Source of the DNA: a virus
Length of the DNA stretch: 37,342 bases
Reading direction: 5' to 3' (one strand)
Virus record (IMG/VR): IMGVR_UViG_3300032242_003209
Span: 1 to 37,342 of that record
The notes below the pieces were generated by a model that was not told where the DNA came from, did no database searches, and was given only the letters and a program-made list of their open reading frames with translations. The position numbers and the translations under genes were made by a program. Of the stretch, positions 1 to 37,342 are shown piece after piece. How positions within the stretch are numbered: position 1 is the first letter of the stretch; each line of letters opens with the position of its first letter.

Positions 1-108
1 AGTACAACTACTAGAGCAACAACGACGACTACGACATTAGCTCCGACAACGACAAGTACAACTACTAGAGCAACAACGACGACTACGACATTAGCTCCGA
101 CAACGACG
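1..108 (+). repeat. 54-bp direct tandem repeat, two copies
   Basis: Bases 1-54 and 55-108 are the same 54-bp unit, differing only at the last base. The unit encodes 18 residues of Thr-rich linker (STTTRATTTT, then TTLAPTTT). More copies may lie upstream of the window. Degenerate Thr/Ala/Pro codons continue to about base 170. Confidence 0.9.
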
Positions 109-408
109 ACTGCTGCTCCGACAACGACTACTACAACTGCGGTTCCGACAACTACTAGTACAACTACTTGTGTTCCAATTTCAATAAGTTATACGATAAG
201 TGAAAGCCAAGTAACATTTATCGCAAATGTTATAACAAATTCATCAGATGTAACATTAATTGACCCAGTGGCCGGTGTACTCACATCATATCCGGTTTCC
301 CCAGGAATTCCTATGTTTGGTCAGACAACAATAGGCCCTGTTACGCTTAACTACGGAACTTGGACTATCAAAGTAGCTGGGTATTGCGATACATCAATCA
401 TTCTTTAA
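1..408 (+). CDS. Thr-rich adhesin or tail-fibre protein, C-terminal part (5' end outside window)
   Basis: The reading frame is open from base 1 to a TAA at 406-408, giving the last 135 residues of a longer protein. Residues 1 to about 57 are a mucin-like stretch of Thr runs spaced by Ala, Pro, Ser and Leu, encoded by a 54-bp tandem repeat. The remaining 80 residues look like a small beta-rich domain with a Cys at each end (TCVP near residue 57 and GYCDT near the C-terminus). Thr-rich linkers joining small domains are usual in surface-exposed phage fibres and adhesins. The next gene downstream is a glycosyltransferase, so the Thr tract is a plausible O-glycosylation target, which is inference. 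Exact fibre type and full length are unknown. Confidence 0.7.
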   Translation, partial: STTTRATTTTTTLAPTTTSTTTRATTTTTTLAPTTTTAAPTTTTTTAVPTTTSTTTCVPISISYTISESQVTFIANVITNSSDVTLIDPVAGVLTSYPVSPGIPMFGQTTIGPVTLNYGTWTIKVAGYCDTSIIL

Positions 409-456
409 CATCAGTTAGAGAGATAAACCACATAACTATTTTTAGTATAAGTTAAT

Positions 457-1404
457 ATGCTAACTAAAAAGACAATATTCATGTCAGCTCAACCTGACAT
501 TCCCTATTTTCACTGGCAAATTGAAGTTCAAATTCATAATTTCATGAAAGCTGGAATAAATCCTAATTGGATAGAAGTCCTATTTGCGTATCATGACAGT
601 CCATCAACCGAGGGTCTTGCTCTTGCTGAAAAGTATCCGTTCGTACGATTCTTTTTCTATAAGAGAAAGGTTACTGAAAATTTCGGATACATCCCAATCG
701 TGAGGCCTGACATTTTACAGCAACATTTCGAAGCCTTTCCTGATTTAAAAAATGAGGTTATTTTTTATCATGATTCTGATATAATCTTTAGAGAATTACC
801 TAATTTTGATGAAATGCACGATGGAACTTACTGGTACTTGAGTGACACCGTTTCTTACATCGGCTCAGAGTACATCAAGAGCAAATCGGATGATCTATTC
901 ATTGATTTATGCAGCCTAGTTAAAATTCCACCGGAAACTGTTGAACGTAATCAGGAAGGTTCAGGCGGTGCTCAGTACCTAATGAAAAACGTCACCTCTG
1001 ATTTTTGGAAAGCGGTAACCGAAGATTCGTTAAAACTCTATAGGTACATGGCTGACAAAGAGGATTACGAACGAACTACTCTTCAACCAGGAATCCATTA
1101 TAATCCAATTCAAAAGTGGTGTGCTGACATGTGGGCAGTTCTGTGGGAAGCTTGGAAAATGGGATCTCAAACAGTAGTCACCCCAGAACTGGATTTTAGC
1201 TGGGGAACATCCAACTTATCTGATTACGAGCGTCATAAAATAATGCATAATGCTGGAGTCACTGATGAAACTAAACAGACCCTATTCTATAAGGCCGATT
1301 TTAGAGACTCTAGCCCATTTGATTCTGATCTATCTTACGTTAATCCGGATAGCGCTTCCGCTAAGTACGTCGAAGCGATTGAATACGCGAAGACCATGAG
1401 ATAG
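457..1404 (+). CDS. Glycosyltransferase, GT-A-like with DxD motif
   Basis: A 315-residue soluble protein with no signal peptide. Residues 103-110 read FYHDSDII: a hydrophobic strand ending in Asp106-Ser-Asp108, the metal- and nucleotide-sugar-binding DxD motif of GT-A enzymes. Upstream lies a Rossmann-like start (KTIFMSAQPDIPYFHWQIE), and the C-terminal half is rich in Trp and His. It probably moves a sugar from a nucleotide donor to an unknown acceptor. It sits between a Thr-rich adhesin gene and two fibre genes, so a virion surface protein is the most likely acceptor, by context only. The ATG at 457 follows 48 bases of AT-rich spacer without a Shine-Dalgarno sequence. The GT family number cannot be assigned by eye. 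Confidence 0.65.
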   Translation: MLTKKTIFMSAQPDIPYFHWQIEVQIHNFMKAGINPNWIEVLFAYHDSPSTEGLALAEKYPFVRFFFYKRKVTENFGYIPIVRPDILQQHFEAFPDLKNEVIFYHDSDIIFRELPNFDEMHDGTYWYLSDTVSYIGSEYIKSKSDDLFIDLCSLVKIPPETVERNQEGSGGAQYLMKNVTSDFWKAVTEDSLKLYRYMADKEDYERTTLQPGIHYNPIQKWCADMWAVLWEAWKMGSQTVVTPELDFSWGTSNLSDYERHKIMHNAGVTDETKQTLFYKADFRDSSPFDSDLSYVNPDSASAKYVEAIEYAKTMR

Positions 1405-1428
1405 GTTTAACTTAAATTCTCAGCGGTT

Positions 1429-1436
1429 TATAAATA
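1429..1436 (+). promoter_or_regulatory. Candidate late promoter, exact TATAAATA
   Basis: The exact octamer TATAAATA ends 31 bases before the ATG of the Ig-like fibre gene at 1468. It is identical to the T4 late promoter core and recurs in several other intergenic gaps of this window. Confidence 0.5.
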
Positions 1437-1467
1437 ACTTTAGAAATAAACATTTAAGCGTAGGCTA

Positions 1468-2868
1468 ATGACTCATAAAGTTAAAATAAAACAGGTCGAT
1501 CTATCCGGCGTAAATCAGGATAATACAAAGACCCGGTTTTTGGTAATAGATTCAGGCGGTAATCTTTCTTGGCGTAGTTCTTTAGCTGGAGGAACTGCGA
1601 TTGATGTTAAGTCTCAGGGAACCACAGTAGTTAGTTCAGTAAACTCTTTAGACTTTGCTGCAGGTTTTACAATAAGTAGCGGAGGCTCTGGCGTTGCAAT
1701 AATCGAGCCGTTTAAGTTCACATCGGACCTACCGGTCTCATTATCAAATAACAAGAGCTTCGGTAAGTTCGTAAATGGAAATACGATTCCGGCTACTGGC
1801 TTGACTCCACAGGAAGTAATTCAATTAGCATTAGTTGAGGCCCTTAACCCAACCGTTTCATTATCATCTTCTACCTCAATTCAATTCAATCAGACCTCCA
1901 TAAGCAATGTTCTCAATTTTTCTTACACGATTAACACATTAGGAGCAACGGTAGCGTCCGCCGTGTTAGAATGGAGAAGGGGAGGATCATCTACGTGGTC
2001 AACTCTGAGCACATCAACTACCTCTTCAGGGACCTACACTCATTCGTTAACTGATACTAATTATAACACTGCGAATTTCAATTATAGATACACTGTAACG
2101 GATTCAGCTGGAGCAAGCGCGGTTTCAACAGTCACCCTAACACCAGCAGATTACGTTCCAGTAACCATATCGTTAACCGTTAACGCCGGAATAAGAAGCT
2201 CACCGGAAACTGATTTAGCTAGAGAATCTGGAAATGTTAGCAGCGTTATCTCCGGTTCGATCACCAGAAACAGCGTATTAGTTAATTTAAGCACCTATTC
2301 AATTCAGTACATGATTGACAATAACGGTACATGGATAGACGTGCCAGGATCATCAAATGTTTCAATTGGACCAGGTTCGGGATCCATCACAGTAATCACG
2401 CATAATGATTCATCTCTAAGCGGATCAACCAGCATTTCATATCGAATAATATCGGTTGATGATTATCGAGCATCGTTATCTACTTTTGATGCAAGCTCAG
2501 TTAGAAAGGTCAACTTTTACTACATGATTTTTTACGGACCTTCATCTAGTGCACCGACTGATTCGGCCGGAGTTAGAGCCCTAACCAGTAAGCAGTTCAT
2601 AAATGGACCGAACCCATTTAACCTATTAACTGGAACGACCGAAAGAATTTTCACAGTGGCTCTACCAGCTTCATCGACAATAGCTCAGGTTCTTGACTTA
2701 GACTCATTAAGCGCAAACATTACTTCCAATTACGTTCTTTCGACTTTCAACGTTAATACGTATTCTGGAACAGCAAGTTCATATAACGTGTATACTATGA
2801 CCAATTCTGTTGCATATTCAACTGGAGGAACTCCTGCTGGAAATCACAGACATCAAATAACAAGATAA
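1468..2868 (+). CDS. Tail-fibre or virion surface protein with Ig-like repeats
   Basis: A 466-residue Ser/Thr-rich beta protein without signal peptide or membrane segment. Residues 1-35 (VKIKQVDLSG, then FLVIDSGGNLSW) resemble the N-terminal attachment segments of phage fibres. Roughly 120-230 and 230-345 look like two Ig or fibronectin-like sandwiches (VLEWRRGGSSTWSTL, then YRYTVTDSAGASAVSTVTL; and VQYMIDNNGTW-type strands, then SISYRIISVDDY). The last 110 residues form a separate C-terminal domain ending in His/Arg-rich GNHRHQITR. It is followed after three bases by the long Gly-Ser fibre gene, so the two are probably co-transcribed from the TATAAATA motif at 1429. Structural role is inferred from composition and neighbours; the precise tail position is unknown. 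Confidence 0.6.
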   Translation: MTHKVKIKQVDLSGVNQDNTKTRFLVIDSGGNLSWRSSLAGGTAIDVKSQGTTVVSSVNSLDFAAGFTISSGGSGVAIIEPFKFTSDLPVSLSNNKSFGKFVNGNTIPATGLTPQEVIQLALVEALNPTVSLSSSTSIQFNQTSISNVLNFSYTINTLGATVASAVLEWRRGGSSTWSTLSTSTTSSGTYTHSLTDTNYNTANFNYRYTVTDSAGASAVSTVTLTPADYVPVTISLTVNAGIRSSPETDLARESGNVSSVISGSITRNSVLVNLSTYSIQYMIDNNGTWIDVPGSSNVSIGPGSGSITVITHNDSSLSGSTSISYRIISVDDYRASLSTFDASSVRKVNFYYMIFYGPSSSAPTDSAGVRALTSKQFINGPNPFNLLTGTTERIFTVALPASSTIAQVLDLDSLSANITSNYVLSTFNVNTYSGTASSYNVYTMTNSVAYSTGGTPAGNHRHQITR

Positions 2869-2871
2869 TAA

Positions 2872-5721
2872 ATGCCAGGAACATCAGGACTCGTACCAGG
2901 ATTACAATTACCGTTTGGAATACAACCGGTGAATCCACTACCTGTGGATGTATGGTCAGGACCCTACTACAGCGATACCATACCTAATGCGATTGCATTA
3001 GCTAATTCAAACATTCCGTCTGCAATTAGGTTTCAATCCATGGAGGTTCGACTTGTAATAAATGGAATATCGTATAAGTACTGGTACCGAGATGGAATTT
3101 TAGACACTGACCTTGTTAGCCTTGCTCTAAGCGGCTCATCTGGAACTAGCGGATCAGACGGTTCATCCGGGACGTCAGGTAGTTCTGGATTAAGTGGTGT
3201 TGACGGATCAAATGGAACAAGCGGAACTTCTGGCTCTTCTGGAACCTCAGGTACTTCTGGCTCTTCAGGTTCATCTGGAACCTCAGGATCAACCGGTTCT
3301 TCCGGTACATCAGGTTCATCTGGAACTTCAGGGACGTCTGGCTCGAATGGATCGTCAGGAACAAGCGGAACTTCTGGTTCGTCAGGGACATCAGGCTCTA
3401 ATGGTACATCTGGCACAAGTGGATCACCAGGAATGTCAGCTGGAGGTTTGCTACTCTACTTGAACTACGCAGAGAGTCTTACTCCATCGATCACTCCATT
3501 AACTCCAACTCAGTTACAGACGATTACTGGCCAGCCGATGCAATCTGCCACTCACTTGCAATATTTACCTGTCCACAATACTAATGTTAGCCAGCTTAGT
3601 ATAACACCAATGCTATCAGATCCACAAACAATAATAACTTTCACAACTCCTAGTTCAGCAACGGTAGATGTTCCAGTTGTTCAGTTTGCACTAAATATCA
3701 GTGATTTGCCCGGGTCGCCTACTATCTTGCCTCCAGGTATATGGGATTTAAACCTCTACGCAAAGGCTGACGCAAATAATGATACTAATAACATAGGATT
3801 AAGATATTGGCTTCTTGGAAAAACAAGCGGTGGATCTTACACTGCACTAAATTCAACAGGTTCAGATATTGCATACCTATATGAGTTTTCAAGTTATCAG
3901 GCAATAACTCTAAGCTTAGTTATCGGTGCGCCTTTAACAATTACTGGATATTCTGAATTACATATTGTAATTACAAGTAGAAATCGTAATTCAAGTTCAC
4001 ACACGGCTGAAGTGTACTTCCAAGATGGCACTTACTCTCACTTACACACCTCGTTTGTATCAAATGGTACTTCTGGAACCTCAGGTACTTCTGGCTCTTC
4101 AGGTTCATCTGGAACCTCAGGTTCATCTGGAACCTCAGGTACTTCTGGAACCTCAGGTTCGTCAGGTTCATCTGGAACTTCTGGTTCTGCCGGTACGTCT
4201 GGCTCTTCTGGATTATCTGGTATTAGCGGTTCATCTGGAACCTCAGGTACTTCTGGCTCGTCAGGTTCATCTGGAACCTCAGGTACTTCTGGCTCGTCAG
4301 GTTCATCTGGAACCTCAGGTACTTCTGGCTCGTCAGGTTCATCTGGAACCTCAGGTACTTCTGGCTCTTCAGGTTCATCTGGAACCTCAGGTACTTCTGG
4401 CTCTTCAGGTTCATCTGGAACCTCAGGTACTTCTGGCTCTTCTATCTCATATATTAACGATTCAACTACATCAGGTTCAACAGTTTGGAGTAGTACTAAA
4501 TTATCTACGTCTGTGTTCTTCCAGTCCGGAAACAGCTTTGGTGCAACTGCTCGGCTAGGAACAATCGATAATTACGATTTAAGTTTTACAACTAATAACA
4601 CGACAGATCGACTTATCATAAAGGCAAATGGTTATCTATGGCGAAATGGAACAACGTATCCGGTAGATTTTAGAGAAACTTCCACTGTTCTTGTAAATTC
4701 AAAATACTCAGCAGTAAACTTCACCGTCCCTTCGAATCCTATTGCCAATTCTACTGACACAGTTGGGTTCGTAATTAACCCTGGAGCAGCTTATAGTTCA
4801 GGAGGTTTTTCATCATTTCAGCATTTTGAGTTTGGAGTTAACAATTATGCAGGCACTCAAGTATTTGGAATTAACTCAGACATTTATGGAAATGGAACGC
4901 CTCAGGTCAATGTAGGGCTAAGATCAGCAATACCTAATAATGCGTATGGTGGCGTTTTTGTATATAATGCAAGTTCAACTGCCACTCGTTTATTCACAGG
5001 AAGAGATAGCGTAATCGGAGAGACATTTAGTGTTGATAAGTCAGGAAACCTCAATGCATACACATCAATCTCTAATAGATATGTAACTATGTCCTGGAGT
5101 GCAAATGCTGTTGCCGGAACTACTGACTCGTTTATTGGAATACACGCAGGATCTTCTCCAAATAAGGAATTATGGATTGCTTCTGGAAGTTCAGTAAATA
5201 GAGCAACGACTAACACTACTGTATATTATGGAGTTAGTCATGCTGACTCAAATAAAAAGGGTAGAATAGTTACAGTAGCCTCATACGACGGTACTAACTC
5301 CATTTATGGAAGCATCGGTTTTGTGGTTGGAGTTAGTTATAACTTTAATCAACCTACCGTCGAGATAATGGCAGACGAAAAAATTGCAGTTGGTTACTAC
5401 GGAAACGTAACTCGAAATTCATCCACTTCTGGTTTATCTGCTAAATTCAATGTTAGGCATAATAGCTCAAACACGACTGACGAAATCTTGAACGTCCAGA
5501 CTGGTGTTTCAGGGAATGCGGTAATTTTTAGAGTTTTAAATAATGGAAATTTAGGTATAAATCTAAATTCATTTGGCTCCGGCGCCGGTGTCATTGCAAT
5601 AGGAAATGCATCAGCGGTTCCTTCAGCTAATCCGACTGGAGGAGGAATTCTATATGTAGATTCAGGTGCTTTAAAGTACAGAGGTACCTCAGGAACTGTG
5701 ACCACTGTTGCATCTGCTTAG
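2872..5721 (+). CDS. Long tail fibre with two Gly-Ser/Thr collagen-like linkers
   Basis: A 949-residue protein in five parts: an N-terminal domain (1-85, containing RLVINGISYKYWYRDG); a Gly-X-Ser triplet linker (about 86-187); a globular beta domain (about 190-395); a second triplet linker (about 398-524); and a long C-terminal beta-rich domain (525-949), ending in a glycine-rich segment (GGGILYVDSGALKYRG). The linkers keep Gly every third residue but use Ser/Thr instead of Pro, so they are collagen-like in spacing only. Such architecture is typical of trimeric phage fibres. The dense Ser/Thr content makes them plausible O-glycosylation substrates for enzymes encoded next door. Shadow reading frames on both strands across the linkers are by-products of the repeats. 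Confidence 0.7.
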   Translation: MPGTSGLVPGLQLPFGIQPVNPLPVDVWSGPYYSDTIPNAIALANSNIPSAIRFQSMEVRLVINGISYKYWYRDGILDTDLVSLALSGSSGTSGSDGSSGTSGSSGLSGVDGSNGTSGTSGSSGTSGTSGSSGSSGTSGSTGSSGTSGSSGTSGTSGSNGSSGTSGTSGSSGTSGSNGTSGTSGSPGMSAGGLLLYLNYAESLTPSITPLTPTQLQTITGQPMQSATHLQYLPVHNTNVSQLSITPMLSDPQTIITFTTPSSATVDVPVVQFALNISDLPGSPTILPPGIWDLNLYAKADANNDTNNIGLRYWLLGKTSGGSYTALNSTGSDIAYLYEFSSYQAITLSLVIGAPLTITGYSELHIVITSRNRNSSSHTAEVYFQDGTYSHLHTSFVSNGTSGTSGTSGSSGSSGTSGSSGTSGTSGTSGSSGSSGTSGSAGTSGSSGLSGISGSSGTSGTSGSSGSSGTSGTSGSSGSSGTSGTSGSSGSSGTSGTSGSSGSSGTSGTSGSSGSSGTSGTSGSSISYINDSTTSGSTVWSSTKLSTSVFFQSGNSFGATARLGTIDNYDLSFTTNNTTDRLIIKANGYLWRNGTTYPVDFRETSTVLVNSKYSAVNFTVPSNPIANSTDTVGFVINPGAAYSSGGFSSFQHFEFGVNNYAGTQVFGINSDIYGNGTPQVNVGLRSAIPNNAYGGVFVYNASSTATRLFTGRDSVIGETFSVDKSGNLNAYTSISNRYVTMSWSANAVAGTTDSFIGIHAGSSPNKELWIASGSSVNRATTNTTVYYGVSHADSNKKGRIVTVASYDGTNSIYGSIGFVVGVSYNFNQPTVEIMADEKIAVGYYGNVTRNSSTSGLSAKFNVRHNSSNTTDEILNVQTGVSGNAVIFRVLNNGNLGINLNSFGSGAGVIAIGNASAVPSANPTGGGILYVDSGALKYRGTSGTVTTVASA
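4228..4443 (+). repeat. 36-bp tandem repeat, six copies, in the fibre gene
   Basis: Six near-identical 36-bp units start at 4228, 4264, 4300, 4336, 4372 and 4408. Each encodes the 12-residue unit GSSGTSGTSGSS. Copies differ mainly at one codon (TCG versus TCT for Ser). Less regular versions of the same motif occupy 3130-3430 and 4066-4227. The repeat could expand or contract by recombination and so change fibre length. Confidence 0.85.
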
Positions 5722-5757
5722 CATCATTTAACTAAAAATATAATTAAAACAAATACT

Positions 5758-6066
5758 ATGATCAAACTAACAACCGAACTGAAAGTAACTGGAGGATTTT
5801 ATAATACGACTACCGTGGTCGAAATATCTCAGGTAAATTATGTAAAATTTGATAAACAACTTTACATAAATGTGAAATTTTTTAAGTCCAAAGAAGATTT
5901 TGAAAATAATGAATCTGAAATAAACGTAATTGGGATTGACACATCAAAGTATTTTTCAAACATCGATCAAACTTTTATAAATTCCAAACCAATTCTTGAT
6001 ATTTGTGAAGAACTATACCAAGAATACCTACTTACCGTTGGATACACATCTGAAATTATCAAGTAA
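5758..6066 (+). CDS. Hypothetical protein, 102 aa
   Basis: A small, mixed alpha/beta, slightly acidic protein that I do not recognise. The first half is beta-like (KLTTELKVTGGFYNTTTVVEIS), and the last 25 residues look helical (PILDICEELYQEYLLTVGY). No signal peptide, membrane segment or metal motif is visible. It follows the long fibre gene by 36 AT-rich bases and is followed after two bases by another small gene, so the pair may be one transcript. It could be a chaperone or assembly factor for the fibre, but nothing in the sequence shows this. Confidence 0.55.
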   Translation: MIKLTTELKVTGGFYNTTTVVEISQVNYVKFDKQLYINVKFFKSKEDFENNESEINVIGIDTSKYFSNIDQTFINSKPILDICEELYQEYLLTVGYTSEIIK

Positions 6067-6068
6067 AA

Positions 6069-6500
6069 ATGAATCAAAAAGTACAAACCATTTCAAATAA
6101 AAATTTAATAGCTCTTTTAGAATTACTACACAATTTTGAAAAAATTAAAAGCACAGTAAGCATTGTTATTTTGTATAACCTAAACAAGAACAAGCAGACC
6201 GTTAAACAATTATTAGTTTCATTCGATGAGAGCATTAATTTACTATTAAATCAATACTGCTTAAAGGACGAAAGCGGCAGATTTCTAACTGATTTTGATG
6301 AGAGTTTAAATGATTATGTGTATAAATTTAAAAATACTGAAACTAGGCTTGAATTCTTAAAACATCGAGATACACTGTTAGACATTACTCAAGATGTAAA
6401 TTTATCGGTATTTGAGTTAGATGAATTTAAAGATATTTCATTAGTCCCTTCAGAATTAACTAATATTGAACTGTTATTTGAGTACTTAGTTATCAACTGA
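6069..6500 (+). CDS. Hypothetical helical protein, 143 aa
   Basis: Not recognised. It is mostly alpha-helical by composition, rich in Leu, Asn and Lys, with no membrane segment or Cys-rich motif (a single Cys near residue 57). The ATG lies two bases after the preceding stop, which indicates translational coupling with the 102-residue protein. It is followed by a 170-base gap before the large glycosyltransferase gene, so it probably closes the fibre transcription unit. Confidence 0.55.
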   Translation: MNQKVQTISNKNLIALLELLHNFEKIKSTVSIVILYNLNKNKQTVKQLLVSFDESINLLLNQYCLKDESGRFLTDFDESLNDYVYKFKNTETRLEFLKHRDTLLDITQDVNLSVFELDEFKDISLVPSELTNIELLFEYLVIN

Positions 6501-6596
6501 TAATACTCAAAATTCTAAACACTATATAACCTAACAGTACCTGTTTTGCTTCCCGTCAGATCAGCTTACGGTCTTTCTTTTTTATAGTGATCAGTC

Positions 6597-6674
6597 ATGG
6601 TTGAAAATGTTTCAATCAGTATTTACTCGCTTGGAATTTTTGAGTATAAGAAGTCAAATCACAATTCTAAATGA
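6597..6674 (+). CDS. Possible 25-aa leader ORF overlapping the next start
   Basis: An ATG at 6597 opens a 25-codon frame (MVENVSISIY to KKSNHNSK). Its TGA at 6672-6674 overlaps the ATG of the 926-residue enzyme (6671) as ATGA. The overlap would allow re-initiation on the large gene. The remaining gap (6501-6596) is AT-rich and includes a short inverted pair, CCGT and ACGG, followed by a T-rich tract near 6572-6586, which may be a weak terminator. The peptide is too short to judge by composition, so it may be chance. Confidence 0.25.
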   Translation: MVENVSISIYSLGIFEYKKSNHNSK

Positions 6675-9451
6675 TAGTAAAGGCTCATACCTCAATAATT
6701 GGTGATACTGGATATAATTGCCACTCTAGAAATTTTTTCACATCACTAAATAAACTTAATCAGGTTCAGGTTAGAAATTGGACAGTTGGCTCCACCTGGA
6801 AAGGTTTAGTTAATGATGAACCTCACAATAATGAGTACTACATGACGTCTGAACTAAAGACGATGTTGACTCATCAAACTCTAGGCACTCCTAATGGCCA
6901 TACTGATTTTACGATTTATAGCGATCACTCTAATCTTGGAAAACCGGATGTTCATATTATCCTAAATGATAATACTCATCCCTACTTTTTTCAAGAGTAT
7001 GAAGGCCTTAAAATTGCTTATAATGTTTGGGAAACTACTCTACAACCTCAAGCGTTCTTTGTTCAATTACAAAAGTTCGATCAGGTATGGGTGCCTAGCG
7101 AATGGCAAAGAGGCTGTACAATAGCTCAAGGAATTCCAGCAAATAAGGTGAAGGTCGTTCCTGAAGGAGTCGATGCTGAGATTTACCGGCCATTATCTAG
7201 AGATGAAGTATTTCCAAAAGGTAGGCCGTTTAGATTCTTGGTAGTTGGCCGTTGGGAATACCGTAAATCCACTAAAGATATAATTAAAGCCTTTATTGAC
7301 TCTTTTTCTGATGACGAGAATGTTGAACTAATTCTAAACGTCGATAATCCATTTGCAAATGATGGCCTTAATACCACAGAAGAGAGGTTAAACCGATTTG
7401 GACTAAAACACGCCAGGATTAAAGTTGTCCATCATTTAAGCAAGGCTGATTATATTGAAATGGTCAGAACTGCTGACGTTTTTGTGTCATGCGCTAGAGC
7501 TGAGGGTTGGAATCTACCGTTGATTGAGGCAATGGCTAGCGGAGTCCCGTCTATCTATTCTGATTGGGGAGCTCAACTGCAGTTCGCAAAGGGCAAGGGA
7601 ATACCAATCATTAATAATGGAGAGGTTCTTGCTGCAGTTACGAATAATGAATCTTGGAATCCAACAACTCCTGGAAAATTTGCGGACCCAAACTTTGATG
7701 ATTTACGAGCAAAGCTTAGAGATGTCTACTCTAACTTTGAAAGTTATAAACGGCTTGCAGTACTTGATTCCGATCAAATACGCAAAGAGTTCACATGGGA
7801 AAATTCTTCTCAAATCGCACAAGATCACATCCTGGAACTCTTAACTCAAAAGCCAATTGAATATTCATCTGATTTTGTATGGGTGACCTGTGGAAACCTG
7901 GAGTACATGAAAGTCATTGAAAAATTAGCAATTTCGCTAGCTCAGTTTTCAACTCGAAAAATTTTGGTGTATGGAATTGACTGTGATTTTGAATTTAATT
8001 TGCCAAATGTTGAATTTCACAGACTTGAAATAGCTAGACATTCGGACAACGATTGCTGGTATTGGAAGCAGCATGCATGCCTCGAAGCATTAGCGAGCAG
8101 TAAGTTTAAAAATTACGTGTGGTTGGACGGAGATGTTATCGCAAACCATAATATAGACGAAGTTACTCAATACTTTCCTCTACTTGAGGATTACCCAATC
8201 TCTGATGTTCATGTTCAGCAAGACTTCATAGGCTTCTTTACTGAAACGAACGGTTCATTAGGCAAACAGTTATTTAATGAGGAACTTTGCAAACGGGAAA
8301 GAGTTAATCGTTTAGCAACTAAAGGTCATTCATGCATGTTCATATTTAACCATGCCTGTGATTGGTTCTTTACTAAAATCATTACTGTCTATAAATCGAC
8401 TCCATTACAAGATTACCAAAAACTTCTACAATGGAACGATGAAGGTATTGATAATTTTTTGAGGTGCAAGTATGGGTTCACGAAGTTCCTGCCGCTCTCT
8501 AACTTTGACGTATCTGAGTGGGATGGAGATCTGTTGGGAAAAACTGGCAAAGCAATGGAACACTTCATAACCTATTGGAGAGATCGAGGTCCGCTTAATT
8601 TTTCAAAGATATACGGTTGGCAATTTGTGCCCTCTGACAAATCTAAAATTCTTTACTTTCACGGAAATAAGAATTTAGAGTTTGCCGACTTCATGATCGA
8701 CTATGTTAAAATGCAACGAGATAAAAGCTTCCATGATTCCGAGTACTTTTTTGTTGGTAAAAATGAAGTTAAGAACCTGGGCTCAATCAAGGAGGTCCAT
8801 GGTGGAACTCTTGACATTGCCAATAAATACGGTTGGGACTATGCTATCTATCATGAGATCTATAATTTGGAAGATTACTCTCAACACGGAGTTAGGATCA
8901 GAAAGGGTGATGTTGTGGTCGATCTTGGTGGAAATATTGGAATATTTACTAGGTACTCGTATCACATGGGTGCGAGTAAAATCATTACTTTTGAACCCGA
9001 TAAACGGTACTTTGAAATTCTAAAACAGAATGCACCAGCCAACTCAGTCCTATTCAATGCAGCAATTGGTGATACCTTAGGAAAATTAACCCTGACTGAG
9101 AGTAATCATCTAGGCGGATCTAATTTATGGCATCGTACTGATCCAACCGTCAACCAGTATGAAGTTAATTGCTATACGCTCGATCACATTTTAGAGGCTG
9201 GTCTGGTTAACCGAATTGACTTTCTAAAGGTTGATATTGAAGGTTCAGAAATCATTGCACTAAATGGAATCAGCGATGATAACCTATCTAAAATTAGAAA
9301 CATTGTGGTTGAGTATCATCATGAACACCTAAAATTTAATGAGACTCTTCGAAATGAGTTCGTTATTCGACTAAATCGACTGGGATTTAATTCTCATCTG
9401 CAATTCTGTGGCATAAATGATGCTCTACAGTTAATTTACTTCTGGAAATAA
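6671..9451 (+). CDS. Trifunctional fusion: GT4-like glycosyltransferase, GT-A-like glycosyltransferase and FkbM methyltransferase
   Basis: This 926-residue protein has three enzyme regions. Residues 1 to about 395 are a GT-B enzyme of the GT4 type: VPSEWQRG, VVPEGVD, a VVGRWEYRK strand and the E-x7-E motif (Glu278 and Glu286 in AEGWNLPLIEAMASG). Residues about 395-690 form a second glycosyltransferase-like domain with a DxD-type motif (VWLDGDV, Asp486 and Asp488). Residues about 720-926 form an FkbM-family SAM methyltransferase (VVDLGGNIGIF from about 749, FEPD, and KVDIEGSE with Asp855). It probably builds and O-methylates a glycan on one polypeptide. The next gene is another giant glycosylation enzyme. 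Each domain is close to normal family length, so the fusion is unlikely to be an assembly artefact. Confidence 0.8.
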   Translation: MIVKAHTSIIGDTGYNCHSRNFFTSLNKLNQVQVRNWTVGSTWKGLVNDEPHNNEYYMTSELKTMLTHQTLGTPNGHTDFTIYSDHSNLGKPDVHIILNDNTHPYFFQEYEGLKIAYNVWETTLQPQAFFVQLQKFDQVWVPSEWQRGCTIAQGIPANKVKVVPEGVDAEIYRPLSRDEVFPKGRPFRFLVVGRWEYRKSTKDIIKAFIDSFSDDENVELILNVDNPFANDGLNTTEERLNRFGLKHARIKVVHHLSKADYIEMVRTADVFVSCARAEGWNLPLIEAMASGVPSIYSDWGAQLQFAKGKGIPIINNGEVLAAVTNNESWNPTTPGKFADPNFDDLRAKLRDVYSNFESYKRLAVLDSDQIRKEFTWENSSQIAQDHILELLTQKPIEYSSDFVWVTCGNLEYMKVIEKLAISLAQFSTRKILVYGIDCDFEFNLPNVEFHRLEIARHSDNDCWYWKQHACLEALASSKFKNYVWLDGDVIANHNIDEVTQYFPLLEDYPISDVHVQQDFIGFFTETNGSLGKQLFNEELCKRERVNRLATKGHSCMFIFNHACDWFFTKIITVYKSTPLQDYQKLLQWNDEGIDNFLRCKYGFTKFLPLSNFDVSEWDGDLLGKTGKAMEHFITYWRDRGPLNFSKIYGWQFVPSDKSKILYFHGNKNLEFADFMIDYVKMQRDKSFHDSEYFFVGKNEVKNLGSIKEVHGGTLDIANKYGWDYAIYHEIYNLEDYSQHGVRIRKGDVVVDLGGNIGIFTRYSYHMGASKIITFEPDKRYFEILKQNAPANSVLFNAAIGDTLGKLTLTESNHLGGSNLWHRTDPTVNQYEVNCYTLDHILEAGLVNRIDFLKVDIEGSEIIALNGISDDNLSKIRNIVVEYHHEHLKFNETLRNEFVIRLNRLGFNSHLQFCGINDALQLIYFWK

Positions 9452-9522
9452 TCTCACTACCTCAAGATCAAATGATCCTTGAAATTCACAAACTAGCTTA
9501 TAATAAAAAAGATAAATTTTAA

Positions 9523-12300
9523 ATGGCTCACACCGACCAACAGGAATTCTGTAAAAAAATGAAGACTCTGTTTCCAAAGTACTTTCATGGAAAACGCATC
9601 CTAGATATTGGCTCGCTCGATGTAAACGGAAATAACCGGTTTTTATTTGATAATTTAGACGGTTATATTGGACTAGACGTTGGAGAAGGTCCAAATGTTG
9701 ATGTATCAATACCGGGTCACAAGTACGATGCCCCGAACGAGTTCTTTGACGTCATTATTTCAACTGAGGTTTTCGAGCACGACCTGTACTATAAGGATAC
9801 AGTACAGAACGCAATTCGAATGCTCAAGCCAGGTGGAGCTTTTATATTCACATGTGCATCAGGCCAAAGACCTGAGCACGGAACTCGGCGCTGTGGTGAG
9901 CACAATGCTCCATTACTAATTCAACAATCCGAAGAATGGGCTGACTATTACCTGAACTTAGAAGAATCTGATTTTCTTGAAATACCCGGTTTTAAAGAAG
10001 CATTTCCAGACGGCATATTTGAATTGGGATGCTATGGAGAATTCAATAATGAATGGAATGAGCTTTACATGCATAACATTCATGCAGATATTTACTTCTT
10101 TGGAGTCAAGGGCGGAATCAAGAACGATTTAAAATATTCGGTCGACCATCGAAATCCTATTATTAATCCTGGTGAGTACTTGGATCACATATTCGTGGTT
10201 GATGCTTGGCCAAATACTCTAGAAAAGGAGTCTGATCTAATTGAAACTTTACAAAGACTTAGAGAGTTTAATGAAATTCCAATTCTACTAGTCAGTCATT
10301 ATCCAATAAAGCCTGAACTGCAAAAATTGATTGACTACTATATCTATGATAAAGAGAATCCTCTTCTATTAAATTCAGAATTCAATGAATATGGAGTAGC
10401 CAGTGGCAGATGGACCAAGACCGACGATTACTCAATAACCAACGAAATGGAGTACCATCATGATTACGCAATTTGGACGTCAATGGCCCATGCATTTAAT
10501 TTTTGTAAGTATTTGGGCAAGAAAGTAATCCATTTCATGGAGTACGACAACTTGATCGATACATTTCAATACAGGCAATCATTTCTTGAAAAATCTGAAG
10601 ATCATGATGCAGTTATTTATGAGTACATCTCAGGTTCAGCAAAGGACTCTCATTTTTCAGCGTACTGCGCGACTTACATTTTCTCAATTAAGACTGATAT
10701 AGCGATAAATGTGATCAATCAAATAAAAACAAAAAGAGATTACTTCACAAATAGGCCAAACGGCTGGCAATTAGAAAGAGTCTTCTTAGCCTGTTTACAA
10801 AAGACGACCTCTAACATTCACATGACTGAGTATATCGCTAATTCAAATGAGTTAAACACTCAAGCTGTTTGGAATCGTGATGGAATTCTTAGAGATGACG
10901 CTAAATTCCAGATTTACCTTGGAGCAGATAACTTTAATCAGCTCTACGTCCATCTAATTTCAGGATTTCACGAGTCTCCAGCAGATAAGGATTACCTAAT
11001 CGAGATTAGGTACGCCGAAACGACTAGATTTGAGACTCTAATGAATGGTCAATATCTGCTAATCTGTTTAGGCCAGTATCAAATAGGTCAAACCGTTGAG
11101 GTTCGATACTTGGGCAAAACTGTTTTTTCAGAGTTCCTCTATTCTACGATCGAAAAATTTAGAAAAATGAATTTTGTTCAAGTTAAAGACGAAGACTCTT
11201 CACAGGTTGACCTATCCTATAACTTTATTGATGGCGCATACGTTGAATTAAAGACAAATTTGTCAATTAAGTATACTGCAAATTTCATTAATAATTTAAC
11301 TGGCCAGCTGATCTACTCAGTCAATTTAGCTAATGGACACTGGGCTAAGACCTCCGCCAAATACATGATTGATTGGAGGATTGAACTTACTGATCCATCT
11401 GGCCGAATTGTCAAGACTGTTAACTTTGAACCTTTAGGTAAAAAGGTTCTAATTTCAATTGAGTCAAACTCTCTGGGGGATACGCTTGCCTGGTTTCCGT
11501 ACGTCGAAGAATTTAGAAAGAAGAACAGTTGTCGAGTAGTCTGTTCAACCTTTTGGAATGAATTATTTAGGGATACTTATCCAGAAATTGAGTTTTTAAA
11601 TCCAGGAGACACGGTTTTTGATCTGTATGCAGTTTATCGAATTGGTTGGTATTATGATGGTGACCAACCTGAACTAAATAGGAACCCAATTGACTTTAGG
11701 CTTGGGCCATTACAGAAAACAGCATCTGACATCTTAGGCCTTGACTATTATGAAATCAAATCCATCATTAATTTTCCAAAAAGAAAATTAACTAAAAAAG
11801 TTGGACTTGGAATACACAGTACGGCTCAAGCCAAGTATTGGAATAATCCTATTGGGTGGCAACAAGTCACTGACTGGTTAATCCAAAATGGTTACGAACC
11901 AATCATTTTGTCCAGGGAAGACTCAGGGTTCATGGGTAATCTACATCCAACCGGCGCAACTAAATTGCCGGCCGGTCCAATAAAATCGGTGATAAACGAG
12001 CTAACTGAGTGTCAGGCATTTGTCGGTATTAGTAGTGGTTTAACTTGGGTAGCATGGGCAACGAATACTCCCACTATTCAAGTATCCGGGTTGACATACG
12101 AGTTCAACGAACCCAATGCTGGCATAATTAAATTAACTCCTCCGGCTGGTGCTTGTTCAGGGTGTATGAATCGAATCAGACTGGACCAAGGTGATTGGGA
12201 ATGGTGCCCAGAACATAAGGGCACAGGCCGGCAATTTGAGTGTTCTAAATTAATCACAGCGGATCGGGTGATTAATGAGCTCAAAAAAATTCTAGTATAG
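9523..12300 (+). CDS. Multidomain enzyme: SAM methyltransferase, unassigned middle domain and TibC/AAH-type O-heptosyltransferase
   Basis: A 925-residue protein. Residues 20-205 are a class I SAM methyltransferase (RILDIGSLD with Asp28 and Gly30, FDVIISTEVFEHD, MLKPGGAFIFTC). Residues about 210-460 form a second domain that may be a glycosyltransferase (EYHHDYAIWTSMAHA, HFMEYDN). From about 480 to the end it matches the bacterial autotransporter heptosyltransferase family (strand-loop-strand O-heptosyltransferase): SNSLGDTLAWFPYVEEFRKK, YAVYRIGW, PLQKTASDILGL and the SSGLTWVAWA strand. Cys878, Cys881, Cys895 and Cys907 form the C-x2-C/WCP/QFEC metal site known in TibC. Family members transfer heptose to Ser in adhesin repeats. 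Here the likely acceptors are the neighbouring Ser/Thr-rich fibres, which is inference. Confidence 0.8.
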   Translation: MAHTDQQEFCKKMKTLFPKYFHGKRILDIGSLDVNGNNRFLFDNLDGYIGLDVGEGPNVDVSIPGHKYDAPNEFFDVIISTEVFEHDLYYKDTVQNAIRMLKPGGAFIFTCASGQRPEHGTRRCGEHNAPLLIQQSEEWADYYLNLEESDFLEIPGFKEAFPDGIFELGCYGEFNNEWNELYMHNIHADIYFFGVKGGIKNDLKYSVDHRNPIINPGEYLDHIFVVDAWPNTLEKESDLIETLQRLREFNEIPILLVSHYPIKPELQKLIDYYIYDKENPLLLNSEFNEYGVASGRWTKTDDYSITNEMEYHHDYAIWTSMAHAFNFCKYLGKKVIHFMEYDNLIDTFQYRQSFLEKSEDHDAVIYEYISGSAKDSHFSAYCATYIFSIKTDIAINVINQIKTKRDYFTNRPNGWQLERVFLACLQKTTSNIHMTEYIANSNELNTQAVWNRDGILRDDAKFQIYLGADNFNQLYVHLISGFHESPADKDYLIEIRYAETTRFETLMNGQYLLICLGQYQIGQTVEVRYLGKTVFSEFLYSTIEKFRKMNFVQVKDEDSSQVDLSYNFIDGAYVELKTNLSIKYTANFINNLTGQLIYSVNLANGHWAKTSAKYMIDWRIELTDPSGRIVKTVNFEPLGKKVLISIESNSLGDTLAWFPYVEEFRKKNSCRVVCSTFWNELFRDTYPEIEFLNPGDTVFDLYAVYRIGWYYDGDQPELNRNPIDFRLGPLQKTASDILGLDYYEIKSIINFPKRKLTKKVGLGIHSTAQAKYWNNPIGWQQVTDWLIQNGYEPIILSREDSGFMGNLHPTGATKLPAGPIKSVINELTECQAFVGISSGLTWVAWATNTPTIQVSGLTYEFNEPNAGIIKLTPPAGACSGCMNRIRLDQGDWEWCPEHKGTGRQFECSKLITADRVINELKKILV

Positions 12301-12310
12301 ATAATTTAGT

Positions 12311-12925
12311 ATGATACTTAATTCCAGACAAAACAGCTTCTTTTTGAATTTCCCAGTTGATTTCTTTAACCAGGCCGTCGATCTCAAGTACAGCAAGTAC
12401 TATCGAAGCCTATTATTGCCGTACAAATCTCTGTCGGATTTCATGGCATCAACCATTCAAAGCGTTAATTTTCCAGGATTTGCATCCCAACTCCAATTCC
12501 AAACCAGAGTTTTAGGGAAACAACAGGACCTACAGAGCTCAAAACCAATCGCTGATCAATTCCAGAGAGAAATAAAGATCACCTTTAAGCTAACGGATGC
12601 TTTTTTAAACTACTTTGTTTTTCTGGACAATGCCTTAAATTACTTAGAACCAGCAAATGTTGCAAAGGAAAATACTCAAACGTCATTGGGTCAAGCGACA
12701 TCAGCCCCGGCAATTCAAAACCCAAATCACCCCTACTTTAAACCAATTAGGTTAACTTTATTGAATAATGAAGGGTATGCAGTATCATCGATCATATTCA
12801 ATCGACCTCAGTTGATAAGCTTGAGTGAGCTGAATCTATCGTATTCTTCGATCACACCACAATTCACAACTTTCACAGTGGCCTTTAAGTATTACAATTT
12901 TGATTTAGAATTGGATTTTGATTAA
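12311..12925 (+). CDS. Tail tube-like or baseplate tube-initiator-like protein
   Basis: A 204-residue protein without signal peptide. The middle reads like phage tube proteins: a strand with a PGF turn (SVNFPGFASQLQFQTRVLG), a polar segment, then EIKITFKLTDAFLNYFVFLDNALNY. The C-terminal part has strands PIRLTLLNNEGYAVSSIIF, SLSELNLSYSS and FTTFTVAFKYYNFDLELDFD. This order resembles T4 gp19/gp54-type tube folds. The gene is 10 bases downstream of the heptosyltransferase gene, and its stop codon overlaps that of the convergent LamG gene. Which tube component it is, if any, cannot be settled by eye. Confidence 0.4.
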   Translation: MILNSRQNSFFLNFPVDFFNQAVDLKYSKYYRSLLLPYKSLSDFMASTIQSVNFPGFASQLQFQTRVLGKQQDLQSSKPIADQFQREIKITFKLTDAFLNYFVFLDNALNYLEPANVAKENTQTSLGQATSAPAIQNPNHPYFKPIRLTLLNNEGYAVSSIIFNRPQLISLSELNLSYSSITPQFTTFTVAFKYYNFDLELDFD

Positions 12926-13923
12926 AGCTCAAACCGTGAACGATTAAGGTTCCATAGACTTGAAACTTGAGATCCAGTTAAGGCCTTATCGTATATGTCA
13001 ACCTTAGCCAAGTAACCTCCCCATACATCAAGGTAATCCCATCGGCTCATTAATCGTATACCACCTTGAGATGATATTGGAGTTGCAGCATACTCAGCAG
13101 TTTGGGATAATCCTCCATTGACGTACAAGTTAAGTGAATGACCATCGTAGGTCCCAACTATATAGTACCAATTTCCAGCAGTTAAAGAATAGGTTCCAGT
13201 AACAGCCCAACCTCCATTAAAAAAGCCTGAGCTAAATGCGCCATTGTTTGTTCCAATCGAATAGTTTATTTGGCCGGTCTGCCCTGGATAAATTTCAGTT
13301 ACAATACATGGATTTCCTCCAATCTCTGTTCCGTTGTAATAATGCCAAACTCCAACCGACCACATATTTAGATCCGGCAGGCTTGTGCTGCACTCTGCGT
13401 ATTGTACATTGTCAGTAATGAATTCAAAGTATCCTCCAGCGCTGGAAGACCAGCTTGGGCCGTTTATGAGAGAGAATTCCTTTAACCCTATTGAATCTAT
13501 CCACGGTCCTGACCCTGAATAAGTAGATGCGTCTAGCGATAGTACTGGAGTAACGTACGAATTCCAATATCCATTGGCCGTGAGCCATGCGCTAGCAATA
13601 GTTGCATCAGTAAAGTTCTGAGAGTAATTAGTAATGTTATTTGCCAATTTAATAAAAGCTAAATCAGTTAGATCGGTTGACCTGCTGAATGCAATATAGG
13701 CAGTTTTTCCCAGTACTGGAGTAGGCTGAGAACCGCTCTCTACTGGTTTAGCAATAACATAGCCGAGTAGTTCATTTGGACCTTGCCACCAGTCAACTCC
13801 TCCTGGTCCTGTTGAATAATCTAATGGAGCTGACTCAACTGCAATGTTACCTATTTGTAAAGTTCCGTAAATTGGAGATCCTGGATTGTAAGCAAATGAC
13901 CTTGAACTGGATGGTGCTGACAT
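12922..13923 (-). CDS. LamG/concanavalin-like lectin-fold protein, probably a virion adhesin
   Basis: A 333-residue protein. The N-terminal 130 residues are a linker or attachment domain with two Trp-rich turns (VDWWQGPNELLGYVIAKP). Residues about 150-330 match a laminin-G-like jelly roll: WSVGVWHYYNG, then LTAGNWYYIVGTYDGHSLNLYVNG and GGYLAKVDIYDKALTGSQVSSLWN, the usual ending of LamG type 3 domains. Such domains bind glycans and often occur in phage tail or capsid decoration proteins. It is the last gene of the minus-strand block, 15 bases after the gp15-like gene, and converges with the tube-like gene, the two stops overlapping. No signal peptide is seen, consistent with a virion component. 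Confidence 0.65.
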   Translation of the reverse strand: MSAPSSSRSFAYNPGSPIYGTLQIGNIAVESAPLDYSTGPGGVDWWQGPNELLGYVIAKPVESGSQPTPVLGKTAYIAFSRSTDLTDLAFIKLANNITNYSQNFTDATIASAWLTANGYWNSYVTPVLSLDASTYSGSGPWIDSIGLKEFSLINGPSWSSSAGGYFEFITDNVQYAECSTSLPDLNMWSVGVWHYYNGTEIGGNPCIVTEIYPGQTGQINYSIGTNNGAFSSGFFNGGWAVTGTYSLTAGNWYYIVGTYDGHSLNLYVNGGLSQTAEYAATPISSQGGIRLMSRWDYLDVWGGYLAKVDIYDKALTGSQVSSLWNLNRSRFEL

Positions 13924-13938
13924 ATTGTATTTCTATTT

Positions 13939-14688
13939 TTATAGAGTTGAGTTTTGATCTACCGAACTGGTCTTAATGATTTCTCCAGTATCAGTTCTAC
14001 GATTAACAATGAATCTCTCAATAACATTTGAGCTTTTTCTTTTAGAAGTCTTCTCGAAGCTCGGAAAGTAAGTTTCGACGTCAATCGTTAGAGTAATGTT
14101 AATTTTATTGTTGTCCTCCAACTTAAACGAATATTTCTTGTCAACGACTTCATTTGTTGGAAACTGGAACTGTGCTGGTATTCTAACTCCGTGATATTGA
14201 AAGTACATCACCCTATTCGCGTAATTAATGTTTAGCAACTGTTCTGCAATTTTAAATGCCTTGTTCAAGTTATCACAAATGACCTTAACGTCAAATTTAA
14301 CCGATAATGGGATGGTGAATAGCTGAGCTGAGTAACCGTTTAAGATATTTTCATCGTTCTCGCCCCTTTCAGTTTCAGTAAAACTACCCCTAATGAATTT
14401 ATTGGTTAGGTCAGCTGACCTAACTTGAAAGCTTGAAAGAGTTATGATTCCCCTAGGTATAATGTCATAGGTTCCCTCAGCCACCGGAATTCGACAGTTA
14501 TCGGGTAGGCCAACGTAAAAATCTTTTAGGAATCCTTCGTCAGTTCCATAATTGTACACGAAAGGAACGTTAAATTGTTCCTTGTGATCATCTCTAGATA
14601 GATCAAGGGTCATTTCACTATTCAACAGATCTAACAGTGAGATCGTTAGATTTCTTAGGAATATGTCATCAGTATTTAGAGTCTTCAT
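13939..14688 (-). CDS. Tail sheath stabiliser / tail completion protein, T4 gp15-like
   Basis: A 249-residue protein whose layout parallels T4 gp15 (about 270 residues). There is an N-terminal helix pair (LRNLTISLLDLLNS), a strand with an aromatic turn (NVPFVYNYGTDEGFLKDF), a PRGIITLSSFQV segment and then IPLSVKFDVKVICDNLNKAFKIAEQLLNI. That last segment corresponds to gp15 IYELSIFTRYEDDMFQIVEQIL. A final beta part (ITLTIDVETYFPSF) precedes a polar tail. In T4, gp15 caps the tail and joins it to the head neck. Its presence beside gp6-, gp16- and gp17-like genes fits, although it is on the opposite strand. The match is from memory of gp15 and was not aligned. Confidence 0.6.
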   Translation of the reverse strand: MKTLNTDDIFLRNLTISLLDLLNSEMTLDLSRDDHKEQFNVPFVYNYGTDEGFLKDFYVGLPDNCRIPVAEGTYDIIPRGIITLSSFQVRSADLTNKFIRGSFTETERGENDENILNGYSAQLFTIPLSVKFDVKVICDNLNKAFKIAEQLLNINYANRVMYFQYHGVRIPAQFQFPTNEVVDKKYSFKLEDNNKINITLTIDVETYFPSFEKTSKRKSSNVIERFIVNRRTDTGEIIKTSSVDQNSTL

Positions 14689-14694
14689 ATCCTT

Positions 14695-14702
14695 TATTTA
14701 TT
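14695..14702 (-). promoter_or_regulatory. Late-promoter-like motif AATAAATA (weak)
   Basis: On the minus strand AATAAATA ends six bases before the ATG of the gp15-like gene. That is too close for an ordinary leader, so it may be fortuitous. It lies between the terminator at 14720-14768 and the gene. Confidence 0.25.
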
Positions 14703-14719
14703 AACATCGGCTCAGTAAA

Positions 14720-14768
14720 CAAAGAAAACCTCCCCAGGTGCGCTGTCCTTATGAGAAGCGGGGGAGGT
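14720..14768 (-). terminator. Rho-independent terminator after the ykuK-like gene
   Basis: Read on the minus strand, an 8-bp stem ACCTCCCC (14768-14761) pairs with GGGGAGGT (14735-14728). A nested 4-bp stem CGCT/AGCG (14760-14757 with 14744-14741) lies inside it. The structure is followed by TTTCTTT. It lies about 20 bases after the stop codon of the ykuK-like gene and should separate it from the gp15-like gene. Confidence 0.75.
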
Positions 14769-14790
14769 GTATTGATTTTGATTATTTAAT

Positions 14791-15258
14791 CTACCTACAT
14801 AGAGTATCAGCAACCGAACATGCAAAAGGAGAAAAAGGCTTCCATCTAGGTTCGAAACCTAAACCTTCAACGTATCCCAATGCAGATCTTAGCACGGTAT
14901 TACTTTGGTGTCTCGGATCCTCATTTAGGTCAAGGTCAACGAAGTCAACCGTAAGGTCGGCCTCATTCTTAATGAATTGTGCGATCTCAATAGACGAGGT
15001 AACTTCCATCCACAACCTTGAAAAACGATCCTTAATCTTGGGAATTTTGATTGTTCGGTAAGCAACGTGAGCTCCATTATTTCCATAGTGGAACACGATA
15101 ACAGTTGCTAAATTGGTCATGGAATTGGTGTTATGACTATCTGATCCCACGTAAATTCGCGTAGTTGGATGCATCGCTACTTGTTCTCTAGCGTACTCCT
15201 TTAGATCGAGGATCTTAGTGTGATCCCCAAGTCTCTTAAAATTAAGATTCAATTCCAT
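14791..15258 (-). CDS. YkuK-like (DUF458) RNase H-fold protein
   Basis: A 155-residue protein with the pattern of the YkuK/DUF458 family. RIYVGSDSHN (Asp40) opens an RNase H-like sheet, IVFHYGNNGAHVAYRTIKIP follows, then helices with Glu85 and Glu91 (WMEVTSSIEIAQFI) and the strand TVDFVDLDLNEDP (Asp108 and Asp110). Near the C-terminus are GYVEGLGFEPRWKPFSPFACSVAD and Asp151. The acidic residues are placed as in a metal-dependent nuclease, but biochemical activity of this family is not settled to my knowledge. It lies directly downstream of the tmRNA gene on the same strand, between two terminators, so it may have its own promoter in the 15259-15278 gap or depend on read-through. Confidence 0.65.
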   Translation of the reverse strand: MELNLNFKRLGDHTKILDLKEYAREQVAMHPTTRIYVGSDSHNTNSMTNLATVIVFHYGNNGAHVAYRTIKIPKIKDRFSRLWMEVTSSIEIAQFIKNEADLTVDFVDLDLNEDPRHQSNTVLRSALGYVEGLGFEPRWKPFSPFACSVADTLCR

Positions 15259-15277
15259 ATACTTGGGTGTTTTTAAT

Positions 15278-15302
15278 TAAAAAAGCGACACCTTGTCGCT
15301 TT
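15278..15302 (-). terminator. Terminator hairpin between tmRNA and ykuK-like gene
   Basis: A 9-bp perfect stem (plus-strand AAAGCGACA at 15282-15290 and TGTCGCTTT at 15294-15302) with a 3-base loop. On the minus strand it is followed by a T-rich tract (TTTTTTAATTAAAAA), so it works best as a minus-strand terminator. It is the second hairpin downstream of the tmRNA. Confidence 0.75.
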
Positions 15303-15347
15303 ACTTATTCTAATGTACTACAATTATCTATTAGGTTTCCTGGCCAA

Positions 15348-15392
15348 CAAAAAATGGTACTCCAAATAGACCCTAAGCTATCCGAAGTACCA
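15348..15392 (-). terminator. First terminator of the tmRNA gene
   Basis: On the minus strand TGGTACT (15392-15386) pairs with AGTACCA (15361-15355), with a nested ATAG/CTAT stem, and is followed by ATTTTTT. It starts about 10 bases after the encoded CCA end of the tmRNA. The stretch from 15303 to 15348 holds no recognisable gene. Confidence 0.6.
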
Positions 15393-15401
15393 AAATTGTC
15401 A

Positions 15402-15778
15402 TGGTGGAGACGGGCGGAATCGAACCGCCGTCCAAAAAATATCCAACCAAACCCTCATTTACACGCTTGGACAATTTTTCTAAACTGACAAAATATCCTC
15501 GGTTTTTTTACGTCTGACCTTGGAAGCTAGACGCTGAATTTGTAATTTCGGAACAAGTCATCTAATCCGTTGCGCAACTTTGGGTCGGTCGAGCAGTTGC
15601 CGCTCGGTCGCTTAGGCTACTAAAAGCTCTTCAGCAACTGGAGAGTTAACTGTGTCGTTAACAAGGCTCCAAAAGTTTACAGTGTTGCCACTTATGGTTC
15701 TGATACATTATTACGAGGATAGCATCTTCCTCGGCGTGCAGGCGTGACCGATAATCCATGTCAAAGCCGGTCGTCCCC
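15402..15778 (-). ncRNA. ssrA: Transfer-messenger RNA (tmRNA), phage-encoded, one-piece
   Basis: A 377-nt minus-strand RNA. The 5' end GGGGACG (from 15778) pairs with CGUCUCC near the 3' end, one G-U included, to make the 7-bp acceptor stem, followed by A and an encoded CCA at 15404-15402. The T arm is the canonical GGTTCGATTCC within GGACGGCGGTTCGATTCCGC. The 5' region GACCGGCTTTGACATGGAT is the usual tmRNA D-loop-like segment. A tag reading frame, resuming at GGC (15689) after CATAAGT, encodes 25 residues beginning GNTVNFWSLV and ending PVAEELLVA, then TAA (15614-15612). The hydrophobic LLVA end is a normal protease signal. tmRNA with SmpB rescues stalled ribosomes and tags the nascent chain. 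No smpB gene is in the window. Confidence 0.93.
15612..15689 (-). other. tmRNA tag-peptide reading frame
   Basis: Twenty-five codons plus TAA. The frame is fixed by the in-frame stop and by the resemblance of CATAAGT-GGC-AAC to E. coli AATAGTC-GCA-AAC. The tag starts GNTVNFW and ends EELLVA. At 25 residues it is much longer than the 10-residue E. coli tag added after the alanine. Confidence 0.75.
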
Positions 15779-15799
15779 AATTAAATTATTGTACTACTT

Positions 15800-15807
15800 T
15801 ATTTATA
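15800..15807 (-). promoter_or_regulatory. Candidate late promoter for tmRNA, exact TATAAATA
   Basis: The minus-strand octamer TATAAATA ends 21 bases upstream of the mature tmRNA 5' end. The mature end is normally cut by RNase P, so the transcript start could lie in between. It forms a divergent pair with the motif at 15841. Confidence 0.5.
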
Positions 15808-15840
15808 AAAGAGCACATATTCAACAAAAAATTACAGGTT

Positions 15841-15848
15841 GATAAATA
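15841..15848 (+). promoter_or_regulatory. Candidate late promoter GATAAATA
   Basis: GATAAATA followed by AA ends 22 bases before the ATG of the gp6-like gene at 15871. It is the plus-strand member of the divergent promoter region 15779-15870. Confidence 0.4.
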
Positions 15849-15870
15849 AACCAAAAGAAGTCACCATTAA

Positions 15871-17568
15871 ATGGCAACCAATTTAACTGACCAAAATACG
15901 AACTTAAGACTTTTCACCAGTCTCAAAATACGAGTTAGAGACCTGTTGACTGAAAGCATAACCTTTCTGCAGAACACGTTTAAGCAGAGCAGGTCAGTAT
16001 TCACAGCGGCCTCGCCCTTCGGTCAAATACTAATTGTCATTGAGAACCTAAGTCAGCTCATATTCTATTACATCGAAGATGCGATAACCGAGTTAAACAT
16101 CAATGAGGCAAGTCGAGTCTCTTCCATCTACTCCTTAGCCTCTCTAGCAGGCCATAATCCAAGTAGAGCGATTGGGGCGACCGCTCAGATCAGAATCATT
16201 CGCAAGCCGAACATCACGCCAACCGCAAGCAAGGCAATACTAAACAATCTATTTAGGGTTCGTTGCGAAAATAACGGGCTGACCTATGTAATTGAATTGG
16301 TGCAGGATGAAGTTAGGCTTTCTTTAACCGGAACCGCGACAATATCGTTATTTAACATTAGACAGGGACAGATCGAATCTCAAACCTTTACTGCCAAGGG
16401 AAAGGCTTTTGATAGCTATCAATTGGGATCCCCGAATAATTTTTACATTGATAATTTTAACGTTAATGTTTACGTGAACGGCGAAAAATGGACAAAGTAC
16501 GACTCGTTGCTTGACATGCCAAGGGGAGGTAAATGCTTTCTTGCAAGGACTGGTATAACTAATGGACTTGACATATACTTTGGGAACGGTTCTTTTGGTA
16601 AGATTCCGGACACCGGGTCAACCATCACAGTTGAATACTTAGTAACTGACGGCAGCGCAGGTAACGTTAAGGTAGACGATCCAAGGCACGTTCAATTTAG
16701 CTTCGTCGACACCGGGTTTTCACCGATCGGAGAGGAATTATCAATGAACGAGTACTTTTCAATAGTGACAGTGAGTCCTCCTAACTTCGGAGTTGACCCT
16801 GAGGATCCTAGCCTAACTCGATTAATTGCTCCAAAGGCCTCTAAAAATTTCGCACTAGTTAACACGGATAATTACGAGATCCTACTGCAAAAAATGCAAA
16901 TGTTCTCAACGATCAAAGTTTACCTTGATCAAGATAAGAACGGAAACGTTCTAGATGCTAGAATGATTAACTTGTTTTTGGTTCCCGATGTTACCCAGAT
17001 GTTTAAAAATGGAACTGATTACTTTAACCTGCCAATCACCAACTTTAAACTTAACAACTTTCAAAAGAATGAGCTATTGAAATACGTTGAAAAATCCGGT
17101 ACAAAAATGATTTCGTCTGACGTTAAAATAGTCGATCCAACCGTCACCAGGTACGTGTTAAACGTTAGCATAATCGCATTTGATGATACATCAACTGACA
17201 TCATTAAGTCGGACATCGCTGACGTGGTTGGAGCCTATTTCATTAAGTTAAAAAGACACGATAGAGTTCCTAAAAGCGATTTGATCGCAGCTATCGAAGG
17301 AATTAGATCAGTTGACTCGGTTAGCGTAAATATATTAAGTGAGCTAAATGAGCTAGATAAGACAAGCAATCCAAGTTCAAGTAATCTAATAGGGCTTGAT
17401 GAATTTAACGACATCATCATTGCGCTAGATGAGTTTCCTGTGCTTAGAGGAGGTTGGACAGATAGCCTTGGAAATAAGTACTCTGAGGGTCTTTCCGATA
17501 CCTCTTTGGGAGCTTTAAACATTCAAATAAAATCAGTCGTCCAACGTAAAAATATCGGTATCGTATGA
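15871..17568 (+). CDS. Baseplate wedge protein, T4 gp6 / baseplate J-like
   Basis: A 565-residue protein. The N-terminal third has the helix typical of gp6/J proteins (GQILIVIENLSQLIFYYIEDAITELNI), followed by SLASLAGHNPSRAIGATAQIRI, where such proteins switch to beta structure. The middle carries FGNGSFGKIPDTGSTITVEYLVTDGSAGN, a hallmark of baseplate J-like proteins. The C-terminal part has RYVLNVSIIAFDDTSTDIIKSDIADVVGAYF and DLIAAIEGIRSVDSVSV, the usual ending module. It is somewhat shorter than T4 gp6 (660 residues). It forms part of the wedge that contracts on infection. It leads an operon with an 81-residue ORF, TerS and TerL, with the next ATG overlapping its stop (ATGA). Confidence 0.75.
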   Translation: MATNLTDQNTNLRLFTSLKIRVRDLLTESITFLQNTFKQSRSVFTAASPFGQILIVIENLSQLIFYYIEDAITELNINEASRVSSIYSLASLAGHNPSRAIGATAQIRIIRKPNITPTASKAILNNLFRVRCENNGLTYVIELVQDEVRLSLTGTATISLFNIRQGQIESQTFTAKGKAFDSYQLGSPNNFYIDNFNVNVYVNGEKWTKYDSLLDMPRGGKCFLARTGITNGLDIYFGNGSFGKIPDTGSTITVEYLVTDGSAGNVKVDDPRHVQFSFVDTGFSPIGEELSMNEYFSIVTVSPPNFGVDPEDPSLTRLIAPKASKNFALVNTDNYEILLQKMQMFSTIKVYLDQDKNGNVLDARMINLFLVPDVTQMFKNGTDYFNLPITNFKLNNFQKNELLKYVEKSGTKMISSDVKIVDPTVTRYVLNVSIIAFDDTSTDIIKSDIADVVGAYFIKLKRHDRVPKSDLIAAIEGIRSVDSVSVNILSELNELDKTSNPSSSNLIGLDEFNDIIIALDEFPVLRGGWTDSLGNKYSEGLSDTSLGALNIQIKSVVQRKNIGIV

Positions 17569-17810
17569 TAAGAAACTCTCTATATCAACCTGTGTATAAT
17601 AGAAAAGACCAACGACTTCACTTAGGTTATGCCTATAAGAATAACATAATGAAACGTGTCCTTTCCAATCAAATGTTCGGAGCTAATCCAGTACTCGATA
17701 AATTCATAAGTGATCTTCAAGGTTACATATACGAACACATTGAGGCTGTTAAACAGATTAAGATCTTTGCTAATCCGGCATTGGATAAGAACGAAAATAG
17801 ACTGAACTAA
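17565..17810 (+). CDS. Hypothetical protein, 81 aa, between gp6-like and TerS genes
   Basis: Not recognised. It is basic at the N-terminus (RNSLYQPVYNRKDQRLHLGYAYKNNIMKR) and helical later (VLDKFISDLQGYIYEHIEAVKQIKIF). It overlaps the gp6-like stop by four bases (ATGA), and its own stop overlaps the TerS ATG (TAATG), so it is tightly coupled on both sides. Such placement suggests a needed structural or assembly factor, but its length and composition give no family. Confidence 0.55.
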   Translation: MIRNSLYQPVYNRKDQRLHLGYAYKNNIMKRVLSNQMFGANPVLDKFISDLQGYIYEHIEAVKQIKIFANPALDKNENRLN

Positions 17811-18550
17811 TGGCACAAGTATTTTCAAAGGAAAAAAAGCAGCAGATAAAAGGCGAACTTGAGGAACTGTTAAGAACCTACTCAGGAGGACCAAATGCAA
17901 TAGATGACGAGAACATAGATGCTCAGATGTCAGAGATTGCTGCGGCTCCACCCTTAAATTTCTCGGAAATGAATTCTGAGTTTGAAAAACAGGCAAAGGC
18001 AATAACGTCCTCAATGCTAAAATTTTACGTTGACCTTGGAGTAATTGAGAAACATGAGTACGTGCAACAAAAGCAAATTCTAGATAATTCAAGCATTCAA
18101 AATATTTTTTTTCAGCTAAAGACTCTACGGATGGCAATCGAAAGAATAGCTGAGGAGATTAACCAGGGAAATTCTCACCCAAGGCTATTTGAAGTCTTTG
18201 GGCAGTTGCAGGATAAATTAACGTCAGTCGTTAAAACTCAGGCAAATTACATGTTGTTCCTAGAGGACACTTACAAGAAAATCAAACAGGAGATTGACCA
18301 GAATGAATCACCAACCGGTCAATCCACAAAATCAATATCTGCAAATACCGGAGACTACTACATAACCGCCGGAACCAAAAATTTAATGAAAGAAATTGAG
18401 GTCGTCGAAGTAGAAGATGAAGTTGACACTCGAAGGTTAACTCATCCGAGCAAAAAAATAGAAGTGATGACTGAACGCGGGCTATCTGATGGAATTATAG
18501 CCGAGGAAGATTCAGAGGACTTCTCAGACGATGTCAATTCACTAATATGA
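17810..18550 (+). CDS. Terminase small subunit, T4 gp16-like
   Basis: A 246-residue protein with a long central helical region and an acidic C-terminus. Residues 121-160 (NSHPRLFEVFGQLQDKLTSV, then a helix ending TYKKIKQEI) parallel the central domain of T4 gp16 ([22 protein letters not shown]). The following NTGDYYITAGTKNLMKEIE matches gp16 NATVFMGSPTELMDEIG in position. The gene directly precedes TerL, overlapping it by four bases (ATGA), as expected for 16 and 17. The protein forms a ring that recognises phage DNA and regulates TerL. It is longer than T4 gp16 (164 residues), mainly at the N- and C-termini. Confidence 0.7.
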   Translation: MAQVFSKEKKQQIKGELEELLRTYSGGPNAIDDENIDAQMSEIAAAPPLNFSEMNSEFEKQAKAITSSMLKFYVDLGVIEKHEYVQQKQILDNSSIQNIFFQLKTLRMAIERIAEEINQGNSHPRLFEVFGQLQDKLTSVVKTQANYMLFLEDTYKKIKQEIDQNESPTGQSTKSISANTGDYYITAGTKNLMKEIEVVEVEDEVDTRRLTHPSKKIEVMTERGLSDGIIAEEDSEDFSDDVNSLI

Positions 18551-21165
18551 GAGATTTCATAGCAAGCTCAGGAGGTCGTACTCGAATGAAGCTTTCCAAT
18601 TTGGACGCTGAGAATAGCGCAATTTGGACAACGGAAAAGGTCAATAAACTTCTTGAGGATTTCGAGAATGGATTAATTGACATAAAAACAATCAAGAACT
18701 CCCCATTTAAGGATAATGATCCGGTTTGGAAAAAGGCAAACATCGTATTCGAATACACGCCTGATGAACTTGAAGAACTTAAGAAATGCAAGAGCGATCC
18801 AATTTACTTTGCGAATAAGTACGCTCAAGTAATGCAAGAACATGGGATTGACCAAATTAATCTCAGAGATTACCAGGAGGAGATAATTAAGTCATTTAAG
18901 GATAATCGATTTAACATTTTAATGGCTTCCCGGCAAATCGGCAAATGTTTTTACCCATCTACTCTAATTATTATACAACCAATCAATGCAATAGTTTTAA
19001 CAAGTTTTCTAAATTTCTCAAAAAAATCAAAAATAATTGATCCAGTAGAATTATCAATTTCTACTATTGCTTCAGAGCTTTATTTTTATTTTAAATCATT
19101 AAGAAAGCCACTTAACATTTTCGACAAGATTCGTAGATATTGCTACATCTTTGTCTCAGATTTGTCATGGATAAAATACATTGCTAAGCTAATAATATTC
19201 CTAATCGAAAGGTATGAATTTAGAAATAAGAAGCTAGATCAGAATAACTTAGCTGACAAATTTCAAGAAGCATTTTCGGTAGATTCGCTTTTCAGCATTA
19301 AGACGGACACCGGATTTTCTCCAATTGCTCTATGTAATAGGACTCAGCCGTATAACCTATGGAAAATAGAGACGATCTCTGGAAAAACTCTAGAGGGAGC
19401 GGATCACCATATTCTCTTTAGGCCTGATCTTAGTCAAGTATTAATTTCTGAACTTAAGGTTGGTGATCTGATAGTAACAGTTGACGGTGCCGAGAGAGTG
19501 ACCTTGATAAAATCTAGCGATTTGGCCCTATCCATGTTAGACTTTTCGTTAGCTGACTTTAATCATAGGTACTGGACAAACGGAATACTTTCTCATAATA
19601 CTGTCATGTCGGGAGTGTTCATAGCTTGGTACTTAGTATTTCACACCGATAAGAACGTGTTGGCCGTTGCTAACGTTGCATCAACAACCAAGGAGGTGCT
19701 AGATAAAATTAAGTCAGTGTTGGAAAATCTGCCGTTCTTTTTGAAACCTGGTTGCATTTCGAATAACGTAATGTCAATGAAATTCGATAACGGTTGCAGA
19801 TTGATAGGTCGTACCACAACTAAAAACACAGGTATTGGTTTTACAATTCACGTGCTGTACATAGATGAGTTCGCTCACATTAACCCAGCGTACCTAGATT
19901 TCTTTTATCGAGCAATTTATCCAACTATTACAGGTGCAGGTTCCCAATCAAAGGTGATAATAACGTCAACTCCAAACGGTATGAACCGGTTTCATGATAT
20001 TTACGTGGAGGCAGTTATCGGTAAAAATTCATACGTGCCTTTACGAGTTGACTGGTGGCAGGTTCCAGGTAGGGATGATGAATGGAAAAAAATGACGATC
20101 GCTAACTTAGGCTCGGAGGAAGATTTTAACCAGGAGTACGGATTACAGTTCTTTTCTTCAGACAAGTTATTACTACCTTCCAAGGATCTTAAAAAGGTGT
20201 TCTCATTTAAAATAGCTTATCAGGTTCCCGACTGGGCTCAGGAACCTGATGTTGAGGCATTAATGGACGGTTTCTCAGCGCACCCGAACTTTGCCAAGTT
20301 ATCAATTGATGACATACGAAATGATGGAAATAATTACATTTTTTCAATAGATACGGCAAGCGGAGTTGGTCGAGATTACTCAGTCGTTAACATTTTCAAG
20401 TTAACCGCTCTACCTGTTAAACTATTGGAACAGATCAAACAGTTCATTAAGAACGAAGGCGACCTATTCACCCTGGTTCAAGTTGCATCCCTAAGAACTA
20501 ACAAAAAGGACATTAACGAGTTTTGTAATTCGATCGAGCATCTATTATACAAGGTGTTTAATTACGAAAAGGTTAAGATCCTATTGGAATTGGATCACAA
20601 GGGTGATTACGTGCTTGACAAGCTTAGCCAAAGCGAAGATTTCTGGCCTGGAATAATAATTCATTCCAAGCACACAGTGTCATCAGTTCACTGGAAACCG
20701 GGTCTTAAAATGACAGAGACCAACAAAACAAAATACTGCGAAAGATTTAAGTACCTAGTCGCTGTTAATAAAATCTTACCTAATGAATTTAAGACGGTTC
20801 ACGAATTGGGATCCTTCGGTAAGATGAATAACGGAACCTATCGAAGCCAAAACGGCAACGACGATTTGGCAATGACATGCGTTGCAACCTCGGCGTTCTT
20901 TGAATCTCCCAACTTTTGGGAATTGGTAAACGAGGAGCTTGATAGGTTACCTAAAGAATATTTAAAAGAGGTTTATGCGAAGTACTTGGGCACCGAGTAC
21001 GCTGGAACGGCCTCACAGTACGATTACGATTCATTAAGATCGCTAAATACTACGCCTGAGGTTACAAAACCTGGAGCAACCAGAAGAGTTGACGAAAGTT
21101 ACATCAGCTCATATAAGGAGGTAATGGAAAAATTTTACGGAAAAAGTCAATCAAATGAAAACTAA
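18547..21165 (+). CDS. Terminase large subunit (T4 gp17-like) carrying an in-frame mini-intein
   Basis: The 872-residue precursor contains a 218-residue intein at residues 134-351 and would give a 654-residue mature protein. After removal, the ATPase P-loop reads ASRQIGK-TVMSG, as in T4 gp17 (SRQLGKT). Walker B is LYIDEFAHINP (Asp440 and Glu441 in the precursor), followed by the coupling motif TSTPNGMN. The C-terminal RNase H-like nuclease has FSIDTASGVGRDYS (Asp602), ILLELDHKGDYV and GNDDLAMTCVA, the usual three acidic motifs. TerL drives DNA into the prohead and cuts the concatemer. Without splicing the P-loop is interrupted between Lys and Thr, so packaging should depend on splicing. The gene overlaps TerS upstream and the next small ORF by 11 bases. 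Confidence 0.9.
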   Translation: MRDFIASSGGRTRMKLSNLDAENSAIWTTEKVNKLLEDFENGLIDIKTIKNSPFKDNDPVWKKANIVFEYTPDELEELKKCKSDPIYFANKYAQVMQEHGIDQINLRDYQEEIIKSFKDNRFNILMASRQIGKCFYPSTLIIIQPINAIVLTSFLNFSKKSKIIDPVELSISTIASELYFYFKSLRKPLNIFDKIRRYCYIFVSDLSWIKYIAKLIIFLIERYEFRNKKLDQNNLADKFQEAFSVDSLFSIKTDTGFSPIALCNRTQPYNLWKIETISGKTLEGADHHILFRPDLSQVLISELKVGDLIVTVDGAERVTLIKSSDLALSMLDFSLADFNHRYWTNGILSHNTVMSGVFIAWYLVFHTDKNVLAVANVASTTKEVLDKIKSVLENLPFFLKPGCISNNVMSMKFDNGCRLIGRTTTKNTGIGFTIHVLYIDEFAHINPAYLDFFYRAIYPTITGAGSQSKVIITSTPNGMNRFHDIYVEAVIGKNSYVPLRVDWWQVPGRDDEWKKMTIANLGSEEDFNQEYGLQFFSSDKLLLPSKDLKKVFSFKIAYQVPDWAQEPDVEALMDGFSAHPNFAKLSIDDIRNDGNNYIFSIDTASGVGRDYSVVNIFKLTALPVKLLEQIKQFIKNEGDLFTLVQVASLRTNKKDINEFCNSIEHLLYKVFNYEKVKILLELDHKGDYVLDKLSQSEDFWPGIIIHSKHTVSSVHWKPGLKMTETNKTKYCERFKYLVAVNKILPNEFKTVHELGSFGKMNNGTYRSQNGNDDLAMTCVATSAFFESPNFWELVNEELDRLPKEYLKEVYAKYLGTEYAGTASQYDYDSLRSLNTTPEVTKPGATRRVDESYISSYKEVMEKFYGKSQSNEN
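18946..19599 (+). mobile_element. Mini-intein in the terminase P-loop, 218 aa
   Basis: The first residue is Cys (CFYPSTLI, block A). Block B is a GKTLEGADHHILF-like segment. Block F is LDFSLADFNHRYW, and the C-terminus NGILSHN (block G) is followed by extein Thr. This is the order of a class 1 intein. The length equals a splicing domain without an obvious LAGLIDADG or HNH homing endonuclease. Residues about 15-105 of the insert are AT-rich, hydrophobic and unlike the flanking extein, and may be the remains of an endonuclease or a foreign linker. Block B lacks its usual Thr (Ala or Gly there). In families with this motif, splicing needs the block B His, which is present. Confidence 0.85.
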
Positions 21166-21469
21166 CGACTCACCCCAATTTAACTACGGTGATAACAAAA
21201 AACAGATCTTCGACACGATCATATCTCACATTGATTCTGCCGTGTCAAACAATCATTCTCAAATATTCATTAAGAAATTACTGATAGTTGATGAAGAGGT
21301 TGACGTAATCGCTAAAAAAACGGACTGGCCTGACTGTTTAGATAAGGCCATTGCCTTTTATAAATCCTCCGAAAATTACGAGGCCTGTGCGAAATGCCAA
21401 GCTTTACTCGATAAAATAAGTTCAACTAAACCTAAAAAAACAAAATCAAATGGGGGAAAGACAATCTAA
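21155..21469 (+). CDS. Hypothetical protein, 104 aa
   Basis: A small acidic-to-neutral protein with a C-terminal Lys-rich tail (TKPKKTKSNGGK). Residues 55-95 resemble a helical pair with two Cys (ACAKCQALLD). No known family is recognised. It starts within the last codons of TerL (11-base overlap), and its end overlaps the PhoH start by 20 bases. It could be a regulator or adaptor of packaging or PhoH, but the sequence does not show this. Confidence 0.5.
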   Translation: MKTNDSPQFNYGDNKKQIFDTIISHIDSAVSNNHSQIFIKKLLIVDEEVDVIAKKTDWPDCLDKAIAFYKSSENYEACAKCQALLDKISSTKPKKTKSNGGKTI

Positions 21470-22166
21470 ACGCAAGCCAACCAAGCTTGAATTAACCGAG
21501 ACCGATCTACGACACGTTACTCTAAAGGCATCTCAGGAGCAGTACATGCAAAAAATAATGTCAAATGAAATTACTTTTTGTTATGGACCGGCTGGAACCA
21601 GTAAAACTTTCACAGCGTGTTTAGCCGCTCTAAAGCTCTACGTTGACGGCAAGATCAAAAGAATCATCCTGTCGAAACCAATTCAAGAGTCGGGCGAAAA
21701 GCTTGGATTTTTACCAGGAGACGTAAAGGATAAAATTGATCCATTTATGGAAAGTTATCGATCTAATTTGGTAAAATTACTACATGATCCTGGCCATGTA
21801 GGCTGGCTCGAAGCGGTTAAAATCATTGAATTTAGGCCTCTTGCTTACATGAGAGGAGCTACGTTTGACGATTGCCTAATGATTCTAGATGAAGCCCAGA
21901 ACGCTGATTTTAAACAGCTGATGCTATTTGTTACCAGGATGGGAAGAGGATCAAAGGTTTTAATTTGCGGGGACGTTAGCCAATATGACATCGCAAAGAG
22001 TAGAGTAGCCTTACCTGACTTTATTGATCTTCTTAAAGGGGTGAAAGGTTTGGGAATTCACCAATTTACTGAAGAGGACATTGTTAGAAACAAGATTTTA
22101 ATTGAAATAACTGACCGTTACGAAAAGTGGAAATCCACAAGCTCGAATAATAAACACTTTAACTAA
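21450..22166 (+). CDS. phoH: PhoH-like ATPase
   Basis: A 238-residue P-loop ATPase of the PhoH family. Walker A is GPAGTSKT (residues 46-53, in FCYGPAGTSKTFTA). The family signature ILSKPIQESGEKLGFLPGDVKDKIDPFM follows. Walker B is LMILDEAQNA, with VLICGDVSQYDI beyond it. The length and lack of a KH domain match the phage form. PhoH proteins are common in lytic phages; their role is not established but may involve RNA metabolism or phosphate-stress physiology. The ATG at 21450 overlaps the previous gene. Confidence 0.9.
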   Translation: MGERQSKRKPTKLELTETDLRHVTLKASQEQYMQKIMSNEITFCYGPAGTSKTFTACLAALKLYVDGKIKRIILSKPIQESGEKLGFLPGDVKDKIDPFMESYRSNLVKLLHDPGHVGWLEAVKIIEFRPLAYMRGATFDDCLMILDEAQNADFKQLMLFVTRMGRGSKVLICGDVSQYDIAKSRVALPDFIDLLKGVKGLGIHQFTEEDIVRNKILIEITDRYEKWKSTSSNNKHFN

Positions 22167-22182
22167 GTTATAAAAACCCTTA

Positions 22183-22809
22183 ATGAATTCTTACGAAGTA
22201 TTAAACAAACAGCTAAACGACGAAATGCAGAGCCTGGCCGAGCTCATTAAAACCGGCAAACACACGGAACGGGACAGGAATCGACTTGCCTCAATAATGT
22301 ATCCCAAGTTAAGGTATTTCATTTGGAAATTCTTTCATGATGATGATGAGACCGAAGAGGTGATACATAACACGATGCTAAAGATATTCAAGGGACTTTC
22401 TTCGTATAGCGACACGTACCGATTCACAACCTGGATCTATACGATCGCTAAAAACGAAGCCTTATTACATCAGCATAAGCTTAAGGTGCAGTACTCAATC
22501 AGCATTGATAACTTACTCAAACCTCTAAACATACCTGATGACCATGAGATAAATTTAGAAAAGGAAAAATGCTTTGATGATTTGTACGTCATGTTTCAAG
22601 TCGAAATAATTGACATGCCGGACTGTCTAGAAAAGTCGATTTTGATCGATAAGGAAATTTATCAAATGAAAGGTAAGGAAATTTCTGAAAAGTACGAAAT
22701 GAACCTTAATACGATCAAGACCAAGATTAGAAAGGCCAGAAAAATGATAAAGACCGCAATTCTAACAAAGAATCCAGAAATGATAGAAAAAATAGAGGAT
22801 TACTTTTAA
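22183..22809 (+). CDS. ECF-type RNA polymerase sigma factor, candidate late sigma
   Basis: A 208-residue protein with both core sigma-70 domains. Region 2 is residues 35-100 (YPKLRYFIWKFF, then ETEEVIHNTMLKIFKGLSSY, then RFTTWIYTIAKNEAL). Region 4 is about 148-194, with a helix-turn-helix around residues 163-186 (KGKEISEKYEMN, NTIKTKIRKARK). There are no regions 1.1 or 3. It would recruit host RNA polymerase to specific promoters. It follows PhoH by 16 bases in the packaging cluster. Given the T4-late-like motifs nearby, it may replace gp55, which is inference. Confidence 0.75.
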   Translation: MNSYEVLNKQLNDEMQSLAELIKTGKHTERDRNRLASIMYPKLRYFIWKFFHDDDETEEVIHNTMLKIFKGLSSYSDTYRFTTWIYTIAKNEALLHQHKLKVQYSISIDNLLKPLNIPDDHEINLEKEKCFDDLYVMFQVEIIDMPDCLEKSILIDKEIYQMKGKEISEKYEMNLNTIKTKIRKARKMIKTAILTKNPEMIEKIEDYF

Positions 22810-22812
22810 ACC

Positions 22813-23319
22813 ATGTCGATAATTAGTTTTTTACAACCGCAAAAGGTCATTGATTCAGTTAAATCCTTAAGTAAGGACGTTTCGAATTACCTGTTCTATC
22901 GAGATAAAATAAAGTTACTTGAATCAGAGGGAATCTTTAGGGATCTCAACATGAGAGTTGACTGGATTAAACGAGTCTATTACGTCATTAATCTTGAACC
23001 TGAAACGATGCTAGCAACAGGTGATATTCGAGACCTTGAAAAAAGTCGAGTATTTGAATCAGTTTCACGGTACCAGGGAAGTTTCGTAAGCCTTAACCTA
23101 ACGGAGATCGTTGACGTCAGAACTCGCAGAATCAAAACTGCCGATTATTACGCTTACTTAGTCTGGATAAGGTACAGAATCATATCAACTTGGGGAGATC
23201 TTTATAATGTGATTGGGGCCTCCGTGCTCGCTTATTATTTGGTTCGATTATTGAACTACATATACATTAACGTGGATGTGATACAGTCACTAGTAACCTC
23301 AATTCTCAATAGGAGATAA
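22813..23319 (+). CDS. Hypothetical protein with C-terminal membrane segment, 168 aa
   Basis: Not recognised. Residues 1-110 are soluble and basic (VRTRRIKTADYYAYLVWIRYRI near 102-123). A hydrophobic stretch at about 130-152 (YNVIGASVLAYYLVRLLNYI) could span the membrane once. It starts three bases after the sigma-factor stop, so it is likely co-transcribed. The next two genes are also membrane proteins, and the cluster could concern lysis or the host envelope, but none carries a diagnostic lysis motif. Confidence 0.5.
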   Translation: MSIISFLQPQKVIDSVKSLSKDVSNYLFYRDKIKLLESEGIFRDLNMRVDWIKRVYYVINLEPETMLATGDIRDLEKSRVFESVSRYQGSFVSLNLTEIVDVRTRRIKTADYYAYLVWIRYRIISTWGDLYNVIGASVLAYYLVRLLNYIYINVDVIQSLVTSILNRR

Positions 23320-23322
23320 ATA
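23315..23322 (+). promoter_or_regulatory. Candidate late promoter GATAAATA
   Basis: GATAAATA overlaps the stop codon of the 168-residue gene and ends 18 bases before the ATG at 23341. It matches the motif family seen at 1429, 15841 and 31130. Confidence 0.35.
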
Positions 23323-23340
23323 ACCCAAATACAAATCAAC

Positions 23341-23631
23341 ATGAAATTCATAGACAAATACTTTAACCGAATCGTTACGATTTTTTTGTTTTTGATATTC
23401 GCACAACAATGTTCGAATTCACACACACTGTCCGGAATCGAGAAAAAACAAAGGATCGAGTCAATTAGGCTTGATTCAATCTCGACACGATCTGAGATTG
23501 CAAGGTCTCTAAAAATCGAAGGTCTAAAATCCGAAATGCGAATGATTCAGTCAACCGATCGTAAGATTCTTGACGTTAATCGCCAGTCCGAGATCGATAG
23601 AGAACTAAAACGTTTGGAATCCACCAAGTAA
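23341..23631 (+). CDS. Small membrane-anchored coiled-coil protein, possible spanin-like
   Basis: 96 residues. Residues 10-23 are strongly hydrophobic (RIVTIFLFLIFAQ), and a Cys sits at 24 (AQQC), a poor lipobox. The remainder is highly charged and probably coiled-coil (SEIARSLKIEGLKSEMRMIQ, then DVNRQSEIDRELKRL). This layout, a single N-terminal anchor plus periplasmic coiled coil, is that of inner-membrane spanins, but no lysis partner is clear. The ATG of the next gene lies at its stop (TAATG). Confidence 0.45.
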   Translation: MKFIDKYFNRIVTIFLFLIFAQQCSNSHTLSGIEKKQRIESIRLDSISTRSEIARSLKIEGLKSEMRMIQSTDRKILDVNRQSEIDRELKRLESTK

Positions 23632-24287
23632 TGAACAGTAAACTCGTAAGCAACTTCATAATTGGGACTTTCGTTACTCTGTACCTAATGGTGTCTGTAA
23701 TTTCAACGATTCACGTCATTGACTTCTTCACCCTCTCTAATCCAAATTGGTTAGCAGTAACGTTAGCAATTGCGTTTGAGGTAGGAGCTGCAGCATCGCT
23801 AGCATCCCTAATCACCCTTGATAAAATGAATAAGGGTATAGTCTGGTCGCTATTCATAATCTTAACTTTCATGCAAGCCATGGGAAATACTTACTATGCA
23901 TACACTCATTTGCAAGATTTTCAAGGATGGATTGAACTGTTTGGGTTATCAGACGAAGATTTAATATACCAGAAGAGAATCTTATCTTTGGTGAGCGGTG
24001 CAATTTTACCAATAGTGGCTTTAGGTTTTATTAAATCATTGGTCGATTACATCAAACCAGTAGCTCAAGGTCAATCTATCGAACAAGATTTACAGAGACC
24101 GGAGGAAGATCCGCTCGAAGAAATGACCGGACCTGAGATGCCAATTTTCTTTCAATCTGAAAGCGTAGAACCTTCTAATTTATCTGAGGAAAGTGTTACT
24201 GAACCTAAGGTAGATAATAAAAAGGAATCCACAGTACCGATCGATGCAGCCTTGGCTAGAGGAAGTAGAGTGACCTTTAATGGATAA
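23631..24287 (+). CDS. Four-helix membrane protein with acidic cytoplasmic tail
   Basis: A 218-residue integral membrane protein. Hydrophobic segments lie at about 7-31, 40-62, 69-91 and 116-136. A long acidic, Ser/Glu/Pro-rich tail (141-218) is probably cytoplasmic. The hydrophilic loop near 92-115 contains YTHLQDFQGWIELFGL. No enzyme motif is visible. Holin, transporter-like or host-remodelling roles are possible; four helices and a tail of this length are unusual for simple holins. Confidence 0.5.
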   Translation: MNSKLVSNFIIGTFVTLYLMVSVISTIHVIDFFTLSNPNWLAVTLAIAFEVGAAASLASLITLDKMNKGIVWSLFIILTFMQAMGNTYYAYTHLQDFQGWIELFGLSDEDLIYQKRILSLVSGAILPIVALGFIKSLVDYIKPVAQGQSIEQDLQRPEEDPLEEMTGPEMPIFFQSESVEPSNLSEESVTEPKVDNKKESTVPIDAALARGSRVTFNG

Positions 24288-24309
24288 CTTTAAAAATATT
24301 TAATGATAA

Positions 24310-24986
24310 ATGTCTTACATAACTTATCTAGATGATCCAACTGCCCAAAGAGTTAACAACTCATATACCTCATTGTGCTCAGGGAATCCAAGCAAGAAAT
24401 ATCTAAAATTGGTCGATAAGTGCCTTGTCATATTCAATAAGGTAAAAGTGAAGCCAGTTACTGTGCTCTTGAGAACTTGTTGTATCCAGTAGATTCCCAA
24501 CAGTTGATTGATTTTGAAATTTGTGCAGGAGAAACCTTATTAATATTCGACAATCAATTAGACAACATTCCACCTACCCAAATAGGAACCACCACTATAA
24601 ATTATCCGCTAGGCGGATTCGATTCAGAGTACTTTGAGGCTCTTGGGACAACTGGCTTTGAATACTACTACGTTCTTGCAAATGACCGAAACTACGCAAG
24701 GGGAGTTGTTTTATATCCAATGTATCCGCAGTCGGATAAGAACGGGGCTTCAATAAATCCGGCCAATAAATCTTGCGAAATAGTTATGACCGATAGAGCT
24801 TTAAACTCAATAACTCTACCTCTTTCTGAGGTATTTTCTCATTTCTCCAATCCTGAAACCCAAAACGCTAATAAGCTGATAAATAAGATAGAGATCCATA
24901 ATCCTAACCTGAATTTTAGCATTAAGGTTAAAGGCTTAGTGGTCTACGTAAAAAGTAACAGCGATCCAAACGATTGCGCTTGCTAA
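24310..24986 (+). CDS. Gene split by an apparent one-base shift (24310-24492 and 24441-24986)
   Basis: The first frame runs from ATG 24310 (SYITYLDDPTAQRV to LVDKCLVIFNK) and then degenerates to a stop at 24490-24492. A second frame is open from 24441 (GKSEASYCALENLLYPVDS) to 24986, with no ATG (a TTG at 24477 is the first candidate). Adding one base near 24438-24441 would give one product of about 225 residues, with CLVIFNK-GKSEASYCALEN reading smoothly. It may be a sequencing deletion, a true pseudogene, or a frameshift at the AAAA run 24444-24447. The protein is not recognised: beta-rich with a Cys pair at the end (NDCAC), perhaps structural. Confidence 0.5.
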
Positions 24987-25001
24987 AAAATAAATCTTAA
25001 A

Positions 25002-25340
25002 ATGCAGAATACGGTTTCAACCTTACTAAAAAATCACACGGATTCAAACAATTCGAATGATTATACTCCAAGATTCATAAATGCTTCTCCGAATGTATCA
25101 GCTAATGTGACAGGTAACGGATACTACACCGATACTTGGTACGGAATTCACAATCCTTCGGGTTCAGCAAGAACCGTAAAAATTTGGACTGTCGACCAAG
25201 GTTATCCAGTTGGAGGCGCCGGCGGCGCTAGCGTACGAATAAACGCTGGAGAAACTTTTTACACAACTCTAGCTAGGGTTGAAGTCGGTAGCGGGGTTAC
25301 AGTTGTGCTACTTGGAATTCAAACTAACTTCAGTAGATAA
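25002..25340 (+). CDS. Small beta-rich structural-type protein, 112 aa
   Basis: Residues 1-45 are Asn/Ser-rich. The rest forms a Gly-rich beta pattern (GYYTDTWYGIHNPSGSARTV, then VGGAGGASVRINAGETFYTT). No family is assigned, although the pattern resembles small phage decoration or tail-tip proteins. It sits 15 bases after the split gene, and the TAA ends one base before the next ATG, so the three genes are probably one transcript leading to the hub gene. Confidence 0.45.
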   Translation: MQNTVSTLLKNHTDSNNSNDYTPRFINASPNVSANVTGNGYYTDTWYGIHNPSGSARTVKIWTVDQGYPVGGAGGASVRINAGETFYTTLARVEVGSGVTVVLLGIQTNFSR

Positions 25341-25792
25341 TGACTCCGATCTTGACCTTTGGACAAAGACAACAGGCCATGAGAGGTTTACCTTTCTATG
25401 GACCAGGCGATTTTAATTTCGTCGCTTCGCGCAATAACTTTTCCAATGGAATATCGATCAAATTATTACCCCTAGCCGATCTATCAAGACCTCAAGATGT
25501 TGAAATAGACGAGTTCGATCAAGAACTTAAAGCGCTAAATAATGCATTCAAGGTGGGTTCTAGGCTCGGTGGAATAAAGATTAACTCAACTTATTCTGAC
25601 AAAAACGGGAATCCTGAACACATAATTGGTAGGTTCGAAAGTTTCAAGATCGATAGAAAACACGGGACCATTAGAGCTTTCATACAGGATGCAACTACGT
25701 TGAAATCAATTGAAGTTTATCCGGAAACTCTATCAAGGATTAGCGAGTCCAAATCGTATCTAGCGAAAACCTTCCTGGAATTCTTGATATAA
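25340..25792 (+). CDS. Hypothetical protein next to the baseplate hub gene, 150 aa
   Basis: Not recognised. It begins MTPILTFGQRQQAMRGLPFYGPGDFNF. A segment VEIDEFDQELKALNNAFKVGSRLGGIKIN follows, then a beta tail (IIGRFESFKIDRKHGTIRAFIQD). It overlaps the preceding stop by one base and ends 22 bases before the hub-like protein. The position makes a baseplate or tail-assembly role likely, by context only. Confidence 0.45.
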   Translation: MTPILTFGQRQQAMRGLPFYGPGDFNFVASRNNFSNGISIKLLPLADLSRPQDVEIDEFDQELKALNNAFKVGSRLGGIKINSTYSDKNGNPEHIIGRFESFKIDRKHGTIRAFIQDATTLKSIEVYPETLSRISESKSYLAKTFLEFLI

Positions 25793-25814
25793 TTTTTAAA
25801 AAAACCTCAAATTT

Positions 25815-26825
25815 ATGGAAGGCGAAAATGGTCTCCACGAAGAGAACGAGATGCTCTTGTTCTTGGACCAGGAAGACATAAAGTACGGTAAGAATTCCAA
25901 TCAGGATATTACTGAAAATCAATCACACCAATCATTAGGCCAAGCTAAAACTGCGACCGTTGATTCTACCATATCAGGCTCAAACGACGGGTATTGGAAA
26001 AGAGTTCCCCTTGAAAATTTACCTTCGACCGGTTTATTTTACGCGGAGGACACAGAGCTCACAATTAGAGCGGCTAGCGTATCTGAAATCAGACAGTGGT
26101 CAACTATCGACGAATCTGACATTCTTGACATTGACGACAAGTTAAATTTCATACTGGAAAAATGCGTGAGGCTTAAGCTTAGCGGAGGTAGATCTTGGTT
26201 AACTTGGAGAGATGTTCTTGAGGTTGATAGGCTCTATATCGTATTCCTAATTTATGAAATAACGTTTGCAAACGGGCAGAACGAACTGTATGCCAAGTTT
26301 GAATGCACCGGATCCTGTTCGGAAGACGGAGGATTTAAGGATTCTTTACAGATCAAAAGCTCTATGCTACAGATATTCGACTTGCCTTCCGAGATAATGA
26401 CATGGTACTCTCCGCAATATAGATGCTTCGAGGTGGTCTCAGATAAGCTAAACGAAACTTTTTATCTGTACATGCCAACAGTAGGGGTCATTGAAAGATT
26501 AAGAAAGAGAATCTCAGAAGTTAAGTCAAAGGGTCGCCAAGTAGATAAAGCTTTCGTTAAGGTGGTTCCTTACCTAATTCAGGACTGGTCGAAACTCGGC
26601 ACTACTGATTATGCAAACCTTCAATCTGACTCGTTCGGATGGCACATTAATAAATTCACGTTCATCACTAAGTTCTCCGAACTTTTAAAGAATTCACGAG
26701 AAACTAGCGTCACAGCTCTCTGTCCGAAATGCGGATCTAAACTAACCGCTCCGATTTTTTCGCAATACAGCTTCACTATCAAAGATCTTTTCCTTATTTC
26801 AGGTAGACTTGATGAGCTTGTTTGA
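25815..26825 (+). CDS. Baseplate hub assembly protein, T4 gp26/gp51-like
   Basis: A 336-residue protein. After an acidic disordered N-terminus (1-60) comes the conserved pattern of T4-type hub proteins: RVPLENLPSTGLFYAEDTEL, then IRAASVSEIRQWSTIDESDI and KLNFILEKCVRLK. LTWRDVLEVDRLYIVFLIYEITF and a CTGSCSEDGG pair follow. CPKCGSKL near the C-terminus supplies the second Cys pair, so a four-Cys zinc site is likely. The central segment parallels other hub proteins of the T4_baseplate family (about 200 residues), with an extended N-terminus. A 56-residue ORF overlaps its end. The assignment is from pattern memory and is moderate. Confidence 0.5.
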   Translation: MEGENGLHEENEMLLFLDQEDIKYGKNSNQDITENQSHQSLGQAKTATVDSTISGSNDGYWKRVPLENLPSTGLFYAEDTELTIRAASVSEIRQWSTIDESDILDIDDKLNFILEKCVRLKLSGGRSWLTWRDVLEVDRLYIVFLIYEITFANGQNELYAKFECTGSCSEDGGFKDSLQIKSSMLQIFDLPSEIMTWYSPQYRCFEVVSDKLNETFYLYMPTVGVIERLRKRISEVKSKGRQVDKAFVKVVPYLIQDWSKLGTTDYANLQSDSFGWHINKFTFITKFSELLKNSRETSVTALCPKCGSKLTAPIFSQYSFTIKDLFLISGRLDELV

Positions 26826-26982
26826 GACAAACCGTCTCTTGGCAGTGAAGCTGAATCAATCCTTTAATTCTTTGTATGAATTACCGATGTATGAATACCT
26901 AAGTTATGTTAAGATGCTAACTTCTGAATCAGGGGCAAACTCTCAGGAAACATTTGAAATTCAACCTAAGATTACTGATTAG
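26812..26982 (+). CDS. Small 56-aa ORF overlapping the hub gene end
   Basis: An ATG at 26812 opens a 56-codon frame ending with TAG at 26982, overlapping the last 14 bases of the hub-like gene. The product begins MSLFETNRLLAVKLNQSFNS and continues LYELPMYEYLSYVKML, with an acidic helical end. This helix plus Tyr-rich motif is not random-looking, and short proteins follow hub genes in other T4-like phages. No family is assigned. Confidence 0.45.
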   Translation: MSLFETNRLLAVKLNQSFNSLYELPMYEYLSYVKMLTSESGANSQETFEIQPKITD

Positions 26983-27001
26983 TGATTATTATGTTTTCTT
27001 A

Positions 27002-27009
27002 AATAAATA
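27002..27009 (+). promoter_or_regulatory. Late-promoter-like motif AATAAATA
   Basis: AATAAATA followed by ATAG ends 16 bases before the ATG at 27026. It opens the unit of the Asn/Ser-rich protein. Confidence 0.3.
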
Positions 27010-27025
27010 ATAGAAACTGCTCGCC

Positions 27026-28105
27026 ATGGAAAATACTCAATCACAACCTTCACCCGATGAAATCTTAGTAGCTGCAATTGATAGGCAACCTGGTGAATTA
27101 AGGCCAATTACCGGTGATTCAATTCTACAGGTCGAATCGAACAAGCCTGTGCAGGATGAAATAAGCTCAAGTTTAAAAAATTCTCAGATTGACTCTGATG
27201 CAATCTCAAATGCCTTAAAGGGAGATTCGCTAGCAGGCCAAGTAAACTCATATTATTCAACAACAAATAATACTTACGTTAATAACTTCTACAATTCTAA
27301 TTCGGCAGTTAACAGCTCTTCCGTGTTGGGAGCTGAGAGCAAAACTAACATAAACAATAGAGAATCTACCGATTCGATAGCGTCAATTCGAAACGAGTCA
27401 GCTGTCATAAATTCGAAGCTGGCAACCAAAAATGAAGGTAACCTATTAGTCGATCAAACTAGGGTCGTAACCTCTAACTTTAAGAATTTAGTTAACAAGA
27501 TAATTCCAGCGCTAGAGACTATCATATCTGCTGTATCAGCTGAGAAAAAATCACCTAATTCCAAGTCGGCTGATAAAACTCAAACTCAATCATCTAATTC
27601 GATCAGTAACGTTGATAAAAGTTTAAACGAATATGAAAAATCTGAAATCAACTTTTCTGAAGCTGTTAATCAATTGTTTAATGAGCAGTCCAAGTCGACT
27701 AAAACCGGCTCAACCTCAACGGATGAGGCAGTTTCAGTTAAGAGTAAGCAATTAATTGAGTCAAGCACGGTCAACCGGTTGACCCAACCTGATACGTCAT
27801 TGCAGCGAAGCGTAACTCAATTGACTCAAGCTTTACCGAATTCGATTAACAATTTAAGCACAATAATGAGCGCATCAACCTCAAAGAATAACTCCAGTCA
27901 ATCAATTATAAATGAGGGAAACAAGTTGGACCAGAGCACAAACACGATAATTAATCAAAATCAACAAAATCAGCCCCAGGCTCAACCATCTCCGACTAAA
28001 CCTGAAAAAGTCGAGCAGTCAAGTCAAATGAGCGATTTTTACCTTCAAGCCATCTACTCCGCCCTAATGTCAGGTAAAGTAAAGGTTAAACTTGAATATT
28101 CATAA
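27026..28105 (+). CDS. Asn/Ser/Gln-rich, mostly disordered phage protein
   Basis: A 359-residue protein of low complexity, rich in Ser, Asn, Gln and Lys, with long polar stretches (YYSTTNNTYVNNFYNSN; NQNQQNQPQAQPSPTKPEK). A helical segment at about 145-175 (TRVVTSNFKNLVNKIIPALE) and the C-terminal SDFYLQAIYSALMSGKVKVKLEYS are the only structured-looking parts. No signal peptide is visible. It lies between hub-like and membrane genes and may be a virion or scaffold-type protein; function is unknown. Confidence 0.5.
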   Translation: MENTQSQPSPDEILVAAIDRQPGELRPITGDSILQVESNKPVQDEISSSLKNSQIDSDAISNALKGDSLAGQVNSYYSTTNNTYVNNFYNSNSAVNSSSVLGAESKTNINNRESTDSIASIRNESAVINSKLATKNEGNLLVDQTRVVTSNFKNLVNKIIPALETIISAVSAEKKSPNSKSADKTQTQSSNSISNVDKSLNEYEKSEINFSEAVNQLFNEQSKSTKTGSTSTDEAVSVKSKQLIESSTVNRLTQPDTSLQRSVTQLTQALPNSINNLSTIMSASTSKNNSSQSIINEGNKLDQSTNTIINQNQQNQPQAQPSPTKPEKVEQSSQMSDFYLQAIYSALMSGKVKVKLEYS

Positions 28106-28107
28106 TA

Positions 28108-28344
28108 ATGAAATACTTTGAAGAAATAAAACAGGTCGTATCTGAATACGATAAAATAAATGCAGGCTTAGCTGAACTTGAAAGACTCACAGTTCTGCTT
28201 CAAGAACGATCATCCGAACTTAATAAAGCTCTTGCCGATAATCGAGCAAATGAAAAAGCTTTAATAGATAAAATAGTATCTGAGACTGGAGAATCTCCAG
28301 ATTATCACAAAATTATGACAATGCTAAATGCAGGAAACAACTAA
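28108..28344 (+). CDS. Small coiled-coil protein, 78 aa
   Basis: Almost entirely a heptad-patterned helix (EEIKQVVSEYDKINAGLAEL, then ERSSELNKALADNRANEKAL), with a short tail. It starts two bases after the preceding stop and overlaps the next membrane gene by 17 bases. It could be a spanin partner, an adaptor or a tail chaperone; nothing more specific is visible. Confidence 0.45.
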   Translation: MKYFEEIKQVVSEYDKINAGLAELERLTVLLQERSSELNKALADNRANEKALIDKIVSETGESPDYHKIMTMLNAGNN

Positions 28345-28975
28345 AACTAACCCATTTTTTGACTTTAAAATAATCGTCATACTCGGGCTAATCATTGCGA
28401 TCTTAATAATGAGATCATGTAAAGGAACACGTAATTCGGGTGATCTAGTTAAACCTGTAATAACTGTGGACGGCAAAAAATACAAGGTCCTAAAACAAAA
28501 GGTTGACACATTTATGACAACTCGCGACTCTATAGTTTATCGTAAGGGTAAGGACATTTATCATGAGACCGTAATTCACGATAGGATTCCGACGAATGCA
28601 GACACGATCGCGATCATAGATGACTACTTTAATAAACGAATCTACCATGATACGTTAAAGCTGGCCGATTCAATCGGAACTGTCACAATCGCTGACTCAA
28701 TATCGCAAAACCGATTAATTGGCCGAGTTTGGCACGCTAAAGTTCATAAGTACGTAATTAATAACACCACCATCGTTAAGGACTTACCTAAGTCACAATT
28801 ATATTTTGGTTTAAACATGGGATTTGATAAAACTAGCGTAGTTAATTACGCAGGACCGGCTCTTTTGCTGAAAACCAAAGCAGATCATGTCTATTCAGTT
28901 GGAGTCGGATATTCGTCCGATAAAACGATCAGCATTCAGGGAGGAATCTACTGGAAAATAAAACTAAAGGATTAA
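28328..28975 (+). CDS. Membrane-anchored protein with periplasmic domain
   Basis: 215 residues. Residues 12-29 form one N-terminal membrane anchor (DFKIIVILGLIIAILIM), directly followed by Arg-Ser-Cys31-Lys. The rest is a beta-rich exported-looking domain (PVITVDGKKYKVLKQKVDTF, then DSIVYRKGKDIYHETV and the C-terminal YFGLNMGFDKTS). Anchored proteins of this layout are common in Bacteroidetes phages, and some may be spanin-like, but no diagnostic motif is present. It shares coupling with the small coiled-coil gene before it. Confidence 0.5.
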   Translation: MQETTKTNPFFDFKIIVILGLIIAILIMRSCKGTRNSGDLVKPVITVDGKKYKVLKQKVDTFMTTRDSIVYRKGKDIYHETVIHDRIPTNADTIAIIDDYFNKRIYHDTLKLADSIGTVTIADSISQNRLIGRVWHAKVHKYVINNTTIVKDLPKSQLYFGLNMGFDKTSVVNYAGPALLLKTKADHVYSVGVGYSSDKTISIQGGIYWKIKLKD

Positions 28976-28979
28976 TTTA

Positions 28980-31076
28980 ATGACTTCAAGGTTCGTAGCT
29001 TTATCGGATTATTGCGTTTTAGAGTTCATGCTGACTCCACTGGGCGATCCGGCTCCTCAAATACTAAATACTAGCTTCTTTTTAATCAAAAACCAGAATG
29101 TTGATGCATATCAAGTGTTTAACACGGACTCGTACACAACGGTCACTAGAAATACTAGAGATCTAAGCGTCATTCCAATAGGAGGATCCAGATTAATTAA
29201 GGATAGCATCGACAAGGTTCCAATCTATTCTGAGTACGATGCAAGTATCACACAATCAGTAGTTGACCCAACTCTAAGTAGTTTTTTGATAATGGACACG
29301 ATGAGGTTCCATTTTGCATCGGGTTTTAACTTCACCGAGGTTAGCAACATCGTATTGGGAGCAAGGCAGAAAATGAATAACTTGAGCCAAGTTCAATTGG
29401 CTAGCGTTTTAATTACGGCTGAGACTGCTAGCAGCCTACTCATCTTTAATAATAAACCTCTGTACTTAGCGAATACGGTTTACGACAAGTACGTCGACAT
29501 TAAGATTCCATCGTTAGCTCACATTGACCAAGACTTCATCCAATTCGGATCAACGTCATTTGAGGCTGCGATAACTAACAATGTAGGTTTCATTAAGGAC
29601 TCTCCAATAACAGTTTCATTGACTGAAGCTAATTATGAAGAGTACAATGCACCAAACGGTGAAAAGTATGAAATGTACAGGGTCGTTAATTATTTTGAGG
29701 GATCAGTACCTCAAGTTAACCAATTTGAAGGTCTAGGTTCAGTCATTCAAGAAGCGCCAGACGGCGACTACCTCCAATTTTTTGCTACTTGGAATAATGC
29801 ATTTCCGGACGGTTTAATTGCGTCGCTTAACGAACTGGGCGCAAATAATGATTGGCTACTAATTCACCAATTACAGGTTTATGAACAAATAGGCAGTTCC
29901 TTTGTGCCTTCCGGTAATCTTACGATCTACCAAGAAGATGCATTTGATTCTCCGATGTCGTATAGACCAATTCTTAAGGAGGCCGGTTCGGCCGTATCAA
30001 TGTCAATAGATCACACAGTTAGATTATTGAATCGTGCGACCGGCGACCAGGTGATACGAACTGGGTCGCTGTCGATATGGAACCCAAATAAGTACGGCAA
30101 GCACCTACTTAAGATAGAATTAGCAGATTTACCTCAGTCACTTAAGGTTTACAATAAAATAGTGCAAAAGAGCATTGAAACGTCAAACCTATTCACCGGA
30201 ATTAAGCTGCCGCAGGCTGCCGCTTCCGCTTCTCAAATAGTCACTCAAATTAAAGAAGTAAAGGTTGGAGTTCCAACGTTTCATAAACAAGCAAACATTA
30301 GGCTAAGTCAAAAGAACGCTCTGTTAAAATCGACTGATGGTTCTTCTGAGCTTATTTTCGGTCAGGGTGAACTAGTCGTCCCAATAGACCCAACTGATAA
30401 CTTCATTAGGCTCAACGTATATGAAGCTGATTCGGCTGATCCTAGCAAACAACTAGCTGCTAACTTAAACACAAATTCAACGTTTACTCTTAACTTTGGA
30501 AAGAATTCAACTTTAACTTATAATTCGCTAACTGATCCAGCTTATGAGAATCCAAGCACGGGCCAAATAGCTTTCAGAATACCTAAGGAACAGTCGAAGA
30601 AGATTCTTGAGCTAACTGATCAATTGATGTACATCTGTCTCATAGCTGAGGACGGTTCTGAAACGTTAATGTACTCAGGTCAATGGATGCCGTCTTCGGA
30701 GTACGCAACCGTACTAAAGGCTGCCGATGCGGCAAAAACTGCACTACTTAATGATCCTCAGGCAACAATTTCAAGTCTAACCGATAAGATTTCTCAACTT
30801 GAAAAGACGAACGCTGAACTAATTGCCAAATTAAATTCACAAAAGGTCGGAGGGGTCATTAGCAATTCAACCGGTCAATTTGAAATTAGAAAGGAGACCT
30901 TTCAGAATATAAACGTGATTTCTAGCCAACAGGCTGCAACTGAGGTTTCAGTCACCGTGAATAATGGAGTCGTTCCAGCTAAAACCATTCAATCGGACTA
31001 CACAGCTGAAACAACTAGAAGAGCCTATTCTGGATCTCCTATCCAAACGGTCGACACGCTTAGCGGCACTCTCTAA
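28980..31076 (+). CDS. Large putative virion structural protein, 698 aa
   Basis: A soluble beta-rich protein starting four bases after the previous stop (ATG at 28980). It shows no signal peptide, enzyme motif or membrane segment. Residues 1-330 are a mixed beta domain (RFVALSDYCVLEFMLTPLGD, then MDTMRFHFASGFNF). Residues 330-590 continue beta-rich (SMSIDHTVRLLNRATGDQV, then IRTGSLSIWNPNKYG). A coiled coil lies at about 595-625 (ISSLTDKISQLEKTNAELIA), followed by a C-terminal polar tail. Length, position and composition suggest a structural protein of the neck, baseplate or head. I cannot assign it. Confidence 0.5.
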   Translation: MTSRFVALSDYCVLEFMLTPLGDPAPQILNTSFFLIKNQNVDAYQVFNTDSYTTVTRNTRDLSVIPIGGSRLIKDSIDKVPIYSEYDASITQSVVDPTLSSFLIMDTMRFHFASGFNFTEVSNIVLGARQKMNNLSQVQLASVLITAETASSLLIFNNKPLYLANTVYDKYVDIKIPSLAHIDQDFIQFGSTSFEAAITNNVGFIKDSPITVSLTEANYEEYNAPNGEKYEMYRVVNYFEGSVPQVNQFEGLGSVIQEAPDGDYLQFFATWNNAFPDGLIASLNELGANNDWLLIHQLQVYEQIGSSFVPSGNLTIYQEDAFDSPMSYRPILKEAGSAVSMSIDHTVRLLNRATGDQVIRTGSLSIWNPNKYGKHLLKIELADLPQSLKVYNKIVQKSIETSNLFTGIKLPQAAASASQIVTQIKEVKVGVPTFHKQANIRLSQKNALLKSTDGSSELIFGQGELVVPIDPTDNFIRLNVYEADSADPSKQLAANLNTNSTFTLNFGKNSTLTYNSLTDPAYENPSTGQIAFRIPKEQSKKILELTDQLMYICLIAEDGSETLMYSGQWMPSSEYATVLKAADAAKTALLNDPQATISSLTDKISQLEKTNAELIAKLNSQKVGGVISNSTGQFEIRKETFQNINVISSQQAATEVSVTVNNGVVPAKTIQSDYTAETTRRAYSGSPIQTVDTLSGTL

Positions 31077-31079
31077 TAT

Positions 31080-31087
31080 GATAAATA
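31080..31087 (+). promoter_or_regulatory. Late-promoter-like motif GATAAATA (first of three)
   Basis: Part of a cluster of three motifs in the 81-base gap before the gene at 31158. This one begins just after the upstream stop codon. Confidence 0.25.
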
Positions 31088-31101
31088 ATAACCGACTAAC
31101 A

Positions 31102-31109
31102 GATAAATA
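31102..31109 (+). promoter_or_regulatory. Late-promoter-like motif GATAAATA (second of three)
   Basis: The second motif in the gap, 22 bases after the first start. It may be a decoy or an extra start site. Confidence 0.25.
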
Positions 31110-31129
31110 AACTCAACGGGTAAAACTGA

Positions 31130-31137
31130 TATAAATA
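31130..31137 (+). promoter_or_regulatory. Candidate late promoter, exact TATAAATA (third of three)
   Basis: Exact octamer 20 bases before the ATG at 31158, the best-placed of the three. Confidence 0.45.
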
Positions 31138-31157
31138 ATAAAAAAGACAAACGTTGC

Positions 31158-32696
31158 ATGAACGGTCTCATAAAAGAACTAACTACCGAGCTCAAAAACA
31201 ATACGAGCATCAATTCTAGCTTAGCCGCTAGGGTCGTTTTAGACTCAATTAACAATTCTTTACTGTTAGGAGTTCCAGCCGGCCAAATACTAGAAAATTC
31301 ATTAACCACCCTGGATCAATTTGCTACAGAATTGGTGAATGAAAATCTTAAAGAAGTCGTTGCTAACTTCAAGAAATTAGCGAGCAAACCGACCAAGAGC
31401 CTTGAAAACATGGCAAAGGAAGCAGGTCTTTCAATTAAGATTAACTCGATTAAAGAGAGTGAGCTCTATGCAGACCCTGTAGTTAAGCATACAATCGCTA
31501 GATTAGAAGAAGCAGTTTCATCAATGCCTGAATTTAGAGCAATTGGGTTCGTTTACGATGGGCTTTCTAAGTTCGCTTATGATAAGACCGTGTCAAATGT
31601 ACTTGAATCAATCGTAAGCTACGTCGATGCAAATCGTGCAAAATTGGAAATTATGAATTCTATTTTTGAAATGAGAATGATAGGACCGGTTGTTTATCGA
31701 GGAGCTTGTGACGTGCTAGAATCAGCTTTACTTGATGATATTACGACAGCCGATTCTCTAAAGATGAAGTTAAGAACTTATAATAATTTACCAATCGTAA
31801 GTCGTTTGATTAATACGATCAGCATGTACGAAGCAAAGGAGACCGGTAAGTTTAACATTGGTATCGGTAATGGTGACGCTCAAGTTAAACCAATCATTGC
31901 ACCATTCTATAAAGTGTCAGAAAGTGACGCATTGATCTATGTTGATAATAAATTCATTAGAATTTCAGAAGATGCAGATCCATCTCAGATCACCCCAAAA
32001 ACAGCATCTGAATTTCCAGAATTCTTTGCAGTCTGCGAATCGTTCGCTGCATTAGGTTTCACTCAAAACGGATCAGACCTAATTGCTAACTGTAGAAATC
32101 TTTCAATTGCATTCGGGGTCAACGAAAATGGTACGCTTAACCTAAAGATAAACAGTAAGATAGTTGAAGACCTATCGGCAGTTAAGTTAACTGAAATTTT
32201 CCTAATGGAAACTGTTGAGATTCGTTCGTATCTAAGCAAAATATTCGACAATCTTGATTTAATCGTTAATGTTGAATTCGGTAGAACCATAATAAACGAA
32301 AGATTAGGTAGAGACTCAATAGTTCTTAACCTTGGTGAAGATATTTTTGTGTTTGAAAAGCTTGGTCAAACAAGACTAGTTAAGAAGATGAAAGGCTTAA
32401 CATTCCATAATTACGTGATGGAAAATTTCAAATACGACGTTAGTGAGCTCTATTCAATCCAGTTGGAAGAAAAGGATTCTAAAATCAAAGCGCTAGATTC
32501 TGAAAAAGCGATAATTGAGTCAAACCTTGAAAAGTTAGAAAAGTCAATCGCCCAAATTAAAGAAGCGTTAAAGGATTCCACCATTTCTGTCGAGTATCAG
32601 GAGAAACTAAACGAGCTTAAACTTTCTATCGAAAAGAACGTCAATGCATTAAAAAGCCAATACATTCTAATCGATCAGTCCAAAAAAAAAGCCTAA
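31158..32696 (+). CDS. Putative structural protein, 512 aa, ending in an A9 run
   Basis: Not recognised. The N-terminal 130 residues are helical (LIKELTTELKNNTSINSSLA, then LEKMA-like segments). Residues 250-420 are mixed (DALIYVDNKFIRISEDADPS, then GEDIFVFEKLGQTRLVKKMK). The C-terminal 80 residues are a long coiled coil (QLEEKDSKIKALDSEKAII, then EKLNELKLSIEKNVNALKSQ). It ends QSKKKA at a TAA (32694-32696) directly after nine A residues (32682-32690). The following frame has no ATG and may be joined by -1 frameshifting to give about 613 residues. Its position in the structural cluster suggests a virion or scaffold role. Confidence 0.5.
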   Translation: MNGLIKELTTELKNNTSINSSLAARVVLDSINNSLLLGVPAGQILENSLTTLDQFATELVNENLKEVVANFKKLASKPTKSLENMAKEAGLSIKINSIKESELYADPVVKHTIARLEEAVSSMPEFRAIGFVYDGLSKFAYDKTVSNVLESIVSYVDANRAKLEIMNSIFEMRMIGPVVYRGACDVLESALLDDITTADSLKMKLRTYNNLPIVSRLINTISMYEAKETGKFNIGIGNGDAQVKPIIAPFYKVSESDALIYVDNKFIRISEDADPSQITPKTASEFPEFFAVCESFAALGFTQNGSDLIANCRNLSIAFGVNENGTLNLKINSKIVEDLSAVKLTEIFLMETVEIRSYLSKIFDNLDLIVNVEFGRTIINERLGRDSIVLNLGEDIFVFEKLGQTRLVKKMKGLTFHNYVMENFKYDVSELYSIQLEEKDSKIKALDSEKAIIESNLEKLEKSIAQIKEALKDSTISVEYQEKLNELKLSIEKNVNALKSQYILIDQSKKKA

Positions 32697-32998
32697 GTGA
32701 ATCTGAGGACATTACTCTAGTGTCCCCAACCACTTCGAAATACATAGTAGGCCAGCAGGTCAAGCTTAAATCTGGCGAATCAGTTAGAATAATAGGCCTT
32801 GATTCAGTTGAGAAAACGTATAAGGTCATGGGTTCAGATAATTCGGTTGACTCCGTGAAACCTGATGAAATTGAAATGGCCGAGCCTAGTCCATATAAGG
32901 ACTATCAACAGTCTGGTCCGGACGAGCAGAATCCTGACTCGTTAAAGTTAAAACAAAAGGACGTAAGCTCAAACCATATCGGTGACTTCATAGTATAA
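32642..32998 (+). CDS. Downstream KOW/SH3-like segment, own gene (GTG 32720) or frameshift extension
   Basis: The frame is open from upstream of 32642 to the stop at 32998 and has no ATG. From GTG 32720 it would give 92 residues: SPTTSKYIVGQQVKLKSGES, then VRIIGLDSVEKTYKVMGSDN, a small SH3/KOW-like beta pattern with an acidic C-terminal tail. The GTG lies inside the 3' arm of a hairpin (32707-32725) and lacks an obvious ribosome site. A -1 shift at the A9 run 32682-32690 would instead attach this segment to the 512-residue protein. Confidence 0.5.
   Translation, partial: QCIKKPIHSNRSVQKKSLSESEDITLVSPTTSKYIVGQQVKLKSGESVRIIGLDSVEKTYKVMGSDNSVDSVKPDEIEMAEPSPYKDYQQSGPDEQNPDSLKLKQKDVSSNHIGDFIV
32682..32725 (+). 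promoter_or_regulatory. Possible -1 ribosomal frameshift signal: A9 run and hairpin
   Basis: Nine A residues (codons AAA AAA AAA in frame 0) are followed by GCC TAA. In the -1 frame they read AAA AAA A-GC CTA and continue into the next ORF. A hairpin lies at GGACATTA (32707-32714) and TAGTGTCC (32718-32725), 8 bp with one G-U and a 3-base loop. The 16-base spacing is longer than the usual 5-9, so the role of the hairpin is uncertain. Confidence 0.35.
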
Positions 32999-33016
32999 TT
33001 AGGCTAAACACATATA

Positions 33017-33826
33017 ATGGCCGACGTATTATGCTCAATTGAAGAGGCTAGGGAAGCTGGAACTCTTCAGGTCTTTGAAAAAAAGACAAAATACCATGAT
33101 TATCAATTCCTAGTTAGATCTGAGGAAGAGATAAAATTCAACGTATCTCAAAATATTTCAACCAAGGCAACAGGTGGAGAATACTTTAAACCGTTATTCA
33201 TTCCACACTATGCACAAAATGGGTCCTCCATGATCCTGGACGATTTAAACCAGGAAGAAATTTGGTTGGATGCGGGTGGACACATCGGTATTTTTGCAAC
33301 AAGGTTGCTAACACAATTTCCCAAGATTAAAAAGGTGTATTCGTACGAGCCGTTTCACAATAACGTTGAATTCGCACAAAGAAACATTGAGATGAACGAG
33401 GTTCAGGATCGTTGTGAAATAATAGAACGAGCGATCGTATCCGATGACTCAGCCGAGGTTGAATTCTTTTTATCTCAGGACTCAGGTAAACATAGCGTGC
33501 ACCCGATTAGAGGTCGTCAGGCAATTACCGTGCCCGCCGAAAACATCAATAAGATCATTAAGGAAAAGGGCATTACCTGCATTAAAATGGACATTGAGGG
33601 CATGGAATACGATATGATCAGAGCTCTCAACCAGGAAAGTCTCGATCAAATTAAACTATTCATAGTCGAGTACCATTTTCATTACAGCTGGTTGCTTGAA
33701 AATAGGTCAGCCAAGTTCAATGAAGTTCTAGACATCTTTAGAGCTAATTTCGGTAGAATATTCGTGAATCCTAGAACGGCCAACGGTAAGCATTTCATCA
33801 CTCACTTCGCAGGTTTTAAAAATTAA
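33017..33826 (+). CDS. FkbM-family SAM-dependent methyltransferase
   Basis: A 269-residue protein. SAM motif I is IWLDAGGHIGIFATRLL (Asp85), motif II VYSYEPFHNN (Glu111), and motif III/IV CIKMDIEGMEYDMI (Asp192). This is the FkbM layout also present at the C-terminus of the 926-residue fusion, but here it stands alone. FkbM enzymes methylate sugars and related hydroxyls. The N-terminal 60 residues (VFEKKTKYHDYQFLVRSEEE) form a cap before the Rossmann fold. Acceptor unknown; a glycan on the virion or a modified DNA base are possible given neighbours. Confidence 0.8.
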   Translation: MADVLCSIEEAREAGTLQVFEKKTKYHDYQFLVRSEEEIKFNVSQNISTKATGGEYFKPLFIPHYAQNGSSMILDDLNQEEIWLDAGGHIGIFATRLLTQFPKIKKVYSYEPFHNNVEFAQRNIEMNEVQDRCEIIERAIVSDDSAEVEFFLSQDSGKHSVHPIRGRQAITVPAENINKIIKEKGITCIKMDIEGMEYDMIRALNQESLDQIKLFIVEYHFHYSWLLENRSAKFNEVLDIFRANFGRIFVNPRTANGKHFITHFAGFKN

Positions 33827-33840
33827 AAATAAGCACTTAA

Positions 33841-34074
33841 ATGAACGGCAGAAAAGCAAAACTCTTAAAAAAGGCAGCAAAGGCCAAATTTGAAGAATAC
33901 CAAAGACAGAATCCTGGTCAATTCCAATTAACCTATAAGGCATATCCAAAAAAGGTAACTCCTGAGGGACTTCTTGTTTCCAGTGAAGAAGAATATCCAA
34001 TCAATCACGTTCGCCGAATTTTTAGAGCAATGGTTCGTGCTGAACGCCTTGCAAAAATGGGCGGAAAGAAGTAA
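33841..34074 (+). CDS. Small basic protein, 77 aa
   Basis: Lys/Arg-rich at both ends (NGRKAKLLKKAAKAKFEEYQ; HVRRIFRAMVRAERLAKMGG) with a short middle (QLTYKAYPKKVTPEGLLVS). It may bind nucleic acid. It sits 14 bases after the FkbM gene and four before the DNA glycosylase gene, all on one strand. No family recognised. Confidence 0.5.
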   Translation: MNGRKAKLLKKAAKAKFEEYQRQNPGQFQLTYKAYPKKVTPEGLLVSSEEEYPINHVRRIFRAMVRAERLAKMGGKK

Positions 34075-34078
34075 CTAA

Positions 34079-34504
34079 ATGAGCCCGTACGAGCTTCTTC
34101 AGGAAATCTATTACGATGACCCTTGGAAATCACAAGTGTGTTGCATTCTATTGAACTGCACGCGTAGGCTCCAGGTTGACATGATTCGTGAAGAGCTTTT
34201 TAGCCTTTATCCAGATGCGGATAGCATGCGAAATTCTGATCCGGAAAGGTTAGCTATTTTACTGAAACCTTTAGGTTTTTACAATCGTCGATCTAAGACT
34301 TTAATTAAGTTCAGCGATGAGTGGATCACTAAGGACTGGCAACACCCTCGTGAACTACACGGAATTGGTGAGTATGCTGCAGCATCATGGGACATTTTTT
34401 ACGAACATCGACTTGACGTAGAACCGACTGACGGAGTTCTAGTAAAATACTTACAATGGAAAAGACACCAATCAGAGCATTATACGCCTATTTCGGAAAG
34501 CTAG
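34079..34504 (+). CDS. MBD4-like DNA glycosylase (helix-hairpin-helix, HhH-GPD)
   Basis: A 141-residue protein that closely follows the catalytic domain of MBD4, the mismatch T/U glycosylase: DPWKSQVCCILLNCTRR, AILLKPLGFYNRRSKTLIKF and LHGIGEYAAASWDIF (HhH, Gly95-Ile-Gly97). The catalytic Asp118 lies in EPTDGVLVKYLQW, as MBD4 has PEDHKLNKY. There is no Cys cluster at the C-terminus, consistent with MBD4 rather than EndoIII. It probably removes thymine or uracil from mismatched or modified DNA. Its 3' end overlaps the next ORF by 49 bases. It may repair deaminated or modified phage bases, or attack host DNA; the latter is speculation. Confidence 0.8.
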   Translation: MSPYELLQEIYYDDPWKSQVCCILLNCTRRLQVDMIREELFSLYPDADSMRNSDPERLAILLKPLGFYNRRSKTLIKFSDEWITKDWQHPRELHGIGEYAAASWDIFYEHRLDVEPTDGVLVKYLQWKRHQSEHYTPISES

Positions 34505-35520
34505 GAGCATTTACTGAAAACATACCAGGCCACACATTCTATCAGGTCGGATTACTTGATTCAATTTCTGAAAAATTTAGCATTGACAAGTTTGACTTTT
34601 TAAATTACATTGACAATCCTTTAGAACTAAAGCTAGATAGACCGATCTTCCCGGACGTCGAACTCGGTAAAGTATTTGAGAGTCATTCAGATAGACTATT
34701 GGATCAATATTTAATAGACTTTGATGATGTTCTTGAAAATATTAGGAATCGAGTCTATTCAAAGTTATTCTTAAAGGCAAGATTTAGAAACCTGTCGACT
34801 TTAGAAAAGAAGCTAAAGGATGCTCGCCAATTTGAAATGATAATTGACTTAGCAATTGAGGTAGGTTATTCACCGTCAGATATAGTCATTCTAGATACTG
34901 ACCTTTCGCTTAGCCAAGAGTTTTTAGATCATATTAATCTACTGGGATTGAGTCACGAGATTCCATCCGTAACATTCCCAGGGATAGGTCAGAGATTTCT
35001 AGCCTCATGCTTAGAAGTTCATCGTCAAGCAACGACCAAACGTGGTCCGAACCTATTATATTACGGCAATCTGGCGTTTGACAATTACAAGGAAGGTCAT
35101 ACTAAGAATCCAATAATTAATGAAATCATTGAGGTAGCCACGCAAGTTAGAATGTTTAATCGAACTAAATTTAACATGACCGTCGCGGCTAAGTCAACTC
35201 CCGAACTGACATTGTGGCTGACTACTTGCGGTGTTAAATTTCATCCACGTGAGAATAGAATGCATATTTGGCAAGAATTCGAAAGATCATTGGTCTCAGT
35301 TAACGTTAGCAAGGACCTCTACGTCGAAAGAAAATTCATTCCCGCCAGAGTCTATGAGTCCGTAATATTTGGAGTGATTCCGGTTTCTTATAAGTGCGGT
35401 CAACACCCAGCAATGACGTTTGATACGGTTCAAGATTTTTTCGAAATTTGTAAATTCTTAACTGAATGCTCTCCAGCCGATTACTTTAAAATCCTATCCA
35501 AAATAGCCGAATCGCTTTAG
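34456..35520 (+). CDS. GT-B-like glycosyltransferase, possible DNA or protein glycosylation
   Basis: A 354-residue protein. The N-terminal region (IRALYAYFGKLGAFTENIPG) starts a Rossmann-like fold. The C-terminal region (FIPARVYESVIFGVIPVSYKCG, followed by TFDTVQDFFEICKFL) has the EsvifGviPv layout of donor-binding GT-B domains, as in T4 alpha-glucosyltransferase. No DxD motif is obvious. Its 49-base overlap with the DNA glycosylase suggests a functional pair, for instance modifying and policing hypermodified bases, but protein or glycan substrates are equally possible. The ATG at 34456 gives the first strand of the fold and is preferred over later starts. Confidence 0.4.
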   Translation: MEKTPIRALYAYFGKLGAFTENIPGHTFYQVGLLDSISEKFSIDKFDFLNYIDNPLELKLDRPIFPDVELGKVFESHSDRLLDQYLIDFDDVLENIRNRVYSKLFLKARFRNLSTLEKKLKDARQFEMIIDLAIEVGYSPSDIVILDTDLSLSQEFLDHINLLGLSHEIPSVTFPGIGQRFLASCLEVHRQATTKRGPNLLYYGNLAFDNYKEGHTKNPIINEIIEVATQVRMFNRTKFNMTVAAKSTPELTLWLTTCGVKFHPRENRMHIWQEFERSLVSVNVSKDLYVERKFIPARVYESVIFGVIPVSYKCGQHPAMTFDTVQDFFEICKFLTECSPADYFKILSKIAESL

Positions 35521-35533
35521 TATAAATTTTCTG

Positions 35534-35541
35534 AATAAATA
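35534..35541 (+). promoter_or_regulatory. Late-promoter-like motif AATAAATA
   Basis: AATAAATA within the 44-base gap, ending 23 bases before the ATG at 35565. The same gap contains TATAAATT at 35521. Confidence 0.3.
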
Positions 35542-35564
35542 ATAAGAAATGACTTTTTATATAA

Positions 35565-37342
35565 ATGCGATATGTCAGCACAGCTGAAGACTTCTTTAAT
35601 GCCGAGCGAACTCCCAGTCGAGTAAATGAAAGGCTTCTTTCATATTTCAGCTCAATACCTGAATCTTTCTGGAAATCACTTGGCTCGATTGATTTTAGTA
35701 AAGTTCATGAATTTAAGCCGGTAACAAACGGTCACTCAGCTAAGGAAATATACGAACATCAACTTTTCTTAATTGAAAATTTTGATGATATTAACTTCGC
35801 CATTCGAGCTGACGATTTCTTATCAAGAACAGGTCATGACACCGTACTATTACGAATTAACGAATCTTACTTAGAAACGGCCCAACTAATAAACGAGGGA
35901 ATACTCGGTTCAGTTTGGGATTTTCTAAAGGCGATAGTAGCCGATCCGGATCCAACCGAGATGTCGTTAAACGTTCTACGCTTAATTCTTGACATCATAG
36001 GTATCGTTCCATTCACATGGGCAGGTTTTCCGATCGACATTGTCGCAAATGCAATTTCGGCCCTAATATCTTATCATAAGAGCGATTGGTTTTCAATGGT
36101 TCTTAGCATCATGCAAACGATTGATATAAGTCATGCCAGTGCAATATTCAAGGTTACTTTAAAACCAGTATTACCTTTCTTGGAAAAAATATTTCCATTA
36201 ATATTTAGGGGTGGAGCGGACGCTCTTGCTCTAGAGAAGGGAGTTGCTGCATTAAAGGAAGGAGTGATTAAGATCGGAGATAAAAGCCTACTTGATAACG
36301 TGGGTAACCTATTCACGAACCTATCGAAGTTCATTACGGGTACCCTAATTAAAATCGTTCATCTCTTTACAGGTTTCATTGACACAGTAAAAGGCTTGTT
36401 ACCTGAGTTAGTTGCAAAGAAAATTCCTAACTTGACCAAGGCGTTTGATACGATGGTGGTTCACCTAAGCACGATCGGAAAGGATTTTGAAACTGCTACT
36501 AAATTACTGAAAGCCGACGTTAAGACAACCGGCGAAGTCGTTGCCGCCAACGGCCAAAAGTTCGCAGCAGATAGTGCACAGGGTAAAGTAATAGTATCAG
36601 CTAACGCTGCAGCTAGGAAAGAATCAATCGCATATTTAAAGGACATTGAAAAGCAATTAACGTCGAATCCTGATTTAATGGCAGTACTTAATAAGCTTTC
36701 TCCAGAAATGAAGGATACATTCATTGCCGCTAGGGTCGAAAATAAATTACTTGGAGAACCCGTAGAACTATTTAAAAAAGCAATGGCCGATCCTGCGTTA
36801 GCTTCTCACCTAGCTCAAAAATACGGCTGGTCGCCAGCTGGAACACAATTGGTCGACCTAGCTAAGTCTGGTGATAAACAGGCGGTCTCTGATTTCTTTA
36901 ATACATTCGTAAAGGATGCAAAGGTTAATAAGGCCTTAAGCAAGGCTGAAATCAGAGCATTTCAACCTTTCGTTAAGAGTCCAGAAGCATTCATTGCTGG
37001 AATTAAGAATTTTGATGATACGATTAAAGTCATAGAGTTGATAGCTAAAAGCTCAAACAAGGTCATTGCAAAAAGAGTCGTTAAGCTTAAACAATTGATA
37101 AACTTAATGGCGCGTTTGCTTTGGCAAAAATACGGCGGGCTTGAGTGTATCATGAAAGTCGGAGCTCACAAAGCGAACGATTTAATCTTAAATAACACGA
37201 CAAAGTTGCTAACTCAGGAAGCAACTCCAGAGCCGACTAACGAATCTGACCGTTCAGTTGATCAAATTGCAAACGGCCAGCCGTTAACTGAGCCATTAAC
37301 TGTTGAACAAGAACAGATGTTACAAAAGACAATATCTGATAG
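35565..37342 (+). CDS. Long putative virion protein with hydrophobic pre-toxin-like segment (3' end outside window)
   Basis: An uninterrupted frame of 592 complete codons runs to the window edge. Residues 1-115 are helical and polar (MRYVSTAEDFFNAERTPSRV). Residues about 128-180 contain a hydrophobic module (VLRLILDIIGIVPFTWAGFP, then IDIVANAISALISYHKSDWF) that resembles short modules seen in pre-toxin and large phage structural proteins. Later residues are alpha-helical with lysine-rich repeats (AIFKVTLKPVLPFLEKIFPL; ADSAQGKVIVSANAAARKES). No enzymatic motif is seen. It may be an internal or tail-associated virion protein, possibly tape-measure-like or an ejected protein. Function is unproven. 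Confidence 0.5.
   Translation, partial: MRYVSTAEDFFNAERTPSRVNERLLSYFSSIPESFWKSLGSIDFSKVHEFKPVTNGHSAKEIYEHQLFLIENFDDINFAIRADDFLSRTGHDTVLLRINESYLETAQLINEGILGSVWDFLKAIVADPDPTEMSLNVLRLILDIIGIVPFTWAGFPIDIVANAISALISYHKSDWFSMVLSIMQTIDISHASAIFKVTLKPVLPFLEKIFPLIFRGGADALALEKGVAALKEGVIKIGDKSLLDNVGNLFTNLSKFITGTLIKIVHLFTGFIDTVKGLLPELVAKKIPNLTKAFDTMVVHLSTIGKDFETATKLLKADVKTTGEVVAANGQKFAADSAQGKVIVSANAAARKESIAYLKDIEKQLTSNPDLMAVLNKLSPEMKDTFIAARVENKLLGEPVELFKKAMADPALASHLAQKYGWSPAGTQLVDLAKSGDKQAVSDFFNTFVKDAKVNKALSKAEIRAFQPFVKSPEAFIAGIKNFDDTIKVIELIAKSSNKVIAKRVVKLKQLINLMARLLWQKYGGLECIMKVGAHKANDLILNNTTKLLTQEATPEPTNESDRSVDQIANGQPLTEPLTVEQEQMLQKTISD

Follow-up and report, generated by a model that had tools for sequence, protein, structure and literature searches.

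A tmRNA gene whose tag frame has a conserved RNA hairpin built into it lies in the window that we analysed, which is a virus record of 37,342 bases representing a 37-kb fragment of a phage genome. Because the hairpin is built into the coding sequence, the tag is more than twice the typical bacterial length; the commonest length given in the tmRNA database paper is 10 aa. We consider it reasonably probable, reading from the sequence, that this locus provides the RNA component of a phage trans-translation system, with a late-type promoter and a modified tag, engaged in both rescue and tagging. Phage tmRNA, phage SmpB and the presence of both in one genome (Lak) are of course already known, and the variant here is the long hairpin tag; in a literature search that reached mostly papers open without subscription, we found no described conserved hairpin lying wholly inside a tag frame. 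With 25 natural alleles, a fixed locus, a tag rebuilt around a hairpin and a diverged SmpB, the role of phage trans-translation becomes testable at the bench, and the same set of alleles would let the tolerable variation in the tag be tested directly.

The identity of the gene is clear. The tmRNA is the only RNA gene that ARAGORN reports in the window, and the Infernal match to the Rfam model RF00023 scores 116.5 bits (E 4.6e-45), well over the gathering threshold of 47, covers the model in full (1-374 of 374) and has ends identical to those from ARAGORN. Both programs concur with a first-pass annotation, made from the letters alone, which had proposed a complete one-piece phage tmRNA with an encoded CCA, and the refuting outcome named there, an Infernal score under threshold, did not arise. 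All 7 pairs of the acceptor stem form, among them G3-U70, a pair found in 25/25 alleles (the complete 7-pair acceptor is found in 24/25), and the T-arm is present in the Rfam alignment, in which PK3 and PK4 are weak. Judged by its sequence, the tmRNA is complete and alanine-type. It sits, as had also been proposed, in a structural cluster, and its neighbours are T4-like genes for the tail tube, baseplate wedge and terminase, together with PhoH and a sigma-like factor (Table 1). There is no DNA similarity between the window and annotated phages; the source is probably a large lake-water phage with a Bacteroidota host.

Table 1. Coordinates of the tmRNA gene, its parts and associated features in the window.
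Feature	Position	Strand	Basis or remark
One-piece tmRNA gene (ssrA), CCA encoded	15402..15778	-	ARAGORN and Rfam RF00023
Tag frame, 25 codons + TAA: GNTVNFWSLVNDTVNSPVAEELLVA	15612..15689	-	ARAGORN; frame conserved in 25 alleles
Hairpin UGGAG ccuu GUUAAC gacaca GUUAAC u CUCCA, wholly within the tag frame	15639..15671	-	Folding, RNAalifold, pair counts, codons
Helix H5, spanning tag end and stop codon	15607..15638	-	3 pairs changed on both sides
Pseudoknot PK1	15702..15733	-	CGAGGA/UCCUCG and GAUGC/GUAUC by reading; agrees with the Rfam model region
Pseudoknot PK2	15574..15605	-	GAGC/GCUC stem, loop GCAACU pairs with AGUUGC; 21/25 alleles alike
T4-type late promoter motif of tmRNA, TATAAATA	15800..15807	-	21 nt before the tmRNA 5' end
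Late-promoter motif of baseplate gene, GATAAATA	15841..15848	+	Motif scan
Intrinsic terminator after tmRNA, strong	15355..15392	-	Terminator scan
Baseplate wedge gene, divergent neighbour, landmark of the locus	15871..17568	+	PHROG 219
Sigma-like factor	22183..22809	+	Pfam Sigma70_r2, PHROG 1740

The tag frame runs unbroken from the resume codon GGC (15689-15687) to the stop codon TAA (15614-15612), so that the 25-residue tag, flagged early on as unusually long and dependent on resumption at GGC, is genuine, and the frame is preserved, with substitutions, across all alleles. Tags in the clade have 24-26 residues (for example, GNTTFWSLVNQGVNTPVTEELLAA, GNTNFWSLVNESVNAPVTEELLAA, DNNITFWSLVNQVNTPATEELLLAA and GNTSIWDVINGFVGAPATEVEYAVAA), and a short tag of 9 residues, GNTKLAMAA, is found at two loci with 57% baseplate identity. 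The tag of mycobacteriophage Bxz1 is also long. After the resume codons (GNT) and before helix H5, the mRNA-like region has about 15 extra codons, which encode a hydrophobic peptide, F/I-W-x-L/V-V/I-N...V-N. At the C-terminus, nearly all alleles are hydrophobic and degron-like (mostly LLAA, and LLVA in the window); the tags of two loci, L136 and L166, end in ELVEA, where a charged residue beside the last Ala is unusual for a degron end. The tmRNAs of these two loci and of L054 were missed by ARAGORN and found by reading, that of L054 also by Rfam. The tag DNA pattern GGNAAYACNGTNAAYTTYTGG gave 5 matches in viral contigs, with 0 tmRNAs by ARAGORN, and the FWSLVN DNA pattern has many matches in ordinary genes and marks tags only where it follows GGCAAC or GACAAC.

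The first-pass annotation had seen the long tag and missed that its extra codons make a conserved RNA hairpin. This stem-loop, which lies upstream of H5, appears within the frame when the whole window tmRNA is folded and, folded alone, has an energy of -11.2 kcal/mol (z -3.2), with z from -2.0 to -3.9 in 7 of 8 alleles and -0.8 in one. Indeed, the RNAalifold consensus of the 25 alleles recovers it unprompted, and across 15 different tag regions pairing holds in 98% of cells, against 35-51% with the partners slid. The paired-cell count and the covariation score both lie above all shuffles, and when the pairs changed on both sides are counted, the shuffle test is not significant (105/500). Two hairpin pairs are changed on both sides, G-C to A-U and U-A to C-G; these compensatory pairs all come from one sister clade (L041/L046/L050), and the covariation is therefore modest, being confined to one evolutionary branch.

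The codons add a second line of evidence. Within the FWSLVN group, the Val GUU and Asn AAC codons of the inner stem show no synonymous drift, barring a change of AAC to AGC that retains U-G pairing, while the Leu codon in the internal loop drifts (CTT, CTA, CTC, TTA). Since the stem is conserved, the inner-stem codons are fixed and the loop Leu drifts, both the RNA hairpin and the tag peptide appear to be under selection. The peptide is conserved beyond the stem, in that the drifting codon still gives Leu or Val and the Phe outside the stem remains Phe or Ile, and this is what might be expected if the FWSLVN segment recruited an adaptor, of phage or host origin, or a different protease, and so changed the fate of tagged chains. 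However, conservation of the peptide is in part imposed by the hairpin, and we regard such redirection as quite unlikely.

A comparison of relatives reveals how firmly the gene is anchored. In IMG/VR, relatives of the divergent baseplate gene number at least 131, and 80 were kept. Upstream sequence is long enough in 68, and in 58 of these a tmRNA stands at the same place and in the same orientation; the 58 take in every one of the 55 whose baseplate identity reaches 57% or more, and ten more distant relatives lack a tmRNA at that place. In the 57/57 relatives measured, the 5' end of the tmRNA lies about 80-140 nt upstream of the baseplate gene. On the baseplate tree, FWSLVN and IWDVIN tags form one group (18 rows, support 93/96), and the window falls in a well-supported set of 9. 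Occupancy of one place in so many relatives, including every close one, means that the tmRNA is not a passing passenger, and this bears on the idea of a neutral captured host gene, acquired for example by integration at ssrA and functionless in the phage. The tag does begin with GNT, as in host tags such as GNTQYAMAA, and ssrA often serves as an integration site (PMC9004378; PMC11915505), but a fixed place over a divergent clade, conserved functional elements and substitutions that keep structure make neutral capture very improbable.

Three of the distant relatives, scattered on the baseplate tree (L071, L072 and L080), have a different long phage tag of 23 residues, with TFEDAMSFVGA in common and an AxAA end. 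For L072 and L080, the ARAGORN tags VKADLEHL... were rejected, the sequence reading DNMSTWTFEDAMSFVGADLAVAA, and we do not claim a hairpin for the TFEDAM tags of L071 and L072, where the fold is weak (z -1.5). The scatter of these tags hints at a possible exchange of tmRNA genes.

Who, then, is the host? In bacterial genomes the tag pattern was found in one contig only, C291, a 254-kb phage contig that is colinear with the window and binned in a Bacteroidetes MAG; this co-binning suggests a host link and is not proof of one. The chromosomal tmRNA of the MAG adjoins an rseP-like gene and has the tag EANYAMAA by ARAGORN, or probably GEANYAMAA with the preceding GGC, and tags in related Bacteroidota genomes are GNTQYAMAA, GEYNYAMAA, GENNYAMAA and similar, of 9 aa. 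The phage tag thus differs strongly from Bacteroidota chromosomal tags, a comparison that had been called for at the outset. The chromosomal tmRNAs (RF00023) resemble the phage gene in being one-piece and in having a tRNA-like domain, PK1, H5 and a GGC resume codon, and their tags often start with GN or GE and end in AA; the difference is one of 9 aa against 24-26 aa with an in-frame hairpin.

Among phages, tmRNA has been recorded in 402 of 18,146 genomes (PMC9004378), and a list of phage tmRNAs is available (PMC4131195). In huge phages, tmRNA and SmpB have been reported (PMC7162821). Lak phages (LR756500; PMC7162821) have both genes, which we confirmed in Lak genomes, and a related baseplate protein, but their tags are of 10 residues (DDEIDFRMAA by eye, GNNAEMRMAA by ARAGORN). 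Methylophage Melnitz (PMC9004378), which has T4-like genes, likewise carries a tmRNA, but one that is two-piece, of alphaproteobacterial type and accompanied by a glutamine riboswitch and an early promoter. Mycobacteriophages Bxz1 and Wildcat and Bacillus phage G (PMC4131195) carry tmRNA too, although these phages and their hosts are unrelated to ours. In addition, the bS21 phages of freshwater Bacteroidota (PMC9723584) are large lake phages with a late reverse-strand translation gene in the structural cluster, the difference being that this gene encodes the protein bS21 instead of a tmRNA.

A tmRNA requires attention to its partner, and here the first-pass remark on the lack of smpB in the window is literally true but misleads if taken to imply absence, since relatives in the clade encode SmpB some 76-78 kb away; the window, being only a 37-kb fragment, is uninformative on the point. 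PF01668 SmpB is present in six contigs of three species of the window's own clade (G001-G004, which are one species of about 271 kb, G007 and C291), at that distance from the tmRNA in each of the six when orientation and circular permutation are allowed for; scanning viral contigs found nine SmpB loci. A relative's SmpB matches PF01668 as a full-length domain (152 bits, 1-138 of 143). By alignment, the phage proteins retain the tail start GKKxxDKR, in a somewhat shorter tail without the terminal basic residues of Bacteroidota proteins, and they are 74-98% identical to one another and at most 51% identical to the Bacteroidota SmpBs compared. SmpB was not seen in G005 and G008, from sister clades, though its place should be covered, so the partner is not universal; where a phage SmpB is absent, that of the host may serve.

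These findings also bear on a decoy or take-over role, in which the phage tmRNA would mainly displace that of the host in competition for SmpB, EF-Tu and stalled ribosomes, while weaker or altered decay, owing to the long tag, would spare fragments of phage proteins. That the phage tag is so unlike host tags fits this idea. However, selection retains the tag frame, the stop codon and H5, all needless for a decoy, a phage SmpB is supplied in the window's clade, and the C-terminus is still degron-like in nearly all alleles, so that we think it unlikely.

The promoter-like motif and terminator that had been attributed to the gene are both present (Table 1). A bidirectional hairpin (15282-15302) follows the terminator, and terminator-like sites number 4, against 0.6 expected. 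Within the window, a plain count of the late motif shows no enrichment. In C291, 71 of 120 [TGA]ATAAATA sites have a same-strand ORF no more than 80 nt downstream, and 3 of 120 precede an opposite-strand ORF only; CATAAATA (3/31) is not tied to gene starts. Because this class of site is tied to gene starts and strand in C291, and most alleles have the motif (TATAAATA/GATAAATA) upstream of their tmRNA, late expression of the tmRNA is likely. The sigma-like factor could read late promoters, a putative role. Nearer the tmRNA 5' end than the late motif is a motif like TAGTATAATA, and a second promoter besides the late one is possible. In C291, all 8 occurrences of TAGTATAATA are upstream of a gene, 7 at a distance of 5-8 nt from its start codon, and the motif may be a promoter that yields leaderless mRNAs.

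The trans-translation reading that we favour would then work as follows. Late in infection, when much phage mRNA would be made and degraded, the phage tmRNA, predicted to be alanine-charged, would enter ribosomes stalled on broken mRNAs with the help of phage or host SmpB, free them and append the 25-residue tag, whose C-terminus would direct the tagged fragment to ClpXP-type proteases. The hairpin and FWSLVN segment would be an extra module that might stabilise or compact the RNA, make the ribosome pause or bind a protease adaptor. The first-pass suggestions were that the phage may provide tmRNA when host translation is disturbed, or may alter the protease to which tagged chains go. A dual-purpose tag frame, in which the hairpin would act on the ribosome or in tmRNA maturation and the peptide would steer tagged chains away from the usual ClpXP decay, with a dedicated phage SmpB late in infection, is an idea that we find doubtful.

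Other genes deserve mention. In C291, smpB (91,078-91,500) lies in a region (L230, 83,794-95,598) amid many proteins that start like MKYIKLFESFITE or MKLKRFTQFITES, N-termini that we take to resemble the capsid-targeting N-termini of T4; 31 of 318 C291 ORFs fit this pattern, which was written post hoc, against 2.9 in shuffled N-termini. In the window, the large terminase (18547-21165) has a 218-residue in-frame insert between the GK and T of Walker A, which starts with Cys, ends in HN and is missing from the C291 terminase; judged by these sequence features, it is very likely an intein. Two proteins of about 925 residues (6671-9451 and 9523-12300), within the structural cluster, join glycosyltransferase and methyltransferase domains, and a 949-residue protein (2872-5721) has long GTSGSSGTSG repeats. 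An RNase H-like protein (14791-15258, PF04308) is encoded immediately downstream of the tmRNA and on its strand.
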